This document shows positions 1 through 64,000 of a DNA stretch of 64,000 nt, one piece after another. The position numbers and the translations under genes are program-made. Each line of letters opens with the position of its first letter. Within the stretch, counting starts at the first letter, position 1. This DNA comes from a virus, in IMG/VR virus record IMGVR_UViG_3300036790_000396, positions 62,001 through 126,000 of that record. One strand, 5' to 3'. The notes below the pieces were generated by a model. It made no database searches. It saw only the letters and a program-made list of their open reading frames with translations, and was not told the DNA's origin.

Positions 1-3000
1 CGCAGAACATCGGCGAGCCGCCGTCCCCTGAGATGGCGAAGTACTGGGAACCGAAGCCGGGATACTCGGCCTTCTGGCATCCGCACCACCTGCGCCAGTA
101 TCTCGATGAGATGGGCTGGTCAGATGCTGACGACATGAAAGGTCGGCGCGTGCTGATGTTCCGCGGTGCCCCGGTCGGTGAGGGCGCGGACGGAGAGCCG
201 CGCGTGGTGCCGCATGCCGACAAGCCGGAAGCGTCGATGTCCCCGGGCCAGTTCCGCAGGCGGCTGGAGATCACGCCCGAGCCGGGCACGCGCTGGGACG
301 ATCACACCTGGGGTCAGGGACCGTCCGGCCAGGTGGCAGATGACGGGTACCGCACTATCCTCGGGGCTGCCCGGCCCGGGCGCGGCCAGGAGACCTGCGG
401 CTGCTGCCAGGGAAACGGCGAGCACCCTGACGGCACGGAATGCGACCGCTGCGACGGCTTCGGCCTGATGCACCGCGGCGACGACGCTCCGTACTGCCCC
501 GGGCAGCCGCAGCCCCGCCGCCGGCACTGGCGCGAGGGTGCTGTCATCCCCGAGCCGAAGTGGGATCCGGAGCGCTATGAGAATGAGGGCCGCTCCTACT
601 CCTCAGAGATGCTCGACAAGGGACACGAGTGGAAGCGCCAGGTCCGCAGGTCCCTCTCCCTGGGCACCATGACCAATGACGAGGCCCGCGAGTCCGGGTA
701 TCACGGCCAGGGCCATGACCAGGGTGACGACGGGAGCGCGCGCCTGTCCTGGGAGCCGCTGCCGCAGCGCCTCTATCACGTCACCACTGACCTCGCCGGA
801 GTCCGCGAGCACGGCCTGAAATCCCGCGACGAGCTGGGCCAGCAGCGCGGCGGCGGCCACGGCCTGGGCGGCGGGGAGGACGACACGATCTCCTTCACCG
901 GTGATCCCGGCACCGCCCGCGGCATCCTGTCGTCCCTGCACGAGTTTCACCGCGCCCTCACCGGCCGCCTGTCCCCGCAGGCGATGTGGGACATGGCCCG
1001 CTCCGGCACCGGCGCCGCCCGTCCCTACCACGAGGGCATCGCGGAGAACTACCGGAGCGGGTGGAAGGACGGTGACCCGCTGCCCCTTCGCCTGCGCCAC
1101 GTCCTGAACGGGCGGGAGGGGGAACGCGAGCTGGCCACCCGCGAGGACATGGAACGCAGGAAAGGTCCCGGCTGGGAGCCCGAGGGCGAGCCCCTCATCG
1201 GAGATCACATGTTCAGCGAATGGTCCCGTCCCGCCTCGGAGGACTCCCGGCGCGAGTCAGCCGCCAGCCTCTACAAGGCATTCGCCTTCCACCGGATGCA
1301 CGCCGGCGGCCGGGAGGACCCGCTGTTCTTCGCGACGGACACGAAGTCGCTCGCGCGCAAGGATCCCCGCAACTTCGCCATCGTCCACGCCTCCCCCCGC
1401 CCCGGGGCCCGCGGCTACCGGGTCCACTCCCTGGGCGAGTGGCGCACCGCGGCCGGCGACGCCGTCAGCGTCCACCACTACGAGCGCCTGCGCGACAAGG
1501 GACAGCAGCGCGAGGCCGTTCGCGTCTCGGACGCTCCTCCTCCCGACCACGCGGAGTACTGCGGCCCCGGGGCGCGCACCGTCTGGCTGCACGAGGACGA
1601 CCGTGACCCGCGCTGCTCCGAGTGCGGCCACCGCGTCGCGGATCCCGCCACCGGGAAGCCGCCCGCCCGGACCCGCGAGCGTCCCCCTCGCCAGTGGGGT
1701 GCCGAGGTCGTCAACCGGCAGCGGGCGAAGCGCGCCCAGGGAGCACGCGGTCACTGGTCCCCGATGGACTGGGCAGCGGAGAACCCGCACCGGGCGGTCA
1801 CCCGCATCGCCCAGGACTCCCTCGCGGAGCAGTACCCGGACCTGGCCCGCACCATGCAGCTCCCGGACGAGCATGACATCTACCAGGAGAGCATGGAGGG
1901 GAACAGGCTGCTGCGCCGCATGCTCGGCCGCAACGGCTACCCGCAGCGGGAGGCTGCCCGGGCATTCGTCATGCCGCATGACCACCCGGAGGCCGGCGTC
2001 TCCCAGCCGGTTCTCGACGAGGACGGGCAGCCCGGCGTGGCACTGCTCCGTTCCCGGTTCACGCCCCTGATCCTCGCCCACGAGGCCGGGCACCTCCTGC
2101 ACGTCCACCACGCCGGGATCGACGCGGGCCCCTACTCCCACCGTCACGGGGAGGAGGCCGGGAGCAGGATGCCCGACGAGGCCATGCACGGCCCGGAGTT
2201 CTCCCGGCATTTCGCCGGAGCCCTCGATGCCATCTCGCCGGGCGCGGGCAGCGATCTCCTCCGCCACCGTGCCGATGCCGCCGCCCTGGTGAGCAACTAC
2301 CGCCGCCGGTTCCACAGTCTCCCCCCGGTGGAGGCGTCGATGCCCGAGCCCGACTACGACCCCTCCGAGCCGCTGCCCCAGGGACGCGGCCTCTTCTGGC
2401 GCCTGCACGACCCCGACGACCGCCCGCTCACGGAGCCGCACGCCCGCAGCCGCCGCGTGGACTGGGACTGGCTGAAGCCGGGTGAGACTGACCCGGACAC
2501 CGGCCTGAAGAACGTGCACATCCAGACGGGACTGCGCGGTTTCTCCGCATTCCAGTCACCGCACCAGCTGCACCGGTACATGGAGGAGTACGGCTGGTCG
2601 GAGGCGGGGCCGGACGGCGAGCACGCGTGGCCGGATTCCAGCCAGGTGGTCGCCTTCCACGGCAAGCAGGTGGGCCGGGGCGACGACGGCGAGCCTCTCG
2701 TCATCCCGCACCCGAACGAGAAGTGCTGCGGGCGCATCATCCACTCCGGCATGGACTGGGACGAGTTCGAGCACCACGTGCAGCGCACCATGGGCAGCGA
2801 CACCTCGTCTTCCCCCTGGAACCAGCAGCACGCGCACGAGAACTCCCCGGAGATCCGCTCGATCGAGCGGCATCATCACCCGCTGCGCCGCGGCCGGTTC
2901 TACCCGCGCGCGCTGCGCGGCGGCCGGTTCTACCCGCACGAGGGAGCGCTGATGCGTCACTTCGCGGCCGGCCCCGAGGACTACGGGATGGACCACCGGC

Positions 3001-6000
3001 CTGACACTGGCGGCCCCCCGCTGCATGACCTGACCGACAGCAGCGAGACGGACTGGAGCCTGCCCGCTGACTACTACGACCGGATGCACGAGTACAGCCA
3101 GAACTATGATGCCGATAACCGCTACGGCATCGCCGAGTCCGAGCGGAAAGTGCGCCGCTACCGGGGGCAGCCGGACAAGCGCGTGAGAGTCTGGCGCGCT
3201 GCGCCGGCCGTGAACCCGGAATCCCGTAACGGCAAGCGCGGCGAAATCAACCACGGCGACTGGATCGGGCTGAGCAGGCAGAAAGCCGTCATGGAGGCTG
3301 CGAAGGAGAACGACCCTCCGTCCGGCAGCCTGCCCGCAGACCATCCGCGCCGCTATCACATCTGGTCCGCGATGGTTCCGGCGAAGCACGTCCGCAACGC
3401 GGACGGGGATCTCACCGAGTGGGGCTATGCCGGCCCCGACATCAAGGACATCACGCACTTCAGCGAGTACTGCAGCCACCGCGCCCGCGCGAAGCGCGAG
3501 GGGATCCTCCGGCACTTCGCCGGGGATTCTCCCGCGACCGGGCACTACGAGGAGCCCACGGGCGGATCGCTCTACCCGGTGCGGCACGTGTTCACCGCCG
3601 TCCACCCGGACGGCACCCGCGCCGACCTCCGGTACGTCCTGTCAAAGTCGGGGCGGAAGGGCGCGATGGACTCGCGCTTCCATATTCCGGCCGGCTACGG
3701 CGAGTCCCTCGGAGTCCCGCTCGCGCGGGCCGCCCGGCGCATGCACCCGCAGGCGAGGATCACCGGCATGCCCGGCGTCGGCCAGGACTGGGACTCGCTC
3801 CTGCCCTCGGTCACCTCACTGCACCGCGGCCTGACGCTGCGCCTCCCCCAGCCGGATCACTCTTTCCTCCACGACGACTCGGTGCCGAAGTCACGCCGGG
3901 CCGCGCGCCTGATGGAGCTGATGGCGGGGCACCCGTCGATGCACTGGGCCAGCCGCCGCGGGCTGGCCGCCGCCGAGGAGGATTTCGGCAATCACGAGTT
4001 CCGCAGGCCCGGCGATACCCAGGTGATGCTCAGCGCGGACGCGCCGCGCCGTGAGGACGTGGAGACGGATCCCGAACGGCTGCTCGCGCAGGACGTCCAC
4101 GAGCACGCGGCCCCGCACTGGGAGGTGCCGCTGAGAGAAGGCGCCCCCGTGAGCGTCACCTCCGTGCGCTGGCGGCAGGGCAGCGGCCCGTGGAGCAAGC
4201 ACCTGTTCCGGGGCGGCCGGCCGTTCACCGCCGCCCGGCAGCGGGAGGGCGACGAGCGCGAGTGGAACGGCTACACGCTGCGCTACCGCACCGAGGACCA
4301 GGGCGAGCGCAAGCCCAGGCACGTCATCGAGGCGTTCCCCGCGGACGGCACGGTCGCCGGGCGGCTCACCTGGTACGGCGCCACCGGGAAGATCCACCGG
4401 ATCGAGACGGCCGGCCCTGAGGACGCCCGCGGTGAGTCCGGCGACGGCTTCGGCAACGGCGCCGATCACCGCCGCAAGGGGCTCGCGACCGCGATGTGGG
4501 ACTGGTCGCAGGAGATGACCCCCAGGGCCCGCCATTCCGGTGACCAGACCGGCATGGGCACGGAATGGGCCCGCTCCCTGCGCCGCAAGGGCGCCCGCCG
4601 TGACCCGGCGCTTCCCAACCCGCACACGGGCGGCGACGAGTGGTTTCATGGCAGCCCCTGGAAGTTCGGCCAGTTCGGGGAGAACAGCAGCACGCTGGAA
4701 TTCGAGGATGATCCTCATGACACCAGCCACTGGAACGCCCTCCTGGGCCACCATTTCGCGGCCAGCCACAAGACCGCCGAGGAGTTCGCGGGCGCCGAGC
4801 ACTCCGCAGATCCTGACGGCAGCTACGACGATGGCGAGCCGGCGCGGAACATCATCCACGCCCGGCTGCACCTCACGAACCCGAAGATCTATGCCTCCGA
4901 GCACGACATGGACCAGGAGGCATACGAGCACGAGTGGAAGGCCGGCAACCACCACGACCTCCATCATGAGCCCGAGCTGCGCGATGATGAATGGGGCGGC
5001 GAATACGATCCCGATTATGACGAGCGGCCCCCGACCTACCAGTACGCCGGGCACGGCGACCGGATGCGCTCCCAGGAAGAATCTGACCCGTCCTACTGGA
5101 ACCAGTCACGTTCCTACCACCCGTACGCCACCGGCTGGCTGAATACCCACCCGGACAAGTACTCCATTGCGCAGCGCTTCAGGGACCGGCTGAAGGCCAG
5201 GGGCCACGACGGCATCGTCTACGGCAACGAGTTCGAGGGCTCCCAGATCGGCAAGGGCGACAAGCATCACCTGGCGGCGATTGCCTTTCACCCGCACCAG
5301 GTCGACGTGACCCAGCGGCACAGCGGCCCGGAGTGCATCGAGCCGGAGGCAGCCGGGCGCTCCTGGCCGGGCAGCCAGCAGCACCCTCTCCCCGGCATGC
5401 CGCGCGTGAGCGTCCTGCGGCACTTCGCTTCCGGCTATTTCGATGAGGTGAACTGGGACGAGATCCACCCCGAGATCGCGGGAGAGCCCCTCCACCGCGG
5501 CGTCGGCGTGACCCTTCCCGGTCACCTGCACCGCTTCGTCCACGACAGGGCGCTGCCCCGCCAGCAGCGCGCGGAGGCGCTCCTGGACTACCTGGGCGAC
5601 TCGGAGAAGCACGGCTACGGACGGGATTCGCAGGCGGGCCTGGGCACTCACTGGTCGATGCGCCGGGACACGGCCGAGAACTTCGCCGAGAACGCCGCGA
5701 AGCACGAGGGCGGGGGCGAGCCCCACCCTGACTACGGGATGATCCCCGGCGAGCGCGAGCACGCCGTCTACACGCCGCCGCCGCGGCCCGCGTCCAGGCC
5801 CGGCACCGCCGTGGTCTTCCATTCCCGCGTTCCGGACCGTGACGACATCGACGAGCGCGCCGGCGACGACATGGGCGTCTACCACCCCTACTCGCATGAC
5901 GAGGCGGAGGTGCCCGTGCGCTCCGGGGCCGGGATCGGCCTGACCGGCGTCTCCTGGGCACCGGTCCACGACGAGGACGACCCGCGCTCGTGGGACGGCC

Positions 6001-6674
6001 CGCAGTACGAGCACCACGAGTTCGGGGAGCCCGACTACCGTACGGCAGCCCGGTCGGGGAGCATGCCGCACCCGGACTACGATCCGTCGGAGGAACTGCC
6101 CGAGGGGCGCGGGATCTTCTATCGGGCGCACGACATGCGCCGTCCGCTCGATGAGCAGCACGCCCGCAGCGCCCCGCTCAGCCACGGCTACCGCCCGTTC
6201 CAGCAGAACCCCGTCTTTTCTGTCGGCCAGCGCGGCTACTCCTCTTTCCGCAGCCCGCACATGCTCAGCTCGTACATGGACGAATACGAGTGGGAGCCCG
6301 CGAAGGACCGGGAAGCAGTTGCCTTCCACGGGAAGCAAGTCGGGGTCGGGGAGGATAACGAGCCGCTCGTAGTCCCGGCCCCGGATCCGCATTGCTGCGG
6401 GCGCGTGATTCATTCCAGGATGCCGTGGGAGGAGTTCGAGCGGAAGACGTGGCCCTCGCACCTTAATGACCCGGAGTCGGAGGAGCACGGCTACCATGAC
6501 GTCGGCGCGCTCCCGCAGCCGTTGCGCCAGCCCTGGGCACCGGAACGCTGGGTGCCTGGTGCCCGCCCCTGGGAAAGCCCGGGGGACCGGTCGGAGCGCC
6601 GTCACCAGGAGAAGGAAGACCGCCGCCGCGAGCGCCGGGCATCCGCGCTGACCCTTACGGAGGCCATGGCATGA
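1..6674 (+). CDS. Giant polyvalent protein with many ART-like domains, metallopeptidase and GNAT (5' end cut by window)
   Basis: The frame is open to the left edge (the first in-window ATG is at 33), so the gene probably starts upstream. Residue numbers count from that ATG. Seen: a repeat ending GxSxF..HxLxxYM/LxExxW..DGEPxVxP at about 10-80, 830-910 and 2080-2150, the last two preceded by a GRGxFxR segment; two CxxCxGxG zinc knuckles (121-144); an ART-like LYHVTT start (247); HEAGH (683-687) followed by HGPEF (719-723), a zinc metallopeptidase signature; a YRG/GDW/GY-type ART near 1055-1135; two copies of an LHRG...WS...E ART (R1265/S1307/E1364 and R1822/S1875/E1959); a GNAT-like HRRKGLATA loop near 1480; and a FHGSP...F ART at about 1535-1770. 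Such combinations are known from polyvalent proteins of phages and conjugative elements. Role as an injected effector is inference. It overlaps the next gene by ATGA. Confidence 0.85.
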   Translation, partial: QNIGEPPSPEMAKYWEPKPGYSAFWHPHHLRQYLDEMGWSDADDMKGRRVLMFRGAPVGEGADGEPRVVPHADKPEASMSPGQFRRRLEITPEPGTRWDDHTWGQGPSGQVADDGYRTILGAARPGRGQETCGCCQGNGEHPDGTECDRCDGFGLMHRGDDAPYCPGQPQPRRRHWREGAVIPEPKWDPERYENEGRSYSSEMLDKGHEWKRQVRRSLSLGTMTNDEARESGYHGQGHDQGDDGSARLSWEPLPQRLYHVTTDLAGVREHGLKSRDELGQQRGGGHGLGGGEDDTISFTGDPGTARGILSSLHEFHRALTGRLSPQAMWDMARSGTGAARPYHEGIAENYRSGWKDGDPLPLRLRHVLNGREGERELATREDMERRKGPGWEPEGEPLIGDHMFSEWSRPASEDSRRESAASLYKAFAFHRMHAGGREDPLFFATDTKSLARKDPRNFAIVHASPRPGARGYRVHSLGEWRTAAGDAVSVHHYERLRDKGQQREAVRVSDAPPPDHAEYCGPGARTVWLHEDDRDPRCSECGHRVADPATGKPPARTRERPPRQWGAEVVNRQRAKRAQGARGHWSPMDWAAENPHRAVTRIAQDSLAEQYPDLARTMQLPDEHDIYQESMEGNRLLRRMLGRNGYPQREAARAFVMPHDHPEAGVSQPVLDEDGQPGVALLRSRFTPLILAHEAGHLLHVHHAGIDAGPYSHRHGEEAGSRMPDEAMHGPEFSRHFAGALDAISPGAGSDLLRHRADAAALVSNYRRRFHSLPPVEASMPEPDYDPSEPLPQGRGLFWRLHDPDDRPLTEPHARSRRVDWDWLKPGETDPDTGLKNVHIQTGLRGFSAFQSPHQLHRYMEEYGWSEAGPDGEHAWPDSSQVVAFHGKQVGRGDDGEPLVIPHPNEKCCGRIIHSGMDWDEFEHHVQRTMGSDTSSSPWNQQHAHENSPEIRSIERHHHPLRRGRFYPRALRGGRFYPHEGALMRHFAAGPEDYGMDHRPDTGGPPLHDLTDSSETDWSLPADYYDRMHEYSQNYDADNRYGIAESERKVRRYRGQPDKRVRVWRAAPAVNPESRNGKRGEINHGDWIGLSRQKAVMEAAKENDPPSGSLPADHPRRYHIWSAMVPAKHVRNADGDLTEWGYAGPDIKDITHFSEYCSHRARAKREGILRHFAGDSPATGHYEEPTGGSLYPVRHVFTAVHPDGTRADLRYVLSKSGRKGAMDSRFHIPAGYGESLGVPLARAARRMHPQARITGMPGVGQDWDSLLPSVTSLHRGLTLRLPQPDHSFLHDDSVPKSRRAARLMELMAGHPSMHWASRRGLAAAEEDFGNHEFRRPGDTQVMLSADAPRREDVETDPERLLAQDVHEHAAPHWEVPLREGAPVSVTSVRWRQGSGPWSKHLFRGGRPFTAARQREGDEREWNGYTLRYRTEDQGERKPRHVIEAFPADGTVAGRLTWYGATGKIHRIETAGPEDARGESGDGFGNGADHRRKGLATAMWDWSQEMTPRARHSGDQTGMGTEWARSLRRKGARRDPALPNPHTGGDEWFHGSPWKFGQFGENSSTLEFEDDPHDTSHWNALLGHHFAASHKTAEEFAGAEHSADPDGSYDDGEPARNIIHARLHLTNPKIYASEHDMDQEAYEHEWKAGNHHDLHHEPELRDDEWGGEYDPDYDERPPTYQYAGHGDRMRSQEESDPSYWNQSRSYHPYATGWLNTHPDKYSIAQRFRDRLKARGHDGIVYGNEFEGSQIGKGDKHHLAAIAFHPHQVDVTQRHSGPECIEPEAAGRSWPGSQQHPLPGMPRVSVLRHFASGYFDEVNWDEIHPEIAGEPLHRGVGVTLPGHLHRFVHDRALPRQQRAEALLDYLGDSEKHGYGRDSQAGLGTHWSMRRDTAENFAENAAKHEGGGEPHPDYGMIPGEREHAVYTPPPRPASRPGTAVVFHSRVPDRDDIDERAGDDMGVYHPYSHDEAEVPVRSGAGIGLTGVSWAPVHDEDDPRSWDGPQYEHHEFGEPDYRTAARSGSMPHPDYDPSEELPEGRGIFYRAHDMRRPLDEQHARSAPLSHGYRPFQQNPVFSVGQRGYSSFRSPHMLSSYMDEYEWEPAKDREAVAFHGKQVGVGEDNEPLVVPAPDPHCCGRVIHSRMPWEEFERKTWPSHLNDPESEEHGYHDVGALPQPLRQPWAPERWVPGARPWESPGDRSERRHQEKEDRRRERRASALTLTEAMA

Positions 6675-9600
6675 GCAGCCGGCAGGCAGCGTGGACGCCG
6701 TCCGAGCGCATCTTCGGCCGAACATGGGGCCTGGATCACCGGCTGTTCAGCGGGGACCGCATGCGCCCGGAAGTCCGCAGGACACTCCTGGCGCGGCTGG
6801 ACAGCGCGCTGGAGCCCGTCCTCGGCCCGCAGTGGCAGGTCTTCACCCGCGCCTACCTCATGGGCTCGCAGGCGTCCCGCTGGACCTCCCCGGAGCTGGA
6901 GGGCAACGGGGACCTCGATGTCATCCTCGCGGTCGACCCGGGTCATCCCCACGAGGACGCCGGGCACATCAACGGCATCCTGCGGCGCACGTTCGACCGC
7001 GGGGACTGGCACCCGCCGTTCGATCCCCGGGGCACCTACGACCTGACGGGCTACGTCAACCCGCTGGCCTGGAACGTCACGGACATCAGCCCCTACGCTG
7101 CCTATGACCTGACCGGAGACCGCTTCGCCGTGGACCCCCCCGACCTTCCCGACTGGTCCCCGGACCAGTTCCCGCAGGGAAAGGCCCTGCTGCAGGAGGG
7201 CCGGGCTCTCGGTGCCCAGGCCCGCGCGCTGCTGCGGATGCCCGAGCCGTTCCGCTCGCAGGAGGCGCGGCGGCTGTGGGACTACATCCGCTCCGGCCGC
7301 GACGAGGGATTCGCTCCCGGCGGGCTGGGCTGGCAGTCTGCCGGGAATGTACTCGAAAAGATGCTCGACCAGATGCCCGGCAACCTCGTCGGCCGCCTGA
7401 AGGAAGCCGTCTACGGCAGGCAGGTCACTGCCGGCGCCTACGACTGGGCTGCTGACGAGGGGCCGTACACCTGGGAGGAGATCGGCGACCGGTACCCGCG
7501 CGTCTACGGCGAGGACTCCGGCGACAGCGAGGGAATCGGCTGGGCGGCCTCGCACCTGTACCACGACCGTCCCGGCCATTCGCAGGACGACAGCACGGGC
7601 GAGGAGTCCGCCGACGACATGGAGTTCCACCCGCGGACGGTCGACCCGGCCCGGATTGACTACATGCGCTCCGAGCCGGGAGACCCGCGCGTGACCCGGG
7701 CCCGCAGGGGATATGAGAGCCAGCAGCCGGAAAAGGTCCCGCCGCTGATCCTGGTGCACCGTAACGGCGTGTTCATGCCAGCCGACGGCCATCACCGGGC
7801 AGAGGGCGCGGCCAGGGCCCGCAAGCCGGTGCGTGCCTACGTGGCCTATTCCCCGCACGATGCCGAGCCGTTCTCCGACGGGGAGCGGGGCCCGTTCAAC
7901 GGTGCCGGGACCAGGGAACGGCCCCCGCTGACGGACCAGGACGGCCGGCAGTTCCGGATATCCTACCCCGGGTTCCCGCATACGGCCGAGACGGAGATCC
8001 CGCCGCGGGAGGCGTCGCTCCTGAGCCACTTCGCGGCCTGGGAGGACGAGTACGACGATGACCATGGCGACGGCCAGGATCCCGATCGCTACGTCGAGTG
8101 CGACCAGGGCCACCGCCACTGGGGCGCCGCCGGGGCCGCTGGCCTCCTGATCCGCCATAAGCGCCCCTCGGGCGAGCACGAGTACCTGCTGCAGAAGCGG
8201 TCCCCGTACGTGCAGCACGGCGGCACCTGGTCCACGCCCGGCGGTGCCCTGGGCCACGGCGAGACGCCCGAGGAAGGCGCGGTGCGCGAGGGCGAGGAGG
8301 AGCTTGGCGGGCTGCCCGACGATCTCTGGCACAGCCACACGAGCCATGACGAGCACGGCGGATGGAAATACTCGACTGTCGTCATGGACTCCCCGCGCCG
8401 GTTCGAGCCTGAGGGCGGCGGCGAGAGCGACTGGGAGCACGGCGGCCACGGCTGGTTCACGCCGGAGGAGATGAAGGACCTCCCGCTGCACCCCGGATTC
8501 GCGGCGAGCTGGGACCGGGTCCGCAAGTCCGGGGCCCTGCGCCAGGCCGTCGTCGATCCCGCCAGCCTGCCCCGCGACCAGCTGAACGGGATCACGCGTG
8601 CCCGCGTCTACTACCCGCCGGGCCAGTCGGAGGACCGGCGCCTCCTCGACGTGGCGAGCAGGCCGCGCCCCGGCACCCGCGTGTGGCGCGGCGAGCTGCG
8701 CCCGGAGGGGGAGAACCCGGGGAACGTGCAGTCGGTCGGCATGCACTGGACCGTGAACCCCAGGGCGCTGCTGCTGCGCGGCAATGAGCCGGGGTGGAGG
8801 CAGCACGTCTGGCAGGGCGTCGTCGATGACTTCGGCTCCCAGGCGTTCCCCCGCAGCCATGATGTGTGGAGGGCGGTGCGCAGCGGCGACGGGGAGCACG
8901 AGATCCGTTTCCGCCCCGGTGCCCGGGTGCGCCTGGAAGGCGCCTACGTGTCCGGCAGCGGCACGGGGGACCGCCGGGAGCCGATGGGGATCCTGGATCC
9001 CCTCCACCCGGAGAGTACCGACCCGCGCTGGGAATGGCACCCGATGGACCGGCCCGTGACCGTCCGGCACCGCCCCGGGGCGCCCGGCTCTCCCTCGCGG
9101 GGAGGTGCTGACTACGCGTCCCTGGGCATCAGCCACGAGGGCGTGGCCCACGATGACTCCAACCCGTACCTGATGGTGGCCGTCGTCCCGCCCGAGCATG
9201 TCTCCGCCGCCCTCGCGGAGTCGATGGAGCCCCTTACCCGCCATGACCCGGAGCCGCCGGAGGAGCATCACGTCACGATGCTGTACCTGGGCAAGGAGAA
9301 GGACCACACCCCGGCGCAGCGCGCGAAGCTGCCCGGCCTGGTCCGGGAGTGGGCGTCCTGCCAGCAGCCGTTCACCGTCCGCGTGCAGGGCGCGGGGACG
9401 TTCGCTAACGAGGGCGAGCACACCGTCCACGCCCTGGTCGACATGCCCGACGGCCATCACCTCCGCACGTCACTGGAGGAGCACCTCGCCGGCCATGGCA
9501 TCTCGTGGCCGCGGGATCACGGGTTCGCCCCGCACCTGACGCTGGCCTACTCGCAGCAGCCGGTCCGGTTCCTGCCCAGTGTCCCGCGCTCGGAATGGAC

Positions 9601-9679
9601 CGCCGGCCAGGTGCACTGGTGCCGCGGGAAGGACTGGCAGCCTGTCCCGCTGGGCCGCGCGCCTGCTAAGGTTAATTGA
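6671..9679 (+). CDS. Five-domain nucleotide/RNA-processing polyvalent protein (NTase, ParB-like, Nudix, ART, 2H phosphoesterase)
   Basis: 1002 residues, starting with ATGA overlap to the gene before. Domains in order: a nucleotidyltransferase core with G65-S66 and D81-x-D83; a ParB-like segment with DGHHRAEGA near 370; a Nudix box at about 525-547 that fits GX5EX7REUXEEXGU; an ART-like domain with WRG at R673, HWT near 695 and an ExE near 743; and a C-terminal 2H phosphoesterase with H867-V-T869 and H955-L-T957. A PREASLL linker sits between the ParB-like and Nudix parts. Every recognised enzyme class acts on nucleotides, NAD-derived or RNA substrates, which suggests a self-contained ADP-ribose or RNA-end editing set. 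The individual motifs are clear; substrate and delivery into the host are inference. Confidence 0.85.
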   Translation: MSSRQAAWTPSERIFGRTWGLDHRLFSGDRMRPEVRRTLLARLDSALEPVLGPQWQVFTRAYLMGSQASRWTSPELEGNGDLDVILAVDPGHPHEDAGHINGILRRTFDRGDWHPPFDPRGTYDLTGYVNPLAWNVTDISPYAAYDLTGDRFAVDPPDLPDWSPDQFPQGKALLQEGRALGAQARALLRMPEPFRSQEARRLWDYIRSGRDEGFAPGGLGWQSAGNVLEKMLDQMPGNLVGRLKEAVYGRQVTAGAYDWAADEGPYTWEEIGDRYPRVYGEDSGDSEGIGWAASHLYHDRPGHSQDDSTGEESADDMEFHPRTVDPARIDYMRSEPGDPRVTRARRGYESQQPEKVPPLILVHRNGVFMPADGHHRAEGAARARKPVRAYVAYSPHDAEPFSDGERGPFNGAGTRERPPLTDQDGRQFRISYPGFPHTAETEIPPREASLLSHFAAWEDEYDDDHGDGQDPDRYVECDQGHRHWGAAGAAGLLIRHKRPSGEHEYLLQKRSPYVQHGGTWSTPGGALGHGETPEEGAVREGEEELGGLPDDLWHSHTSHDEHGGWKYSTVVMDSPRRFEPEGGGESDWEHGGHGWFTPEEMKDLPLHPGFAASWDRVRKSGALRQAVVDPASLPRDQLNGITRARVYYPPGQSEDRRLLDVASRPRPGTRVWRGELRPEGENPGNVQSVGMHWTVNPRALLLRGNEPGWRQHVWQGVVDDFGSQAFPRSHDVWRAVRSGDGEHEIRFRPGARVRLEGAYVSGSGTGDRREPMGILDPLHPESTDPRWEWHPMDRPVTVRHRPGAPGSPSRGGADYASLGISHEGVAHDDSNPYLMVAVVPPEHVSAALAESMEPLTRHDPEPPEEHHVTMLYLGKEKDHTPAQRAKLPGLVREWASCQQPFTVRVQGAGTFANEGEHTVHALVDMPDGHHLRTSLEEHLAGHGISWPRDHGFAPHLTLAYSQQPVRFLPSVPRSEWTAGQVHWCRGKDWQPVPLGRAPAKVN

Positions 9680-9682
9680 TAT
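9666..9682. promoter_or_regulatory. Copy 1 of the dispersed palindromic site
   Basis: CTAAGGTTAATTGATAT is the reverse complement of the recurring ATATCAATAAACCTTAG-type site with one central change. It overlaps the last codons of the giant gene and the ATG of the next, so it may be a promoter or operator for the small-gene operon. Confidence 0.45.
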
Positions 9683-9941
9683 GAACGACCTCAGCATGAA
9701 GCCCGGCATGTCCCGTGAGGACCGTACCGCGATCCGCCAGCGCATCGAGGACGAGCTGGTGCAGGCGGCCCGCGCCCAGGCAGTCCGCCTGTCCCGCTCC
9801 CCGCGCTGTGCCGCTGTCGCCCCGGAACTGCCGCGTCCCGGGGGAATGACCGGGGACCAGGCGAAAGCCGAGCACGCGAAATGCCTTGCCGAGATGTCAG
9901 GGAACGGGTGCCTGTGCCCGTGCCATGACCCGGACGAGTAG
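9681..9941 (+). CDS. Small protein with Cys-rich C-terminus
   Basis: 86 residues. The first ATG after the previous stop is used; it lies inside a copy of the palindromic site, so it could be translated from a very short leader. The protein is charged and helical at the N-terminus and ends in a CLCPCH cluster that could bind a metal. It opens the plus-strand run of small genes up to 12.8 kb. Function not recognised. Confidence 0.7.
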   Translation: MNDLSMKPGMSREDRTAIRQRIEDELVQAARAQAVRLSRSPRCAAVAPELPRPGGMTGDQAKAEHAKCLAEMSGNGCLCPCHDPDE

Positions 9942-9942
9942 C

Positions 9943-10185
9943 ATGCCCGGTCCTGAGACGGGGACCGGCCGCTACCGGGACATCGCCGGCGGCCAGTCCG
10001 CTGCCGCCGTCCCGGCCGGTACCCGCAAGGTGGTTGACGGGCTGCGAGAATACCGGGCGTGGCGCGGCATGCGCGATCCCCTCGTGAAAGCCGCTCTCGC
10101 CGCTGGCATTCCCGTGCACCGCATCTGCGAGGAATCCGGTCTCCACAAGGACACGGTGCGCCGCATTAAGGACGGTCACAGATGA
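9943..10185 (+). CDS. Small helix-turn-helix protein
   Basis: 80 residues. The C-terminal half, AGIPVHRICEESGLHKDTV, has the spacing of a helix-turn-helix with a recognition helix rich in H, K and R, followed by a basic tail. It probably binds DNA as a small regulator. Start chosen as the ATG two bases after the previous stop. It overlaps the next gene by ATGA, so the two are likely translated together. Confidence 0.7.
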   Translation: MPGPETGTGRYRDIAGGQSAAAVPAGTRKVVDGLREYRAWRGMRDPLVKAALAAGIPVHRICEESGLHKDTVRRIKDGHR

Positions 10186-10415
10186 AATCTGCGGAGTACC
10201 CTCAGAGAAAATGCCGGGAGCGAGTCCCCGGCGACTTTCAGGATTACCTGTGCCCTATCCGCGAGCACCACGCCGGGCCGTGTGCCGCATTCGAGGTCCC
10301 GCGTTCGGTCCAGGCCCGCGATAAATGGGAAGAGGCTCATCCCTCCTGGGAGAAGATGAGCGTATTCGACGATCCTTTCGCCGAGGCTGAGAAGATCATG
10401 AAGGGGGAACAGTGA
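10182..10415 (+). CDS. Small hypothetical protein with Cys/His pairs
   Basis: 77 residues, ATGA overlap with the HTH gene. It carries KCRER, LCPIREHH and GPCAAF, a C...C..H..C arrangement that may hold zinc, followed by an acidic helical tail. No family recognised. A purine-rich AAGGGGGAA at its 3' end serves as ribosome binding site for the next small gene. Confidence 0.7.
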   Translation: MKSAEYPQRKCRERVPGDFQDYLCPIREHHAGPCAAFEVPRSVQARDKWEEAHPSWEKMSVFDDPFAEAEKIMKGEQ

Positions 10416-10561
10416 TCACTCTTCACCTATGGTCCGTGATCAGCATCGGGACCGCCGGCATTCTCGTCGGCATTATTCTCGGTGCCTGCGCGCTGATGGC
10501 CGGGATCCGCTCCGGCGAGCGCCGCCGTACCGTGCGGGCGCGAAGGGAATGGACGCCGTGA
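10412..10561 (+). CDS. Single-span membrane peptide
   Basis: 49 residues from a GTG start preceded by AAGGGGGAACA. The first third is one hydrophobic segment (ISIGTAGILVGIILGACALM) followed by an Arg-rich tail (SGERRRTVRARRE), so the topology is probably N-out/C-in. It overlaps both neighbours by GTGA, which fits a real coupled gene. Function unknown. Confidence 0.65.
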   Translation: MITLHLWSVISIGTAGILVGIILGACALMAGIRSGERRRTVRARREWTP

Positions 10562-11178
10562 CCGGCAGCCGCATCCTGCGGCCGGTGCCGCTGTCGCATC
10601 GCAGGATACTCGGCGCCTATGCCTCCGCGGCACTCGTCTTCTCCGAGAAAGAGCTGGACGACGATGATCCCGGGACTGAGCGGCGCAAGTTCCTCGCCGA
10701 GTTCAGCACGACCGTGCTGTCCGGGCGGCGCATCGAGCAGCATCCCTCCGTCACCCACCAGGTGCCCGCCTCGTGGTGGCAGCATCTCAAGGACGACTGC
10801 CTCCCTGCCTGGGCGCGGCGGCGCTGGCCCGTCCGCTACCGCGAGCTGAAGACCACCCTGCTGCTGGAGCAGGACATTCTCTTTCCCTATGCCGATTTCG
10901 TTCCGCCGCCGCCGGACCAGTTCGGCCGTCCCGTCCTGTGGGAGAGCCTCTCCGCCGAGAGCGGCCCGGGGATCCTCCAGCAGGGAGAGGGCCGGTTCCT
11001 GGACCGGCTCGACGTCCTGCACTACTTCTACCTGTGGCTGGAGCGGACGCGCCCGGCAGGCACGCGCGTCGTCCGGGACCCGTACGAGATCATCGCGCAG
11101 TTCTTCGAGTGGCTGGAGCTGTCGGGCGTGAACCCGGACGAGCTGGTGTGCCGCGGCTACGAGAAGAGGCCGCTGTGA
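10558..11178 (+). CDS. Hypothetical protein, about 206 aa
   Basis: GTG start at the GTGA overlap (an in-frame ATG nine bases upstream is possible but has its purine tract directly against it). The protein is soluble and rich in W, R and acidic residues, with FPYADFVPPPP and a C-terminal region of amphipathic helices. No domain recognised. It sits directly upstream of, and overlaps, the uracil-DNA glycosylase gene, so a role in DNA metabolism is possible but unproven. Confidence 0.7.
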   Translation: MTGSRILRPVPLSHRRILGAYASAALVFSEKELDDDDPGTERRKFLAEFSTTVLSGRRIEQHPSVTHQVPASWWQHLKDDCLPAWARRRWPVRYRELKTTLLLEQDILFPYADFVPPPPDQFGRPVLWESLSAESGPGILQQGEGRFLDRLDVLHYFYLWLERTRPAGTRVVRDPYEIIAQFFEWLELSGVNPDELVCRGYEKRPL

Positions 11179-11801
11179 GCCCGCAGGAGGAAGACGCTGC
11201 CGTGGGAATGGCCGCGCTGCTGGCCGATCCCCGGCTGCGGGAGATCAGCAGCTGCCGCGACGGCGGTTTCGTTCCCTCCTCGGGCCCTCCCCGCGCTCCC
11301 GTCATGCTCGTCGGCGAGGCGCCGGGCGAGGAGGAGGCCCGGCAGGCAAAGCCGTTCTGCGGCCCGTCTGGTGCTTTCCTGGACGAGATGCTGGCGCTGG
11401 CCGGGATCGAGCGGCGCCTCTGCTACGCCGCCAATGTCGTCCCGTTCCGGCCGCCCGGCAACCGGACGCCGTTCCCGTCCGAGATCGGCGCGTGCATGCC
11501 CAGGCTGGAAACGGAAATCTCCTTCGTCTCCCCGGTCCTGATCATCGCCCTGGGCGCGACCGCGTGGAAGGCGCTGGGCGGCCCGCGCAGCGTCACGGCG
11601 ATGCACGGGCAGAGGACGCAGTACCGCCAGGGTGCCGGTGCGAATATCCTGGTGCCCGTGACGCGAACGGCCCCGGCTGAGTTCAGCTGCTCGCTCATGT
11701 GCTCCTACCACCCGGCCGCCGCCCTGCGCGACCGCGTCCGCGACAGGGAGATGCGCGAGGACTTCACGGAGCTGCGGAATATCCTGGAGAGGAAGAAATG
11801 A
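11175..11801 (+). CDS. Uracil-DNA glycosylase, family 4-like
   Basis: 208 residues from a GTG (GTGA overlap). The first motif GEAPGEEEA followed by KPFCGPSG, then FRPPGNRTP and a C-terminal CSYHPAAAL, are the order and wording of family 4 (UDGa-type) glycosylases, which remove uracil from DNA. Odd point: family 4 enzymes bind a 4Fe-4S cluster through four cysteines, one of them just before RPPGNR; here that position is Phe (VVPFRPPGN) and the usual N-terminal CxxC is missing. The protein therefore probably lacks the cluster. The phage may use it to remove uracil from its own high-GC genome, prone to cytosine deamination (inference). Confidence 0.88.
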   Translation: MSPQEEDAAVGMAALLADPRLREISSCRDGGFVPSSGPPRAPVMLVGEAPGEEEARQAKPFCGPSGAFLDEMLALAGIERRLCYAANVVPFRPPGNRTPFPSEIGACMPRLETEISFVSPVLIIALGATAWKALGGPRSVTAMHGQRTQYRQGAGANILVPVTRTAPAEFSCSLMCSYHPAAALRDRVRDREMREDFTELRNILERKK

Positions 11802-11959
11802 TTCCCGTCATCGTGTCTGCCGTGCTCCTGGTCGAGACGGTTGCCAACACCGTCGTCTACTTCTGGCAGAAGTCAGTGATCTCCCGCCTGAACCGGGAAA
11901 CCGGGGGCCTGCGGGAGCATATCCGCGAGCTGCAGGAAACGATGGACCGGCAGTGGTGA
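11798..11959 (+). CDS. Single-span membrane/coiled-coil peptide
   Basis: 53 residues, ATGA overlap with the glycosylase gene. N-terminal hydrophobic helix (IVSAVLLVETVANTVVYFW) followed by a short charged coiled coil (RETGGLREHIRELQETM). Function unknown; such phage peptides are often membrane anchored. Confidence 0.6.
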   Translation: MIPVIVSAVLLVETVANTVVYFWQKSVISRLNRETGGLREHIRELQETMDRQW

Positions 11960-12471
11960 CTGACAGCATCATCTCGCAGCCGGGCGAGCCGGGCGAGCCC
12001 GACGACACCGTCGAGACCGAGTGGTGTCCCCTCGGCCAGTGGCCGTCCGACATCGCCGCGGTGCGCCGCACGATAGAGGAATGCGACGAGGTGATCCCCC
12101 TCCTGGAGAACGCCTCCGACGACTTCGCCGTCCACACGGCCCTGGACTTCGTCCGGACCGTCCGCGGGGAGGCCAAGGCCGCCCTGGCCATGGGGCTGCT
12201 GGCCATGCACCGCATCGAGCTGCCCGAGCGCGGGGACTGGAAGACGCCCCAGGAGATGATCCAGGCGAACCTCCGCAAGGTCGCTGAGGACGCGAAGGCC
12301 CGCCAGGACATCCGCCCGGAGGACGTCGGCATGAAGCAGCCGCCCGCGTCCCGTGCCCGCCTGCGCTCCAGCCTCGGAAGTAACGGAGGCGATGGCGATG
12401 GCAGGGATCACGGGCAACCTCGACACGGACACGGTGTGCCCGGCATGCCACCTTCCGGTCCCTCTCGGTGA
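11956..12471 (+). CDS. Hypothetical acidic helical protein
   Basis: 171 residues from a GTG in a GTGA overlap (a GTG three bases earlier is equally possible). Largely helical with a long alternating acidic/Ala-rich middle and a Gly/His/Pro-rich, probably disordered tail. The last part overlaps the next gene in another frame. No family recognised. Confidence 0.65.
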   Translation: MTDSIISQPGEPGEPDDTVETEWCPLGQWPSDIAAVRRTIEECDEVIPLLENASDDFAVHTALDFVRTVRGEAKAALAMGLLAMHRIELPERGDWKTPQEMIQANLRKVAEDAKARQDIRPEDVGMKQPPASRARLRSSLGSNGGDGDGRDHGQPRHGHGVPGMPPSGPSR

Positions 12472-12847
12472 CCCTCTTGCTTACGGGCGCCACCTGGCAT
12501 GCCAGGAGGCCCGGGTTCCCGACGGCACCGGGGACGCTGTTGCTGCCGCTGACGCTGCCCTCGGCCGCGGCGGCCGGGTCAGCATCTCCAAGACCCACCT
12601 GCGCGCTCTCGCCCTGGCAGCATCGGTCTCCCCGGTGCGCCATCCCGACAGGGGCACCCGGGGAGTGAAATGGTACGGGCGGCTGCCCGGGTGGTCAGCC
12701 GCCCGCGTGGAGCAGGGCCTTGCCCTGGATGAGGTCGCCGGCATGTGGCTCGACGCCCTCGACACCGGCCGCACCCCGCCCGTCAGCCACGGGCACCTCC
12801 GCATGATCGCGGAGGCGGCCCGCATGGCGCTAGCTGCCCCCGCCTGA
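12398..12847 (+). CDS. Small protein with N-terminal zinc knuckle
   Basis: 149 residues. Of two in-frame ATGs (12392 and 12398) the second sits 8 bases after GGAGG and is preferred. The N-terminus reads CPACHLP...GRHLAC, a CxxC...HxxC arrangement likely to hold zinc; the rest is an Ala-rich helical domain. It begins inside the gene before, and its 3' end overlaps by 18 bases the 3' end of the convergent minus-strand operon. Confidence 0.65.
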   Translation: MAGITGNLDTDTVCPACHLPVPLGDPLAYGRHLACQEARVPDGTGDAVAAADAALGRGGRVSISKTHLRALALAASVSPVRHPDRGTRGVKWYGRLPGWSAARVEQGLALDEVAGMWLDALDTGRTPPVSHGHLRMIAEAARMALAAPA

Positions 12848-13369
12848 CTCAGCTTCCGCGATGTGCGCCGCGATTGCGGGCAGCACGTCCGACCGGAACC
12901 ACTCGCCTGCTTTCTTCCCGCTGCGGCCCAGGTCTTCGAGCCCCTCGAACTGCCGGCGGATCTCGCCGGTGAACTCGTTGCGCCAGCACCACGGGACATC
13001 CCCCTGGCTGAGCCACTGCCCGAACTGGGCGACGAGGCGCGCGTGCAGGTCCCCGCATCCGCCTTCCGGGCCCTGGTAGCCGTAGCCGGTATCGATGCTG
13101 ACGCTGATCCAGCAGGGAGGATCAGGCTCGCAGCTGCTGTCCTCGCCGGACACGGCGACGGCCCCGGCGGCTGTGTACGGCTTCTCCCCCTGCGGGTCCC
13201 CGTAGGTGATCACCCACGCGCTGAATCCCTGCCCTGGCTCGTTAACCAGGCCGTCGGGATCCTCCCGGACCTTCGCAGTCTCCGGGATGCCGGCCAGCTC
13301 GTTCATCTTCGCGTGGGCGGCACGGATGCTCACCTTGTCCTGCACGTAGATCTTGGTAGACAGTGTCAT
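12830..13369 (-). CDS. Hypothetical protein, 179 aa
   Basis: Last gene of the minus operon 14870-12830. Soluble, with acidic and aromatic residues (QGFSAWVITYGDPQG, WCWRNEFTGEIRRQFEGL). ATGA overlap with the upstream gene. Not recognised. Confidence 0.7.
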   Translation of the reverse strand: MTLSTKIYVQDKVSIRAAHAKMNELAGIPETAKVREDPDGLVNEPGQGFSAWVITYGDPQGEKPYTAAGAVAVSGEDSSCEPDPPCWISVSIDTGYGYQGPEGGCGDLHARLVAQFGQWLSQGDVPWCWRNEFTGEIRRQFEGLEDLGRSGKKAGEWFRSDVLPAIAAHIAEAESGGGS

Positions 13370-13812
13370 GATCGTGTTCCTTCTCCGGTGATGCGGGGGA
13401 TCCGGCGCACCGTGGCGACCGCCGAGTGCTCCCGGAACCGCCAGCCGTCTGCGTGCTCGAAGCCGCCGGCGGCGAGCAGGGCGTCCAGGTCGGACCGCGG
13501 GCTGGACGCGGCTCCGCCGCCTTCCGGTGCCTGCGACCTGGTGTAGGCGAGCCTGCCGTCAGTGTCGGTGATGTCAATCTTGCGGTAGAGGGGGTGCTCC
13601 GTGAAGTACCCGAACGCCTGCAGGGGACGGTCGGCCCTCGCAGCGGCGCGCTTGTCCAGGGCCGCGATCAGCGCCATGGTGAACTCCGGGCGCCAGCCCT
13701 CGAACGCGGTCTCGTATTCCTCCTCGATGTAAGCGAGGACGGGCATGTTTCTTTCCTGCGCCTCGCTGATGAGGAAATCGGCGGAGGCGCCTTCCGGGAT
13801 GCTTCCGGTCAT
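13366..13812 (-). CDS. Hypothetical acidic protein, about 148 aa
   Basis: Start chosen at the ATG at 13812, which has AAGGA about 9 bases upstream. The ORF extends further up to 13881, but that part would overlap the upstream membrane gene. Acidic N-terminal half, no hydrophobic segments, no recognised domain. Coupled by ATGA to the next gene. Confidence 0.65.
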   Translation of the reverse strand: MTGSIPEGASADFLISEAQERNMPVLAYIEEEYETAFEGWRPEFTMALIAALDKRAAARADRPLQAFGYFTEHPLYRKIDITDTDGRLAYTRSQAPEGGGAASSPRSDLDALLAAGGFEHADGWRFREHSAVATVRRIPRITGEGTRS

Positions 13813-13822
13813 GAGGGGGTCC

Positions 13823-14374
13823 TTACCGTGAGACCGTGGGAACGGGAATGTCGGGCGATATCTCCCGGCCGCCGCCGTCACCCCAGCGGCACCACGGGCA
13901 CCAGGGCTGCAGGCGCTTGTGGATCTCGGTGATCACGACGGAAGAGAAAGAGCAGGCGAACATGACCGCGAGGCCGATGCTGTCGGCCCGGTGATCTTTC
14001 ACGAGAAAGAGGAACACGAGCCATGCGGCGGTTACCGGGACCGGGAAAAAGCGCCAGCGGGAATGAGAGAACCGGAGCGCCCACCGCCGCCGGGAAGCTT
14101 TCTCCTGGGCGTTAACCGGAAGCTTTCTCAGGCAGCGCTCGCACAGCCGGCGCGAGTGCGCGAAGACATCAGCGAACATGGATGCCAGGAACGCGTAGAG
14201 CACGACGTCGCCGGGGATGTAGAAAGGGCTCGCGGAACTGAGGGGAAGGACCGCCTGCACGACGACGACGGCAAATCCCGCTGCCATGAAGCCCGGGCAG
14301 TAATGGCCGCCCCACATCAGGAGCCGGTCCAGCCAGGGGGGAAGCTCGCGGCCTCCCGGTGCCAGCACGGGCAT
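13823..14374 (-). CDS. Multi-span membrane protein with Cys pairs
   Basis: 183 residues with about four hydrophobic segments (GHYCPGFMAAGFAVVVVQAV, VVLYAFLASMFADVF, VPVTAAWLVFLFLV, IGLAVMFACSFSSVVI). A cytoplasmic-looking LCERCLRKLP and a C-terminal CPWCRW give two CxxC-type pairs. ATGA overlap with the upstream gene. Function unknown. Confidence 0.65.
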   Translation of the reverse strand: MPVLAPGGRELPPWLDRLLMWGGHYCPGFMAAGFAVVVVQAVLPLSSASPFYIPGDVVLYAFLASMFADVFAHSRRLCERCLRKLPVNAQEKASRRRWALRFSHSRWRFFPVPVTAAWLVFLFLVKDHRADSIGLAVMFACSFSSVVITEIHKRLQPWCPWCRWGDGGGREISPDIPVPTVSR

Positions 14375-14646
14375 CAGCGGTTTCCTTTCCTCAGTCTCGC
14401 GATGATCTCCCGGCCCTCATCCGTGAGGCGGTCCGTGAAGACCAGGATTCCCCGGCGCTCGGTCAGGCCACCCCTTTCCAGGCGCTGCAGCAGCGTCATG
14501 GCTGCCATCGGCCCGATGACGGCATCTCCCCTGTCGTGCTTCATCGAGCGCACGAGAACGGTTTCTTCCTCGCCCTCGCTGCGGGCGACGGCGCGGAGCG
14601 CCTGGAGCATCCTGGCCGTGATGACGGTCCCGTTGCGGCTTCTCAC
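14374..14646 (-). CDS. Winged-helix regulator-like protein
   Basis: 90 residues from a GTG in a GTGA overlap. ITARMLQALRAV, a central helix pair (MTLLQRLERGGLTERRG) and LTDEGREIIARL look like a MarR/PadR-type winged helix with a wing-type ILVFTDRLT hairpin. Probably DNA binding; target unknown. Confidence 0.6.
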   Translation of the reverse strand: MRSRNGTVITARMLQALRAVARSEGEEETVLVRSMKHDRGDAVIGPMAAMTLLQRLERGGLTERRGILVFTDRLTDEGREIIARLRKGNR

Positions 14647-14870
14647 AGCGCTACCCGCACGATCCGCGTCTTCACCCAGTACCAGCCGTCGAAGTTCCAC
14701 TCGACCTGGCCGCCGGCGCAGTGGTACCGCTCGTGCGCCTGCGCCTTCAGCTGCACCTGGCGGATCGTCTCGTCCGGTCGCGTGTCGCCCGACCGCAGCA
14801 GGTGCTCGCGCAGCTCCCCGCGCGTGAGGCGCACCAGGTGATCCTCCGGCACGCTGATGGTGCTTCCCAT
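14643..14870 (-). CDS. Small hypothetical protein, 75 aa
   Basis: ATG start just after a TAA. Contains CAGGQVEWNFDGWYWVKTRIV at the C-terminus (beta-rich, aromatic). First confident gene of this minus operon. A copy of the palindromic site lies about 120 bases upstream at 14991. Not recognised. Confidence 0.6.
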   Translation of the reverse strand: MGSTISVPEDHLVRLTRGELREHLLRSGDTRPDETIRQVQLKAQAHERYHCAGGQVEWNFDGWYWVKTRIVRVAL

Positions 14871-14990
14871 TACTTCTCCTTCAGGATGCGGTCGCTCAGC
14901 CGGCTGAACACCATCATGGCGAGGGTGCCGCCCGCAGCGACAAGAGCGAGGACGGCGAGGATGCGCGCGCTTCCTTCCCTTTTACTGTAC

Positions 14991-15009
14991 CAATGTTTAT
15001 TGATAAAAG
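14991..15009 (-). promoter_or_regulatory. Copy 2 of the dispersed palindromic site
   Basis: CAATGTTTATTGATAAAAG reads CTTTTATCAATAAACATTG on the minus strand. It lies between the divergent minus operon and the plus gene at 15066. A CGGAAG leader element follows 22 bases later on the plus strand. Confidence 0.6.
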
Positions 15010-15065
15010 CTAGTCATTGCCGAAGCCGCCCCGGAAGGACAGAAGACCACCGTGAGGGAGAACGC

Positions 15066-16574
15066 ATGGACGAGCAGCGCGGCGCCCTGCTCCGGGCTAT
15101 CACCGCGGCGCGCACCGGGGGCGATCAGGCCGCAGCCGTCGCTGCCCTCGACCGGCATGACCGGATGCAGCGCCAGGCGGCAGCCGGAGACCGGGAGCTT
15201 GACCTTTCCGCGACCGCTGTCAGGCAGGCGCTGGCCCCGGTCGCGGTGCACGAGCACCACACCGCCGCCACCGACTGGCTCGGCGAGATCCCCGAGCCGT
15301 CCCCGGACTTCCGGACGGCGATGATCGCCCAGGCCGGCTCCTGGTACCGCAGTGTCCCCGCCGAGGTCCGCGCCGACGGCGAGGAGTTCGCCGAGCAGGC
15401 GCGGCTGCGCGCCTACACCGCCGCCTCCTCCTACGGCGACGCCGCGCTCCCGGCCCGGCGCGAGTTCCTGCAGGCGGTCGGCTACCTGTCCCGCGGCGCC
15501 GCATCGGGCCTCCCGCAGGTCGACCAGGTCATCGACCCGAACAACCAGCCGTCCCCCACGCCGTACCCGACCGAGGTCTTCGACAACTTCGCGCCGCAGC
15601 AGAACGATTTCAACGCGCCGGTGGAGTCGCCGGACCACCAGAGCCAGGTTTCCAGCGAGCAGGCCCCCATGCTGCAGCAGGTCCAGCAGCAGGACGGGTC
15701 CGGATCCGGGTTCGGCAGCGGCCCCGAGCTGCCCGACCAGCACGACACGGCGATGGACACCCAGTACGGCTACGCCGAGGTGCCGCTGGGCCCTCCCGGC
15801 GTCATCCCCACCGTCCCCGCGGCCACCGATCAGGGCGGCGCGATGCCGCAGGGCCAGAGCACTCCCAACCCCGTCGCCGGGTCGGACCAGGTCGCCGATG
15901 CGGAGCCTCTCGATGACGAGGACGTGCAGCCGGGAGCCCGGAGCGCGTCGCTGACGCCCCCGGACTGGCAGGGGTACCGCTGGCGCACCGCCATGGCGCA
16001 GCCGCCGCTGGACGCCCCCTGGCACGCGCGCTGCGGCTCCCTGCACTGGCCCACGGACCCGTGCGGGAGCCAGGGGCACACCGCCGCCGTCTCCTGGGCG
16101 CAGACCGCCGAGACGTTCGCCCGGACCGCCTCCCTCCAGGCAGGGGGCTTCGCGGAGGGCACGCAGGTGATGGCCGCCGCCCGGATGAGCGTCCCCGCCG
16201 TCGCCTCGCACCACAACCAGCTCCTGGGCGCCTTCACCGCCGCCGCCCGCACCGAGGACGAGGTCCACTGGCTGCACGGCTACCTCGCCGCCGTCCGCCC
16301 CCTCCTCGCCTCGGCCGGCAAGTGCTCCGGCTGCGGCGGCTCCTGCCGCCAGGACCAGGACAAGTGCGAGGCCTGCCGGCAGAAGGAGAAGACCGCTTCC
16401 CTCCGCGCGCTCGCCAACCAGTACATCAAGCAGCGCGGGGACAAATGGGTCATCCTGCAGAAGGGCACCGGCAAGGTCCTCTCCCACCATGACTCGCAGG
16501 AGAAGGCGGAGGCCAGCTTCCGTGCCATGATGCAGTCCAAGCACGGCTCCCGGGGGCGCCTGGATTTTCAGTAG
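15066..16574 (+). CDS. Pro/Gln-rich structural-like protein with Zn ribbon and C-terminal HD-KAE domain
   Basis: 503 residues; ATG after a GAGGGAG tract. The N-terminal 150 residues are helical. The middle is low-complexity Pro/Gln/Ser and includes QVDQVIDPNN, shared with the gene at 17098, and LPDQHD...YxEVPLG, shared with the gene at 20513. Near the C-terminus CSGCGGSC...CEAC looks like a zinc ribbon, then a KWVILQKGTGKVLSHHD...KAEASF domain. Three TASL/SASL motifs resemble the putative processing motif. It probably belongs to the virion, but no named family was recognised. The final GAT-TTT-CAG-TAG allows a -1 slip into the next frame. Confidence 0.7.
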   Translation: MDEQRGALLRAITAARTGGDQAAAVAALDRHDRMQRQAAAGDRELDLSATAVRQALAPVAVHEHHTAATDWLGEIPEPSPDFRTAMIAQAGSWYRSVPAEVRADGEEFAEQARLRAYTAASSYGDAALPARREFLQAVGYLSRGAASGLPQVDQVIDPNNQPSPTPYPTEVFDNFAPQQNDFNAPVESPDHQSQVSSEQAPMLQQVQQQDGSGSGFGSGPELPDQHDTAMDTQYGYAEVPLGPPGVIPTVPAATDQGGAMPQGQSTPNPVAGSDQVADAEPLDDEDVQPGARSASLTPPDWQGYRWRTAMAQPPLDAPWHARCGSLHWPTDPCGSQGHTAAVSWAQTAETFARTASLQAGGFAEGTQVMAAARMSVPAVASHHNQLLGAFTAAARTEDEVHWLHGYLAAVRPLLASAGKCSGCGGSCRQDQDKCEACRQKEKTASLRALANQYIKQRGDKWVILQKGTGKVLSHHDSQEKAEASFRAMMQSKHGSRGRLDFQ

Positions 16575-16744
16575 CCGCCGGATGGCAGCCCGCTGCCGCC
16601 GGCCCGCTCAGCCGCGAGGCCGTCTCCCGGGAGACCGAGCATCACGTCACCCAGTACGACCCCGAACGTCTCCGCGGCCACCTGGAGAGCGAGCACTCCA
16701 GCTACGGACTGCTGGGGCGCACGGTCCCCAGCGATCCCGCAGGG

Positions 16745-17101
16745 ATGGAGCAGGCGCACCGCAGCGCGCACGAGCGCGAGGACCCGTTCTTCGGCGCGTG
16801 GCACGGGAACACCGAGCCCGCTGACCCGCAGGACTTCACGGCGATGCACGCCGAGCACCCCGACGAGGAAGACCACTACCGCGCCTACGAGACCGGCGAG
16901 CACCAGCCCCACGGCCTCGGCGCCCACCTGCTGAACGATCACGGCTACACGCCGCAGGCGGTCGAGGAGTCCTGGAAGGGCTACGACCCGGACGAGCCCC
17001 GCGACCCGTCGCTGGGCTTCCACCGGCTGCGCGAGATGCACCGGCAGGCGCACGACTACGAGCACGACGTCTACGGCGTGAACCCCTGGAGGAGCCAGTG
17101 A
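16745..17101 (+). CDS. His-rich small protein (start uncertain; frame open to previous gene)
   Basis: 118 residues from ATG 16745. The same frame is open back into the previous gene with no canonical start, and the untranslated-looking stretch 16574-16744 encodes RLRGHLESEH..., which matches an L-x-x-HL-x3-H motif also found in three giant proteins here. So either the true N-terminus is reached by a -1 frameshift on the TTTT just before the stop at 16572, or the 5' part has decayed. The visible protein has many His/Asp/Glu and another GAHLLNDHGY copy. Confidence 0.55.
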   Translation: MEQAHRSAHEREDPFFGAWHGNTEPADPQDFTAMHAEHPDEEDHYRAYETGEHQPHGLGAHLLNDHGYTPQAVEESWKGYDPDEPRDPSLGFHRLREMHRQAHDYEHDVYGVNPWRSQ

Positions 17102-19026
17102 CCGAGCCGGAGCGGTCGTTCCTGCGGCACATGAGGCAGGCGGCCAGCGAGCTGCCCCAGGTGCAGCAGGTCACCGACCCCAACAACGTCCCGACGCCGC
17201 AGGCGGACATGCTGCCGCCGGATGTCATGTTCCCCCTCGACCCGGCGTTCCAGGTCCGGTGGGAGACCGGGCCGCAGGGTGCCCGGCCCGTCCGGGCCCA
17301 GGCCGCTGCGGGCTCCAGTCCCTACCGCCCCGAGGGCGCCCCTCCCGGCTACGGCCCCGACCCGCGCCTCGTCGACACCGTTCCCGCGCTCACCCTCCCC
17401 ACCGGCGAGCCGGTCGGCGACCAGGACGGCGACCTGTGGGGCGGCCGGACCCCTCCCGGCGCCCCCGCCGTCTCCAACGCCGGCAAGGGCGCCTGGGGTG
17501 ACGGCCCGATCGCCAGCCGCCGTGTGCGCCGTACCGCGCGTACCGAGCACGCGGAATGCGGCGGCTCCGTGGAGAACGGGCGCTGCCGGAGCTGCGGGGA
17601 GGAAGCCGCCCCGTGGATGTTCGGGCAGCGCGGCAAGGCTTATACCGTGGTGCGGGGCATTGAGGCCCAGGACATCGATCCCGGTCTCAGTTCCGAGGAT
17701 GACGAGTTCCTGGGCGGCCACGGCATCCAGGCATCCCGCCGTGTGCGCCGCACTGCGGACTTCATGTCCCGGCCGCTGCAGTCGACCGACGACCTGAACG
17801 CGCCTTACAACTCGCCGCAGACGACGCCGGACCCGTTCTCCTCCAACGCGAGCCCGCAGTCCGGTGACTACCAGGCCGGGTTCTCCGAGGGCCAGCAGGA
17901 CCGCGGCCGGGGCGACGCCCCTACCTTCAGCGACAACTCCAGCCACGTCTCGCCCTACGTGCAGGGCTACGCCGCGGGCTACGGCGCCGCGCCGCCGTCC
18001 GTGCCGCAGGACGTTCCCGGTTCCGCAGGCGGTGATTCCGGCCAGGGAGTGAACGTGCAGGAGGCCCAGCGGGAATGGCAGACCGCGCAGGCCGGCCTGC
18101 GCCGCCGCGCCCATGACTTCACCGAGTCCGGGCGGGAGAACGCCGCGCATTCCCTCGGCCCGGACGACAAGCTGCCCGTCAACAGCCTGCAGGACCTGAA
18201 GAACGCGCACCGCCGTGCCCACCAGGTGGAAGGCGAGCCCGAGTCCGCCGTGGACTCCTACCTGAGCCGTCTCGACGACCAGTACGGCTACCACCCCGGG
18301 AAGGAGTCGTCGCTGCGCGTTTCCGCCGCCCTCGTCGCGCAGTCCGAGACCCGCAGCGGGGACTTCCGCAAGGGCTACCGGTTCGCGTCCCGGTGGAAGC
18401 CGGGGCAGAAGCTTGCCTCCCGCGGCCCCGCCGCGTTCGAGGCGGGGATGTATGCCGCCATGTGCGACGCTCCGGGGCCGCAGCGCAGGGCGTGGATCGG
18501 CGCCCACCAGCGCCTGTCCCGCCGGCAGCCGGATGCCGTGTGGCGCCTGGAGCGCACCCTGTCGTTCACCCGGCAGGCCGTGCGCGACAGCCAGCTGCTG
18601 AAGATGGCCCGTGACGGCTACTTCCCGCGGCTGGCCGGCGTCTCCACCGACCTGATCACGGACGGCCCCGGCACGAGTCCCGACCCGATGGGCCAGACGC
18701 CGCTGAACGGGCCCGGCACTCCGCCTCCGTCCGGCGGCGGCGAGAACCCGGCCCGTCCCGGCGGAATCCCCCCGTACCAGGGAGGGCAGCCCGTCGTCGC
18801 CGACGACGGGCTGGGGCCCGCCCAGGAGCCGCCCCACGAGAACGGCCCCTTCACGCAGACGTTCTCCGGCCGCCAGCCCGGCAACATCGACCTCGCGCCG
18901 GCGGCTCCCAACAACGCGGACGGCCCCGGCTACGAGAATCCCGGAGCCTATCCCTCGGACATGCGCCGGGCGCAGGCATTCCGGGCGCGGGTCCAGGCAT
19001 CGCTGCGGGCGCGCCAGCCGGCCTGA
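17098..19026 (+). CDS. Structural-like low-complexity protein, paralogue of the 15066 product
   Basis: 642 residues from a GTG (GTGA overlap). N-terminal ELPQVQQVTDPNN repeats the motif in the 15066 product. Two RRVRRTA stretches, a CGGSVENGRCRSC zinc-like pair, KESSLRVSAAL and a final VQASLRARQPA are present, the latter resembling the recurrent processing-type motif. The middle (RKGYRFASRWKPGQKL...AFEAGMYAAM) is a folded, basic helical domain. Likely a virion or scaffold protein by context. A strong terminator follows. Confidence 0.65.
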   Translation: MTEPERSFLRHMRQAASELPQVQQVTDPNNVPTPQADMLPPDVMFPLDPAFQVRWETGPQGARPVRAQAAAGSSPYRPEGAPPGYGPDPRLVDTVPALTLPTGEPVGDQDGDLWGGRTPPGAPAVSNAGKGAWGDGPIASRRVRRTARTEHAECGGSVENGRCRSCGEEAAPWMFGQRGKAYTVVRGIEAQDIDPGLSSEDDEFLGGHGIQASRRVRRTADFMSRPLQSTDDLNAPYNSPQTTPDPFSSNASPQSGDYQAGFSEGQQDRGRGDAPTFSDNSSHVSPYVQGYAAGYGAAPPSVPQDVPGSAGGDSGQGVNVQEAQREWQTAQAGLRRRAHDFTESGRENAAHSLGPDDKLPVNSLQDLKNAHRRAHQVEGEPESAVDSYLSRLDDQYGYHPGKESSLRVSAALVAQSETRSGDFRKGYRFASRWKPGQKLASRGPAAFEAGMYAAMCDAPGPQRRAWIGAHQRLSRRQPDAVWRLERTLSFTRQAVRDSQLLKMARDGYFPRLAGVSTDLITDGPGTSPDPMGQTPLNGPGTPPPSGGGENPARPGGIPPYQGGQPVVADDGLGPAQEPPHENGPFTQTFSGRQPGNIDLAPAAPNNADGPGYENPGAYPSDMRRAQAFRARVQASLRARQPA

Positions 19027-19032
19027 CAAGGG

Positions 19033-19060
19033 AAAAGCCCCGCCGTGAAGCGGGGCTTTT
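19033..19060. terminator. Bidirectional intrinsic terminator
   Basis: AAAAGCCCCGC, a 6-base loop CGTGAA, then GCGGGGCTTTT: an 11-base perfect stem flanked by A and T runs, so it can work in both directions between the convergent transcription units. Confidence 0.9.
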
Positions 19061-19137
19061 CCTTTCGCAAGACGGGGATCTCGCATTACTGATGGGGTCT
19101 TACTGCCCTGCCAGCGTAGGACGCGGCGGGGGAATGG

Positions 19138-19668
19138 TCAAGAACGGGGCTCCCCGTCCTCACTGTGGTCCGCTATCCACTGGGCGTGCTCCGCCACGCG
19201 GGTGGCGGTCTCCAGGTCGGCCTCGCGCTGCTCCAGCTCCGCCTCCTGCCGCTTCAGGCGCGTCTCGTGCTCGCGCAGCGCGATGGCCGCCCGCGCCTGC
19301 TTCTCGTCGGCGCGGTCCCGCTGCCCCCTGACGATCAGGGCGAGGAACAGGACGAAGACGAGCCACAGCGGCCAGACGGCGCCCGTGAGCACGCTGATGC
19401 CGACCGCCTTCTCCGCGGTGTGCCCGCCGTAGCAGGAGTCCTGCTTGCCTGCCGGGACGTGGCCGTCCTGGTCGAGCCCCAGCCTTTCTATGTGCCGGGC
19501 CCATTTCTGGTCCCGGCCGCTGAATTTCCACGCGTCCTCGCGGTCGCTGCGTGCGTAATGGACCTCCCCGCACAGCGGCACCCGGCTGGGGCGCGCGGTG
19601 CCGTAGGATCTCCGTGCGATCACGGTGAACCCGGCGAGGTAGACGGCAAGGATGATGATCGCGGTCAC
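19138..19668 (-). CDS. Two-span membrane protein with C-terminal coiled coil
   Basis: 176 residues from a GTG preceded by AGGAGGAAC (longer upstream extensions overlap the next gene). First span TAIIILAVYLAGFTVIA, second LTGAVWPLWLVFVLFLALIV, then a long charged coiled coil with heptad-like Glu/Arg/Leu (ALREHETRLKRQEAELEQRE). Last gene of a three-gene minus operon. Function unknown. Confidence 0.7.
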   Translation of the reverse strand: MTAIIILAVYLAGFTVIARRSYGTARPSRVPLCGEVHYARSDREDAWKFSGRDQKWARHIERLGLDQDGHVPAGKQDSCYGGHTAEKAVGISVLTGAVWPLWLVFVLFLALIVRGQRDRADEKQARAAIALREHETRLKRQEAELEQREADLETATRVAEHAQWIADHSEDGEPRS

Positions 19669-19916
19669 TGTTCCTCCTGAATAATCATTACGTTCCGGAT
19701 CCGCGGAGGTTCCCGTCTCTGCAGCTTCGGCGTGAACTCGCGAAGTCGTGCAGCCTCTTCCGGGTACTTCTCGTCCCATGCCTCGTGCATGGCGTGCCTG
19801 ACTGTGCAATCCTCCGCGTGAGAGCTGATCTCGCCGGAATATCCCTGCCCGCACTCCCCGCAGCAGGGATTCCCGTGCCCGTCTGCGGGCCACTCGCCCG
19901 CGACGCCGGAGTTCAT
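19665..19916 (-). CDS. Small zinc-finger-like protein
   Basis: 83 residues, ATG at 19916 by ATGA overlap. CCGECGQGYSGEISSHAEDC has C-x2-C...H...C spacing typical of a small zinc finger. The rest is basic. Overlaps the downstream gene by GTGA. Confidence 0.65.
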   Translation of the reverse strand: MNSGVAGEWPADGHGNPCCGECGQGYSGEISSHAEDCTVRHAMHEAWDEKYPEEAARLREFTPKLQRREPPRIRNVMIIQEEQ

Positions 19917-20395
19917 GCGAGCCGACGGCGCGCGGCCTCGCACAGCACCGCGTAGGCGGCGGGATTGGTCATGCCGTCCGGCAGCTGCCCGAACGGCATC
20001 GCCATCAGTGCTTTCGCCATGGCCGCCGTGTCCTCGTCGTCCAGCTCCCGCGCCCGCTCGCCGGACTTGCGGCCCTCGAACGACTTCGCGATGCGGGCGA
20101 GCCGGTCGGCGCTCCCGGCGGCGGAGTCCTCGCCGAGGGTCATGTCATCGCACGCCTCGCGGATAATGCCGTCGACCAGCTGCGCCTGCTCGCGCCCCTT
20201 GGCCGTGAGGGCCACCGGGTACCATCCGCCGCTGACGGGCCCGAGGGTGACGAGCTTGCGCTGCAGGAGCCGCTTCGCGATGACGTAGGACTGCTCTCCG
20301 GGCCTCACCCGGCTGGCGCCGTCCAGGGTCAGGACCGTCAGCAGGATCTGCTCCCTGCTGCTGAGCCGCATCCTGCGTGGCTTCGTGCTGGTCAT
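19913..20395 (-). CDS. Winged-helix-like protein
   Basis: 160 residues. The N-terminal part (REQILLTVLTL...YVIAKRLLQRKLVTL...YPVALTAKGREQA) has the helix-helix-wing pattern of a small transcription regulator; the C-terminal half is acidic and helical. First gene of the operon. The palindromic site at 20431 lies just upstream, so it may control itself (inference). Confidence 0.65.
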   Translation of the reverse strand: MTSTKPRRMRLSSREQILLTVLTLDGASRVRPGEQSYVIAKRLLQRKLVTLGPVSGGWYPVALTAKGREQAQLVDGIIREACDDMTLGEDSAAGSADRLARIAKSFEGRKSGERARELDDEDTAAMAKALMAMPFGQLPDGMTNPAAYAVLCEAARRRLA

Positions 20396-20430
20396 CGGGG
20401 TCTCCTCTGCTCAGTGCCTGTAGCTTGACA

Positions 20431-20450
20431 ATATCAATAAACCTTGCTAT
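20431..20450 (+). promoter_or_regulatory. Copy 3 of the dispersed palindromic site, with promoter-like flanks
   Basis: ATATCAATAAACCTTGCTAT. A perfect TTGACA ends at its first base and TATCTA follows after 17 bases, so the site could be the spacer of a sigma-70-type promoter for the plus gene at 20513. A CGGAAG element follows at 20478. Confidence 0.65.
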
Positions 20451-20512
20451 CTACAAGAACTGCCGGTGACGAGTCCCCGGAAGGATCAGGACTGCCTGCG
20501 AGAGGGATGACC

Positions 20513-21700
20513 GTGACCGACGATTTCGGCTACTCACTTTGGACGGAGGCGTCTGCGGACCATGACGCCGAGCGGCATGCCGCGGCGCTCGACGAGGCCG
20601 GGGCGCACCTCGCGTCCGTGATGCCGTTCCTGCTGCAGGCGGAAACCGAGCGGGAGCTGGGCCACCGCCTGTCGTTCGCCGGCATGCGGCTGCGCACCAT
20701 CGAGGCGTCCACCGGCGTCCCCGTCCCCGAGCTGGAAGACATGGCCCGGCGCCACTTCGCCCTGCTCAAGGAGGCCCTCCCCGAGGGCGTCGATCCCCTC
20801 CAGCAGCTCATGCAGTCCGGGCACTCCTACGGCTCCGGCCCGGAGAAGCCCGACGAGCACGATGAGGGCCCCGACTTCTCCGGCGGCTACTCCGAGGTCC
20901 CGATGGGCTACCCCGGGGGTCCCGACCCGTCCGTCGTCACGCCGTACCTCACGCAGCCCGGTCCCGTCCAGGAGGCCACCGGGTCCCGGCACCGCCGCCA
21001 CGCCCAGGGCGGCAGTGACGTCTCCCTCGCCGAGACGCCCCCCGACACCGATACCGGATTCGGCTCCGTCGACCTCGACCCCGCCGACCAGTCCAGCACC
21101 CAGTCCGGCCGCAGCGCCACGTCCGCGCGCCGCTACGCGTCCCGCCGCTACGCGGACTCCACCGCCGGCTCGCCGGCGGGCGGCATGAGCACCGTCCCCG
21201 CAGGCGTGGGCGGCATGCCCTCCAGCCCGGACGGGTCGTCGTCCTCCCCCGCGGCGCAGCCGCTGCCGCCCCTGGACCAGACCGTCACCAGCCAGGGACC
21301 CGACACCAGCTTCGACCTCACCCCGACGCCCAGTGCCGGCGCGACGTCCGGCACCGACTCGGGCACGTCGGCGATCACCGGCACCGGGTCGCGCCGCGAC
21401 CCTGTCGCCGCGCAGATCCGCGCGGTGGCCAGCTCCGTGGCGGTGTCCAACCCGCAGCTCCCCGCCAGCGAGTGCCGCCGCGTGGCGCGCCGCGTGGTCG
21501 GCGGCTACCTGCGCCGCGCCGACCTGGACAGCTCCGTCATGTCGGATGATCCCGGTGACGGGGACGGCCCCGCAGGCGGCGCCGCCCCCCAGGGCGGCGG
21601 TGGCAACGCCGTGGAGCACGGCGCGGAGTTCCAGGTCGGCAAGTCGGTGGCCCGCGGCCTGATGGGCGGCGCCGAGGATGCCGCCGCGGCGGCCTTCTAG
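20513..21700 (+). CDS. Structural-like Ser/Pro/Thr-rich protein, paralogue of the 15066 product
   Basis: 395 residues. GTG 20513 lies 6 bases after GAGAGGG and is preferred to ATG 20507, which has no spacing. The N-terminal 110 residues are helical, followed by GPEKPDEHD...YSEVPMG, matching the 15066 product, and a long disordered Ser/Pro/Thr region with RSATSARRYASRRYA. The C-terminal 120 residues are again helical and end in Gly/Ala. Probably a virion component by context; no family named. Confidence 0.65.
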   Translation: MTDDFGYSLWTEASADHDAERHAAALDEAGAHLASVMPFLLQAETERELGHRLSFAGMRLRTIEASTGVPVPELEDMARRHFALLKEALPEGVDPLQQLMQSGHSYGSGPEKPDEHDEGPDFSGGYSEVPMGYPGGPDPSVVTPYLTQPGPVQEATGSRHRRHAQGGSDVSLAETPPDTDTGFGSVDLDPADQSSTQSGRSATSARRYASRRYADSTAGSPAGGMSTVPAGVGGMPSSPDGSSSSPAAQPLPPLDQTVTSQGPDTSFDLTPTPSAGATSGTDSGTSAITGTGSRRDPVAAQIRAVASSVAVSNPQLPASECRRVARRVVGGYLRRADLDSSVMSDDPGDGDGPAGGAAPQGGGGNAVEHGAEFQVGKSVARGLMGGAEDAAAAAF

Positions 21701-21701
21701 C

Positions 21702-21830
21702 ATGCGGAAGCCGAAGCTGCCCTCCCCGAAGAGGAGCAAGAGCGAGGCGGTCAACGTGAAGTCGGCGCGTCCGGCTAAGTATCCCGAGCCGCCCGTCAGC
21801 GCCAGGCTGCCGGAGGCTCCCCCGCGCTAG
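21702..21830 (+). CDS. Small basic peptide
   Basis: 42 residues, ATG one base after the previous stop. Lys/Pro/Ser-rich (KPKLPSPKRSKSEAVNVKS), no hydrophobic segment, probably unstructured. Real by its tight position in the operon; function unknown. Confidence 0.5.
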   Translation: MRKPKLPSPKRSKSEAVNVKSARPAKYPEPPVSARLPEAPPR

Positions 21831-21839
21831 GCTGGCCGC

Positions 21840-22118
21840 ATGGACCTGACTTCCCCGCTGATGGACCGCGTCTTGTGGGACCGCCGCGCGTTCACCTGGG
21901 CGGGATGCTTCGCGTGGAAATGCGCGGACTGCGGGCGCATGGTGATGCCCGGCGAGGACGCCGTCCGCGGCATGCACCTGCTGACGGGCCTGTTCATCGT
22001 CCACGCCTGGCATCACGGCCTGGGCCGCGACCGGGCACGCCTCATCGACGAGGGCATGGCGATGGCGGCTGCGCGCTGGCCGTCCCTGCAGGAGCGCGCA
22101 GCGGCGCTGCGGCCCTAG
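21840..22118 (+). CDS. Small protein with Cys/His cluster
   Basis: 92 residues. WKCADCGRMVMPGEDAV...LFIVHAWHHG combines a CxxC and a following His group, likely a small zinc site. Last gene of the plus operon. Its stop overlaps the stop of the convergent 26-residue membrane peptide. Confidence 0.65.
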   Translation: MDLTSPLMDRVLWDRRAFTWAGCFAWKCADCGRMVMPGEDAVRGMHLLTGLFIVHAWHHGLGRDRARLIDEGMAMAAARWPSLQERAAALRP

Positions 22119-22195
22119 ATCGCGCGGACCAGGAACAGGATCAGCAGGATGATCACGACCAGGACCAGCAGGCCCCAGAGGCTGTAGGCAGGCAT
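22115..22195 (-). CDS. 26-residue membrane peptide
   Basis: MPAYSLWGLLVLVVIILL followed by ILFLVRAI: one hydrophobic helix. ATG at 22195. The stop overlaps that of the gene on the other strand. Size and composition resemble tiny phage membrane peptides; its coding status rests on composition only. Confidence 0.5.
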   Translation of the reverse strand: MPAYSLWGLLVLVVIILLILFLVRAI

Positions 22196-22248
22196 CGTTC
22201 TCCTCTCGTCCCGCTGCTGCTGCCCGCGGTCGCGGGAATCATGCGAAA

Positions 22249-22279
22249 AAGCCGGGTGCGCCCCTCGTGCACCCGGCTT
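22249..22279 (-). terminator. Intrinsic terminator (minus strand)
   Basis: Stem GCCGGGTGC/GCACCCGGC (9 perfect pairs, extendable by AA/TT) with a 9-base loop. On the minus strand it is followed by TTTTT. It ends the minus operon that includes 22295-22483. Confidence 0.8.
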
Positions 22280-22294
22280 CTCTGACGGCCTGCG

Positions 22295-22483
22295 TTACCA
22301 GAACGGGATCAGGAAGGCCAGTGCCAGCGACGCCAGGCCGCCCGGCAGCAGCCAGCCCCAGGAGCCGCTCGTCCCGAGCCCGGTCACGATCGCGTCGATG
22401 AGGAACAGCAGGAACGCGATGAACATGAACAGCCGCGACACGGCTGCCGGGTGCGGTCCCGGTACTTGCTGGGGCGTCGTCAT
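22295..22483 (-). CDS. Two-span small membrane protein
   Basis: 62 residues from ATG 22483. Spans LFMFIAFLLFLIDAIV and WGWLLPGGLASLALAFLIPF joined by a Gly/Ser turn. Close to the terminator that ends this operon. Function unknown. Confidence 0.65.
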   Translation of the reverse strand: MTTPQQVPGPHPAAVSRLFMFIAFLLFLIDAIVTGLGTSGSWGWLLPGGLASLALAFLIPFW

Positions 22484-22493
22484 GACAAGGTTC

Positions 22494-22697
22494 CTACCCA
22501 CCGGTGACGGGCGTATCCTCGCTGACCTCTTCCCATCCCCACGGGCAGGCGTTGTTCACGGCCTCCGCAGCGTAGGTCTGCAGCCATTCCTGCTGCTGCC
22601 CGTCCGTCATGCCCTCAAGTTCCCCGTCAGGGATCTCGACGATCATGGTCTTGTGGTCGATCGTCCAGCTCGGCTCGATGGTGACTTCGATCTTCAT
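22494..22697 (-). CDS. Small acidic hypothetical protein
   Basis: 67 residues, MKIEVTIEPSWTIDHKT start with beta-strand pattern, then an acidic helical part (GMTDGQQQEWLQTYAAEAV). No family recognised. Part of the minus operon starting at 24058. Confidence 0.65.
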   Translation of the reverse strand: MKIEVTIEPSWTIDHKTMIVEIPDGELEGMTDGQQQEWLQTYAAEAVNNACPWGWEEVSEDTPVTGG

Positions 22698-22706
22698 GAC
22701 TGGCCC

Positions 22707-23078
22707 TCACTCTTCGGGGCGTAGCGGGTAGACGTGAACGGTGTTGACAGAGGAGGGGACGATCCGCAGGGCCGGGTGCCCGAAGATCACGACGTGATCG
22801 TCCTGGGCCTTGACGGAGACGTGCCGCCGGAACTTGCGGTACTCCTTCTCGCTGTCGGGGTGCGCGGGCCAGAAGTTCACCGTCTCGTCCTGGCTCAGCA
22901 TCAGGTCCGGCTGGATGCTGTACCCCTCGGTCTGCGTGTTGGTGGGAGCGCCCGTGCTGCTCAGCTCGGCGATCCGCGCCCGCGCTTCCCCGAGGGTCTT
23001 CTCCAGGTGCGCGATGTAGGACCGGACCTTGCGCGTGCAGCGCGCCAGCTCCTCCGGTGTCGGCTCGTCCGTGCTCAT
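22707..23078 (-). CDS. Hypothetical protein with coiled-coil N-terminus
   Basis: 123 residues. N-terminal helix RSYIAHLEKTLGEARARIAEL is coiled-coil-like. The C-terminal half is beta-rich (HVVIFGHPALRIVP). Not recognised. Confidence 0.65.
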   Translation of the reverse strand: MSTDEPTPEELARCTRKVRSYIAHLEKTLGEARARIAELSSTGAPTNTQTEGYSIQPDLMLSQDETVNFWPAHPDSEKEYRKFRRHVSVKAQDDHVVIFGHPALRIVPSSVNTVHVYPLRPEE

Positions 23079-23085
23079 CGTCTTC

Positions 23086-23244
23086 TCATCCCTCGTCGAA
23101 TCCGCCGCAGCGCGGTCCGTCCTGGACGCGGCTCATGCCGAGCAGCCGGCACGGCCACGCGTGGATCCCGGCAGCGGAGCGGCAGCGCGGGCGCAGCGGC
23201 CACGCCCGGTAGAGCGCGACCGCGCCGGCCACGACTGCCCGCAT
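23086..23244 (-). CDS. Small Arg/Cys-rich protein
   Basis: 52 residues: VAGAVALYRAWPLRPRCR followed by HAWPCRLLGMSRVQ and GPRCGG. The short hydrophobic start and spaced Cys recall small membrane-associated factors, but no family can be named with confidence. ATGA overlap with the upstream gene supports the start at 23244. Confidence 0.55.
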   Translation of the reverse strand: MRAVVAGAVALYRAWPLRPRCRSAAGIHAWPCRLLGMSRVQDGPRCGGFDEG

Positions 23245-23561
23245 CAGTTTTTCTCCGCGGCGATCTCGTCCGCCAGCGCGGCGATCTCCGCCGCGATCGT
23301 GACAGCCTGCGCGAAGGCCCTCGCGTCCTCGCTGCCGAACACGGCTGACGTGGAAGCCCAGCTGACGTGCGCCGGCTGCTCGGTGCCGTAGCGCCGGTCC
23401 CGGGCGTAGACCTCGACGAGATCATGCTCGTCGCCGTCGGTATCGGTGAAGGTGATGAGGACCCGGCCGCCGTCCCGGACGGCCAGCGCCCGGGCGGCTG
23501 TCGGCCGGGTGATGTTCCTGGCGATGCCGTCTCCGGTGACGAGATCGATCGTGTACTTCAT
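23244..23561 (-). CDS. Hypothetical protein, 105 aa
   Basis: Start ATG 23561 by ATGA overlap with the upstream gene. Begins MKYTIDLVTGDGIARNITRP, beta-rich, with an acidic strand LITFTDTDGDEHDLVEVYA, then an Ala-rich C-terminal helix. Not recognised. Confidence 0.65.
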   Translation of the reverse strand: MKYTIDLVTGDGIARNITRPTAARALAVRDGGRVLITFTDTDGDEHDLVEVYARDRRYGTEQPAHVSWASTSAVFGSEDARAFAQAVTIAAEIAALADEIAAEKN

Positions 23562-24058
23562 GACTGCTCCTTGGATGCATCGAAGTCCGCGAGCGCCAGG
23601 ACGGCCTCGCGGTGCTGCTCCGCGGCGGCTTCCAGCATCCGCCGGGATTCCTCCACGCGCTCCTGCAGCTGGCGTTTCCGCCCGAGGGTGATGACTTCCG
23701 GGTGAGCCGCCTGGTATGCCTCCGCGACCGGGGTGAGGACGGAGGCAAGTGCCGTCACTTCCTTGTGCGTGAGGGAGGTTCCGGTGGCTGCCCGGTTCAT
23801 CGCGCCGTAGAAGTGAGGCGACAGGGCCAGGTCCCCGCCGCACGGCTCCAGGAAGAGGATCCCGCTCAGCCGGGCGCCGCGCCCGCCGGTGAGGATGCCC
23901 TTCTCCGGCTGTGACCTGTCGGCGAGACTCTGCACGCCGATGCTGCCGCCGGTGTTCCAGCGGAAGACTGCAGTGCCGTGGCCGGGCACGTCGAGGAGGA
24001 CTTCGGGGCCGTTGACGCTCATGGCCCACGGCCGGCTGGTGTTCTCGGTGTCGCTCAT
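23558..24058 (-). CDS. Hypothetical protein, 166 aa
   Basis: First gene of its minus operon, 10 bases from a copy of the palindromic site. N-terminal half beta-rich with Gly turns, C-terminal half a helical coiled coil (GRKRQLQERVEESRRMLE). No family recognised. Confidence 0.65.
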   Translation of the reverse strand: MSDTENTSRPWAMSVNGPEVLLDVPGHGTAVFRWNTGGSIGVQSLADRSQPEKGILTGGRGARLSGILFLEPCGGDLALSPHFYGAMNRAATGTSLTHKEVTALASVLTPVAEAYQAAHPEVITLGRKRQLQERVEESRRMLEAAAEQHREAVLALADFDASKEQS

Positions 24059-24067
24059 GCCACGATA

Positions 24068-24086
24068 ATATCAATAAACCTTAGTA
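24068..24086 (+). promoter_or_regulatory. Copy 4 of the dispersed palindromic site
   Basis: ATATCAATAAACCTTAGTA, immediately upstream of the minus gene starting at 24058 and downstream of a minus-strand terminator. Its core is oriented opposite to the gene, which argues for a palindromic operator rather than a one-way promoter. Confidence 0.6.
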
Positions 24087-24090
24087 AAAA

Positions 24091-24130
24091 GCAAGAGGAC
24101 CGGCGGATCCGCATACGCCGGTCCCCTTGC
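24091..24130 (-). terminator. Intrinsic terminator (minus strand)
   Basis: Arms 24091-24105 and 24116-24130 pair over 15 positions with one mismatch. On the minus strand a TTTTT run follows. It closes the two-gene operon 25392-24134. Confidence 0.85.
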
Positions 24131-24133
24131 CGC

Positions 24134-24862
24134 TCATATCCGGGCAGAATCGGAGAGGTACCTCCGGTACTCCTCGTCGCATGCCGCGGAGCACACCGTG
24201 CCGTTTCCCCACTCTTCCGTGAGCTGGTACCGATCGCCGCAGTTGGCGCACCTGGACCAGTTCTCCCCGCGGTCGCGGATCCCGATGCTGATCTCCGCGA
24301 TCTGCCTGTGGATCTCCGGTGCCTGCGGGTCCGCCAGGATCGCCTCGGGATCGTACGGCGCGCCCTGATCCCGCGATGCGGGGACGTACTCCGGGGGCTG
24401 CGACGGCAGCCCCAGGCGCTGGCGCAGCCGCATCCTCAGCGCCTCCAGCGAGACCGGCCTGCTGACGGTGACCCCCTCGCCGTGCGGCATCCGCCGGGCC
24501 TCCGCCGTGGCCTTCTCGTCTGCTTGCCACCCCGGGAGTCCCGGCATCTCCCCCGGCATCTCCGGCAGCCCGACGGTCTCCGTCCCGCGCGCCTGCTTCC
24601 CCGGATCGGGAGCGTCGCCGTCCGGCATCTCCCGGTCGAAGCACTCCCCGTGCATCCCGGTCAGGATGATCTCCCGCTCCTCGTCGCTTGCTGCCGGGAA
24701 TGCCTCGTGCAGCCGGAGGGTGCGGTAGGCGTAGTAGCCGTCCCACGCCGCCCGCGACAGGCCGCTGACGACGGCCTCCCGGCCGCAGGACGGGCAGACG
24801 TAGGTCACGGTCACTTCCGTCCCGCCGCCGGCGACGGTGACGTCCTTCGGGAGCGCGCTCAT
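24134..24862 (-). CDS. Protein with two zinc-finger-like clusters
   Basis: 242 residues from ATG 24862 (ATGA overlap). N-terminal CPSCGREAVV and C-terminal CANCGDRYQLTEEWGNGTVC followed by SAAC: the latter has CxxC...CxxxC spacing of a treble-clef finger. Between them lies an Arg/Pro/Glu-rich helical stretch. Perhaps nucleic-acid binding; not recognised. Confidence 0.7.
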   Translation of the reverse strand: MSALPKDVTVAGGGTEVTVTYVCPSCGREAVVSGLSRAAWDGYYAYRTLRLHEAFPAASDEEREIILTGMHGECFDREMPDGDAPDPGKQARGTETVGLPEMPGEMPGLPGWQADEKATAEARRMPHGEGVTVSRPVSLEALRMRLRQRLGLPSQPPEYVPASRDQGAPYDPEAILADPQAPEIHRQIAEISIGIRDRGENWSRCANCGDRYQLTEEWGNGTVCSAACDEEYRRYLSDSARI

Positions 24863-25392
24863 CCCAGTACCGCGCTTCGCCCGTCGCCTGAAGGGGCGCC
24901 GGCGTCGAGGAGGTCCAGGATCCGCGTGCTCCTGCCCGGGCCGAGCATGTTCTGGGCGTCCAGCACCTCGCTCCGGATGGCGGCGGTGTCCTCCGGCCAC
25001 AGCACTGACGGCTCCTCGAACGCCACCTGCGCCCCGCTGGTGCCGTCCGCCTTCACGTACCGCACGCGCCAGGCGAGACCGTCGTCGGTGACGCCCCGGA
25101 TCGAGCCGGCCAGGGTGCGCTCCGGTGTACCGATCTCCTCCAGGATCGCTCTCAGCTCCAGGTCGATGCCCTCTACGCTGGTGTGCCTGTCCCCGGGGAC
25201 GATGCGCCGCGCGCTCCAGCGCGTCAGCACGCCGTCGGGAGTGGTCTCCTCGGCCGTTTCCACCGGGATGAGGACCGAGTGGGCCTCCGACCGGCGGAAG
25301 GCGTCCGTGCGGTCGCCCAGGGCGCGGATCTCGTCCGCGTTCAGGGGCGGGTCGATGGTGATCTCCCCGCTGAGGATGCTCTGCGTTCCCAT
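24859..25392 (-). CDS. Hypothetical protein, 177 aa
   Basis: First gene of its operon; starts MGTQSILSGEITIDPPLN, a wording reminiscent of small actinobacterial proteins of unknown function. Acidic, mixed alpha/beta, no hydrophobic spans. A palindromic site lies 36 bases upstream at 25428. Confidence 0.65.
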   Translation of the reverse strand: MGTQSILSGEITIDPPLNADEIRALGDRTDAFRRSEAHSVLIPVETAEETTPDGVLTRWSARRIVPGDRHTSVEGIDLELRAILEEIGTPERTLAGSIRGVTDDGLAWRVRYVKADGTSGAQVAFEEPSVLWPEDTAAIRSEVLDAQNMLGPGRSTRILDLLDAGAPSGDGRSAVLG

Positions 25393-25427
25393 GCTGTCTC
25401 CTGTCGTCTGAGGGATGCTCCAACTTT

Positions 25428-25445
25428 ACTATAGATTATTGATAT
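25428..25445 (-). promoter_or_regulatory. Copy 5 of the dispersed palindromic site (diverged)
   Basis: ACTATAGATTATTGATAT. On the minus strand ATATCAATAATCTATAGT, upstream of the gene starting at 25392. Confidence 0.5.
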
Positions 25446-25448
25446 TTC

Positions 25449-25721
25449 CTAGAGCGGCTTGTTCTCTTCCGCGTGGTAGAAGAGGACGGCCGAGACCGCG
25501 AACCTGGCGGAGAACTCACCCGCCTGCTTCATCACGTCCGCTATGACGGCGGTGAACAGCATCTCCGGGGTCGGTGACCTCGCGCTGACCGTTCCCTGCG
25601 CGCGCATGAGCCGCGTTCCGGTGCCCGCGTGCTGCAGCGTGATGATGTAGAACCACTCCCGCTCCGGCTCCTCAGTCGGGCCAGCGGAGGTCGTACCAGT
25701 CGTCTCCGGCTGGGTCTTCAT
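25449..25721 (-). CDS. Small hypothetical protein
   Basis: 90 residues from ATG 25721. WFYIITLQHAGTGTRLM and a C-terminal AVLFYHAEENKPL flank a helical middle. It overlaps the upstream gene by 50 bases in another frame. No family recognised. Confidence 0.6.
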   Translation of the reverse strand: MKTQPETTGTTSAGPTEEPEREWFYIITLQHAGTGTRLMRAQGTVSARSPTPEMLFTAVIADVMKQAGEFSARFAVSAVLFYHAEENKPL

Positions 25722-25989
25722 GATGCTCTCCCAGGATGTAGACGAACTTCTGCCCGTGGTCATCGGACACCGTGAGCTTCACGCCGCTTGCGGGAGCACC
25801 GTCGTTCCCCGCTATCAGGGCCACCCAGGCCGCGCCGGCTTTCACCAGGGGATCGGCCCGGGTGATCGTCCCGCGCATGCGGATCTCGGCGCTCCTCAGG
25901 ACCGGGCCGTCGAAGGTGGCGATTCCGTCCAGCCTCATCTCGCCCACGTGCCCGGTGGCGAGGATCTCCCCGTACTCCTCAGCATTCAC
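25672..25989 (-). CDS. Small beta-rich hypothetical protein
   Basis: 105 residues from GTG 25989 (VNAEEYGEILATG); an upstream ATG at 26022 is possible but lies deeper inside the methyltransferase gene. Beta-strand pattern with GVKLTVSDDHGQKFVYIL. Function unknown. Confidence 0.55.
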   Translation of the reverse strand: MNAEEYGEILATGHVGEMRLDGIATFDGPVLRSAEIRMRGTITRADPLVKAGAAWVALIAGNDGAPASGVKLTVSDDHGQKFVYILGEHHEDPAGDDWYDLRWPD

Positions 25990-27294
25990 GGAGCCGCTCC
26001 AGGACCGGGGGAACCAGGGCATGCCATGCCATGAACGCCTGGGCCGCGACGACCCCGTTGCCGATGATCTTCAGCTGCGCCGACCGGGACAGGCCCGGCA
26101 CTCCCGTCACCCAGCCCGGCGGCATGCCCATCATCCACTCCGCGAACGCCGCCGCCAGCCGGGGCTGCCCCTTCACCCCCGTCTCGACGGGGGCCGGGAC
26201 CGTCCTGCCGGTCACCAGCTCCCAGCGCCGGATCGCCGGCCCGTACTGCCGCCAGTCCCACTGCGGACCGTCCTGCGCCCGGTCCAGGCCGATCACCTCG
26301 CCGGTCAGCATGGTGTCCCCGCGGGTGCGGTGCTGGCCGGGCGAGCCGTGGCGGGCCTCCCCCGTCAGCGGCGTCGGGAGCAGTGACAGCACGTCCCCGG
26401 CCGCCGGGTCGCCCTTCACCCCGGGATGGCTCATGCTGCCCGCCGCGCCCCCGGACTGCACCCGCAGCGCGGCCAGCAGGGCGATGTCCTTCACCACGTC
26501 GGGCAGGTACTGGTCTCCCGGCCCGCGGACGCGCCCGTCATTGCGCACCCGGCCGACCGGCCTCGTCGTCCCCTTGGCGTCGCGGGCTGTCGGCGAGGGC
26601 ATGAGCGTCAGCCGGCGCGTTCCGTCTCCTGCGGATCCGGCTGCGGCAGCAGGAACGACACCTCGTCCTCCAGTGTCGGCCCGTGGCCGCCTGCTTTCCT
26701 CTTCTCCGGGTGCTGAGGCCCCCCGTTCGATCCCAGCTGCGCGGTCGGCGATTTCAGCAGACCGCCGGAGGAGGGCAGGGCCGCCGCTGCGGGGATGGAC
26801 GGCGAGCAGGAACCACCGCTTGCGTAGATGCGGGGCTCCGGCCTCGGCTGCGCTGTAAATCCCGTAGGACCCCACGTACCCGAGGCGGGCCAGCCCTCCG
26901 GTGACCTGCGCGAGCGCCGCGCCCCTGCTGACCCGGAGGAGGTTGGGGACGTTTTCGAGGAAGATGACGCCGGGGGGTTCCTGAACCTGGTGATCCCGTC
27001 CTCGATGTACGGCCAGAGCCAGCGGTCATCCTCGATCCCCTTCTGCTTTCCGGCGGAAGATGCTGGTTGGCATGGAAATCCGCCGCAAAGTATATCTATG
27101 TCCGGTATTCTGTTCCACGGTATCAGCTTGATGTCGTCGTACAGCGGCATCCACGGGTGCCGTGCGCCGAGCACCTGGCGCGCGGCCGGGTCGATCTCCG
27201 CCATCCAGGCCAGCCCGGCGCCCGCGGCTGCTTCCACGGCCCGGCCGAGCTGTCCCGTCCCGGCGCATATCTCGCCGATCGCCTGCTGCGTCAC
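25979..27294 (-). pseudogene. C5 cytosine-DNA methyltransferase split by a -1 frameshift
   Basis: GTG 27294 overlaps the upstream stop (GTGA). The first frame has motif I (GEICAGTGQLG) and motif IV with the catalytic PCQ (GGFPCQPASSAG). The frame then fails at a run of six G on the plus strand (26972-26977). Moving one base back restores VIFLENVPN (motif VI ENV), GAPHLRKRWFLLAV (motif VIII), a target-recognition region and IGNGVVAAQA (motif X) to the stop at 25979. So one gene of about 437 codons is interrupted by a single frame change. Either it is inactivated, or the C6 run on the mRNA acts as a -1 slippery site. If active it would methylate phage or host DNA, for example to evade restriction (inference). 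Confidence 0.8.
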
Positions 27295-27674
27295 GGGCGC
27301 GGCCACCCGGGCAGCCCTTCGAGCCGCAGCACGTCCATCCCCGGCAGCCGCGGGCTGCTGCTGTATCCCGCGCGGAGCCCGAGCAGCTCCGCGTCGAGCA
27401 CCCGGCGGGCGAGTTCCAGCACGTCGTCTTCCACCTGAGATGGGCTGAGCGCAGCACCGTAGAGTCTCGCGCCGGGGGTGCCGTCCTTTCTCACGCGCTG
27501 GGCCTCGTTCAGCCGGATCATGTGAAGCCGGGGCTCGCCGCCGTGGAGCTGCCGGAACTGGAAGTTAATTGACCTGGCCCGCATGCTGTAGCCGGAGAAG
27601 GGCATCCTCACGTCAGGCAGGTCACCGCTGAACGTGAGTTCCCAGTGACAGTAGCCCGAGGAGCTGATGTCCAT
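27291..27674 (-). CDS. Hypothetical protein, 127 aa
   Basis: Coupled by ATGA upstream and GTGA downstream to the methyltransferase gene. Beta-rich N-terminus (YCHWELTFSGDLPDV) and Arg/Leu-rich helical C-terminus. Possibly works with the methyltransferase because of the tight coupling, but no domain was recognised. Confidence 0.65.
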   Translation of the reverse strand: MDISSSGYCHWELTFSGDLPDVRMPFSGYSMRARSINFQFRQLHGGEPRLHMIRLNEAQRVRKDGTPGARLYGAALSPSQVEDDVLELARRVLDAELLGLRAGYSSSPRLPGMDVLRLEGLPGWPRP

Positions 27675-28192
27675 CAGGGCTCCTCTCCCGCGCTCAGCTT
27701 CCGGGAGGCGAGTCCGGTTTCCGCGAGGAACAGCCGCAGGAGCGCCTGCATGTCCATGATCTCCCGCCGTGCCGCCGCCGCGTGCTCCCTGAACCGGTCC
27801 TGGTCGAAGTCCGTGACCAACTCGGCATGATGGAGCGAGCCGGCCTTGCGGCTCGCGTCGGCGAGGGCCCTGTGCGCCGTGTCGAGCACTCCCGCGAGGG
27901 TGCCCGCGCGTACCGCGTCCTGGTCGAGGAACTCCAGGTCGCTCTCGCTGTCCTCGGTCCAGTCTGCGTGATGCCTGCGGAGCGTGCTGATCTCCGTGCC
28001 CGCTCCTTCGTCCGGGACGTGATCCCGGATGGTGTAGTCGCCCGCGTGCACTTTCCGGTAATTCCCGTCGGTGCCGATCGCGTAGACGTCCAGCCCGGCG
28101 GAGACGATGACGACGACTGCGGCCCCGGCTCCCGCGTTCTTCTGCAGGTCGATGATGTCCCCGGATTCGGGGACCCTGGTCTGGTAGCTCAT
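27674..28192 (-). CDS. Hypothetical protein, 172 aa
   Basis: First gene of the minus operon, divergent from the intein-bearing gene at 28268. N-terminal beta-barrel-like GDIIDLQKNAGAGAAVVVIV...VYAIGTDGNYRKVHAGD, then a long helical region with REHAAAARREIMDM. Not recognised. The palindromic site at 28202 lies 10 bases upstream. Confidence 0.65.
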   Translation of the reverse strand: MSYQTRVPESGDIIDLQKNAGAGAAVVVIVSAGLDVYAIGTDGNYRKVHAGDYTIRDHVPDEGAGTEISTLRRHHADWTEDSESDLEFLDQDAVRAGTLAGVLDTAHRALADASRKAGSLHHAELVTDFDQDRFREHAAAARREIMDMQALLRLFLAETGLASRKLSAGEEP

Positions 28193-28201
28193 GCCCTGCA
28201 T

Positions 28202-28222
28202 ATTACCAATAAATCTTGGTAT
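28202..28222 (+). promoter_or_regulatory. Copy 6 of the dispersed palindromic site
   Basis: ATTACCAATAAATCTTGGTAT: the outer arms TACCAA/TTGGTA are complete. It lies between divergent genes (28192 minus, 28268 plus). CGGAAG follows 26 bases later. Confidence 0.65.
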
Positions 28223-28267
28223 ATGCCACTCGTCTGCGGCCCGTCCTCGGAAGCAACGGGAGGCACG

Positions 28268-31200
28268 ATGCCACAGCAACGTTTTGTCCGTATAGCGCAT
28301 GATCCCGGAGACCCGCAGCTTTGTTCCCATTGCTTCGGGCCTGAGACGAGATACCTCACGCCGGATGGCGTCAAGACCTTGGGCGAGACGGTCGGGACTG
28401 CCCAGCGGGTAATGACCGCGGATTCCCTCCAGTCTCACGACGGGCGCTGGGCCGATGCTGAGATCCGCTCGTTCGGCGTACAGCAGCTGCACCGGATCAC
28501 CCTGAAGCGCAACAAGGTAACCAAGGTGATCCGGGCGACTGCCGGGCACCGCTGGCTGGTGCGCCGCCCGGATCGCATTGTCACGACGGATCGTCTTCTC
28601 CCGGGCCACCGGCTGGCCACTGCCCGGCTCCCGCGCCAGGAGCTGGCGATGGACCGTGAGGGCATCTGCCATGGTTTCTTTTTCGGCGACGGAAGCCTGC
28701 GCCGCACGGAGAACGCTGATTACGGCAAAGTGATCCTGTGGGGGCAGAAGCGCGAGCTTGCTTCTTATTTTGAGGAAATAGCAGGTCGTCCCGGCGTCGA
28801 GAAGCACACTCCGAATGGCGTTCCCGGTCTTGCGTTCCAGGCCGGGATGAAGGGCTATGCCAAGTCGCTGCCGCTGCTGACGATGCCGCCCGAGTACCTT
28901 TACGGCTGGCTGGCCGGCTACTTTGCCGCAGACGGGTGGAGCGGGGGCACCAACGCCTCTCTCTCGTCTGCGGTGCGCGCTCACCTGGAGCACGTACGCG
29001 ATATCTGCACGCTGCTCGGCATAGGTACTTACGGTATTACCTCGAAGACGCGCACTGGATTCGGGAAGGAATCTGAGATCTTCGAGGTCGGGTTCAGCCA
29101 GTCCGACCTCAATACGGATTTTTTCCTTCGCAGTGATCACCGCGAGGCCCGCAGGCCGCCGCCCCAGGAACGTTTCGGATGGACAGTCGTCTCCGTCGAG
29201 CCAGATGCTGAAGAAGAAGTCTTCTGCGCGATTGTTCCGGAGAATGAGCGCTTCGCGCTCGAAGACAACATCCTCACCATGAACTGTCCTTTTTGCGGCT
29301 CCGGTCAGATTACGGGCAGATCTGACGGGGGCATAGACTGTGCTTTCTGCGGACAAAGCTTCATAGTTCGGGTACAGCCCGCTTTCCCAGGCATGCCGCA
29401 AGCGCCCGGAATGGGCGCTCCCACCGATGCCGGGCCCGAGGGCATCCCGGTGGGCCTTCCCCCCGGTGCCGGGCCCGAGGGCCTTCCCCCCGGTGCCGAC
29501 GGCGGCATGCCTCCCGGCGGGGACGAGGAAGGCGGCGGCTTCCCGCCCGGCGGTGACGAGGACGAAGAGGCCCCTCCCGGCGCGGATGACGAAGACGAGG
29601 ACGACGGTGCTCCTCCCTTCGCGAAGAAATCATCGCGCCGCCTGGGCGCCCACGAGCATCCTGATGACGACCTGCGCCGTCACCTCGCCGAGGAGCACGG
29701 CCACGGCTGGATCGAGTACCCCGGCGTCAGCGAGATCAGCCGCATCCACGATGCCGACCACCGCAACCGCGGCGCCGCCGCCCACCGCGGGGACATCGCC
29801 CCGCCGCTGCAGTCTCTTCCCGAGCCTGCGGCCAGGCACTGGCCGGCCCACCGCCGCGAGCGCTTCGACGATCCTCGCCTCGGCGACAGCTACGGCGACC
29901 GCTTCGGGGCTGAGGATGTTGCGGACCAGTACCGCCGCGAGACGCACGGACAGCCTTCCCCGGACTCGGACTACGGCCGGTTCGCCCCCGCGCCCCCGGA
30001 GCGCCGTCACCTGTCCGTCCGCCGCTACCGCACCATTTCCGGCGACGTGCTCCCCGAGGACGCCTACATCCGCCATCTCGCCGTCCTGCACTCCGGCGGC
30101 AGCTCCCGCGTGCTGGCGCTGCTGCGCCGCGAGGCGGCATCCGGGGGCGACGACGGCAGGCTGCCCCCCCGCAGCGTCATGACGCAGCGCCAGCACCTGC
30201 AGGCGACCCGGGACATGCGCGACCGTCTCGCCGCGTCCGGGTTCCCGATGGACGCCCCGTCAGGCGACGAGGACATGCGGATGAACCCGTCGTGCAGGCT
30301 GGAGACGGGGCATCACATCTCATTCGGCGTGGAGCTGCGCGGCGGGAAGCACTCGATGTTCATCACCCACCCGGCGGACATGGGCCAGGGCCGCACGTTC
30401 CTGGAAGTCGGCCTGGGGCGTGACCCGTCCCGCGTGGCGGATCTCGCCCGCCGCGAGCTGGGCTGCCCTCATGTTGCGGGGGAAATGACGGAACAGCTCC
30501 GCGGCCACGGCGACGAGCCCCTCAGGCAGCCGCCCTCGGCCCGGTCGGTGAGGCACGAGGCGGAGGGCACGCAGCCGCGCGAGGCGTCCCTGCGGTACCG
30601 TGCCGCGTTCGACTGGGACAATGCCACCGAGGACGAGGCCGACCGTGAGTTCCAGCGCCGTGAGGACGGGATGCAGGATGCGGTAGAACGCCACGGCGTG
30701 GACAGCATCCTGCGTCCCAACCGCGTGAACCGGATAGAGACCGGTCACGAGATCTCTTTCGAGCACCATCCCGCGGAGGGGGAGGGAGATGATTACTGGA
30801 CGGTCGGCGTCAACCATCCGGCTGACTCCTGGACCGGGGATGCGGAGCGCTACCCGCGCTACTACTGGAAGGGCTTCCGCGGTCCTGACGACGACGTGGT
30901 CCGCCAGGCGGTGCAGCACCTGCGCTCTCCCCGGACGATGGACGTGATGCGCGAGCAGTCCCGCCGTGCGATGAGCCGCGAGGCATCCCTGCGGCGCCGG
31001 GCCGACCTGGATTACGACGAGGTCCCTGAGGGGCACGCGATGTCCAAGCGGGAGCAGATCAGCCGGCTGCGCGAGATGCGCGGGCGCCTGGAGGACCACG
31101 GGATCCGGATGCTGCCGTCTGATAGCGGCATGGCTCCCTACTTCGACCTGGAGACCGGGCACCGCATCCTCCTGGGCCTTTCGCAGCAGCACGGGGACTG

Positions 31201-31465
31201 GCACATGTACGTCAACCACGCCCGCTCCGGCCCCGCAGCCGGCATGCTGGCCGTGAACCTGGGCCCTGACTCCGGCCGCGTCCCGGACCTCATGCACCGC
31301 GAGCTGGGCTGCCGTACCGTCATGAATGCGATGATGAGCCAGTCGGCGAACGCGGCGAGGACGGAGCCGGGGGAAAGGCAGCCTAGGGTGCGCCATGTCG
31401 CCGAGGGCGTCATCCCGAACGAGCTGCGGCAGCGTGAGGCATCGGCACGACGGAGGATCGCGTGA
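28268..31465 (+). CDS. Intein-containing zinc-ribbon protein with three C-terminal repeats
   Basis: 1065 residues before splicing, about 747 after. ATG 28268 after GGGAGG. An intein occupies residues 22-339. Joining the exteins gives LCSH-CPFCGSG...CAFCGQSF, a complete zinc ribbon that the intein interrupts at a Cys. Then a Gly/Pro/Asp-rich linker (PEGIPVGLPPGAGPEGLPPG), an L-x-x-HL-x3-H...H-x3-H finger-like motif near residue 465, and three repeats of about 110 residues around LETGHHISFG, IETGHEISFE and LETGHRILLG, each followed by a VNHPAD-like turn. REASLR motifs sit between repeats. Overlaps the portal gene by GTGA; probably a virion protein. Confidence 0.8.
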   Translation: MPQQRFVRIAHDPGDPQLCSHCFGPETRYLTPDGVKTLGETVGTAQRVMTADSLQSHDGRWADAEIRSFGVQQLHRITLKRNKVTKVIRATAGHRWLVRRPDRIVTTDRLLPGHRLATARLPRQELAMDREGICHGFFFGDGSLRRTENADYGKVILWGQKRELASYFEEIAGRPGVEKHTPNGVPGLAFQAGMKGYAKSLPLLTMPPEYLYGWLAGYFAADGWSGGTNASLSSAVRAHLEHVRDICTLLGIGTYGITSKTRTGFGKESEIFEVGFSQSDLNTDFFLRSDHREARRPPPQERFGWTVVSVEPDAEEEVFCAIVPENERFALEDNILTMNCPFCGSGQITGRSDGGIDCAFCGQSFIVRVQPAFPGMPQAPGMGAPTDAGPEGIPVGLPPGAGPEGLPPGADGGMPPGGDEEGGGFPPGGDEDEEAPPGADDEDEDDGAPPFAKKSSRRLGAHEHPDDDLRRHLAEEHGHGWIEYPGVSEISRIHDADHRNRGAAAHRGDIAPPLQSLPEPAARHWPAHRRERFDDPRLGDSYGDRFGAEDVADQYRRETHGQPSPDSDYGRFAPAPPERRHLSVRRYRTISGDVLPEDAYIRHLAVLHSGGSSRVLALLRREAASGGDDGRLPPRSVMTQRQHLQATRDMRDRLAASGFPMDAPSGDEDMRMNPSCRLETGHHISFGVELRGGKHSMFITHPADMGQGRTFLEVGLGRDPSRVADLARRELGCPHVAGEMTEQLRGHGDEPLRQPPSARSVRHEAEGTQPREASLRYRAAFDWDNATEDEADREFQRREDGMQDAVERHGVDSILRPNRVNRIETGHEISFEHHPAEGEGDDYWTVGVNHPADSWTGDAERYPRYYWKGFRGPDDDVVRQAVQHLRSPRTMDVMREQSRRAMSREASLRRRADLDYDEVPEGHAMSKREQISRLREMRGRLEDHGIRMLPSDSGMAPYFDLETGHRILLGLSQQHGDWHMYVNHARSGPAAGMLAVNLGPDSGRVPDLMHRELGCRTVMNAMMSQSANAARTEPGERQPRVRHVAEGVIPNELRQREASARRRIA
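28331..29284 (+). mobile_element. Intein with LAGLIDADG-type endonuclease
   Basis: 318 residues. It begins at Cys (CFGPETRYLTPDGVKTLGE, block A), has a block B GHRW, two LAGLIDADG-like helices (GFFFGDGSLRR and LYGWLAGYFAADG), and ends FALEDNILTMN followed by the +1 Cys of the extein. The residue before the terminal Asn is Met, not the usual His. Endonuclease motifs suggest it can home. Codon use is visibly richer in A/T than the exteins. Confidence 0.9.
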
Positions 31466-34400
31466 AGGTCAGGTTCTCGCCGACGGCGGCGCTCCAGCGC
31501 GACCAGGCGGTCGCCCAGGGCATGAGCCGGATGCTCGCCCGCGGCGCGGAAGGCGCCCGCGATGACATGACCCCCGAGGTCGCCGAGGCCCGCATCAACC
31601 GGCGGGCATCGCTGCGCCGGACCGGCAGCTACGGCGGGGGAGGAGGCGGCGGAGCCTCTGGAGGCTTCTCGGACATTCAGTTCGCAACCGGGAGGCCCAG
31701 GGATCCTCTCTTCTACTGGAGGCAGAACAACCTCCCGTACGACTTCAGCCAGAACGAGGAGCTGGCGAAAGTCCGTGCCTTCTGCCGGCTGCTGTACCAG
31801 ACCGACCCGATTGTCGGGTCCTGCATCGACATCTTCACGAAGTTCCCCACGATCGGGATGAACCTGGAGTGCCTCGGGCGTGACACGGGAGTCCTGACGC
31901 GCCAGGGCATGCGTCCTATCGGCGAGCTAGCCGGATCTGCCCAGGAGATCCTGACCGTCGGCGGCAAGTGGGCTACGGCGAAGTTCGAGAATTACGGCAG
32001 CAGGCGCCTTTACAAGATCACCCTGCGCCGTAACCGTCGTGAGAAGACGATTTACGCCACAGAAAATCACCGCTGGTTCCGCTGGAATGCGGACAAGGAA
32101 GCAAGGCGCTACGAGGGATCTTTCAATCCTGCTTCTAAGGTTTCGTGGGAGGATGTTCGAGAAATAAGGCTTAAATACGCTGAAGGCGATATTACTCAGA
32201 AGGACCTGGCTTCAGAGTACGGGATAACTCAGCCGGCGATCGGCCAGATAATCAGGCATGGCACCTGGAAGAATCCTCCCGCTGAGAAAAAGGAGCAGGC
32301 AACTAGAGCCTTTCCGGTGAAGGAAGAGGCAGTCACCGCTGACCTCATGCCGGGAGACCGGCTTGTCAGCGGGTGGTCGAAGAACCTCATCCATTCGACG
32401 TTTCCTTCTCCTTTTGGGATCGCGCATGGCATGACGTACGGAGACGGTTCTCTGGAGACATCCGGAGGCGGCTCCTACATCACGCTGTACGGGGTGAAGG
32501 ATCTCCAGATGCTGCCGTATTTCAACGGCTGCCATGTGACGGATCCTCCCTCTGAAGCTCGCCGGAACGGAAGGCGCGTCAGCGGCCTTCCGTCTTCGTT
32601 CAGGCAGCGCCCGACCTTGGACGAAGGGACTTCCTACCTGTACGGCTGGCTGGCTGGCTACTTTGCGGCAGACGGCACCGTGTCCAGTGGCGGAGAGTGC
32701 TACCTAGATACTGCTTTTGAAGACAATGCCAGGTTCATTCAGCATCTCTGCACAGTCTTGGGAATCAAGACCTATGACTATTACGCGTACACGGTGCCCT
32801 TTGTTCAGACGCCTCAGGGAGCTGTCTACGAAAATCACGAATCATACCGCGTGCCCATCGATTCTGCGTCTCTTACGAAGGATTTCTTCTGCATCAGCGA
32901 GCATCGTGCGCGATGGGAAGGGCGCAAGGAACGTCAGCGACGAGAAGAATGGACTGTCATAGGAGTAGAGCGTACAGACCAGGTCGAAGAGGTTTTCTGC
33001 GCTAAGGTTCCCGAAACGGAATCTTTTGTCATCGAGGGAAATATCCTCACCGGAAACTGCAAGGACAGCCGGCTGGAGGATTTCCACGGCGGCCTGTTCT
33101 TCGACGAGGACCATCTCGACTACGAGGAGTTCCTCGTCGACATCGGCCGCGAGTACTGGACTTCCGGGGAGGCGTGGCCGTTCGCCACGTTCAACGAGGA
33201 TCTCGGCATCTGGGATGACGAGGAGCTGCTCAACCCCGACGACGTCAAGGTCGAGCGCAGCCCGTTCCTGAAGGAGCCCCGCTACTTCATCCGGCTCCCG
33301 TGGACCATCCGGCAGATCCTGCAGACGCGCCAGCCCCAGTACGAGTACTCCCGCCTCGTGCAGGAGTACCCCGAGCTGACCGCCTACACGGCGGAGAACA
33401 CGTTCATGCCCGTGTCGAACGTGCTGCTGCGCCAGCTGAAGTTCCGCGGCGACACGTTCAACGTCCGCGGCCTCCCGCTGCTGACCCGCGCCATGCGCGC
33501 GATGCTGCAGAAGGAGATGCTCAACACCGCGCTGGACTCGATCGCGGACCGGCTCTACACGCCGCTGATCCTGTGCAAGCTCGGCGCCTCCGCCACCGAC
33601 CTCGGGACCAGCCAGCCGTGGATCCCCACCGAGGACGACATGGAGAACTTCGAGCTGGCCCTCGACGCCGCCCTCGCCGGGGACTTCCGTGCCCTGATCT
33701 ACAACTTCGCCGTCGACATGGCGCCCGTCCTGGGCCGCGAGCAGATGCCCGACCTCACCCCTGACTTCGAGCGGATCGAGGACACGGTGCTGCAGGTCTT
33801 CGGGCTGTCCCGCACGCTGCTCACCGGTGCCGGGGCCGGGCAGACCTACGCCGCCGACGCGCTGAACAAGGATCTCGTCACCCAGCTGATGAGCCGGTAC
33901 CAGAAGTTCCTTGCCCGCCACTTCCGGCAGCGCGCCCAGGTCGTCGCCGAGGCCCAGGAGCACTACGACTACCGCGAGCACGGCGGCAAGAGGTACGTCA
34001 TCATGGAGGAAGTCCTCGAAACCGACGAGGAGACCGGCGAGAAGCGCCTCGTCGAGCAGCCCAAGCTGCTGGTGCCCGAGCTGAAGTTCAAGGTGCTGAA
34101 CCTGTCGGACGAGGACGCCCGGCGCCAGTTCATCGAGGCGCTGCGCTCCGGCGGCGTCCCCGTCTCCCAGCGCACCCGCACCCGCGGCCTCGACGTCGAC
34201 CTGCAGGAGGAAGAGGAAGTCTCCTCCGACGAGGCCGTCCGCCAGGCGGTCAAGGAGCAGGAAACCCGCAGGCAGACGTTCATCGCGCTGCGAGACGGCG
34301 GCCTGCCCATCCCGGAGGATCTCGCGACGGACTTCAGCCCGCACGCCCAGGTCCAGGGGATGCCCGCGATGCCCGGCGCACCGGGGATGCCGCTCCCGCG

Positions 34401-34842
34401 CCTGGGCAGCGAGCCGCAGCCGCTGATGGCCCTCGCCCCCGTCCCGCAGGACCAGGAGGAGGAGCAGGCCGCGCAGGAGGACGAGATGAACGCGCCGCCC
34501 GAGGACTCCGGGGGAGAGTTCCCGCCCGCAGGGGAGGAGAGCGCGGTGCCGCCCGAGTCGGGCGAGCAGCGCAAGGGGATGCCCAGCCAGGCTGCCCTGT
34601 TCCGGCGTACCGCCTCGTCCCGCGACCGCGCGCTGGCCCGCCGCCGGGAGCGCAGCGAGCGGCTGGCCGCGGAGGCCGCCGTCCCCGAGGAGCATGCCGG
34701 GGGCCCGGACAGCACCTGGCACTCGTACGGCACCCCCGAGCCGTACCGGACGCCCGCGGTGGTGGGATCGCGGTGGTCGCGCCCGGCCGGGTCGGGCGAG
34801 AAGCCGGAAGCCGATGAGATGGAGTACTTGACACCAGGCTGA
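31462..34842 (+). CDS. Portal protein, interrupted by an intein
   Basis: 1126 residues, about 730 after splicing. GTG start in a GTGA overlap. After a Gly-rich N-terminus come FYWRQNNLPYDFSQNEELAKV, CRLLYQTDPIVGSCIDIF and, after the intein, EYWTSGEAWPF, TIRQILQTRQPQYEY, KEMLNTALDSIADRLYTP, FGLSRTLLTGAGAGQTYA and KDLVTQLMSRYQKFLARHF, the arrangement of large tailed-phage portal proteins that form the DNA gateway at the capsid vertex. The C-terminal 200 residues are acidic and disordered with SQAALFRRTAS. The intein sits after GMNLE, in the conserved N-terminal helical part. Confidence 0.88.
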   Translation: MKVRFSPTAALQRDQAVAQGMSRMLARGAEGARDDMTPEVAEARINRRASLRRTGSYGGGGGGGASGGFSDIQFATGRPRDPLFYWRQNNLPYDFSQNEELAKVRAFCRLLYQTDPIVGSCIDIFTKFPTIGMNLECLGRDTGVLTRQGMRPIGELAGSAQEILTVGGKWATAKFENYGSRRLYKITLRRNRREKTIYATENHRWFRWNADKEARRYEGSFNPASKVSWEDVREIRLKYAEGDITQKDLASEYGITQPAIGQIIRHGTWKNPPAEKKEQATRAFPVKEEAVTADLMPGDRLVSGWSKNLIHSTFPSPFGIAHGMTYGDGSLETSGGGSYITLYGVKDLQMLPYFNGCHVTDPPSEARRNGRRVSGLPSSFRQRPTLDEGTSYLYGWLAGYFAADGTVSSGGECYLDTAFEDNARFIQHLCTVLGIKTYDYYAYTVPFVQTPQGAVYENHESYRVPIDSASLTKDFFCISEHRARWEGRKERQRREEWTVIGVERTDQVEEVFCAKVPETESFVIEGNILTGNCKDSRLEDFHGGLFFDEDHLDYEEFLVDIGREYWTSGEAWPFATFNEDLGIWDDEELLNPDDVKVERSPFLKEPRYFIRLPWTIRQILQTRQPQYEYSRLVQEYPELTAYTAENTFMPVSNVLLRQLKFRGDTFNVRGLPLLTRAMRAMLQKEMLNTALDSIADRLYTPLILCKLGASATDLGTSQPWIPTEDDMENFELALDAALAGDFRALIYNFAVDMAPVLGREQMPDLTPDFERIEDTVLQVFGLSRTLLTGAGAGQTYAADALNKDLVTQLMSRYQKFLARHFRQRAQVVAEAQEHYDYREHGGKRYVIMEEVLETDEETGEKRLVEQPKLLVPELKFKVLNLSDEDARRQFIEALRSGGVPVSQRTRTRGLDVDLQEEEEVSSDEAVRQAVKEQETRRQTFIALRDGGLPIPEDLATDFSPHAQVQGMPAMPGAPGMPLPRLGSEPQPLMALAPVPQDQEEEQAAQEDEMNAPPEDSGGEFPPAGEESAVPPESGEQRKGMPSQAALFRRTASSRDRALARRRERSERLAAEAAVPEEHAGGPDSTWHSYGTPEPYRTPAVVGSRWSRPAGSGEKPEADEMEYLTPG
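31870..33057 (+). mobile_element. Portal intein with LAGLIDADG endonuclease and an inserted helix-turn-helix
   Basis: 396 residues from Cys137 (CLGRDTGVLTRQGMRPIGELAG) to Asn532 (FVIEGNILTGN), followed by Cys+1. Block B is ENHRW. Endonuclease helices read IAHGMTYGDGSL and LYGWLAGYFAADG, the second identical over LYGWLAGYFAADG to the intein 2.6 kb upstream. Between the splicing and endonuclease parts there is WEDVREIRLKYAEG...TQKDLASEYGITQPAIGQII, a NUMOD-like helix-turn-helix seen in homing endonucleases. Penultimate residue is Gly. The DNA is clearly lower in GC than the flanking portal exteins. Confidence 0.92.
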
Positions 34843-34860
34843 TTACCAATAATATTAGTG
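34842..34860 (+). promoter_or_regulatory. Copy 7 of the dispersed palindromic site
   Basis: ATTACCAATAATATTAGTG, starting at the last base of the portal stop codon. It heads the non-coding region 34843-35231 that carries hairpins and tRNA-like elements. Confidence 0.5.
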
Positions 34861-34879
34861 ACGCGGCTCCTGGCACGTG

Positions 34880-34926
34880 ATTCGCACTCCGGCATTCACC
34901 GGATGGAGAGGACTGCGAATCCTCTC
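34880..34926 (+). ncRNA. Structured RNA with two mutually exclusive hairpins
   Basis: ATTCGCA (34880-34886) can pair with TGCGAAT (34914-34920), while GAGAGGA (34906-34912) pairs perfectly with TCCTCTC (34920-34926) around loop CTGCGAA. The two structures share bases and cannot coexist. The loop has the shape of an anticodon loop (C, T33, three bases, A, A), but no complete tRNA could be built around it. Role unknown; a switch between portal and downstream expression is possible. Confidence 0.4.
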
Positions 34927-34958
34927 GCGCGTGCTTCGCTAAGTCCCGGGAGCGGGCA

Positions 34959-35012
34959 GGCGGCTGCCGCCGACCTAGTCGGAGAGGCATCTCCGGCAAG
35001 GCGGCAGCCGCC
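34959..35012 (+). ncRNA. 13-base-pair stem with inner hairpin
   Basis: GGCGGCTGCCGCC (34959-34971) is the exact reverse complement of GGCGGCAGCCGCC (35000-35012). The 28-base loop holds a second stem GGAGA/TCTCC. No T run follows, so it looks like a processing or stability element next to the tRNA-like pair rather than a classic terminator. Confidence 0.6.
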
Positions 35013-35018
35013 GTCACG

Positions 35019-35101
35019 GGGCACGTAGCTCAATAGCAGAGCCGGCCGGCGCCGTTAAACAACAGAGGCCAGAGATGCAGGTGCAAATCCTGCCGTGCCC
35101 C
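35019..35101 (+). tRNA. tRNA-like element 1 with aberrant anticodon arm
   Basis: Perfect 7-bp acceptor (GGGCACG with CGTGCCC), TA at positions 8-9, a 4-bp D stem GCTC/GAGC (loop AATAGCA lacks the usual GG) and a perfect 5-bp T stem GCAGG/CCTGC with loop TGCAAAT. The anticodon arm does not fit: only GGCC/GGCC pairs around a 19-base loop with an extra internal GGCGCC. No encoded CCA. So it is either a decayed tRNA gene or a tRNA-like RNA that cannot decode normally. Confidence 0.6.
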
Positions 35102-35117
35102 CTCGTACGCTGGGACC

Positions 35118-35195
35118 GGGCGGGTAGCTCAGGTGGCAGAGCGCGCGCTGGCGTCCCCGGCGCGGACAGTGCCGGTTCGAGTCCGGCCCCGCCCT
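35118..35195 (+). tRNA. tRNA-like element 2 with 11-base anticodon loop
   Basis: Perfect acceptor GGGCGGG/CCCGCCC, T8-A9, D stem GCTC/GAGC with loop AGGTGGCA, and a canonical T arm GCCGG-TTCGAGT-CCGGC. The anticodon stem CGCGC/GCGCG is perfect but encloses 11 bases (TGGCGTCCCCG) instead of 7; an alternative CGCTGG/CCGGCG stem leaves a 5-base loop. No anticodon can be assigned safely. It begins 17 bases after element 1 and abuts the leader hairpin of the next gene. Confidence 0.65.
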
Positions 35196-35231
35196 GGGGC
35201 CATCCCTCGGAAGAAACGAGAGGGAGGCCCC
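35196..35231 (+). promoter_or_regulatory. Leader hairpin hiding the ribosome binding site
   Basis: GGGGCC-A-TCCCTC pairs with GAGGGA-GGCCCC (12 pairs, one bulged A) around loop GGAAGAAACGA. The Shine-Dalgarno GAGGGAGG lies in the 3' arm and GTG 35232 follows at once. It is the same design as the hairpin before the prohead protease gene at 48778. Confidence 0.75.
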
Positions 35232-36422
35232 GTGGAACGACGCATCACCCGGCACGCCGCCAGGCTGGCCGCGCAGGACACCGGACCGGACGCTGACTTC
35301 CGGCAGGGCCAGCGCGTGCGCACCGCTGACGGCATCGCCGGCACCGTGGCCGCTGTCGAGCCCGGCTTCTCGCCCGGCTCCGAGACCTACTCCGTGACCC
35401 TCGACGGCGGCATGGGCGGGGGCTCTTACAGTCCCGGCCAGCTCCGCGCGGTGGCCGCGATCGACGAGGTGACCGCCGATATCGACGGCAAGCTCGCCTC
35501 CGACTCCTACCCCGAGATGGGCACCATCCTGCACGACCGCCCCGACCCCGGCCGCGAGATCACCGTCATCGGCATGCGCAAGCAGGCCGCTTCCCAGTTT
35601 CACCAGCAGATGGACCCGTTCCTGTACCGCGGCCTCAATGTCGAGCTGCCGCCGGACGTGCACGCGAAGGTTCACGACTCGTCTCGCCCTGAGCATGAGC
35701 GCGGATTCCATCTCGCCCGCTACCTCCTCACGCACCCGCACCCGTTCGGGGGAGAAGCCGGAGAAGGGCTGGGCCGGGACTGGTACTACGACTCGCACAA
35801 GGCGTCCGAGGCGGCCGAGCAGAGAATGCCCTGGTCCCGGAACCTCAGCAGCGGGCGCGACCCGAAGCGCACTCCCGTCGTCGTCAAGGCGTACAACCCC
35901 GAACTGGAGCATCTCCTCAAGCCGGAGGAAATGGCTTCCTACACGCGGTCCCGGAACTGGTCTGATGTCATGATGCCCGAGCACGGCAAAACCGAGGTGC
36001 GCCGCGCCGGATCACCGGTTGAGATCCATTCCCTGTGGTGGAACCACCCGGAGCACCTCGACCCGGGATCCCTGCATTACGGGGAAGAGGGCGAGCTGCA
36101 GTTCCCGGAGCCGATCCGGGTGAAGGCCGGCCTGTCGCGCAGCGCCGCCGACCAGGGCGAGATGGAGCGCCACCTGACGCTGCCCGCCGGCAACGGCGGC
36201 CACGGCATGCCCCCGGAGATAATGCGCGCCTTCCGCAGCGGCGGCCGGGGCCTGGAAGACGTGCACTCGCAGATCCACGCGAAGCACGACTTCGGCGAGC
36301 ACGAACTCAGCCACCATCACGGCGGTCCCTCCGCCTGGGAGTACGGCGCCGACGCCGCGGGCACCCACGCGTTCACCGGCTCGCGCCGCTGGATTCCCGC
36401 CGACCCCCGCTGGGAGGCATGA
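35232..36422 (+). CDS. ART-like protein
   Basis: 396 residues from GTG 35232; a start further up would run through tRNA-like element 2. An N-terminal beta-barrel-like domain (DFRQGQRVRTADGIAGTVAAVE) resembles small SH3/KOW-type modules. Then LYRGLNVELPPDVHAKVHD with R133, WYYD where sister domains have WSDD, and TEVRRAGSPVEI with E255. This is the sixth member of the LHRG/WS/E family, but its Ser position is Tyr, so activity is uncertain. The C-terminus is His-rich. Coupled to the giant gene downstream by ATGATG overlap. Confidence 0.75.
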   Translation: MERRITRHAARLAAQDTGPDADFRQGQRVRTADGIAGTVAAVEPGFSPGSETYSVTLDGGMGGGSYSPGQLRAVAAIDEVTADIDGKLASDSYPEMGTILHDRPDPGREITVIGMRKQAASQFHQQMDPFLYRGLNVELPPDVHAKVHDSSRPEHERGFHLARYLLTHPHPFGGEAGEGLGRDWYYDSHKASEAAEQRMPWSRNLSSGRDPKRTPVVVKAYNPELEHLLKPEEMASYTRSRNWSDVMMPEHGKTEVRRAGSPVEIHSLWWNHPEHLDPGSLHYGEEGELQFPEPIRVKAGLSRSAADQGEMERHLTLPAGNGGHGMPPEIMRAFRSGGRGLEDVHSQIHAKHDFGEHELSHHHGGPSAWEYGADAAGTHAFTGSRRWIPADPRWEA

Positions 36423-39400
36423 TGGCCTGGTACGACGAGCCCGGCCATGCTCCTGTCGGCGACGAGCTGCACCGCGGCATCGGGATCTACCTCCCGCAGG
36501 ATCTCCACGACTACGTCCACGACGAGTCGGTCCCGCCGGACAGGCGCGCTCACGCGCTGCTGGACCGCATCGGGCACACTCCCGGCTGGGCCTGGTCCGA
36601 CGACCCGGTGTCCGCCAAGCGCTACGCCGAGCTGAACGAGCCCCCCGTATGGCATGAGGGCGAGTCCGGCGAGGTTACCCCGGTGATGCTGCACGCCCGC
36701 ACCCCGGGGCGCGAGCACTGGCTGTCCGGCCCGCATGCCCTGCGCGCCCGCGAGCTGGCCGGCGGCTACGACGACGAGCGCCCGCGCCCTGATCCCGCGC
36801 AGCGGGAAGTGCAGCTGGAGGCGGGTGCCCCGCTCGACGTCACCGGCATCTCCTGGGCGCGCCCGGACCACGTCGGCCCGTGGGGCATCCATGCGGGCGA
36901 GCAGTCCCCCGCGCAGGACCCCGGCTGGACGGCGCACCGGTTCCCGCGCCGCATCCAGCTGACTGCCGCTGTTCTCCCCGCGAAGACGGCTGCCGCCAGC
37001 CGGGACGACTTGCAGGACAAGAGCAAGGTCTACCTGAGGTTCGGGCACTGGCCGGAGAACGAGCGCTCTTTCAGCGGCGCGGGCGGCTATCACGAGGACG
37101 GCGTGAGCGCCTACGAGCTGGACGGGGACGGTGACCCGAAGGACCCGGATCCCGATTATGAGCGCGGTCACGTCCACGAGGGATGCGATCCTGACTGCGA
37201 CATGGACCTGGACGACCCGGACAACGACACGGGCGAGGAGATGGAAGGCCGCGTCCGCCGCGCCCAGCGCAACCGGGAGAACGGCAGTGACGTCCGGGGC
37301 GAGACCGGGCACCTCGTGAGGGGAGACGTCGCCGGCCTCGGCTACGACGCTGAGCCGCTGCTGACGAACGTGCGCCGCGTCGGCGACTGGATCGACCACC
37401 GGCACCTGTTCGTCCCGGGTGCCCGGCCGCACCGTCTTGCCCGCGATCCCTCCAGCGGGGACTACGAGCCCCCGGCGGAGCAGCCGCCGCTGCGTCACGA
37501 GGGAGCCGCTTTCCCTCATTCCCAGCTGAAGCTGTTTCACATGCAGCCCGATCCGGGCCTGAATGTCCCGGAGTCCGGCCGCCACAACCCTGAGGATCCC
37601 GGTGCCCACTCCCGCTGGCGCGAGGAGACCGACCCGGACTACGAGGCACCGCGCTGCCAGAACTGCGGCGGCAACCTGCATGACCCGGAAGGCCACGCTG
37701 AAGACCACCAGAACTGGCTCGGGGAACAGGACTGGCATACCGACTGGAACGAGGAGCAGCCAGGTCCCGTCCTGCACCGCGGCCTCGTCATGGAACTGCC
37801 GCCGGAACTGCACAACCGCGTCCACGACGAGTCCGTCCCCGCCGCCGACCGTGCCCGCGCACTGGTCCGCCATGTCATCCGCGACCAGGGGGACGGAAGC
37901 CCGCACGGGGGCCTGGGCAATTTCTGGTCCGATGATCCCGACGTCTCCAAGAGCTACGCGGAAGGCCGCGGCGGCTCCCGGTCCGAGACGCCGGTCATGC
38001 TGCACGTGAAGACGCCGCCGATGGAGCACGTCGAGACCGACCCGGATCAGCTGGAGCACTGGGGCGTATTCAGTTACCACCTGAACGGCAACCGCGAGGT
38101 CCCCCTCCAGCATCAGGCCCCGCTGGAGATCACCGGCGTCTCCTGGGCGCACCCGGGCCATGCCGTGACCAGGGGCCCCTCTCCCCATGATGCTGCCGCC
38201 TGGCATGAGCCGGGCCCGCATCACTTCGGGCAGGATCCCGCCTGGACGCATCACGAGTTCGGCGACGGCATACGCGCGCACGCAGCCAGCGAGAAGACGT
38301 GGACGGGTGATCCTGCCCCTGACTGGGAACGCGCTTTCAGGGAGAAGGACCCGCGCCTGACGGAGATGCACCGCGGCATCCGGGTGTATCCCTCCGACGA
38401 TGTCTACCGGCACGTCACCGATACGAGCATCCCCGGCGCTGACCGGGCACATGTCCTGCTGCGGCATATCGGCGAGCAGATGCGCGAGCAGCCCGGGCAC
38501 GGAATCGGCATTTCCTGGACCGATAATCCCGATCACGCGATGCGCGTGGCGCGCGACGGCGGCTGGGCCGAGGACGCAGCGCGTTCCTGGCGCTGGCCGC
38601 ACCCGGATGACCGGGGCGACCACCTGGGCGTCGTGCTCAATGCGAAGTGGCCCGAGAAAGGGCACATCGAGACTGACCAGCGGGTACTGAACAGGCATCT
38701 TGTCGTTCCCTATGACTCGCCGGCCACTGAAGGAGAGATTCCTCTCCGCAAGGGCGCTCCCGCCACGATCACGGGGCTCACATGGTCCCAGCCCCTTCCC
38801 GGATGGGGACACCAGTATGCTGTCCACTCCGGTACCTTCGGCCGTCCTGTCCGCTACAACGGCACGGACTTCGAGTTTCCCGGCCAGGACCGCATCGCCG
38901 CCTATCAGGGCGAGACTGACCCGCGCGAGAGCGAGTTCAACGGCGACCCCCAGGTCGCCGGCGTCTACTGGACCGCCCCGGCCCAGCAGTCCGCGGTGCA
39001 GGACGGGCAGCTGGACGATCCGCAGGTGCTGGCTCCCGTGCTGCCGGTCCCTCCGATGCTGCCGATGACCCCGGTCGCCACGCGGATCTACGACCAGAAG
39101 ATCGACGATCACGGGGATGCCCCCGACCACGGGACGCGGCCCCGCGCCTCCGACCCCGAGGGCTACGACCGTGACTCCACCGAGGGCAACGGCGACCCGA
39201 AGTGGTCGGACGCGAGCGAGCAGACCAAGCGCGACCAGAACGGCGCCGCGATTGCCATGTACCCCGAGGGCGTCTCCGCCGGCGGGGGCCCGGGGATCTC
39301 GGTGGGCCCGTTCACCGCGGCCCGGCTGCGGTACTCCGCCTGCGGTACCGCCCCCGAGGGCGGCGAGGTGACTGCGGCCCGTGTCCCGTGGACCGATCAT

Positions 39401-42400
39401 GAGCGCACTGTTCTCAAGGGCTGGCAGGAAGTGCCGGCCGGGCAAGAGGGAGACTTCGTGAGCAGCAGGGACTTCACCGGGCGCCATCCCGAGCCGCCGC
39501 CGGACAACCTCGCGATGCTGCCTCCCTCCGAGGCCGCGAGGAACGAGGAGACCTGGCCCGAGCTGCCCGGCGCCGACCTGGTTTCCTCGCCCCAGGAGCG
39601 CAGCAAGCCGTATCACCCCGAGACGACCCTGGAGAATTTCGACCACCGCGAGTGGATCAACGACATCGACCCGAACGCTCACAAGTCCGGGGACAAGGGC
39701 TGGTTCGAGCACACCCTCAGCTCCCTCCGCGCCCAGGCCGCAGAGGAGGGCGAAGAGGAAGACGAGCCCGCGCCCCGGTCCCTGCGCGAGTTCCGCGTCA
39801 GCCCCCGCCAGGGTCATCCCGGCCAGGGCGGAACGGTGCCGAAGAACCCGCAGTCGGCCATCACCAACGCCGTGCCGCACGACTGGGCAGCGGCCTACGG
39901 GCCGCTGACTCGCGCCAAGATGAGCGCCCTGGAGCCCACTCCCCGCGCCTTCCTCCTGGCCGTCGCCGCGGCGGCCTCTCCTGCCGCCGGCCCGGATGAC
40001 GACGATCCCGGTGAGGACGAGGAAGACGCCGAGGAGATGCCGGGCGGCTTCGATGACCGCGCCCTGATGCCGCAGGTGCTGCAGGGGCAGGCCCCTCCCG
40101 GCGCGTTCGCGCCGCCGCCGGTGGCGGCCGAGGGCCTCGATCCCTACAGCCAGGCCGGGATGAGCAGCCAGGACCGGCTGATGCGCCAGTACGAGCGTGA
40201 TCACCCCGGCGCGGGCGAGCTGAAGCCGTTCAGCCGCGACGACGAGACGGAGCGGAAGGAAGACCGCGAGAGCGTGCAGGCGCATGCGTCGCTGCGCGCC
40301 CTCGCGTCGCTGCCGGCGTTCCGGTTCGAGGTCACCGCCTCCTGGAACGACGTGCAGGCCAAGGCGCAGCGGCTGCGCACCACCGGGTCGGTGAGGATCA
40401 CCCACGCCACGAAGGGCATGATCATCGGCGAGGTCCGCGGCGACCACGCTACCTACGAGTCCGGCATCCAGTCCTATCCGGGGCGCCCGCAGTCCGTGAT
40501 GGCATGGGAGTGCGGCTGCCCCTGGGCGTCCTTCCACCAGAATCAGCCGCGGGGCAGCTCCCGCTTCGCGGCCCGGATGTGCAGTCATGCCCTGGCGATC
40601 CGGTACGAGGCGCAGTCCCGCGGCATGTTCGGCCGCACGGTCGCTCCCGACACCCGCGCCCCGTCGTGGCAGCCGCACGACGTCGTCGTCAAGTCCTGGC
40701 CGCCGTACGAGGGCGATCCGCACGCCGGCCGCTGGCGCGAGCAGCTCATGGCCCCGGCCGCCAGCCGTACCGCCGCGCGGGAGGGGGGGCTGCCGTTCGT
40801 CCCGTCCTACGGGCAGGACGATCTCCGCGCGCACCTGATGCACCACCACGGGCTGCCCGCGTCGTTGCAGAACGCCCACATGAGCGACGCGGAGACAGAG
40901 CGGTGGCACCGGGGGAAGCACCGGAACCGGACGGACGAGACTCACCAGCACGAGCGGCCGGAGGGCATCGGCGCCGAGCACGAGTACCCCGCGATGGCCG
41001 AGCCGTCCGAGGACTACGGCGCGTGGAACGGCGACCGGGAGGTTCACCCGCGGTACTTCCCCGGGATGCTCGCTGACGAGGACCGGTCGCGGGCGTTCGG
41101 GCCGCTGCCGCCCTCCTACAGCTCGCTGCAGAGGACGGCTGCCGAGGACGAGGACTCCCAGCAGGACGTCCCGTTCGGCGAGGGCGTCACGCCCGGCCAC
41201 CCGTTCCGCCGCGGTGACATCTCCAACGGCATGTACTCCCCGCACACCCAGCTCGGCAGTCCCTGGTACCTTCCCGCCGGCACGCAGGAGCGGTACGAGG
41301 AGGGAAGCAGCGACGAGCACGCCGGGCAGCTCAGCGCGCTCCGCGAGCAGCGCGAGGAAATGCGGGAGGACGCCGAGGAAGAGGAGCGCGAGCGCCGCGA
41401 GCACCAGGAGAACGGCGGCGGCTTCCGGCCGCGCCCGTCACTGCGCATGTCCCGCCGCGTGACCGCCGACCAGGCCAATGCCCCCTGGGGTGCCCAGAAC
41501 GTCGTGCAGCACCTCCCGCAGCAGCCCTACGGTGCCACGTCGCCGGCCGAGAAGGACCAGGATCCCGGCTCCTACGGCCCGCTGTCCGGCCCCGACCCGG
41601 AGAACTGGGGCGAGATCCAGGACGGGTCGGCCGTCCAGATGCCCCTGAGCAGCGAGGCCGTCCTGCATTACATCGCCGCCGGCGCCGCGGTGATGGACGC
41701 TCCCGTGCGCACGCGCCAGGTCAGCAGCCCGAAGCTCAGTGATGACGGCGGGGGTCCTCCCCCGCTGGAGATGGGCAGCGGCGGCGGAGGAGACGGCGAG
41801 GGCCGGTACCGGTACCTGATCACCCGGCACAGCCCCAACGGCTTCAGCCTCATCAACGACCTCCCGGCGGGTCATCAGGACCAGCATGTCTCCTACCACC
41901 ACACGGCGGACGAGGCGCTGCACATGCTCGGCCACAAGCAGCGGGCCGGGTCGGCTTCCCCGCACGAGGTGTACTACCTGCCGAAGATGGACGACACTGC
42001 GGGATGGAAGCAGAGCGACCGCGGGATGTACTGGGAAGACCAGGGGCGCAAGCCGCCGCCGCGCTACGACTGGGGAAAGAAATACCAGGAGCACCTGAAC
42101 CGCTGGTTCAATCCCCGCTCTCCTTCGTACAGCCCGCACCCCGATTACGTGCCGGCCTCGGCTGACATGAGCGACGCGGAGCTGCAGGACCACTGGAAGC
42201 AGCAGCACTCCCAGACGCCCATGCCGAAGCTGCGCAGCCGCGAGCAGCATGATCACCGCCATGACCGGCTGACCGACGACGTGCTGCCCGAGTCATTCGA
42301 CTCGTTCAAGAACCAGTCGAATGACTTCAGGGACCAGAAGAAAGGCGTCGAGCTGTTCGGCTGCCCGGCGAACCACCTGGAGGCCAGGGACTCCGCCGGG

Positions 42401-44116
42401 TGCGAGTACGGCGGCGGCGGCCATGTGCACGGCCCGTCGATGAGTGACCTGTTCGGCGACGACAGCGCCCGCGACCAGTACATGGACGAGGGAGAGGGGC
42501 CCGGGCACCTGTCGAGCCTGCATACCGCCGACGCGACCGCGATCATGGGCGAGCCCGTTCCCGGGCTGCTCACCCCCGGTAAGCCGACGGCCGTGCAGGA
42601 ATGGCAGGAATCATTCCCGTACGCCGACCGGGCGGCTACGGCCGGCCCGATGACCTCGATCACGCCGCACGACGGCAACGGGCTGCGGTTCGAGGAGTCA
42701 GCCGAGTACGCGCACCGGGATCCGTCGCGCCTGACCGAGGAGGACAAGGACCGCCTGAGCGGGATCACCGATGCCCGGGCGGACCGCCTGGACCCGCAGT
42801 CCGACGAGCACGAGTACATCTGGGGCTTCCGCCAGGACCGGCCGCACGAGCACATGCGCTACGGCCAGCAGGCGGCGGAGGAGCACCGCGCTGCGTACGA
42901 TGCCGGCGCCTCGGCCCGCGGGCACGACGTGCAGTGGGAGCGCGGGCACGGCTGGGGCGATCCTGCATCCGCGCAGTCCGTGCAGGGCACCTGCCGCAAC
43001 TGCGGCGGGACGATGACCGTCGGCCCTTCCAGCACCTCTTCGACGTCACACGTCAGCCGGGATCTCCGCTCCGGCCAGTGCCCTGGTCCGGGTACCGCCT
43101 GGCAGGCGCAGATGCAGGACGAGCTGGCCAGCGAGCGGTTCAGGGGCGCCGTTTCCCAGTTCGGCCATGACGTGAAGGACGGCCTCGACCGGCAGTGGCT
43201 GCGAGACCAGGGCATCGAGGCCAGCCTCCGCGCTGCGGACGCCATGCTCGTCCTGGCCGCAGAGGAAGGGTTCCGGGGCACTGACGATCATGGCCATGAG
43301 GTGGAGTACGACGGTATCGACGGCTGGCAGCACCTGGACGGTTCCGTCTCCCACGATGACGGGACCTGCGTCACTGACGGGCATGTCCGCGAGCACCGGG
43401 CATCCCTCGGCGAGCCCGAGCAGCCCGGCGGTGCCCTCGCTGAACTTAAGGACGAGCCGGACGCCGCCCTGGACCCCGACGGCCTCACCGGTGCCGCTGA
43501 CGGCACGATCGGCGGCGGGGACGCGGGAACGGACGGCAGCGCCGCCTGGGGTGCCGCCAGCTCTGCCCTCGTCAGCTCCTGGGGCGCCCGCACGTACGAC
43601 CCGAGCCAGACGCCGGCCGTAGGCTCCTCTGCCCAGCACCCGGACATGGCCACGCAGGAGCCCGGCCTGGGATCGATGGACGACGCCCTGTCCCCGGATG
43701 ACCTGTCCATCCAGACCGTCGGCTACCAGCAGTGGTCCGGTGACCAGGTCGATTCCGGTGACCTCGCGGTGTCCGCGCACCCGCAGGAGTTCCCGCAGGA
43801 GGCCGAAGCCGACGGCCCCGGCATCGCCGACGGGCAGCTGCACCTCACGGGGAAGGCTGCGTCGCTGTACGATCCGCGGCAGGAGGGGAAACTGCGCGGC
43901 GACGGCGACATCGCCGCCGCGGCCCGGCAGTTCCTCGCCTCGGGGCAGCTCTCGAAGACCGCCGAGGTGCTGCCCGCGGCCGAGGCCCAGGAGCTGATTC
44001 GGGAGGGGACCGGGTCCCGTGCCCGCAACCTGGACCTGCTGCAGCTCGACGGCACCCACTATGCCGACGCACCGGATGATATAGATGATCACGAGGATGA
44101 CGTGCTTTGGGTATAA
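36422..44116 (+). CDS. Giant ART-array protein with SWIM zinc finger (2564 aa)
   Basis: ATG 36422, 4 bases after GGGAGG (ATG 36419 is also possible). Three tandem ART-like units: R18/S59/E129, R453/S503/E559 and R651/T700/E772, each with LHRG or MHRG, HDESVP-type turn, W-S/T-D-D/N-P and a closing E-V/I-x-L...TG-x-S/T-W. After a disordered acidic stretch comes WECGCPWASF...RMCSHALAI near residues 1362-1390, a CxC...CxH SWIM finger. Further on are L-x-x-HL-x3-H finger-like motifs near 1470 and 1915, and several A-S-L-R motifs between blocks. The second half is acidic and repetitive with no named domain. Likely a virion-borne multidomain effector (inference). Confidence 0.82.
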   Translation: MAWYDEPGHAPVGDELHRGIGIYLPQDLHDYVHDESVPPDRRAHALLDRIGHTPGWAWSDDPVSAKRYAELNEPPVWHEGESGEVTPVMLHARTPGREHWLSGPHALRARELAGGYDDERPRPDPAQREVQLEAGAPLDVTGISWARPDHVGPWGIHAGEQSPAQDPGWTAHRFPRRIQLTAAVLPAKTAAASRDDLQDKSKVYLRFGHWPENERSFSGAGGYHEDGVSAYELDGDGDPKDPDPDYERGHVHEGCDPDCDMDLDDPDNDTGEEMEGRVRRAQRNRENGSDVRGETGHLVRGDVAGLGYDAEPLLTNVRRVGDWIDHRHLFVPGARPHRLARDPSSGDYEPPAEQPPLRHEGAAFPHSQLKLFHMQPDPGLNVPESGRHNPEDPGAHSRWREETDPDYEAPRCQNCGGNLHDPEGHAEDHQNWLGEQDWHTDWNEEQPGPVLHRGLVMELPPELHNRVHDESVPAADRARALVRHVIRDQGDGSPHGGLGNFWSDDPDVSKSYAEGRGGSRSETPVMLHVKTPPMEHVETDPDQLEHWGVFSYHLNGNREVPLQHQAPLEITGVSWAHPGHAVTRGPSPHDAAAWHEPGPHHFGQDPAWTHHEFGDGIRAHAASEKTWTGDPAPDWERAFREKDPRLTEMHRGIRVYPSDDVYRHVTDTSIPGADRAHVLLRHIGEQMREQPGHGIGISWTDNPDHAMRVARDGGWAEDAARSWRWPHPDDRGDHLGVVLNAKWPEKGHIETDQRVLNRHLVVPYDSPATEGEIPLRKGAPATITGLTWSQPLPGWGHQYAVHSGTFGRPVRYNGTDFEFPGQDRIAAYQGETDPRESEFNGDPQVAGVYWTAPAQQSAVQDGQLDDPQVLAPVLPVPPMLPMTPVATRIYDQKIDDHGDAPDHGTRPRASDPEGYDRDSTEGNGDPKWSDASEQTKRDQNGAAIAMYPEGVSAGGGPGISVGPFTAARLRYSACGTAPEGGEVTAARVPWTDHERTVLKGWQEVPAGQEGDFVSSRDFTGRHPEPPPDNLAMLPPSEAARNEETWPELPGADLVSSPQERSKPYHPETTLENFDHREWINDIDPNAHKSGDKGWFEHTLSSLRAQAAEEGEEEDEPAPRSLREFRVSPRQGHPGQGGTVPKNPQSAITNAVPHDWAAAYGPLTRAKMSALEPTPRAFLLAVAAAASPAAGPDDDDPGEDEEDAEEMPGGFDDRALMPQVLQGQAPPGAFAPPPVAAEGLDPYSQAGMSSQDRLMRQYERDHPGAGELKPFSRDDETERKEDRESVQAHASLRALASLPAFRFEVTASWNDVQAKAQRLRTTGSVRITHATKGMIIGEVRGDHATYESGIQSYPGRPQSVMAWECGCPWASFHQNQPRGSSRFAARMCSHALAIRYEAQSRGMFGRTVAPDTRAPSWQPHDVVVKSWPPYEGDPHAGRWREQLMAPAASRTAAREGGLPFVPSYGQDDLRAHLMHHHGLPASLQNAHMSDAETERWHRGKHRNRTDETHQHERPEGIGAEHEYPAMAEPSEDYGAWNGDREVHPRYFPGMLADEDRSRAFGPLPPSYSSLQRTAAEDEDSQQDVPFGEGVTPGHPFRRGDISNGMYSPHTQLGSPWYLPAGTQERYEEGSSDEHAGQLSALREQREEMREDAEEEERERREHQENGGGFRPRPSLRMSRRVTADQANAPWGAQNVVQHLPQQPYGATSPAEKDQDPGSYGPLSGPDPENWGEIQDGSAVQMPLSSEAVLHYIAAGAAVMDAPVRTRQVSSPKLSDDGGGPPPLEMGSGGGGDGEGRYRYLITRHSPNGFSLINDLPAGHQDQHVSYHHTADEALHMLGHKQRAGSASPHEVYYLPKMDDTAGWKQSDRGMYWEDQGRKPPPRYDWGKKYQEHLNRWFNPRSPSYSPHPDYVPASADMSDAELQDHWKQQHSQTPMPKLRSREQHDHRHDRLTDDVLPESFDSFKNQSNDFRDQKKGVELFGCPANHLEARDSAGCEYGGGGHVHGPSMSDLFGDDSARDQYMDEGEGPGHLSSLHTADATAIMGEPVPGLLTPGKPTAVQEWQESFPYADRAATAGPMTSITPHDGNGLRFEESAEYAHRDPSRLTEEDKDRLSGITDARADRLDPQSDEHEYIWGFRQDRPHEHMRYGQQAAEEHRAAYDAGASARGHDVQWERGHGWGDPASAQSVQGTCRNCGGTMTVGPSSTSSTSHVSRDLRSGQCPGPGTAWQAQMQDELASERFRGAVSQFGHDVKDGLDRQWLRDQGIEASLRAADAMLVLAAEEGFRGTDDHGHEVEYDGIDGWQHLDGSVSHDDGTCVTDGHVREHRASLGEPEQPGGALAELKDEPDAALDPDGLTGAADGTIGGGDAGTDGSAAWGAASSALVSSWGARTYDPSQTPAVGSSAQHPDMATQEPGLGSMDDALSPDDLSIQTVGYQQWSGDQVDSGDLAVSAHPQEFPQEAEADGPGIADGQLHLTGKAASLYDPRQEGKLRGDGDIAAAARQFLASGQLSKTAEVLPAAEAQELIREGTGSRARNLDLLQLDGTHYADAPDDIDDHEDDVLWV

Positions 44117-44124
44117 AACATGGT

Positions 44125-44412
44125 ATGACCGTTCCGGCGTCCATGATTCCGGAGAGCGCCTTCGGCATCGCCGCACGCGATTTCGCCGACGAGGAGATCT
44201 GGGAGCAGGACCCCTTCGGCGGGGCCGGACTGCGCCTGCGCGTCCTTGACGGGCGCATACTCACGCCCGCCGATGTCCGTGACGCGCTGGGTGCGGTACG
44301 TTGCGCCGTCAGCGTGGCCTCTGTATGGATACATCTCGATGACAACGCGGATGAGCGCCGGGAAGGAGTGAGGCGCGCGTGGGAGGGGTGGCTTGCCCGC
44401 GACCCGGACTGA
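44125..44412 (+). CDS. Small acidic hypothetical protein
   Basis: 95 residues from ATG 44125. There is no clear ribosome binding site; GGTATAAAACATGGT directly upstream has a TATAAA, so translation may be coupled or nearly leaderless. A TTG at 44107 is an alternative. Soluble, mixed composition, with AVRCAVSVASVWIHLDDNAD. Not recognised. Confidence 0.6.
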   Translation: MTVPASMIPESAFGIAARDFADEEIWEQDPFGGAGLRLRVLDGRILTPADVRDALGAVRCAVSVASVWIHLDDNADERREGVRRAWEGWLARDPD

Positions 44413-44493
44413 CCGCCTGAACGACCGTTTTTCGGGAAGGGGCGGGGTGAAGTCTTCAGGAGGGGGCAGGCACGGTGAGATGGCAGGCCGGCA

Positions 44494-44868
44494 GTGAGCG
44501 TGCACGCGCTCGCCTCCGCGTCCTCGGCCATCACCATCAGCGACATCGCGAACTACGGTGCCCTGATCATGAACGCGGGAGCCGTCGGGCTCTGGCTGTT
44601 CGCGTTCCTGCGCCGCTGGATCGTGCTCCCCTCGGAGGTAGCGTCCGCCGAGAAGGAGCGCGACGAGTGGAAGCGCATGTTCCGGGAGGAGCGCCAGGCT
44701 CACGACCGCACGCGCGACGGGCTGCAGGCGGCGCTGCAGCGCACCGAGTCCGGGGTGGAAGCGTCCCGGATGATCGCCACCGCCATCGCCGCCGTGCAGG
44801 GCCGTGATGTTCCGCCGTCGCTGCAGGAAGGACACCGCCGCCAGCGAGGAGCTGGCCGAGGCCCGTGA
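44494..44868 (+). CDS. Single-span membrane protein with coiled coil
   Basis: 124 residues from GTG. Hydrophobic segment NYGALIMNAGAVGLWLFAF, then SAEKERDEWKRMFREERQAHDRTRDG, a charged coiled coil typical of phage membrane-anchored gp-type proteins near lysis or tail genes. The last 60 bases overlap the next gene in another frame. Exact role unknown. Confidence 0.65.
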   Translation: MSVHALASASSAITISDIANYGALIMNAGAVGLWLFAFLRRWIVLPSEVASAEKERDEWKRMFREERQAHDRTRDGLQAALQRTESGVEASRMIATAIAAVQGRDVPPSLQEGHRRQRGAGRGP

Positions 44869-45052
44869 GTACACGGCTGCCTCGCGCCGCCGTGCCGAGG
44901 AAGAGGCATCCGAGCAGGAGGAGAAACTGCGCCATGAGCAGGGGCTCGTGGCCGAGCTGCGCCAGATGAGGCAGCGTAATCACGTAGGGGAGGCCCTCAG
45001 GGCCTTGGTTGAGGGGGGGGACGGGAAAGATGCTGCCCGCGGCGCTGGTTAA
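44807..45052 (+). CDS. Coiled-coil small protein
   Basis: 81 residues, starting inside the preceding gene (GTG 44804 or ATG 44807). Almost wholly charged helix (ASEELAEAREYTAASRRRAE and EQEEKLRHEQGLVAELRQ). May interact with the preceding coiled-coil membrane protein. It overlaps the next gene by 23 bases. Confidence 0.55.
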   Translation: MFRRRCRKDTAASEELAEAREYTAASRRRAEEEASEQEEKLRHEQGLVAELRQMRQRNHVGEALRALVEGGDGKDAARGAG

Positions 45053-45395
45053 CGTCATCGAGTGGGGCGCCAACGTGGCTTTCTGGGCTTCGTGCCTGTT
45101 CCTGTTCGGGACGTCGTTCTTCTGGCCGTGGTGGAAATCCTCCTGGGGCGCGAACATCATCGCCCTGGAGTTCGCCCTGGTGCTGGCGATCATGCCGTTC
45201 GTGCTCAGCTACGACTTCGGGATTCACATCCAGGCATCGCTCGCCTACGGCTACACCGAGGCGGTCAGCCTCTGGATGATCGCCGTGATCGTCATCTGGC
45301 GGGGGATCCTGATCTTCGTCCAGCAGCAGCGCGGGGCGGCGGGCCAGCCGCAGCGCCGGGCGTTCTTCTCCTTCCCGCGCAGGGGGAAGCGGTGA
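45030..45395 (+). CDS. Three-span membrane protein
   Basis: 121 residues from ATG 45030 with GGGAAAG upstream. Hydrophobic spans AFWASCLFLFGTSFFW, IIALEFALVLAIMPFVL and VSLWMIAVIVIWRGILIFV, then a basic tail. Size and topology would suit a holin-like protein, but no lysin was recognised nearby, so this stays a guess. Confidence 0.6.
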   Translation: MLPAALVNVIEWGANVAFWASCLFLFGTSFFWPWWKSSWGANIIALEFALVLAIMPFVLSYDFGIHIQASLAYGYTEAVSLWMIAVIVIWRGILIFVQQQRGAAGQPQRRAFFSFPRRGKR

Positions 45396-45694
45396 GCGTG
45401 ACCCCGCAGGACGTGCAGGATGCCTGGGAGCTGTACGACCGCCTGCGCCGCGAGGAAGTATGCCGCCGCGAGGAATGGGAGGAGGGCAGCGCCGCGGGCG
45501 GTACCGACGGCACCGCCGCAGCGCTGTTCTCCCGTTTCTACCAGGCCGAGCAGCAGACCGAGAACGCCTACCTCGCCTGGGCGCAGGCCCTGCGGCGGCT
45601 GTCCCGCGAGACCGGCACGTTCGCCGGGTTCGGGGGTCCTGCGTTCATCTCCGGGCAGTACCCGGTCCAGCAGCAGCCGCCCTCGGTCATCTGA
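45392..45694 (+). CDS. Small hypothetical protein, 100 aa
   Basis: GTG start in a GTGA overlap. Helical and acidic N-terminal half (DVQDAWELYDRLRREEVCRR), Gln/Tyr/Pro-rich tail. Its 3' end overlaps by 8 bases the end of a convergent minus-strand gene. Function unknown. Confidence 0.6.
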   Translation: MSVTPQDVQDAWELYDRLRREEVCRREEWEEGSAAGGTDGTAAALFSRFYQAEQQTENAYLAWAQALRRLSRETGTFAGFGGPAFISGQYPVQQQPPSVI

Positions 45695-46115
45695 CCGGCC
45701 GCGCTTTTCCCTGCAGGGCCGCGAGCACCCGCAGCCGGGACAGCACCTCCCGGCTGTGCCCGCACTGGCCGCAGGCGATCCGCGTCCCCACCTCGACGGT
45801 GGTCTTCCCTTCCTGCCAGTGCCCGCACTTCAGCGGGTGCAGCGCCCGTTCCCCGAGCGTGATGCCGTTCGACCCGGGGATGAGCCCCTTCACTTTCGCC
45901 CGCTCGATCCGGGCCTGGTGAACGTACTCGCCGGTGCCCTTCAGCTCGGTGTAGGTATCCCCGAGCTGCATCCTGCGCACGGTGATCACGCATTCCTTCT
46001 CGGAGCCGGGCCAGCACTGGCCGCACTCGGCGAGCAGGATGACGTGCCGTACCTCGTCCCATGTCACGGGCTCGCCGTTCCAGGTGACGCCGTCTTCCTC
46101 GGCGATGGCGCTCAC
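45687..46115 (-). CDS. Protein with three Cys pairs
   Basis: 142 residues from GTG 46115, preceded by GGAGGAG and in GTGA overlap. CGQCW, a lone CGH and CGQCGH could form zinc-ribbon-like sites. The remainder is beta-rich. Not recognised. Confidence 0.65.
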   Translation of the reverse strand: MSAIAEEDGVTWNGEPVTWDEVRHVILLAECGQCWPGSEKECVITVRRMQLGDTYTELKGTGEYVHQARIERAKVKGLIPGSNGITLGERALHPLKCGHWQEGKTTVEVGTRIACGQCGHSREVLSRLRVLAALQGKARPVR

Positions 46116-46438
46116 CGGCTCCTCCTGGGGACCTGCGGGGAGCGCAGGGCATCCGGCACGCGCTTCCAGTCGATGGTGATGACGGCCACATCGGCGTCCT
46201 GGTCGTGCTCGGCCGTGCACGCGTCCGCGGGGAGCTGCTCCAGCAGGATGCCGATGGCATCGGAGAGCGCGATGCCCCTGGTATCGAGCGTGGTCCAGCC
46301 GCTTTCTCCTGCCTTCAGCCTGCGCCGGAGGCTGAGCCGTGCCCATTCCGCTTCGACGGCCTCCAGCTCCCTGCGCTGCGCAGCCGCGAACTCCTCGGCC
46401 GCCGGGAAGCTGCCTGCTCCCGTGTCCTGATTTGCCAT
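46112..46438 (-). CDS. Hypothetical helical protein
   Basis: 108 residues from ATG 46438. N-terminal helix AAEEFAAAQRRELEAVEAEW, C-terminal beta strand ADVAVITIDWKRV. First gene of a two-gene minus operon; a diverged palindromic site lies just upstream. Confidence 0.6.
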   Translation of the reverse strand: MANQDTGAGSFPAAEEFAAAQRRELEAVEAEWARLSLRRRLKAGESGWTTLDTRGIALSDAIGILLEQLPADACTAEHDQDADVAVITIDWKRVPDALRSPQVPRRSR

Positions 46439-46455
46439 CCCGCTCCCTTGGTTTT

Positions 46456-46473
46456 CGCTAGAAACCTTGATAA
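46456..46473 (+). promoter_or_regulatory. Copy 8 of the dispersed palindromic site (degenerate)
   Basis: CGCTAGAAACCTTGATAA keeps AAACCTTG and the flanking TA but not the CAAT arm. It lies between divergent genes (46438 minus, 46517 plus), the usual place for the site. Confidence 0.35.
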
Positions 46474-46516
46474 TCTGAAAGTACCACGGAGCGAAGAGTA
46501 GAGGAAGGCGCAAATC

Positions 46517-47122
46517 ATGGAGAACAGGAAGATGGCCCCTCAGGAACTGCTGGACGACATCGTCACCCTGAGCCGGGCCAAGGATCACCGCATGAACGCC
46601 GCGCAGGTCTCCGGCAAGCCGATGACCCTGGTCAGCGCGGAGTCCGTCCTGGCGTACCTGAGGGGGCGCGAATGGCGCGAGGGCGTTTCCCCCGCGGAGC
46701 GCGAGTCCCTCGGCGCGAGGATCGAGGGGCGTCACTTTCCCGTCCCGGGCATCCCTGCGGCACCGCAGCCGGCCCCGGCCTTCGATTCCCGGCGCATCGG
46801 CCGCGAGGGAATCTTCGTCGTGGAGAAGGACGGCGAGATGAAGGTCTACAAGGTGCTGCGCTCGCAGTACTCAGGGCACTGGCAGGCGAAGCTGTTCATC
46901 CCGCCGGAGGCGAAGGGCGGGCGTGGCACCTGGGAGTACGCCAGGGGCATGATGAGCGTCCTGCGCGAGGGCCACCGCATGACGCCCGCGCAGTCGCTGC
47001 GCTACGAGGCGCTGTACGGCTACCCGGTGTGCACCCGCTGCGGGGCCCCGCTGGAGAACGACGAGTCCCGGGAGCGCCGCTACGGCCCGGTGTGCTGGGG
47101 CAAGAAAGACGACATGGACTGA
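46517..47122 (+). CDS. Protein with C-terminal zinc knuckle
   Basis: 201 residues, ATG 46517 after GAGGAAGG. Helical N-terminus, then a middle domain VYKVLRSQYSGHWQAKLF that reads like a small beta fold, and a C-terminal CTRCGAPLENDESRERRYGP followed by VCW: the C-x2-C...S...GP-x-C pattern common in actinobacterial phage proteins of unknown function. A strong terminator follows. Confidence 0.65.
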   Translation: MENRKMAPQELLDDIVTLSRAKDHRMNAAQVSGKPMTLVSAESVLAYLRGREWREGVSPAERESLGARIEGRHFPVPGIPAAPQPAPAFDSRRIGREGIFVVEKDGEMKVYKVLRSQYSGHWQAKLFIPPEAKGGRGTWEYARGMMSVLREGHRMTPAQSLRYEALYGYPVCTRCGAPLENDESRERRYGPVCWGKKDDMD

Positions 47123-47132
47123 CCCGGCATAG

Positions 47133-47172
47133 GGGGATGTCGCCCGATTTCAGCGTTCCGGGCGACATCCCC
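47133..47172 (+). terminator. Intrinsic terminator
   Basis: GGGGATGTCGCCCG (47133-47146) and CGGGCGACATCCCC (47159-47172) form a perfect 14-bp stem with a 12-base loop, followed by TGATCTTTT. Confidence 0.9.
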
Positions 47173-47235
47173 TGATCTTTTAGGCTATGCTGCCGGGCAG
47201 AAGGTAATTTTCCTTAGGTTCCTTAGGAGGAATCA

Positions 47236-47481
47236 GTGTCTTCCGCGTCCCCGAATCCCGAGCCCCTGCTGACCCCGGCGGAGGTCGCTGCCCGTTTCAG
47301 GGTAGATCCGAAGACTGTCACCCGCTGGGCGAAGGCCGGGCGGATCACGTCCATCCGCACCCTCGGGGGCCACCGGCGCTACCGGGAGTCCGAGATCATC
47401 GCGCTTCTCAGCGGTGCCGCGCAGGCTCAGATCGCCTCCGACGTCCAGGCCGCCAACGCCGCGGTCTTCGGCCGCTCCTGA
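47236..47481 (+). CDS. BldC-like MerR-family DNA-binding protein
   Basis: 81 residues from GTG with TTAGGAGG upstream. EPLLTPAEVAARFRVDPKTV then TRWAKAGRITSIRTLGGHRR matches, nearly residue for residue, the Streptomyces developmental regulator BldC as I remember it. BldC is a single winged-HTH MerR-like protein that binds AT-rich direct repeats head to tail and holds back sporulation genes. The phage form has a longer C-terminal tail. Upstream there are TAATTTT and a CCTTAGG-TT-CCTTAGG direct repeat, which could be a self-binding site. Likely acts on host or phage promoters (inference). Confidence 0.88.
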   Translation: MSSASPNPEPLLTPAEVAARFRVDPKTVTRWAKAGRITSIRTLGGHRRYRESEIIALLSGAAQAQIASDVQAANAAVFGRS

Positions 47482-47548
47482 TCATCCCGGCTCCCGCCGC
47501 CCTGCACGGCGGCGGGAGCCGGGGCATCCCCCGGCACGAGAAAGGTAC

Positions 47549-48433
47549 ATGATGAGCGAGGCTCCTCCCGTCCGGTTCGCCGGCCCCCTCCAGCTGGCTC
47601 CCCCTGCCGCTGTTCCCGCTGATCCCGAGGACTCGCGTGCGGTCCTCATGACCGTCACGCCCGAGACCGCCGCCCGCTGGCTGTCCCTGGACGTGCTGCG
47701 GCGTCCCGTCCGCAAGTCCAAGCTGGTCGAGTTCGCCCGCGACATGCGCGGCGGCAGCTGGGTGCTCAACGGCGAGACGATCAAGCGCGCGCTGGACGGC
47801 GGCGTGCTCGACGGCATCCACCGTCTCGCCGCCGTTGCCGAGTCCGGCGTCTCCATCCGCTCCTGGGTCATCGAAGGGCTGCCGCCCGAAGTGCAGTCCA
47901 CCATCGATACCGGTTCCCCTCGCACCATGAGCGACCAGCTTCACATGCGCGGAGTGCCCAACTCGGTGCTGCTGGCCGCGATCACCAAGCGCGGCTGGCG
48001 CTGGCTGCAGGGTCACCGGGGCAGCGGCGGTCCCACTCCCACGCACACTGAGATGGACCTGATGATCGCCACCGTCCCGGTGCTCGCCGAGGCGACCGCC
48101 TACGCGCAGCAGGCGCGCCGGGACTTCCCGATGATCAGGGCATCGGTCTACGGCACCGCCTACCTGATCTTCTCCGCCGTCTCCAGCATCGCGGCCCGCG
48201 CCTTCCTCGAAATGGTGTCCACCGGGGAAAGCCTGCACAAGGGCGACCGGGCCCTCGCGGTGCGCAACCGCATGATCCAGGCCGCCAAGCAGGGCGAGCG
48301 CAGGCTGAACGAGCACGAGCAGCTCGCCCTCATCATCATGGGCTGGAACGCCTGGCGCGACGAGCGCTCCCTCGCGCACGTCCAGCTCCCCGCCGGCGGC
48401 CTGAAGGCCGTCAACTTCCCCGAGCCGAAGTAG
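47549..48433 (+). CDS. ParB-like phage regulator or nuclease-type protein
   Basis: 294 residues; ATG 47549 or 47552 (MM start). The N-terminal region has VRKSKLVEFARDMRGGSWVLNGE then DGIHRLAAVAESG, the ParB/sulfiredoxin-like fold signature (NGE...DG.HRL) found in many actinobacterial phage proteins. The C-terminal 180 residues are helical and may bind DNA or an interaction partner. It follows the BldC-like gene by 67 bases in the same direction and may be cotranscribed. Confidence 0.7.
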   Translation: MMSEAPPVRFAGPLQLAPPAAVPADPEDSRAVLMTVTPETAARWLSLDVLRRPVRKSKLVEFARDMRGGSWVLNGETIKRALDGGVLDGIHRLAAVAESGVSIRSWVIEGLPPEVQSTIDTGSPRTMSDQLHMRGVPNSVLLAAITKRGWRWLQGHRGSGGPTPTHTEMDLMIATVPVLAEATAYAQQARRDFPMIRASVYGTAYLIFSAVSSIAARAFLEMVSTGESLHKGDRALAVRNRMIQAAKQGERRLNEHEQLALIIMGWNAWRDERSLAHVQLPAGGLKAVNFPEPK

Positions 48434-48459
48434 CCGCGGGGATCACCGGGGGAGCGGTC

Positions 48460-48729
48460 GTGTTCCTGGCCGGGATCCTCATCGGGCGCTACGGCCCGTG
48501 GCGCAGGAGCCCGCAGCCGCAGGAGAACGGCCCCTCCTGCGGCTGCGGCCACCACCTGTCGTTCCACGAGAACGGCACCGGCCGCTGCCGTTTCGAGAAG
48601 CGCGGCAGGGCGGCCAGCTACGACAGGGGCAGCCGCCCTGTCGGGTGGGATACGGAACGCTGCGGCTGCCAGCATTACAGCGGCCCGGAGCCGTATCCCG
48701 AGTACTACGCTCGGGACATCTCGTCCTGA
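48460..48729 (+). CDS. Small Cys/His-rich protein with N-terminal hydrophobic stretch
   Basis: 89 residues from GTG. VFLAGILIGRYGPW is a short hydrophobic start; then CGCGHHLSFHENGTGRCRFE and CGCQHYSG give Cys/His clusters for one or two zinc sites. Proteins of this layout are common in actinobacterial phages; function unknown. Confidence 0.65.
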   Translation: MFLAGILIGRYGPWRRSPQPQENGPSCGCGHHLSFHENGTGRCRFEKRGRAASYDRGSRPVGWDTERCGCQHYSGPEPYPEYYARDISS

Positions 48730-48777
48730 GGGGGTGAGGCCGCTGTATCCCGTAGGTGACACGGCGCCCCTGTTAGC

Positions 48778-48821
48778 CGGCCTCCGTCCCTCGGAAGAAC
48801 AGAGGGACGGAGGCCGTTTTC
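48778..48821 (+). promoter_or_regulatory. Leader hairpin/terminator-like element before the protease gene
   Basis: CGGCCTCCGTCCCTC (48778-48792) pairs perfectly over 15 bases with 48802-48816 around loop GGAAGAACA, followed by TTTTC and the ATG at 48822. The 3' arm contains GAGGGACGGAGG, the ribosome binding site. The element could both end transcription from upstream and gate translation of the head gene. Confidence 0.8.
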
Positions 48822-49739
48822 ATGTCGCTGACCAAGTACGCCAGCCTGGAGCTGCTGGAGGCGTGGCGCGTGCCCGCGAAGGCGACGCCGCGCGGGCTGT
48901 CCAAGGCGGCGCACCGCGTCGACTTCGAGTACACGCCGCGGCCCGGCTACCTCGCGTACTGTTGCCATGTGAGAGACAGCAACAAGGGAAAAAGCTGCAC
49001 GGGGCCCGGGTGCCTTCGGGAAGCAAAATGCAAGGGTCTTTGCCTTGCTCATTACACTCAGCGGAGATCTGGAAAAGATCTTTCCGTGATCCGCGTTCGT
49101 GCAAAAAATGCTACGGACTCCTGCGTATTTCCCGGATGCGATCGTCCCCATTTTGCTAAAGAATACTGCAAATCCCACTATCATCAGCGGCAGCGTCACG
49201 GAGAAGTAACAGTATTTCGTCAGTTCTTGGAAATTTGTTCTTTTCCTGGATGCGATCGTGGTCACTCTGCGCATGGATACTGCGACGGGCATGCGATTCA
49301 GCTGCGGAAGGGAAAGGAGCTGTCTCCCCTCCGGGCTCGCCAGAAGGGCCGTGTATGCACAGTAGACGGCTGCAGCGATCCTTACCTTGCCCGCGGCTTC
49401 TGCGCAGTTCATTATAACCAGTGGCACTGGGCTGAATCGGAAGAGGGACGCGAGGCTCGAAAACGTGCTTTCCACAAGCGACGTGCTATTAAGGCATCTG
49501 CCGAGACAAGACTGATCTCTTCTCGCGAATGGAAGCGCCTGGTCAATCGTTACCAGGGGAAATGTGCTTATTGCAGGAAGGCCCCGTGGAATCATCGTGA
49601 GCACATAATTCCCCTAAGCCGCGGTGGAAGGGAATCGATCGGGAACCTGCTTCCGTGCTGCGAGAGATGCAACACGTCTAAGCACAATAAGCTTCTCTCT
49701 GAGTGGAGGTACGGTGCTTCGCAAGTACGCATCGCTTGA
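48822..49739 (+). CDS. HNH homing endonuclease fused in frame to the first 44 codons of the prohead protease
   Basis: 305 residues. Residues 1-44 (YASLELLEAWR ... AHRVDFEYTPRPGYL) belong to the prohead protease; from AYCCHV onward the DNA is AT-richer and the protein changes to four C-x4-C-x(4-7)-C-x3-H zinc fingers (such as CVFPGCDRPHFAKEYCKSH) and a C-terminal HNH motif: CAYCRKAPWNHREHIIPLSRGG ending in CERCN. It uses the host gene's own leader and start. The host gene restarts at GTG 49714 with a recoded copy of the same N-terminus, overlapping this ORF by 26 bases. Probably a homing endonuclease cutting uninserted protease genes near codon 44 (inference). Confidence 0.88.
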   Translation: MSLTKYASLELLEAWRVPAKATPRGLSKAAHRVDFEYTPRPGYLAYCCHVRDSNKGKSCTGPGCLREAKCKGLCLAHYTQRRSGKDLSVIRVRAKNATDSCVFPGCDRPHFAKEYCKSHYHQRQRHGEVTVFRQFLEICSFPGCDRGHSAHGYCDGHAIQLRKGKELSPLRARQKGRVCTVDGCSDPYLARGFCAVHYNQWHWAESEEGREARKRAFHKRRAIKASAETRLISSREWKRLVNRYQGKCAYCRKAPWNHREHIIPLSRGGRESIGNLLPCCERCNTSKHNKLLSEWRYGASQVRIA

Positions 49740-52700
49740 GGTACTGGAGGCGTGGCGTCAGACATCTTCTGCTGCTATGTCGAAAACTGCTCATAGAGTA
49801 GATTTTTCGTACATTCCACGTAAAGGATACTTGTACGTCCGCTCCCGGGCTATCTCCTCGCGCACCAACGACAACCACGACACGTTCGAGGCCCCGGAGA
49901 TCGAGCAGGGCTACCGGACTTTCCTCGGAAAGCCCGCCTTCGTGAATCACCGTAACAGCAACCACCGCCGTGCCCGCGGCGTCATCGTGGCCGTGGCGCT
50001 GCACCGGGACCGCAACCCTGACGGCTCCCCCGACACCTGGGTCGAGGCACTGCACGAGCTGGACGCGGTGCGGTTCCCCAAGCTGGCGAAGGCGATCATC
50101 GAGGGCCGCGTCAACCGCACCTCGATGGGCGTCGACTGCGAGTACTCCACCTGCTCCGCGTGCGGCAACCGGGCCACCAACCCTGCTGAGTACTGTGCTC
50201 ATCTTCCGGCTCGCAAGGGGCTGAAGATCAGGCAGCGTAACAATGAGACGGGGAAACTGGAAGAGAAGCTTATTCATGAAATATGTGCTGGTCTTACATT
50301 TTTCGAGAACAGTTTTCTCGTAGAGGATCCTGCCGACCCAACTGCCCATGTTTTGGACAAGCCGGACGACAGGGGCATGAAAATAAATGCCTCACGTCAC
50401 GTGCTTCCAGGTGCGCCCCATGCGGATGCAGTTGACCGAGGAAACGGAAACGCCGTACCGGCGCGCTATGTCAGCGAGCGTGAGCGCCCCGGAACCCCGG
50501 TTCATCCAGTCCTTGCCCGTCGCGACCTGAGGCAGCAGTTCACGCTTGATGATCCGGACATCCTCTTCGGTCAGCCTGCGGTTGGGATGAGTCGCCCCGC
50601 GAGCGTGCCGTTCTTTGGACACCATGTCAGCGACGTTGTCGGCCCGCGTGCCGAGGAACCAGTGCATCGGGTTCATGCACGGCGGCCAGTCACAGCGGTG
50701 GAGTACCCCCAGGCGCGCAGGGATCGGGCCGCGAATCAGCGCCCATCCGTATCTCGATCCCAGGACACTTCTGCGGTCCGTGCCCGACAGCGTGAACCGC
50801 GGGTAGCCGGTCCTGAAGAATCCTCCCGTCCACGGATTGCAGAATCCCGGTCCGGGCGTGAAGTCGATTTTCGACAGGAAGCGCTCGATCTCGGACTCAG
50901 TGCTCGCGAAGCGTCCGTCTACCAGCGATCGTTCCATGGACGTGATTCTATCAATAATCCTAGGCAGGCCCGCTACCTCACCATGGATGAGGCCCGCGCT
51001 GCGGGCCGCGAGGCCATCCGGCGGCAGGCGGAGGATCCCCGCTTCGACGGCGTCGGCCTGAAGCAGGACGATGACGGCTGGTACGTGCGCACGCACCGGG
51101 CGCGCAGCCGTTCCCATCCCGTCCCGGAGGCGATCCCCGCGAAGGACATCGAGTTCATCCGCTCTACCGGGTCCCGCCGCACCGCCCGCAACGAGGAGGG
51201 CGGCGAGATGCCGGTAGTCCCCTCCAGCCGCCTCCCCCGGGTGAGCCTCCCCGAGTCCCGGAGCAGCTATGAACAGGCCGGCGACTTCCTGGATAACCTG
51301 CTGGGCAACGTGGGAAATCCGGACGCGGCTGAGTGGAGGCCGTCCTATCCCACCCGCGGCTGGGACGACGAGCGCCAGCCCAGGCTGCACGAGGAGCTGC
51401 GCAAGTCGCGCGAGCGCAACCTCCGGCGCGACATTGACGATGACAGCGGCGAGGGCCTGGCCAGCAAGCTCGACCGCCCGGAGCAGTGGGAGCACCAGAT
51501 CGAGCACGGCCTCCCGGAAAGCCTGTTCGGTGCCGGCGTGCACGTCACGCACGATTTCAGGGACGATCCCGAGGGCTTCCTCCGCGACCGGTGGAACATG
51601 CGCGCCTTCCCGTACCGCGACCCGGGCGGCACCGGCCCCGGAGGCCTGAAGCCGTCGAACAAGTGGGTCCGCAAGACCTGGCAGCGGGCAGTCGGCCCGC
51701 TGGCCTGCGACCACCCCGGCTGCCCGCCCTGGGAGCACCGGGGGCCGCGCCCTCAGGCATCGCTGCGTACCGCTGACCGGGACGATGATTACTTCTACGA
51801 CGAGGACGACGATCAGCACCCGGATGAGCTGCCGAGCCGCCGGGACTGGCGCCGGGAGGATGACGTGACCCGCAGCGAGTCCTACCCCTATTCGCCCTCT
51901 CCCGGCTCGGAGGGGCGCGACGACCTGGCGGGCTCCCGCACCCGCGGGCGCCGCGCCGCCGAGTCGTGGGACGGCTTCCCCGACGTGCGCCCCGCTCCGC
52001 CGTCCGGCCCGCGCCTGTCCAGCCGTGTCGCGGCTGCCGGGGACAGCTGGGAGCCTGATCAGTGCCCGGAGTGCGGCGAGGGCTGGACCGAGGGCAGCTC
52101 GCGTTTCGATGACTCAGACTCGCAGTGCCTGAACTGCGGTACCCGTTACAATGCTTTTTCCGGGGCTCCGCTCAGCGATGACGAGATTGCCGTTAATGAT
52201 GCTGCGATGGCCAACGAGCAGCAGAAGCGCGAGGACACGCGCTCCGGGCAGGAACTGTGGAGGAAAGTCCACCCGGGCCCCGGGCACGAGTACTCCTATA
52301 ACCCGGCCGGCGACAATGCCCCGCTGGAGATGATGAATGACCTGCAGGACCAGGAGAACCAGGACAAGAGCGGACCGCTGCGGCTGAACCCGAGGCTTCC
52401 CTCCTACGAGAAGATGATGCGCCGCCGGCGCGAGCGCGCCATCCAGCAGTGGCCGTCCCATCAGGAGGTCCCCGTCGCCCCTCCGGGGACGGAGAGGCTG
52501 TCCAGCCGCATGGCGAAAGGGCGCCATGACTACCGGATGATGCACCAGGCTCCCGACCGGCACAGCGGCGTTCCCTATCACGAGGCGAGCGGCGCGGACC
52601 CGGATGACCTGGTCACGATCTACCGGGGAGTGCCCCGGAACGTGAAGACGATTCACCGCGGCGACTGGGTGACCACCGATCCGGCCTACGCCCACCAGCA

Positions 52701-55020
52701 CGGGCGCCACAACTCCGACCCATCGAAAGACTGGCCGGTGCTGCAGGCGGACGTTCCTGCGCGGCACCTGTACTGGGACGAGAACGACGAGAACGAGATC
52801 GGCTACCAGGGGCCGCACCTGGGCCAGCGTGACGTGAGCTACCACGAGGAAGACCCGGATGATGTCCCGGGCGCTGCCGATCCTGATGCGTGGCGCGGGC
52901 ATTTCGCCTCCGTGCGCCGCCGCGCGGACATCTCCGACGACGAGATCCGCCGCGGCCTGAACCTCCCCGGCTCCCGCGAGGAGGAGCACCAGGAGGACGT
53001 GCGCGACAAGGTGAACGGCCTCTTCGGCCCGCTGCACGAGGACTACGGCGGCCAGGAGAACTACAACCTCGCCCGGCAGAACGACACGATGACGGACCTG
53101 CAGCGCCGCTTCGAGGGCGGCCGGGGCAGGTTCGCCTTCGACGAGGAGGGGGACCCCTACTACGAGGCCCGGCACCCGTCCGGCTGGAGGGCCCGTGTCT
53201 ACACCGACCAGAGCGGCGAGGCCCAGGTCCACCACGACGCGACCGGCGACGAGGCCCACGACGTGATGGACATCGGCGAGTGGGGGCCGCAGGGTCACCG
53301 CCTGTCAGAGACCTACGGCCCCGCCGATCTTGACCGTGATCTCGCCGCGTGGCACGGCGATGACGGCGAGGAGGGGTACCGGGCGCACCTGGAGCAGGAG
53401 GACCCGCGCATCCGCCGGCGGAAGCGCCGTCATCAGGGCGCGCGCCGTACCGCCGCCGACCAGCCGCCGCGGATGCCCCCGCCCGTCGACACGCTGCGCC
53501 CCGACAAGTGCCCCGTCTGCGGGGACAGCGACGTGTTCAAGGGCCAGCGCTGCTCCGTGTGCGGGTTCGTCGCGCCGCCGGACATCTTCCGCGATCCCGA
53601 CACCCAGCAGGCCGCGCAGAACCACCAGATGCTCGAAGAGGGCAAGGTCCCCCTCGGCATGCCGGAGGGGCCCGCCGACGAGGAGCAGGTCGGCTCCGGC
53701 CAGGACGCTGACGACCAGCTGCTGCACCCTGACCAGATCGCCCCCGACGGCGTCCCCGGCGTGCAGCCCGGCAGCAGCCAGCCCGAGAACGGCCCCCTCG
53801 GCGGCGGCCAGGACGAGGGCCTCGTCGATCCCTCCCGCGTGAGCGCCCAGGGCGACGTCCCCGAGGAGGACGAGGAGCAGGCGGCGCAGCAGGAGACGGA
53901 CGAGGGAGAGCAGCAGGCGGCGGAAGGACAGGCCGAGGAGGAAGAGGGAGCGGCCCGCGCCGACGAGGCGCAGGCAGCCGCAGCGGGGGAGCAGGAGGCC
54001 GAGGACGCTGACGCGGATGCCTCGCCCCGGAAGGATCAGGACGACGACCGCCCCGGAGGGAAACGCAGGATGGCTAAGCAGCAGCAGCGGCGGCAGGCAC
54101 CGCCCCGGTCTCGCCAGGAGCCGCGGACTGCCGCGACTGCGGTGCTGGCCGCCCAGCAGGACACCATCCGCCGGCAGGCGGCCCAGATCCGCTCTCTCGC
54201 CGCGCAGATGAGCTTCCTCGCGGACCTCGCCGGGGTCCGGCCGCAGATGGAGCAGATCCGCCGGCAGGCCGACATGATGAACCCGGCCTCCCCCGTCCCG
54301 GACCCGCCGGAGCGGCCCCCGTACGAGACCACCGAGCAGGCGCTCCAGCCGGAGACGATGGGCGACGCGAGCCGCCCGGGCACCGAGCCCGGGTCGACGT
54401 CGCACGTGCCTGCCGCGATGACCACCACTTCCGTCACGCCGGGCGTCGAGATCCAGACGGCGCCGGCCTCCTACCTCGATGACGTCACCGCTCCCGTCCA
54501 GGGCACCAACCCGTCGGAAGACGGCGGCGTGCCGGTTGAGCAGCGGCGCATCGAGACCGATGTCCGGATTGACCCTGACCCGCTGAAGGCCCAGGGTCCG
54601 GGCATCGGGGGACTGGGCAGCGACGGCACCGCCTACCCGTGGGTGATCGCCGCCCGCGGCGGCATGCCGCGCACCGCCTCGCAGGCGGCGGCCTCGCAGG
54701 AGGATGAGCACGGGGCGCGCACGTTCGCCTCGATCCGCCTTGCCCGCGCCCGCGTCACCGCGGGGCTCGCCCGCGGCGACGAGCTGGAGGGCGCGGCCCT
54801 CATCGAGAAGGACGCGTCGCTGTCCCTGAGGGACATCGAGCGGGAGATCGGCACGCTGGAGAAGGTCGCCGCCGCGGCCCCGCCGCAGCGTCCCCGCGCC
54901 TCGCAGCGCACCGCCGCCCGGTCGGCGCCGTCGATGTCCGCGCCGCCGCAGCTGGCCCGCACGGCGAGCTACTCCGACCCGGGCGACCCGATGGACGCCT
55001 CGGACGTGTTCCTCGACTGA
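49714..55020 (+). CDS. Prohead protease with very long C-terminal polyprotein; N-terminus recoded
   Basis: 1768 codons from GTG 49714 with GGAGG 4 bases upstream. Residues 1-225: U35-type prohead protease with H79 (FVNHRNSN) and S137 (NRTSMGVD). The first 40 codons are an AT-rich recoded version of the 48822 N-terminus. About codons 157-226 are also AT-shifted, and codons 227-409 are the antisense of an HNH gene, so the true protein may stop, restart near 50983 or be read through. Beyond: zinc ribbons (CPECG...CLNCG; CPVCG...CSVCG), a YRG/GDW/GY-type ART near residue 971, a Glu/Gln-rich acidic stretch, a coiled coil (IRRQAAQIRSLAAQM) and several A-S-L-R motifs. It would be both the maturation protease and a substrate-like structural protein. 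Confidence 0.75.
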   Translation: MLRKYASLEVLEAWRQTSSAAMSKTAHRVDFSYIPRKGYLYVRSRAISSRTNDNHDTFEAPEIEQGYRTFLGKPAFVNHRNSNHRRARGVIVAVALHRDRNPDGSPDTWVEALHELDAVRFPKLAKAIIEGRVNRTSMGVDCEYSTCSACGNRATNPAEYCAHLPARKGLKIRQRNNETGKLEEKLIHEICAGLTFFENSFLVEDPADPTAHVLDKPDDRGMKINASRHVLPGAPHADAVDRGNGNAVPARYVSERERPGTPVHPVLARRDLRQQFTLDDPDILFGQPAVGMSRPASVPFFGHHVSDVVGPRAEEPVHRVHARRPVTAVEYPQARRDRAANQRPSVSRSQDTSAVRARQREPRVAGPEESSRPRIAESRSGREVDFRQEALDLGLSAREASVYQRSFHGRDSINNPRQARYLTMDEARAAGREAIRRQAEDPRFDGVGLKQDDDGWYVRTHRARSRSHPVPEAIPAKDIEFIRSTGSRRTARNEEGGEMPVVPSSRLPRVSLPESRSSYEQAGDFLDNLLGNVGNPDAAEWRPSYPTRGWDDERQPRLHEELRKSRERNLRRDIDDDSGEGLASKLDRPEQWEHQIEHGLPESLFGAGVHVTHDFRDDPEGFLRDRWNMRAFPYRDPGGTGPGGLKPSNKWVRKTWQRAVGPLACDHPGCPPWEHRGPRPQASLRTADRDDDYFYDEDDDQHPDELPSRRDWRREDDVTRSESYPYSPSPGSEGRDDLAGSRTRGRRAAESWDGFPDVRPAPPSGPRLSSRVAAAGDSWEPDQCPECGEGWTEGSSRFDDSDSQCLNCGTRYNAFSGAPLSDDEIAVNDAAMANEQQKREDTRSGQELWRKVHPGPGHEYSYNPAGDNAPLEMMNDLQDQENQDKSGPLRLNPRLPSYEKMMRRRRERAIQQWPSHQEVPVAPPGTERLSSRMAKGRHDYRMMHQAPDRHSGVPYHEASGADPDDLVTIYRGVPRNVKTIHRGDWVTTDPAYAHQHGRHNSDPSKDWPVLQADVPARHLYWDENDENEIGYQGPHLGQRDVSYHEEDPDDVPGAADPDAWRGHFASVRRRADISDDEIRRGLNLPGSREEEHQEDVRDKVNGLFGPLHEDYGGQENYNLARQNDTMTDLQRRFEGGRGRFAFDEEGDPYYEARHPSGWRARVYTDQSGEAQVHHDATGDEAHDVMDIGEWGPQGHRLSETYGPADLDRDLAAWHGDDGEEGYRAHLEQEDPRIRRRKRRHQGARRTAADQPPRMPPPVDTLRPDKCPVCGDSDVFKGQRCSVCGFVAPPDIFRDPDTQQAAQNHQMLEEGKVPLGMPEGPADEEQVGSGQDADDQLLHPDQIAPDGVPGVQPGSSQPENGPLGGGQDEGLVDPSRVSAQGDVPEEDEEQAAQQETDEGEQQAAEGQAEEEEGAARADEAQAAAAGEQEAEDADADASPRKDQDDDRPGGKRRMAKQQQRRQAPPRSRQEPRTAATAVLAAQQDTIRRQAAQIRSLAAQMSFLADLAGVRPQMEQIRRQADMMNPASPVPDPPERPPYETTEQALQPETMGDASRPGTEPGSTSHVPAAMTTTSVTPGVEIQTAPASYLDDVTAPVQGTNPSEDGGVPVEQRRIETDVRIDPDPLKAQGPGIGGLGSDGTAYPWVIAARGGMPRTASQAAASQEDEHGARTFASIRLARARVTAGLARGDELEGAALIEKDASLSLRDIEREIGTLEKVAAAAPPQRPRASQRTAARSAPSMSAPPQLARTASYSDPGDPMDASDVFLD
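50392..50940 (-). CDS. HNH homing endonuclease inserted antisense in the protease gene
   Basis: 182 residues. A PWTGGFFRTGYPRF...YGWALIRGPIP core leads to VLHRCDWPPCMNPMHWFLGT, an HNH-type CxxCxNPxH signature, with ADNVADM, and ends in a helix-turn-helix (LADIARRYGVSVSSVNCI) like NUMOD-type tails. A palindromic site at 50947 sits just before its start. Its codons are exactly aligned with the antisense plus-strand frame, which stays open. Freestanding homing endonuclease by all signs. Confidence 0.85.
   Translation of the reverse strand, partial: SMERSLVDGRFASTESEIERFLSKIDFTPGPGFCNPWTGGFFRTGYPRFTLSGTDRRSVLGSRYGWALIRGPIPARLGVLHRCDWPPCMNPMHWFLGTRADNVADMVSKERHARGATHPNRRLTEEDVRIIKRELLPQVATGKDWMNRGSGALTLADIARRYGVSVSSVNCIRMGRTWKHVT
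50947..50965 (+). promoter_or_regulatory. Copy 9 of the dispersed palindromic site
   Basis: TCTATCAATAATCCTAGGC, 6 bases upstream of the minus HNH gene. It lies within the open plus frame, so it came in with, or was captured by, the inserted gene. Confidence 0.5.
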
Positions 55021-55193
55021 TGGCGTGGTCCGTAACGGTCAGCGAGGACCTTCATGACGTGGTGCTGCCGTCCGGCCTGCGGGTGCAGGGCGGCGGCAGC
55101 GCCGTGCTGTCGGACCGGGAGTTCTCGCTGCTGCCGGAGGCGTCCCAGTTGTCCGGCGGCATTTTCTCCGCGGTGAGCCAGGTGACGTCGTGA
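55020..55193 (+). CDS. Small duplicated N-terminal domain protein
   Basis: 57 residues, TGATG overlap with the preceding stop. VTVSEDLHDVVLPSGLRVQG repeats the start of the next gene (VTLADGVPDIVLPNGLRVQG), so the two arose by duplication. A short beta-rich virion-type module; ends in GTGA overlap with its paralogue. Confidence 0.65.
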   Translation: MAWSVTVSEDLHDVVLPSGLRVQGGGSAVLSDREFSLLPEASQLSGGIFSAVSQVTS

Positions 55194-56026
55194 CCTATCA
55201 GGTGACCCTCGCCGACGGCGTCCCCGATATCGTGCTGCCGAACGGGCTGCGCGTGCAGGGCGGTGCGGTCGTCGTCCTGTCGGACGGGGAGTACTCCCGG
55301 ATCACTGACGCTTCCTCCGCGATCCTGTTCTCGTCGGTGACGTACCTGGGCGGGGGCGCTGGCAACGCCGTTTCCTCGTTCAACGGGCGCACCGGTAACG
55401 TCGAGCCCGCATCGGGCGACTACACGGTGTCCGAGGTGACCGGTGCGGCGCCTCTCGCCTCTCCCGTGTTCACGGGCACCCCCGCAGGCCCGACCGCTGC
55501 CGCGGGAACCAGCACCACCCAGCTGGCCACGACGGCGTTCGCCACGACCGCCCTGGCGCTGAAGTCGAACATCGCCTCGCCGACGTTCACCGGCACTCCC
55601 GCCGCGCCGACGGCCACGGCGGGTACCTCGACCACGCAGCTGGCGACGACCGCGTTCGCCACCGGGGCCGTCGCGACGGAGACCACCAGGGCCGAGACTG
55701 CGGAGGCCCTCAAGGCACCGCTTGCCTCCCCTGCTTTCACCGGTCAGGTGTCAGCCACCACGGTCGGTGACGGCTATTCGGTGGCCGAGGGCAGCAGCGG
55801 CAAGCAGGGAGTCGTTACCCTTGCTGCCGGATCCGCTACGGTTGACACTGCGAGCGTGACGGCGAACTCGCGGATCTTCCTGACCGTGCAGTCGCTGGGC
55901 ACAATAACCGCCCCTGCGGCGGTTGCAGTCACTGCGAGGACTGCGGGCACCTCCTTCACCATCACTTCGGCCTTGGGTACTGATACCTCGGTCGTCGCTT
56001 ACGAGATCTTCGAGCCCGCAGCCTGA
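55190..56026 (+). CDS. Tail-fibre or appendage-like protein
   Basis: 278 residues from GTG. After the duplicated N-terminal module comes FNGRTGNVEPASGDYTVSEV, typical of phage fibre proteins, then repeats of LASPxFTGTPAxPTAxAGTS with TTQLATTAFAT, the pattern of trimeric fibre shafts, and a beta-rich C-terminal domain. Likely a virion appendage that contacts the host surface. Confidence 0.8.
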   Translation: MTYQVTLADGVPDIVLPNGLRVQGGAVVVLSDGEYSRITDASSAILFSSVTYLGGGAGNAVSSFNGRTGNVEPASGDYTVSEVTGAAPLASPVFTGTPAGPTAAAGTSTTQLATTAFATTALALKSNIASPTFTGTPAAPTATAGTSTTQLATTAFATGAVATETTRAETAEALKAPLASPAFTGQVSATTVGDGYSVAEGSSGKQGVVTLAAGSATVDTASVTANSRIFLTVQSLGTITAPAAVAVTARTAGTSFTITSALGTDTSVVAYEIFEPAA

Positions 56027-56037
56027 CAGGGAGCATC

Positions 56038-56334
56038 ATGACGTTTTCCGTGACCCCGTCCGCGCAGTCCGGCGGCGGCTACCTCGACGTGAGCTACGGA
56101 TCCGGGGCCGCGCGCTTCACGGTGACCGAGGATGCCGGGCACCTGCGCAGTTTCTGGGGCCAGCTGGGGCGCGAGATCTCCCGGGCCGAGGGCGTCACTC
56201 CCGGCCAGCGGGCCTACACGCGGTACCGGGCGCACACGGGCGGCCGGTCCCTCGCTTCCGGTGATGAGATCCCGGAGTGGGACGGCCTGGGCGATGACAT
56301 CCGGGAAGCCTGGGAAGCGTCCGCGCGCCCGTGA
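56038..56334 (+). CDS. Small hypothetical protein downstream of the fibre gene
   Basis: 98 residues. Beta-rich N-terminus (GGYLDVSYGSGAARFTVTED), then a helical, charged C-terminus with W residues. It overlaps the next gene by GTGA. May be a fibre-associated or assembly protein by position only. Confidence 0.6.
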   Translation: MTFSVTPSAQSGGGYLDVSYGSGAARFTVTEDAGHLRSFWGQLGREISRAEGVTPGQRAYTRYRAHTGGRSLASGDEIPEWDGLGDDIREAWEASARP

Positions 56335-56459
56335 GCGATGAGGAATGCCCGCACAAGGGCCGCTCGTGCACGGACAGGAACTGCCCCTGCAATTGCGCGG
56401 CCTGCATCATCGACTACTCGCCGTGGATGAACCCGGATGAGAAGCCTCAGGGTTCCTGA
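56331..56459 (+). CDS. Cys-rich small protein
   Basis: 42 residues from GTG: CPHKGRSC followed by CPCNCAAC, six or more Cys in 25 residues, likely a tiny zinc-binding fold. Overlaps by 53 bases the end of a convergent minus gene. Confidence 0.55.
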   Translation: MSDEECPHKGRSCTDRNCPCNCAACIIDYSPWMNPDEKPQGS

Positions 56460-56607
56460 CGGGGACGATCCGGAACGGCCCGAGGCACACGCTGCTCTGC
56501 CGGTCCCGGATTATCCAGGCGACGCCGTCACGGCGGTCCTGCTCCGTCTGCTCGATCCGGTCCTCCGGGACCAGGACCGTCACGCACGGGATCTCCGGTT
56601 CCGTCAC
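56407..56607 (-). CDS. Small hypothetical protein
   Basis: 66 residues from GTG (GTGA overlap with the gene upstream). VTVLVPEDRIEQTEQDRRDG then VCLGPFRIVPV, beta-rich. Not recognised. Confidence 0.5.
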   Translation of the reverse strand: MTEPEIPCVTVLVPEDRIEQTEQDRRDGVAWIIRDRQSSVCLGPFRIVPVRNPEASHPGSSTASSR

Positions 56608-57158
56608 CGGGATGCCTCCTGACGGGGACGGGACGGCGGGATCCCCCCCGGCGGCGGCCGCCTCATGTCCCGGCTGCCGGGCCCCAGGCACCGCCACCGG
56701 ACGCCTCCCTCGGCAGTGCGGCCCTTGATGTGGACCCGGACCGGCCCGCAGGCTGAGCAGGCCGCGGTGTGCTCGGCCGGGCTGATCTCCGTCAGGACGT
56801 GCACGGCATCGTGGCCGCCGTGCCCGTGGACATGCCGTTTCGGCTGCCCGCTCACGTAGCCGAGGCGCGGGCTGTTCCGGTCCGAGAGGGCCGTGGGCAG
56901 CCCGCACCCGCAGTGGCAGGTACCCCAGGGGACACGGCAGCCGGCCGAGCACGGGCACGGCTCTCCCTGTTTCCCCGGCTGCACGGCCAGCGCCTCCCGG
57001 GACCGCTGCGGGTCCAGGCTGCCCCGGCCGTTGCAGCGCCATTCCGCTGCCTTCCCTCGGGACTTCCTGATCCGCACGCGGCAGCCGCACTCGGAGCACC
57101 GGGCAGACGGCGGGTTCCCGCTGATCTCCGTCAGGAAATGGCGCACGGGCGGGCTCAT
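56604..57158 (-). CDS. Zinc-rich protein sharing modules with the 58337 endonuclease
   Basis: 184 residues. CPCSAGCRVPWGTCHCGCG...GYVSGQPKRHVHGHGGH then CSACGPVRVHIKGRT..WRC is the same order as the N-terminal half of the endonuclease at 58337-59206. An extra leading CSECGCRVRI...WRC copy suggests shuffled modules. No HNH catalytic part is present, so it is a stand-alone zinc/DNA-binding protein. Confidence 0.7.
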   Translation of the reverse strand: MSPPVRHFLTEISGNPPSARCSECGCRVRIRKSRGKAAEWRCNGRGSLDPQRSREALAVQPGKQGEPCPCSAGCRVPWGTCHCGCGLPTALSDRNSPRLGYVSGQPKRHVHGHGGHDAVHVLTEISPAEHTAACSACGPVRVHIKGRTAEGGVRWRCLGPGSRDMRRPPPGGIPPSRPRQEASR

Positions 57159-57168
57159 CTTCTCTCCC

Positions 57169-57567
57169 TCATTCCCGCGTGCCCTGCTGCGTCTCCGTGC
57201 CGCACGCCGGGACTTTCTCGGGGCGCAGCGAGCTGGCGAGGCGCTCGGAGTTCCGCTGCTCGCCCGGGAGCGGTGCCGGGACGGAGACCTGGCCTGTCTC
57301 CTCTTTCCGGCTGCTCACGGTGCCCCGTGCACGCTGCTCCGTCTGCTTTTCCTGGTACTGGATGCGGACGACGATGCAGTCGTCGTACGGCACCGCCCGC
57401 ACGGCGCCGTCGGGCGCGCTCCGGCCCGGGTTGCGTGCTTCCCACCAGCGGACGGCGTCGCCGATCGCGTCGCTGAGGTCCCGGTGGGCGCAGCCGTCCT
57501 CGCCGTAGAGGGGGACGGACCATTCTTCGTACGTGACGGTGCGCGTGCTGCGGGTGTAGGCGGCCAC
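57169..57567 (-). CDS. Hypothetical protein, about 132 aa
   Basis: GTG 57567 follows GGGAGGAACC and is preferred; the frame is open further upstream but that part covers a hairpin. WSVPLYGEDGCAHRDLSDAIGDAVRWWEARNPG is a compact acidic/aromatic domain; the tail is charged and disordered. First gene of the minus operon. Confidence 0.6.
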   Translation of the reverse strand: MAAYTRSTRTVTYEEWSVPLYGEDGCAHRDLSDAIGDAVRWWEARNPGRSAPDGAVRAVPYDDCIVVRIQYQEKQTEQRARGTVSSRKEETGQVSVPAPLPGEQRNSERLASSLRPEKVPACGTETQQGTRE

Positions 57568-57590
57568 GGTTCCTCCCGGGGATGTGAAGA

Positions 57591-57624
57591 GGCCCCTCCC
57601 GCGGTGACAGCGGCGGGAGGGGCC
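57591..57624 (-). promoter_or_regulatory. Attenuator-like hairpin in the leader
   Basis: GGCCCCTCCCGC (57591-57602) pairs perfectly with GCGGGAGGGGCC (57613-57624). It lies between the palindromic site at 57741 and the start at 57567 on the minus strand. No long T run follows. Confidence 0.5.
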
Positions 57625-57740
57625 CTGCTCCGCTCCGGCGGGGTACCGGGTGCGGAGAGTGCCGCGCGGTCCGTGCTGCGCGGCGGGAGGAGCGGGTGGC
57701 TCTCCCTGCTCCGGAGTGTACGCGAGCTGCCCGGATGATC

Positions 57741-57756
57741 GCAAGGTTTATTGATT
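57741..57756 (-). promoter_or_regulatory. Copy 10 of the dispersed palindromic site
   Basis: GCAAGGTTTATTGATT; on the minus strand AATCAATAAACCTTGC. Heads the minus operon 57567-56407. Confidence 0.6.
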
Positions 57757-57857
57757 TTCCCTGGAGTTCAACCTGAACCATATCGCTCTGCTCCAGGCCC
57801 GGGGCCGTAGCGAGACGGATTCGACTGGCGCTTGCGCTCCCAGTACAGCTTCATCTT

Positions 57858-58190
57858 CTAGCTGCGGCTTAGCTGCTCGTAGTCATCGGGCTTTTGGTAG
57901 ACCTCTGGCGGGAGAAAAGATCGCCGCTTCCGGTTCTGGGTAAAAGCGTCGGCCCACTGAACATTTCCGGGCTCGTAATTTCCCTCATTATCGACGCGGT
58001 CAAGAGTATGTCCGTCAGGACGTTCTCCCAGGTTGCCGATGATCCATTCGTAGAATTTTTCGTAATTGTGCCAGTCTGAATGTACCCTTATTCCTCTTTC
58101 TCCATAGTTAATATAGTCTTTGTCCCTTTCGTTCTCGCATCTGCGGATCATTGAGTACCAGGCGCTGTAGAGGGGTTTAGAGGATCCCAC
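57858..58190 (-). CDS. Homing-endonuclease-like protein of the YGxRGI/LDRVDN family
   Basis: 110 residues, low GC. YSAWYSMIRRCENERDKDYI, YGERGIRVHSDW, LDRVDNEGNYEPGN and VQWAD form the signature of a widespread group of small phage nucleases or DNA-binding proteins, usually annotated as HNH-like or AP2-associated. Starts at ATG 58190 near a palindromic site. The catalytic residues are not certain from sequence alone. Confidence 0.7.
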   Translation of the reverse strand: MGSSKPLYSAWYSMIRRCENERDKDYINYGERGIRVHSDWHNYEKFYEWIIGNLGERPDGHTLDRVDNEGNYEPGNVQWADAFTQNRKRRSFLPPEVYQKPDDYEQLSRS

Positions 58191-58198
58191 GCTCCTAT

Positions 58199-58217
58199 TT
58201 TATCAATATTCCTAGGT
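58199..58217 (+). promoter_or_regulatory. Copy 11 of the dispersed palindromic site
   Basis: TTTATCAATATTCCTAGGT, between the divergent 58190 minus gene and the plus leader. CGGAAG follows at 58245 (28 bases later), then GAGGGAGG and GTG 58304. Confidence 0.55.
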
Positions 58218-58336
58218 TCCGTACCTTCAACCTCAGCTTTAGCTCGGAAGTAGCAGGAGAGGGGCACGCGTTTCTCCCCGGAATACGTAGAGGGAGGTGC
58301 AGCGTGAGCGGACCGTACGCCGGGATGGCGGTGAGG

Positions 58337-59206
58337 TCAGTTCTCGCTGCCGCCGTCCTCCTGCAGGGCCTCCAGCAGGATGCGCCCGGCTTCCAGGATC
58401 TCCTCGCGCGAGGGCTTCAGGTAGACGATGGCCTTCGCCATGCGGACGGGATCGTCGCGGAAGGAACCGAGCCCGGAATTGCAATCCCGGTCCAGGTAGC
58501 CCCGGATGCGCCCGTTCTCGTGATCGTGATCGACGCACAGGGACGTCCCGTTGGTGCCCTTGGCGTTGGGCTCGCCTCCGCAGATGTCGCAGCGGCCAAA
58601 CCGCTTTGCTACCTGGGCGTCGTACTCGGCTCCCGTGACGCCGTACGCGCGCTTGAGGGCAGCGTCCCGGACCTGGCGCCGGTACGCGGGATTGCGCTCG
58701 CGCCATTCGGCGTGCTTTTCCTTGATGACCTCGGCGTTGGCGTTGCGGTAGTCCTCGGCGCTCTGGTGCTCCCGGTTGGAGCACACCCATCCCTTGCCGC
58801 GATCGGCTTTCTGGAGAATTCCGACGCGGCTTCCGCAGCCCCGGCAGTCAGCTGTCCGGCTCTCGGGATCGATGTTCACCAGGTAGTGCTGCGTGACGAG
58901 CCGGCCGAGGCATCTCCACTGAGTGCGTCCCGTCTTGGTCTTGCCGTGGATCCGGATGCTGACGGGGCCGCAAATCGAGCACGTGGCCGTGCGCATCGTC
59001 TCGTCGACGTCACTCAGGCCGTGCGTGATCTTGTGGCCGGCGTGCCCGCGGACGAACCGCTTCGGCTCCCCGGCGGTGTAGCCGTTCGCAGTCTCGGACT
59101 GCGTGGCGATAGTGGTCTCCTGCCCGCACCCGCAGTGGCACGTCCCGTAGGGAATCGTGCACCCGGGGGTACACGGGCAGGTCTGGTTACCAAGGTTGCT
59201 TGTCAT
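58337..59206 (-). CDS. Endonuclease VII-type HNH homing endonuclease with zinc modules
   Basis: 289 residues from ATG 59206 (a longer start would cover the palindromes). N-terminal zinc modules CPCTPGCTIPYGTCHCGCG...GEPKRFVRGHAGH, CSICGPVSIRIHG and CRGCGSRVGI, then a C-terminal RCDICGGEPN...CVDHDHENGRIRGYL and CNSGLGSF, the endonuclease VII signature. Shares its N-terminal modules with the 56604 product. Sits antisense in a plus-strand late-gene frame. Confidence 0.85.
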   Translation of the reverse strand: MTSNLGNQTCPCTPGCTIPYGTCHCGCGQETTIATQSETANGYTAGEPKRFVRGHAGHKITHGLSDVDETMRTATCSICGPVSIRIHGKTKTGRTQWRCLGRLVTQHYLVNIDPESRTADCRGCGSRVGILQKADRGKGWVCSNREHQSAEDYRNANAEVIKEKHAEWRERNPAYRRQVRDAALKRAYGVTGAEYDAQVAKRFGRCDICGGEPNAKGTNGTSLCVDHDHENGRIRGYLDRDCNSGLGSFRDDPVRMAKAIVYLKPSREEILEAGRILLEALQEDGGSEN

Positions 59207-59228
59207 AACTCCGAAGGTACCAGAGAGC

Positions 59229-59268
59229 AGAGCCTGTTTAAACAGGCTCTTTCGTCCGTTCAAACGGA
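59229..59268. repeat. Perfect 22-base palindrome followed by a second hairpin
   Basis: 59229-59250 reads the same on both strands (AGAGCCTGTTT and its complement, with TTTAAA in the centre), followed by TTTCG. TCCGTT-CA-AACGGA forms another stem at 59255-59268. Placed between the divergent endonuclease gene and head gene; could end transcription from the left or bind a dimeric regulator. Confidence 0.7.
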
Positions 59269-59334
59269 TGATCAGCCCGCAGTTCTACTCGGCGCTGAGG
59301 GGAAAGCCCTCGAACACAGATTGGAAAAAGCGCG

Positions 59335-60072
59335 GTGATCAGGACCTACCTCAGCAACGACTATATCAAAAGGACGATCCGTCCCCTCTTTACCTGGACG
59401 CAGGCAACGCCCAAGCCGGTGTTCCTCGACCCGAACTGGACGCGGTCGGTGCCGATCTGGCCGGGCATGGGCTTCGTCCGGACCGTGGGCGACCTCGTCA
59501 CCCTCGCCGGCTCGAACAACGCCCAGCTGAACAGTGCCTACGGCACGGCGACCGACGGCAGCGCCGGCGCCTGGGGACACGCGGGCACGTCCGGCAACGG
59601 CTCGTACGCCCTCAGCACCACGTACGGGACGCCTCCCGTCTACGGGCTCGGCGGGCTGTACGTCGGCGGCGACGGCATCGACGAGCTGCTGTACGCGGGC
59701 ATCAACGCCTTCTCGGTCTGGGTCCTGGGCCCCGACGCGGAGTTCGAGATCCTCGCGCCGGCGTTCGACCCCACCAGCACCTGGGACGACCCGCAGGTGC
59801 TGTCCGGCAGCGGCATGACCGGCGGCGGCTCCGCACTCGTCGGCGTCGCCCTGCAGAACGCCAGCGGGGCCCAGGGCTCGGCTCAGCTCGGCACCGGCAC
59901 CCTCCAGGGGCAGCTCGTCCCCTGGGCAGCGTCGGCATCCATCTCGGCCCCGGTCGCGAAGCTGCTGAAGCAGAACTCCAGCACGAAGATCACGATCGGC
60001 GGCCTGTCGCCGTACGACGCCAACCAGATCCTGGCTGGCATCGGCACGGCCGGCACTGTCGGCGTCAACTAA
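59335..60072 (+). CDS. Head decoration or structural protein upstream of the capsid gene
   Basis: 245 residues from GTG, GTGA overlap with the frame before. Ala/Gly/Ser/Thr-rich, beta-type composition with NNAQLNSAYGTATDGSAGAW and PVYGLGGLYVGGDGIDELLY, ending in a Gly/Thr tail. Position 30 bases before the capsid gene fits a decoration or head protein, but no named family was recognised. Confidence 0.65.
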   Translation: MIRTYLSNDYIKRTIRPLFTWTQATPKPVFLDPNWTRSVPIWPGMGFVRTVGDLVTLAGSNNAQLNSAYGTATDGSAGAWGHAGTSGNGSYALSTTYGTPPVYGLGGLYVGGDGIDELLYAGINAFSVWVLGPDAEFEILAPAFDPTSTWDDPQVLSGSGMTGGGSALVGVALQNASGAQGSAQLGTGTLQGQLVPWAASASISAPVAKLLKQNSSTKITIGGLSPYDANQILAGIGTAGTVGVN

Positions 60073-60103
60073 GGCGACGAGAGAAAAGGAAGGTAAGGCA
60101 GCG

Positions 60104-61123
60104 ATGACCGAACTCGCGACGCTGGCCCCCCAGGGGCAGCTGACCGCGCAGGGCGCTCCGTCCGGGCTGCGCCGCGTAGCGGCTCGCAAGTCTGACGACT
60201 ACGTCACGGACATCGAGCGGCGGCGGGCCTCCCGCTCGCCGCTCACCCGTGAGGCCAAGGTCCGCAAGATGGCCCTGGTCCTGTCCGACGAGATGCACGG
60301 CTTCCGCCGCCTGGGCGTCGGCATGGTCGGCCCCATCCAGCTCAAGCTCCGCTATCAGGGCATCACCCGCAACGTCCTGGTGGAGGACCCGGTCACCCCC
60401 GGCACTCCCGTCGAGTACGACGTGTGGGACGACCTGGGCCAGGCGTACATCCTGTCCGGCACCGAGGGCGAGGTCCGCGTGACCCCGTTCGAGGGCAAGC
60501 GGATCCCGGTCCGGTTCTTCCGGATCGCGTCCCGCCCGGCGATCCGCAAGGAAGACCTCTTCTACCTGCGGATCAACGCGGTCGAGCAGGCCCAGGACGA
60601 GACCAAGCAGGCGATCCTGAAGCAGGAGGACGCGCGGCTGCTCGTCATCCTGCAGGCCGCCGTCACGGACTACGCCACCCGCCCTGACCACGTCGTCACC
60701 CCGAACCACAACATCACCGAGGCCAGCGGCTACCTGACGCCGGGCTCCCTGTACTCCGCGGTCGCGATGACCGACCTGCACGAGCTTCCCTCGGCGCGGA
60801 TCCTCATCAACCCGTTCGACTTCCGGGACCTGTACAGATGGGACATAAACCAGACAGGATGGGCTTTTAAGGACAGGGTGGTAGCTGGTGAGACAATCAC
60901 CTCATTTGGTGAGTTTCAGCTCCAGCGCTCCATCATCGTCCCGCAGGCCAAGATCTTCCTGACGCCCGAGCCGAACTTCCTGGGCGTTTTTCCAGTTCTG
61001 TACTCTCTTGATGTGGAAGAGAACCATCTGGTCGAGGCTTTCTGGAAAGGTTGGGTTTTCGACGAAATGGTGGCCATGTCGATCCTTAACCCAAGGGGCA
61101 TAGCTACTATAACGAAAAGCTGA
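60104..61123 (+). CDS. Major capsid protein (probable HK97 fold), 3' part AT-recoded
   Basis: 339 residues, ATG after AAGGAAGGTAAGG. The order of an acidic N-terminal helix region, FRIASRPAIRKEDLFYLRIN, ILQAAVTDYATRPDHVV, SARILINPFDFRDLYRWD, ERSIIVPQ-type strand and a C-terminal EAFWKGWVFDEMVAMSI suits a major capsid protein of a large phage. Two coding patches (60833-60917 and 60985-61123) use A/T-ending codons unlike the rest, e.g. ATAAACCAGACAGGATGG. The gene is followed by a PD-(D/E)XK endonuclease gene. Confidence 0.75.
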   Translation: MTELATLAPQGQLTAQGAPSGLRRVAARKSDDYVTDIERRRASRSPLTREAKVRKMALVLSDEMHGFRRLGVGMVGPIQLKLRYQGITRNVLVEDPVTPGTPVEYDVWDDLGQAYILSGTEGEVRVTPFEGKRIPVRFFRIASRPAIRKEDLFYLRINAVEQAQDETKQAILKQEDARLLVILQAAVTDYATRPDHVVTPNHNITEASGYLTPGSLYSAVAMTDLHELPSARILINPFDFRDLYRWDINQTGWAFKDRVVAGETITSFGEFQLQRSIIVPQAKIFLTPEPNFLGVFPVLYSLDVEENHLVEAFWKGWVFDEMVAMSILNPRGIATITKS

Positions 61124-61130
61124 GTATTTT

Positions 61131-61160
61131 CTGTGATGGTCTCAGCGAAGATCATCACAG
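61131..61160 (+). terminator. Hairpin after the capsid gene
   Basis: CTGTGATG/CATCACAG, a perfect 8-bp stem with 14-base loop, seven bases after the capsid stop. No strong T run, so it may be a weak terminator or mRNA end-protection structure. Confidence 0.55.
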
Positions 61161-61182
61161 ATGATACAAGGTCATCGTTGAC

Positions 61183-61239
61183 ATGACTCACCCTCTCCGT
61201 GTAGCCTGACATCAGGATCACATGGAGAGGGTGAGTCAT
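61183..61239 (+). promoter_or_regulatory. Long hairpin sequestering the endonuclease ribosome binding site
   Basis: ATGACTCACCCTCTCC (61183-61198) pairs perfectly over 16 bases with 61224-61239. The 25-base loop holds CCTGA-CA-TCAGG. The 3' arm is GGAGAGGGTGAG, the Shine-Dalgarno for the ATG at 61242, so long transcripts from the capsid gene should hide it. T4 I-TevI is controlled in a comparable way. Confidence 0.8.
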
Positions 61240-61241
61240 TT

Positions 61242-62219
61242 ATGGCACCAAAATCGTCAAAGCCGAAGTACATTGACGAGGTCAAGCGGCTCTACATCAC
61301 GGAGCTGTGGTCTCTTAGCGAGATCAGTCAGCGGCTTGGCCCGAGCGTGCAGACACTTTCTCGCTGGCTGGGTGAAGAGGGGATCGAGCTAGCCGCCCGG
61401 CCCCGCGACCCTAACGCAGGACGCACGCCAGGGGCCCAGGCCGAGATCAATCAGCGCATCAGTGCCGCTCAGGCTGCGCGCCTGGAGTCCGGCGGCAACC
61501 GCGGCGGCCGGGTAAAGCAGTTTGCCGAAGAGACGCGTTCCTGCGCGAATCCGGGATGTGATGCCGCTTTCCGTGTCCGCGAAGACTCCTCGCAGCAGTT
61601 CTGCAGCCGCCAGTGCGCACGCACGGTGGGCAATAAGCAGCGGTGGGACGGGAAGAAAAATATGACCACATGCCCGTGTGGTGAGATATTCTACAGCCCG
61701 TATCCGAAGAAATATCATTCAGATGAATGCCGACAGGAATACGGCGGCAAGAGGCAGCCTAACCCGGCTAACACTCTTACGGGGATCTGCCAGAATCCTG
61801 GCTGCCCGCAGTCGGCTCGTGAGTTCTCTTACCCGAAATCGCAAGGGCACCGGAAGTACTGTTCTGATAAGTGCTCGCAGGAGCATGTGCGTCCCATCGA
61901 GCAGCTGAACGGCCTGGAAAAGCAGTTCACCGGCTTGTGCGAGCTGACGGGCATCGGCTGGCGTCGGCCTTTCGCCGACGAGCAGATCTCGTGGGGCGAG
62001 CGCGGATCTTACGCGCCTGACTTCATCTGCGAGTGGCAGGGCTCCGTGGTTGCCATCGAGACCAAGGGCGACTACTGGATTAAGGAAGACACCCATGCCA
62101 AGATCGACGCGTGGCGCGCTCGCAAGGAGATTCCCGTGATTCTCCTGTTCGAGTCCCAGGTGAGGGAGCTGCGGATGATTCCCGATGCGGCTGCCTTCTG
62201 GATGCGGCTGCAGGGATAG
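61242..62219 (+). CDS. PD-(D/E)XK (EDxHD/Vsr-like) homing endonuclease
   Basis: 325 residues. N-terminal helix-turn-helix (LWSLSEISQRLGPSVQTLSR), three zinc-knuckle repeats of the C-x4-C...C-x3-C type (CANPGC...QFCSRQC, CPCGEIF...SDEC, CQNPGC...KYCSDKC), then a nuclease core SYAPDFICEWQGSVVAIETKG with PD...E-x-K. Zinc fingers followed by this fold are known from Vsr-like homing endonucleases. Codons are AT-richer than the capsid gene upstream. Confidence 0.85.
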   Translation: MAPKSSKPKYIDEVKRLYITELWSLSEISQRLGPSVQTLSRWLGEEGIELAARPRDPNAGRTPGAQAEINQRISAAQAARLESGGNRGGRVKQFAEETRSCANPGCDAAFRVREDSSQQFCSRQCARTVGNKQRWDGKKNMTTCPCGEIFYSPYPKKYHSDECRQEYGGKRQPNPANTLTGICQNPGCPQSAREFSYPKSQGHRKYCSDKCSQEHVRPIEQLNGLEKQFTGLCELTGIGWRRPFADEQISWGERGSYAPDFICEWQGSVVAIETKGDYWIKEDTHAKIDAWRARKEIPVILLFESQVRELRMIPDAAAFWMRLQG

Positions 62220-62231
62220 GCTCTGCGATGT

Positions 62232-62271
62232 AGTGCCCCGGCCTCTCTGGGAGATGTGAGGCCGGGGCACT
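62232..62271 (+). terminator. Intrinsic terminator, copy A of a repeated element
   Basis: AGTGCCCCGGCCTC and its exact complement form a 14-bp stem with loop TCTGGGAGATGT. A nearly identical copy is at 63105. Confidence 0.85.
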
Positions 62272-62476
62272 GTTCTTGCCTCATGAGCGAGCCGGAGCCA
62301 GCGGACGCCGCGCCGCGCACCGCGGGGCTGTCCGGCTGTAGTTGCAGTGTCACTTACTCCCGGCCGCAAGCGCAGGGGTTCCTGTGCCGCAAGGACCGGA
62401 AACGGCCCTCTGCGCCCGGCGCAAGCGCACGGCCGGGCCGCAAGCGCGGGGTCATGCCCGGCGCAAGCGTGCTAGC

Positions 62477-62498
62477 TTTTACCAATAAACCTTGCTAT
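62477..62498 (+). promoter_or_regulatory. Copy 12 of the dispersed palindromic site
   Basis: TTTTACCAATAAACC followed by TTGCTAT; preceded by GCTAGC. It overlaps the last codons of the minus endonuclease gene. Confidence 0.6.
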
Positions 62499-62751
62499 GC
62501 CACGCCAGGAGCGCCTCCATGGTCCTGGGCGCTCCTTCCTCCCACCGCGCGCCCCGGTCGACTGCGGCCATCGCGAAGTTGCAGCGGTAGCACGCCTCGC
62601 CGCGGACGGCATCGTGGGCGTGGCAGTGCTCGAAGACGAAGGAGCCCTGCGCCTGCCCGCAGATGCCGCACGGCGACCGGGCGGGGCGGAAGCCGCCCTG
62701 CCGGCGCAGGAGGGCCAGCTCGCGGTAGCTCGATGAGGGGAAGTCGTCCAT
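62479..62751 (-). CDS. Recombination endonuclease VII-like protein
   Basis: 90 residues. CGICGQAQGSFVFEHCHAHD then VRGEACYRCN is the endonuclease VII signature (with Glu in place of the usual Asp before HCH). Endonuclease VII resolves branched DNA before packaging; a small freestanding copy is common in actinobacterial phages. Start ATG 62751 is chosen; an upstream TTG overlaps the palindromic site. Confidence 0.8.
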   Translation of the reverse strand: MDDFPSSSYRELALLRRQGGFRPARSPCGICGQAQGSFVFEHCHAHDAVRGEACYRCNFAMAAVDRGARWEEGAPRTMEALLAWHSKVYW

Positions 62752-62760
62752 GGCCCTAGC

Positions 62761-62785
62761 ATATACCAAGGTTTATTGGTAATAT
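62761..62785. promoter_or_regulatory. Copy 13 of the dispersed palindromic site (most symmetric)
   Basis: ATATACCAAGGTTTATTGG followed by TAATAT. The outer ATAT-ACCAA and TTGGT-AATAT arms are nearly perfect. It lies between divergent genes (62751 minus, 62818 plus), the best case for a two-sided operator. Confidence 0.7.
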
Positions 62786-62817
62786 GGAGCTATCTCCTCC
62801 TCGGAAGGACCGATCTC

Positions 62818-63063
62818 ATGAGCCTCGCCTCGCTGATCACCCCGCAGACCCGGCGCGAGCACCGCGCCACCTGGTACGCGTACGCCGGCGGCCGGGGGCA
62901 GCTCCTCCAGAAGATGCGCCATACGGCGCAGATGCGGGGCCACTGGGCCGGGTACGACGTGACGTGCTCCTGCGGGTGGGAGTCGCACACGGGAGGCGCC
63001 ACCAGGGGCTGCGTGAGCGGGATGCTCTGGGACCACCGCTACGCGGCGCAGGCTAGCGCATAG
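62818..63063 (+). CDS. Small zinc-finger-like protein
   Basis: 81 residues, ATG after CGGAAGGACC. VTCSCGWESHTGG and a preceding WYAYAGGRGQLLQKMRHTAQ make a small fold with CxC...H. Not recognised. Confidence 0.6.
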   Translation: MSLASLITPQTRREHRATWYAYAGGRGQLLQKMRHTAQMRGHWAGYDVTCSCGWESHTGGATRGCVSGMLWDHRYAAQASA

Positions 63064-63104
63064 CTTTTACCGGCAAGTGCGGCAGCGAGGTAAGCTGCGG
63101 CGCG

Positions 63105-63142
63105 GTGCCCCGGCCTCTCTGGGAGATGTGAGGCCGGGGCAC
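63105..63142 (+). terminator. Intrinsic terminator, copy B of a repeated element
   Basis: GTGCCCCGGCCTC/GAGGCCGGGGCAC with the same loop TCTGGGAGATGT as the copy at 62232; about 40 bases are nearly identical. Confidence 0.85.
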
Positions 63143-63317
63143 TATTCTCTGATCTCTGAGGCCATATAACTCTCAGTTACTGGTTCAGGATCTACCAGGG
63201 TATTCTACCCAGGTCTATAGTCATATTTAACTGTTTTAATTGTCACCCATTGTGTTCGCCGTCGAAGATGAGGATGATGAGGAAGGTGCAGCCAGCACAT
63301 AGAGGCAAGGAGTAATA
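63143..63317. other. AT-rich non-coding island
   Basis: About 175 bases much lower in GC than the rest, with no ORF. Contains ACC-A-GGGTA/TACCC-A-GGT, an imperfect palindrome at 63194-63214, and TTTAACTGTTTTAATTG. Probably a promoter/operator region for 63318; a replication role cannot be excluded. Confidence 0.5.
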
Positions 63318-63461
63318 ATGCCTGGATTCGACGGAATACTGCAGCGGATAGGCAGCTGGGAGTGCGAGGCCGATCCTTCGCACCGCATCACTGTCAATAG
63401 CCGAGGCGAAGCTTCATGCGGAGTAGACCAGAGTCACGCAGTGAAGCGCGAAGAGAACTAG
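63318..63461 (+). CDS. Small hypothetical protein, 47 aa
   Basis: ATG with AAGGAG 6 bases upstream. Lower GC than neighbours; GFDGILQRIGSWECEADP start. Located right after the AT-rich island, so possibly early expressed. Function unknown. Confidence 0.55.
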   Translation: MPGFDGILQRIGSWECEADPSHRITVNSRGEASCGVDQSHAVKREEN

Positions 63462-63462
63462 C

Positions 63463-63484
63463 TTTTATCAATAAACCTTGCTAT
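63463..63484 (+). promoter_or_regulatory. Copy 14 of the dispersed palindromic site
   Basis: TTTTATCAATAAACC followed by TTGCTAT, again after CTAGC. TATCCT ends 6 bases before ATG 63494, as if the message were leaderless. Confidence 0.65.
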
Positions 63485-63493
63485 CCTGGCCTC

Positions 63494-63757
63494 ATGATCA
63501 CTTCCGTACCTCCCCGCGAGGTCCCGGCCGACGAGGCCGGCGGCCATGCCGCCTGGCACGCCTGGCGCGAGCACCTCGGCCTGGGCACCGCCGGCCCCGA
63601 CACGCTCATCTGGAACCGCCTCGCCTCCCGCAGCCGGGTCCTGTGGGTGCAGCGCGCCGCCGCTCCCGGCTGCTCCCTCCCCGACGACAGCGCGCTGCTG
63701 CGCCAGGTCATGGCCGCGCACGCCGCCAGCCCGGAGGCCGGCAATGGCCGCGGCTGA
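63494..63757 (+). CDS. Small hypothetical protein, 87 aa, possibly leaderless
   Basis: ATG directly after the palindromic site; no ribosome binding site. HAAWHAWREHLGLGTAGPDT and LLRQVMAAHAASP are helical segments. It overlaps the next gene by 14 bases. Not recognised. Confidence 0.6.
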   Translation: MITSVPPREVPADEAGGHAAWHAWREHLGLGTAGPDTLIWNRLASRSRVLWVQRAAAPGCSLPDDSALLRQVMAAHAASPEAGNGRG

Positions 63758-64000
63758 GGGAGCGCCCGGCTCCTTCTCGGAGGCCAGGTGGTTCCGGGTG
63801 CTGTGCGAGATGACCGGGATCGGCTGCCGGCCGCCGGAGGAGCGGGAGCGGGCTGTCATGGCCACCGCGAATCCCTTCCTCATTGAGTATTCCGGCTACG
63901 CGCCCCTGTTCATCTGCCGGCACGGCACCGCCGTGACGGGCGTCGAGATCCACGACGGCGACCTCACTCCGGAGATGACCCGGGACCTGGGCACCTGGTG
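63744..64000 (+). CDS. Hypothetical protein, truncated by window end
   Basis: At least 85 residues from ATG 63744. SFSEARWFRVLCEMTGIGCR and ICRHGTAVTGVEIHDG are visible. Only the N-terminal part is present, so no family can be assigned. Confidence 0.6.
   Translation, partial: MAAAEGAPGSFSEARWFRVLCEMTGIGCRPPEERERAVMATANPFLIEYSGYAPLFICRHGTAVTGVEIHDGDLTPEMTRDLGTW

Follow-up and report, generated by a model that had tools for sequence, protein, structure and literature searches.

Two inteins in neighbouring genes of an uncultivated phage carry residues of two splicing mechanisms

By what chemistry would two inteins in adjacent genes of one phage splice, and how are they related to each other? 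We addressed this question in a window of 64,000 nucleotides, positions 62001–126000 of the 146,944-base virus record IMGVR_UViG_3300036790_000396, which belongs to an uncultivated phage. Judged by their sequences, inteins 1 and 2 are real and intact. The features are collected in table 1.

The host genes overlap by the four nucleotides GTGA, which hold the stop of the zinc-ribbon gene and the start of the portal gene, and GGGAGG, which resembles a ribosome-binding site, precedes the ATG of the former. After its ribbon the zinc-ribbon protein continues into a long acidic, Pro/Gly-rich linker and a repetitive tail. It has no significant match in Pfam, PHROG or NCBIfam, its N-terminus is without a match among annotated phages, and Tonenili gp257, encoded directly before a portal gene, is no obvious homologue when compared by eye. 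The portal gene matches PHROG 2833 (portal, E 1e-125), and its product is about 39% identical to the portals of cluster C mycobacteriophages. The GC content is 62% in intein 1 and 56% in intein 2, against about 70% in the exteins; at third codon positions (GC3) the inteins have 75% and 64%, the exteins 85% and 95%. The lower values of the inteins fit the expectation for late arrivals.

How firmly are the intein boundaries placed? Comparison with intein-less relatives fixes them to the codon. Searching viral contigs with the C-extein of the portal as query returned 80 loci; both flanks were readable in 77, and in all 77 they meet directly (0-nt gap). Of 50 loci assessable at the zinc-ribbon site, 44 gave no hit to inteins of the family described below, and the flanks read straight through in the 30 loci printed. 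Each intein is an in-frame insert that is exactly absent from homologous genes, and the lengths and limits proposed in the preliminary description are confirmed. Read from these loci, the region is an intein hotspot, with two sites in the zinc ribbon and three in the portal. Six zinc-ribbon loci (L032, L043, L049, L053, L054 and L057) carry an intein of the same family; that of L032 lies three codons further on, inside the CPFC pair (CPF^C). Other inteins in the portal genes of this group lie before CRLLY (e.g. L040, L047, L056), and the portal of L049 has one before CGEAW.

Both inteins score below the cut-offs of the Pfam Intein_splicing and NCBIfam intein models, so the intein call rests on conserved blocks, empty sites and structure models. 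A Pfam Intein_splicing search of the phage's own genome found nothing; the model is too insensitive for this family. Blocks A, B, F and G, a terminal Asn and a +1 nucleophile are present in both inteins, and both are predicted to adopt the HINT fold. The AlphaFold2 models show HINT and LAGLIDADG folds, with a mean pLDDT of 95 and a pTM of 0.92 for intein 1, and 88.7 and 0.79 for intein 2. The best PDB fold match of intein 1 is the PI-PfuI intein (1dq3, E 2e-13); intein 2 matches the TliVMA intein and PI-SceI, and the matches of the two models also include a DnaB mini-intein. Each intein has two LAGLIDADG motifs with their catalytic acids; those of intein 2, D192 and D268, are invariant in 28 aligned sequences. 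Could one or both inteins be dead remnants that leave their host genes broken? There are no stops, the catalytic residues are all kept, the C-extein is in frame and the models are of high confidence, which makes this very improbable.

Table 1. Features of the two intein-bearing genes and of further inteins in the same phage (window positions, unless prefixed by C1).
Feature	Position	Strand	Remark
Zinc-ribbon protein gene	28268-31465	+	N-extein 28268-28330, C-extein 29285-31465
Intein 1	28331-29284	+	318 aa; in-frame insert in zinc-ribbon gene
Intein 1 Cys1	28331-28333	+
Intein 1 His B:10	28547-28549	+
Intein 1 Trp B:12	28553-28555	+
Intein 1 first LAGLIDADG motif	28670-28693	+	HGFFFGDG; acid D120; G119-D120-G121 invariant in 49 aligned sequences
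Intein 1 second LAGLIDADG motif	28898-28936	+	LYGWLAGYFAADG; acid D201; Pfam LAGLIDADG_3 E 1.2e-5; D201-G202 invariant
Intein 1 Cys F:4	29225-29227	+
Intein 1 Thr G:5	29276-29278	+
Intein 1 Asn G:7	29282-29284	+
+1 Cys after intein 1	29285-29287	+
Zinc ribbon CPFC...CAFC	29285-29350	+	entirely within C-extein; uninterrupted in 30 relatives
Portal protein gene	31462-34842	+	N-extein 31462-31869, C-extein 33058-34842
Intein 2	31870-33057	+	396 aa; in-frame insert in portal gene
Intein 2 Cys1	31870-31872	+
Intein 2 His B:10	32068-32070	+
Intein 2 Trp B:12	32074-32076	+
Intein 2 extra helix-turn-helix	32146-32259	+	between block B and nuclease; HNH-endonuclease type
Intein 2 first LAGLIDADG motif, acid D192	32443-32445	+
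Intein 2 second LAGLIDADG motif	32638-32676	+	LYGWLAGYFAADG; acid D268; Pfam LAGLIDADG_3 E 1.8e-6
Intein 2 Cys F:4	32998-33000	+
Intein 2 Thr G:5	33049-33051	+
Intein 2 Asn G:7	33055-33057	+
+1 Cys after intein 2	33058-33060	+
Third Cys1+WCT intein	C1:59748-60743		332 aa; large terminase; 1.3 kb before window
Fourth LAGLIDADG match	C1:51308-51496		canonical class 3 intein in RecA-like P-loop, GPPDSGK^G...VTHN^T

To which splicing class do the two inteins belong? Class 1 is marked by Cys1 or Ser1 together with TxxH in block B, and this combination is present in both inteins and in all 80 cellular relatives. Both also have the complete triad Trp B:12, Cys F:4 and Thr G:5, which an earlier reading had missed. 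These three residues and the lack of Cys1 are the hallmarks of class 3 (PMC5050341, PMC7891396, PMC3196547), and class 3 inteins are generally without the TxxH threonine (PMC6195587). Inteins 1 and 2 have Cys1, and in this they differ from class 3 as defined in PMC7891396. A Cys at F:4 is common among inteins generally, second only to Asp (PMC4031507).

The relatives to which we refer form a family, here named Cys1+WCT, that our searches place widely in phages and bacteria. The profile A1, built from seven members, picked up 80 loci among viral contigs and a further 80 among bacterial genomes; with phage records added, 161 inteins were extracted, of which, the window's two aside, 149 are distinct. 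Neither intein 2 nor the terminase intein, used singly, brought up relatives in viral scans. The cellular-genome set of 80 was found with nuclease-only patterns, which do not cover the splicing residues. In this set Cys1, Thr B:7, His B:10, Trp B:12, Cys F:4, Asn G:7 and the +1 Cys are identical throughout, and Thr G:5 occurs in 79 of the 80, the remaining one having Val. A block F pattern had a part in finding the viral set, which biases the F:4 figure of that set. Neither intein has a penultimate His, as had been noticed before (Met in intein 1, Gly in intein 2); since this residue is Gly in 74 of the 80 cellular relatives, the absent His is a trait of the family and not peculiar to the pair. 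Two distinct members, L129 and L138, have Pro1 instead of Cys1 and keep the triad, and their sequences suggest that Cys1 is dispensable in some relatives.

Our sample of class 3, made up of this phage's RecA-like intein and its kin, lacks Cys1, rarely has TxxH and ends in THN before Ser or Thr. In the best splicing-domain tree (112 columns) the Cys1+WCT family (support 98/91) and class 3 (93/89) lie apart, with class 1 inteins on both sides. The AU test did not reject the joining of both WCT-bearing groups in one clade (p 0.36); for the Pro1 members joined to class 3 in this tree, p was 0.49. Might the block F Cys, then, attack the N-terminal junction directly, Cys1 being a dispensable relic? 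The full triad in both inteins and its retention in the Pro1 relatives speak for such a class 3 route. We regard it as unlikely, given that none of the cellular relatives departs from Cys1 or from the threonine of TxxH, that the sampled class 3 inteins differ in the features just listed, that the two groups separate in the best tree, and that Cys is in any case the second commonest residue at F:4. That class 3 chemistry would have arisen more than once, with the WCT triad coming first, seems doubtful.

We conclude that both are probably intact, mobile inteins of the Cys1+WCT family, most likely with a class 1 start, and the splicing, order of nucleophiles, cutting and homing that we infer would run as follows. 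The gene would be translated through the intein, whose HINT domain would excise itself and join the exteins. After activation by TxxH in block B, Cys1 would attack the N-terminal junction. The block F Cys, which stands in place of the Asp usual in class 1 inteins, may participate, perhaps as an acyl relay; the +1 Cys would attack next, and Asn would then cyclise without a penultimate His. The two-motif LAGLIDADG nuclease would cut the intein-less site in co-infecting phages, leading to the intein being copied in, and in intein 2 a borrowed helix-turn-helix would help the nuclease. We prefer this explanation because the frames are open, the empty sites exact, the models confident, the splicing residues all present and the nuclease acids invariant; the low GC and GC3, the patchy presence and the site-wise clades are further reasons. 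Against it count the sub-threshold scores with the Pfam and NCBIfam models and the invariance of three residues, Cys F:4, Trp B:12 and Thr G:5, that go beyond the needs of a plain class 1 intein.

Did one of the two inteins give rise to the other? The preliminary description took them for paralogues on the strength of a common YLYGWLAGYFAADG block and similar C-terminal ends (DNILTMN and GNILTGN). Both likenesses are there, and the two are homologous LAGLIDADG inteins (BLASTP E 7e-33, 36% identity over 255 aa), but they are paralogues in the wide sense only and not sisters: the AU test rejects sisterhood for the whole intein (p 1e-4) and, in the phylogeny of the two nuclease domains that had been proposed, for these domains (p 3e-4). 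On the short splicing domain alone sisterhood is not rejected (p 0.11). In a tree of 51 Cys1+WCT members intein 1 clusters with the zinc-ribbon inteins L049, L043 and L057 (100/95) and intein 2 with the portal-site inteins L137, L121 and L111 (97/97). Identity to inteins at the zinc-ribbon site in other phages is 55–59% for intein 1, and identity to portal-site inteins is 46–51% for intein 2. Closest to the intein 1 clade stands the terminase intein of the same genome (100/92), whose site is uninterrupted in relatives of the terminase. A recent jump within this phage from the portal gene to the zinc-ribbon gene, or the reverse, would suit two neighbouring genes with inteins of one family at 36% identity. 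With sisterhood rejected, each intein grouping by insertion site with those of other phages, and the terminase intein being nearer to intein 1 than intein 2 is, such copying is extremely improbable. Each intein would instead have reached its site within its own lineage.

In the intein of L053, which shares the zinc-ribbon site of intein 1, the two domains have different neighbours: the nuclease groups with L097/L084 (95/90), the splicing domain lies near intein 1. A swap of the nuclease domain is hinted at by these sequences, and AU tests do not decide.

What is the extra domain of intein 2? It had been described as a NUMOD-like helix-turn-helix. The helix-turn-helix is real: Pfam HTH_3 matches at E 0.008, PHROG 517, 20467 and 6156 match as well, tblastn finds HNH endonucleases of Gordonia phages and Twort, and the AlphaFold2 model has three helices here. 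The likeness to NUMOD fell away, since no NUMOD model matched the domain; only HTH_3 and HTH_28 were listed, at E up to 1, and the closest relatives of the domain are modules of this kind in HNH endonucleases. The L137 intein shares both the portal site and the module with intein 2. In L032 a Cys-rich module, zinc-knuckle-like by eye, stands where intein 2 has its helix-turn-helix. DNA-binding parts thus appear to be swapped in at one spot, the stretch that separates block B from the nuclease.

Does intein 1 split the zinc ribbon? The preliminary description held that it does so at the CPFC pair, and that the metal site forms only after splicing. The spliced protein reads ...LCSH^CPFCGSGQITGRSDGGIDCAFC..., and from the first Cys onwards the ribbon is identical to that of L001, L002, L006 and L007. 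Both CxxC pairs lie downstream of the intein, the first ribbon Cys being its +1 residue. Because all four Cys follow it, the intein stands directly before the ribbon and does not split it, nor does it follow that metal binding must await splicing: with the thiol of the +1 Cys free, the unspliced precursor could already bind metal at its ribbon. A better-founded prediction for intein 1 is that splicing would be blocked when zinc occupies the +1 Cys, where it would hinder the attack by that residue, or the block F Cys. In the class 3 Msm DnaB intein, zinc inhibits splicing through its binding to the block F Cys (PMC7360933), a residue that is also redox-sensitive (PMC6195587).

Might the intein, then, act as a switch that responds to metal or redox state and so sets the time at which a head protein is assembled? 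Its +1 Cys doubles as the first zinc ligand, the Msm DnaB effects are a precedent, and CxxC stands at +1 to +4 in 76 of the 151 distinct family members (the window's two counted), mostly as the CFGC of DnaG-type zinc fingers. We nevertheless hold such a switch to be quite unlikely: the intein is absent from most relatives, its sporadic presence and intact nuclease fit a selfish element, and inteins prefer conserved active sites anyway, the +1 Cys being a chemical need.

How do the two inteins compare with known systems? Inteins about 40–48% identical to intein 1 lie in the zinc finger of apparent DnaG primases from actinobacteria and sphingomonads (e.g. L160, L166, L190), identified as DnaG from the flank motif SFHVTPSRGFFH / CFGCGEGGD. 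Like intein 1 they have Cys1, TxxHRW, EEVFCA, ILTGN, Cys+1 and two LAGLIDADG motifs, and are placed just before the zinc CxxC pair; they differ in residing in a cellular replication gene, and they have no extra helix-turn-helix. Tori and Perler, in 2011, reportedly described the Catera Gp206 and Nocardioides JS614 TOPRIM inteins as mixing class 1 and class 3 motifs; an N-terminal nucleophile together with WCT would liken them to the Cys1+WCT family, a likeness by description only. The intein of the Nocardioides TOPRIM gene may well be of the DnaG type. Catera Gp206 has been classed as class 3 (PMC3196547). Class 3 inteins (in DnaB and terminase of mycobacteriophages and others, RecA-like here) are common in phages and share the triad and a LAGLIDADG nuclease with our pair, but differ in the missing Cys1, the rarity of TxxH, the penultimate His and a +1 Ser or Thr.

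The Bethlehem RDF intein, a class 1 intein without a penultimate His, splices in a published test (PMC5050341). By description, not by sequence, it resembles our inteins in its penultimate Gly, Cys nucleophile and encoded endonuclease; its host gene is another. The RDF intein slowed when it had a penultimate His. The PORT inteins of cluster C1 mycobacteriophages (PMC5050341) share with intein 2 the portal as host protein family. They differ in site or family, because intein 1 has no match in Mycobacterium phages at E 1e-3 and the 214 annotated phage portals found run through the greater part of the C-extein query, the 40 listed as one-piece matches.

The Cys1+WCT family bears the chemical signatures of two splicing mechanisms, and is thus useful for asking how one became the other. 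As a large natural family with Cys1, TxxH and the full triad, and with Pro1 members, it provides ready material to test whether the triad can take over from Cys1. A single phage genome combines three Cys1+WCT inteins, in head and packaging genes, with a canonical class 3 intein and so supplies both types for comparison. The chief value of these inteins lies in this double signature and the test that it offers, rather than in their adjacency or the zinc ribbon.

This phage carries a third intein of the Cys1+WCT family, in its large terminase gene, and the intein ends 1.3 kb ahead of window position 1. Its junctions read GMQH^CLGAET and LTGN^CVFDLV. The intein of the RecA-like protein has the class 3 features Gly1, DxxH, W, C, THN and Thr+1.

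Features of the phage record, the window and locus L053.
Feature	Coordinates	Strand	Host or site
Family intein no. 3 (L246), 332 aa	G000:C1:59748-60743		large terminase
Canonical class 3 intein (L252)	G000:C1, about 50.9-51.9 kb		RecA-like protein, P-loop
DNA cytosine methyltransferase, by appearance	window 25979-27306	minus	
Motif R(E/R)AS(L/A)R	window 30578, 30977, 31433, 31600		
Zinc-ribbon intein	L053:3197-4165		same site as intein 1

The methyltransferase-like gene spans two frames, GGFPCQP lying in one and ENV with the C-terminal part in the other; a frameshift, a sequencing error or a broken gene would each account for this. Three copies of the R(E/R)AS(L/A)R motif fall in the tail of the zinc-ribbon protein and one close to the portal N-terminus, and the motif is perhaps a processing or interaction tag.

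The nuclease of the L053 zinc-ribbon-site intein clusters with those of L097/L084, a possible nuclease swap. Another portal site, ahead of CRLLY, holds other inteins (L040, L047, L050, L053-L056, L058, L066, L067). These have Ser at F:4, lack the penultimate His and end in SKN, SSN or SRN; part of them, at 171-176 aa, are without a recognisable nuclease.

Inteins of phage ribonucleotide reductase genes (Thermobifida P318, ICP1, Staphylococcus; L239, L278, L279) end in Gln rather than Asn (LTGQ^C). Family members whose host genes are ribonucleotide reductases by appearance (L129, L130, L138) begin with Pro, not Cys, possibly a second loss of Cys1.

What the first reader, a model, noticed from the sequence alone, without database searches (positions are those of the whole stretch)
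60833..62219. Capsid gene 3' end is a mosaic of AT-rich patches next to a Vsr-like homing endonuclease
Within an otherwise high-GC capsid gene, 60833-60917 and 60985-61123 switch to A/T-ending codons, with a normal patch between. Right after it comes a zinc-finger PD-(D/E)XK endonuclease. Mosaic flanks are expected from co-conversion during homing or from recoding of the target. With the two protease cases this makes three conserved head genes altered beside nucleases.
Basis: partly seen in the sequence, partly recalled or inferred. Interest (0 to 1): 0.7.

Follow-up and report, generated by a model that had tools for sequence, protein, structure and literature searches.

The report
Nuclease gene that swaps gene ends
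In a large family of soil and freshwater phages, nuclease genes have inserted a few codons from the end of the major capsid gene and supply a replacement end that spells the same protein with different codons, a trick otherwise described in fungal mitochondria; it probably shields the carrier from its own nuclease.

Summary
In the window's capsid gene, 14/27 and 21/41 codons end in A/T in two patches, against 0/22 between them and 11/237 upstream.

Relatives show what it is: a homing element that replaces gene ends. Capsid 3' ends are silently recoded mainly in phages with a nuclease in the next slot (p = 3e-6 over lineages). Near-identical pairs differ only there: L002/L005 have 7 differences, all silent, all in the last 37 nt, and only L005 carries a nuclease. 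Among Bixzunaviruses, 51 of 210 records keep the empty site; sampled carriers cluster silent changes at the LNPRG codons.

In seven or more relatives the displaced native capsid tail lies behind the nuclease. In L029 it is fused to the nuclease C-terminus and followed by the empty-site sequence. All 28 loci found by nuclease sequence alone follow this capsid gene.

The window holds the mirror image at its protease: native first codons (0/42 A/T-ending) now head an HNH gene, and a recoded copy (23/40) restores the protease.

Not shown: cleavage, homing, or a displaced capsid tail in this phage.

The parts
60104..61123 (+). Major capsid (head) protein gene, the host gene of the element
   Evidence: phrog_2522 E 6e-98; 216 phage records and 277 viral contigs encode relatives
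60836..60916 (+). Recoded patch 1 (codons 245-271), A/T-ending silent codons
   Evidence: 14/27 A/T-ending codons, p 7e-12; the same region is recoded in L010, L038-L040 and partly in L016 and L032
60920..60985 (+). Unaltered GC-rich segment between the patches
   Evidence: 0/22 A/T-ending codons; identity to L001 back at 0.894
60986..61120 (+). Recoded patch 2, running to the capsid stop; its last codons correspond to the replacement tail carried by the element in relatives
   Evidence: 21/41 A/T-ending codons, p 5e-17
61085..61102 (+). Inferred nuclease target LNPRGI; insertion point in relatives lies within R331-I333 (61094-61102)
   Evidence: Start points of displaced tails in L029, L019, L025, L076 and Tonenili; clustered silent changes in Bixzunavirus carriers
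61183..61239 (+). Perfect 20-bp-stem hairpin ending 2 nt before the nuclease ATG
   Evidence: RNA fold -48 kcal/mol, z -8.1
61242..62219 (+). Homing nuclease: HTH (7-45), zinc fingers (about 101-211), PD-(D/E)XK catalytic domain (219-325; E226, D260, E273, K275)
   Evidence: AlphaFold model pLDDT 79.6 from 13 relatives; VRR_NUC Z 9.1, Hjc Z 7.5; T7 endonuclease I profile match over 262-302
48822..48953 (+). Displaced native 5' end of the protease gene, now the first 44 codons of an HNH ORF
   Evidence: 0/42 A/T-ending codons; matches the protease N-terminus of relatives L134-L138 and L146
48954..49739 (+). HNH nuclease (HNH_5/HNH) part of that ORF
   Evidence: PF14279 and PF01844; 123/256 A/T-ending codons
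49714..49833 (+). Recoded replacement 5' end of the protease; recoding stops exactly at the codon (GYL) where the native copy was cut
   Evidence: 23/40 A/T-ending codons up to 49839, then 0-1 per 10

Best explanation
The capsid 3' patches and the nuclease gene are one mobile unit: a free-standing homing element that replaces the end of its host gene. The nuclease cuts an uninvaded capsid gene at the conserved LNPR^GI codons, about 24 nt before the stop. Repair from a carrier copies in the nuclease together with a replacement capsid tail that encodes the same residues in different codons, so the capsid stays intact. The native tail is pushed behind the nuclease, where it is later lost or becomes the end of the nuclease ORF. 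The recoding, which often extends upstream of the insertion point, most likely makes carriers (and some nuclease-free descendants) immune to cutting. In this GC-saturated gene any silent change tends towards A/T, hence the AT-rich look. Insertion, displacement and association with recoding are shown in relatives. That the same happened at this capsid is inferred from homology; cleavage and the protective role are inferred.
For: (1) Association: mean fall in GC3 at the 3' end is 0.21 in 22 carrier lineages and 0.04 in 36 others, p 3e-6; within the closest clade p 3e-4. (2) Near-identical pairs: L002/L005 (7 silent differences, all in the last 37 nt; only L005 has a nuclease); L038/L040 have near-identical bodies with different nucleases and different 3' ends. 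(3) L033 against L023: 26 silent and 0 amino-acid changes in the last 41 codons, against 64 silent in 223. (4) Bixzunavirus: non-carriers Momo, NoodleTree, Flabslab and Derek have identical capsid genes; sampled carriers have 2-15 differences in the last 102 nt against 2-4 in the first 900 (Tonenili 4 against 23); 51 of 210 records hold the empty site. (5) Displaced native tail behind the nuclease in L019/20, L025, L029/31/35, L076, Tonenili, RedWattleHog and L129-131; in L029 the following 81 nt match the post-stop sequence of nuclease-free L022 at 93.8%. Control: internal capsid pieces recur 0-3 times, the terminal piece 7 times. (6) 28 of 28 loci found by nuclease sequence alone follow this capsid gene. 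(7) LAGLIDADG-like, NUMOD4-type HNH and other HNH genes also occupy the slot with recoding. (8) Mirror image at the protease 5' end in this window.
Against: No displaced capsid tail was found in this phage up to 142,900 of its contig. Some carriers barely recode (L042, L055, L016, L062) and EmmaElysia has an unaltered LNPRGI core. A few phages without a detected nuclease are recoded (L012, L013/14, L021, L080). The two separate patches and the long upstream extension are not explained by the tail replacement alone. No cleavage data exist.
Confidence: 0.8

Rival explanations
1. The patches are simply a foreign capsid end imported by recombination from a diverged, lower-GC phage (co-conversion tract), with no selection for being different.
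For: The recoded tail and nuclease are physically linked; fungal mitochondrial elements were read this way; a low-GC relative clade exists (L064/L066).
Against: Recoded ends keep the residues of their own clade: L033 and L041 match non-carrier L023 at 96/96 residues. Exact 21- and 25-nt stretches from the two window patches occur nowhere in 2.9 million viral contigs. L011/L014 differ by a silent block without any nuclease.
Confidence: 0.15
2. Recoding is favoured because the replacement tail and the displaced native tail would otherwise be direct repeats whose recombination deletes the nuclease.
For: Duplicated ends are present in several relatives and at the window protease, and they are strongly diverged in nucleotides.
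Against: Codons upstream of the insertion point, which are not duplicated, are also recoded; the repeat is only about 24 nt; nuclease-free phages can be recoded (L012-L014).
Confidence: 0.15
3. The AT-rich stretch is a regulatory feature (promoter or RNA element) for the nuclease gene.
For: In T4, promoters of nuclease genes can lie in the upstream gene (PMC2988022); a strong hairpin precedes the ATG.
Against: No promoter-like site found; capsids facing opposite-strand nucleases are recoded too (L024, L028, L033, L038); the same codons are hit in different ways.
Confidence: 0.04
4. The downstream gene is a normal phage Holliday junction resolvase (as annotated in GenBank) and the composition change is unrelated drift.
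For: Fold resembles Hjc and other resolvases.
Against: Presence/absence polymorphism, displaced capsid tails, zinc-finger arrays that differ between near-identical catalytic domains, replacement by unrelated nucleases at the same site.
Confidence: 0.04

Closest known systems
Mobile ORF elements (mORFs) with C-terminal duplications in fungal mitochondrial DNA (Allomyces atp6; Glomus atp6, atp9, cox2, nad3; PMC3630166)
   Same: A nuclease gene inserts in the 3' part of a conserved gene, brings a replacement end that differs at nucleotide level (64-81% identity) but hardly in protein, and displaces the native end.
   Different: There the nucleases are LAGLIDADG or GIY-YIG and the setting is mitochondrial. 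Here it is phages, a zinc-finger PD-(D/E)XK enzyme plus unrelated nucleases at one site, both gene ends affected, and recoding extends beyond the replaced end.
T4 free-standing homing endonucleases (intronless homing: segF, segG, mobE; segD beside capsid gene 23; PMC2988022)
   Same: Nuclease gene next to a conserved phage gene; target in or beside that gene.
   Different: I found no T4 case described with a replaced, silently recoded gene end and a displaced remnant; the T4 seg enzymes are GIY-YIG.
gp210 of phage PhiPA3 (PMC11620839)
   Same: 17 engineered silent mutations in the target gene were used there to block recognition; the same kind of change is seen here in nature.
   Different: gp210 is intron-encoded; here there is no intron, and an intact stop codon separates the genes.
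HEG islands beside essential phage genes (PMC10448857)
   Same: Nucleases enriched near capsid, terminase and reductase genes; boundaries of exchange.
   Different: That work covers T5orf172 and IPA-HNH nucleases; the text search found no mention of synonymous changes.
I-Bth0305I / Vsr-like homing endonucleases
   Same: PD-(D/E)XK-type fold (3r3p Z 7.5).
   Different: Catalytic motif here is D...E-x-K, and I-Bth0305I is no closer than resolvases.

Membership tests
Free-standing homing endonuclease (intronless homing) | Encodes a nuclease domain with DNA-binding modules | tested here: met
   HTH, zinc fingers, PD-(D/E)XK
Free-standing homing endonuclease (intronless homing) | Present/absent polymorphism at one fixed site in otherwise near-identical genomes | tested here: met
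   Bixzunavirus; L002/L005
Free-standing homing endonuclease (intronless homing) | Target in a conserved neighbouring gene, altered in carriers | tested here: met
   Silent recoding at LNPRG codons, with exceptions such as EmmaElysia
Free-standing homing endonuclease (intronless homing) | Specific cleavage of the uninvaded allele and biased inheritance | not testable with these tools
   Needs enzyme and mixed infections
Gene-end-replacing mobile ORF (fungal mORF type) | Replacement gene end plus displaced native end flanking the nuclease | tested here: inconclusive
   Met in L029, L019, L025, L076, Tonenili, RedWattleHog, L129-131 and at the window protease; no displaced tail found at the window capsid
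Gene-end-replacing mobile ORF (fungal mORF type) | Replacement end divergent in DNA, conserved in protein | tested here: met
Group I intron or intein | Splicing element joining two exons or exteins | tested here: not met
   Capsid ORF is complete with its own stop before the nuclease; no Rfam intron match in the window or five relatives
Vsr/EDxHD homing endonuclease | EDxHD catalytic motif | tested here: not met
   Alignment A1 shows PDF and E-x-K
Holliday junction resolvase | Cleaves four-way junctions | not testable with these tools
   Fold similarity only

The most novel reading that the evidence does not exclude
Phages harbour a widespread class of homing elements that replace gene ends. 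They insert near either end of essential head genes, carry a silently recoded copy of that end as a built-in repair and immunity patch, are built by several unrelated nuclease families, and in Bixzunaviruses swap zinc-finger targeting arrays on a nearly constant catalytic domain, driving a silent-codon arms race in the capsid gene.
Probability: 0.6. Interest if true: 0.85.

Novelty: new variant of a known kind. Interest (0 to 1): 0.78.

Why it matters
It gives a phage counterpart of the mitochondrial gene-end-replacing nucleases, in cultured mycobacteriophages with near-isogenic carriers and non-carriers, so homing, cut site and the protective value of silent codons can be tested directly. It suggests that unexplained codon-usage patches at phage gene ends are readable footprints of nuclease targets, and that silent sites in essential phage genes can be under strong selection. 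The exchangeable zinc-finger arrays offer a natural series for learning how such fingers choose DNA.

Tried and rejected
Common donor of the patches: exact 21- and 25-nt stretches of the two window patches had no match in viral contigs. Direct search for close relatives of the window nuclease by single-sequence patterns gave none; the alignment search worked. Structure from the single sequence was poor (pLDDT 47.5) and was replaced by an alignment-based model. Promoter/terminator scan gave nothing. Rfam: only a sub-threshold miRNA match to the hairpin. Search for a displaced capsid tail in this phage up to contig position 142,900: none. PADLOC gave only a weak match. Literature searches for a phage precedent of a replaced gene end found none in the held library, which is not proof of absence. 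One search failed on a wrong coordinate and on a search term.

Full report
WHAT THE WINDOW SHOWS. The window is part of a 146,944-base virus record whose head module resembles Ceeclamvirinae (Myrna, Bixzunavirus). The capsid gene is 60104-61123. Its codons end in G or C almost everywhere (A/T in 11 of 237), except in 60836-60916 and 60986-61120, where about half end in A or T; the 22 codons between have none. Protein identity to relatives is unchanged there (93/96 to L001) while nucleotide identity falls from 0.90 to 0.77-0.79. The next ORF, 61242-62219, has an HTH, zinc fingers and a PD-(D/E)XK domain. A perfect hairpin ends 2 nt before its ATG.

RELATIVES WITH AND WITHOUT A NUCLEASE. Eighty close capsid relatives from IMG/VR were codon-aligned. 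The slot after the capsid is empty in many and otherwise holds relatives of the window nuclease, NUMOD4-type HNH enzymes on the opposite strand, another HNH type on the opposite strand, or a LAGLIDADG-like protein. The HNH labels rest on PHROG matches plus sequence motifs; the LAGLIDADG label for L005 rests on its motif alone (PHROG calls that family an HNH endonuclease). Carriers lose on average 0.21 of GC3 in the last 51 codons, others 0.04 (p 3e-6; p 3e-4 within the nearest clade; lineages collapsed at 97% identity). The onset of recoding varies, but in strongly recoded carriers it runs to the stop codon.

NEAR-IDENTICAL PAIRS. L002 and L005 differ at 7 of 1017 positions, all silent and all in the last 37 nt; L005 has the LAGLIDADG-like gene and L002 has an endolysin gene directly. 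L038 and L040 differ only in about the last 250 nt (20 differences, one amino acid) and carry different nucleases. L011 and L014 differ at 12 positions, 10 of them in the last 46 nt, all silent, and neither has a detected nuclease: an apparently protected empty site. L006-L009 keep a recoded end plus what looks like the first codons (MSEDIGIAW) of the LAGLIDADG-like gene and nothing more of it.

CULTURED PHAGES. In Bixzunavirus, Momo, NoodleTree, Flabslab and Derek (no nuclease) have identical capsid genes. Sampled carriers have clustered silent changes in the last codons; one amino-acid change there (V321I) occurs in three of them. In McWolfish, Cane17 and NuevoMundo only the LNPRGI codons change (CTGAACCCCAGGGGCATC to, for example, CTCAATCCAAGAGGCATA), and the sequence then returns to the empty-site version before the nuclease begins. 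Fifty-one of 210 records hold the whole empty site. EmmaElysia is an exception with an unchanged core.

THE INSERTION IS INSIDE THE CAPSID GENE. Native, GC-rich copies of the last 20-26 nt of the capsid gene lie behind the nuclease in L019/20, L025, L029/31/35, L076 and Tonenili; protein-level remnants occur in RedWattleHog (nuclease ends IILRKS, as does its capsid) and in distant L129-131. In L029 the nuclease ends in LASITKS and is followed by sequence 93.8% identical over 81 nt to what follows the capsid stop in nuclease-free L022. Internal capsid pieces show no such excess. The remnants begin at codons 331-333, so the insertion point is LNPR^GI, which in the window is 61094-61102. By homology the window's tail from there to the stop is the replacement carried in; its native tail was not found.

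SITE FIDELITY AND MODULARITY. A scan with the nuclease alignment alone returned 28 loci, all directly behind this capsid gene, down to 57% capsid identity. In Bixzunavirus the catalytic domains are 76-99% identical while the zinc-finger arrays of different types share only 20-53%, as if targeting parts were exchanged. The Rabinovish nuclease is annotated as two overlapping ORFs and may be frameshifted.

MIRROR IMAGE AT THE PROTEASE. The HNH ORF at 48822 begins with 44 codons that match the protease N-terminus of relatives and contain no A/T-ending codon. The functional protease ORF has a second copy of this end at 49714-49833 with more than half A/T-ending codons, and recoding stops exactly at the codon (GYL) at which the native copy was interrupted. 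Protease genes of 13 relatives have no such patch at the 5' end. This is the same logic at the other end of another head gene, with an unrelated nuclease.

MECHANISM. Shown: insertion in the capsid gene of relatives, replacement and displacement of the tail, silent recoding associated with nucleases. Inferred: cleavage at LNPR^GI, homing by break repair, and recoding as protection from cleavage. The protective role is plausible because 17 engineered silent changes were used to block recognition by a phage homing enzyme (PMC11620839). The A/T character follows largely from starting at about 95% G/C-ending codons. Unexplained: why the window has two patches with a normal gap, although L010, L038-L040, L016 and L032 are recoded in overlapping places; successive conversion tracts or a second target are possible.

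COMPARISON. The closest described system is the mitochondrial mORF with C-terminal replacement (PMC3630166). T4 free-standing nucleases and HEG islands are the phage relatives (PMC2988022, PMC10448857). I found no phage report of replaced, silently recoded gene ends in the held library, so I class it as a new variant of a known kind.

Noticed in passing
window 48822-49839: HNH ORF starts with the displaced native 5' end of the protease gene; the protease has a recoded replacement 5' end that stops exactly at the breakpoint.
   Followed up: yes
L081, L082, L086, L088-L090, L095-L099: Bixzunavirus capsid-linked nucleases share nearly identical catalytic domains but very different zinc-finger arrays, suggesting exchange of targeting modules.
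   Followed up: partly
L006-L009, just after the capsid gene: Recoded capsid end with only the first codons of a LAGLIDADG-like gene left: apparent fossil of a lost nuclease.
   Followed up: partly
L024 and L033 after the capsid gene: Opposite-strand HNH gene next to remnants of the zinc-finger nuclease: stacked invasions at one site.
   Followed up: no
window 50224-50975: A second stretch of the protease ORF with GC3 of 0.4-0.7, downstream of the conserved domain; origin not examined.
   Followed up: no
window 61183-61239; also before the nuclease start in L010, L025 and Rabinovish (L083): Strong hairpin ending directly at the nuclease start codon, possibly limiting its translation.
   Followed up: partly
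G000 125789-126094 (from window 63789): A second, diverged copy of the PD-(D/E)XK domain without zinc fingers (37% identity).
   Followed up: no
L090 (NuevoMundo, MG812493): GenBank labels look swapped: the nuclease is called major capsid protein and the capsid a hypothetical protein.
   Followed up: yes
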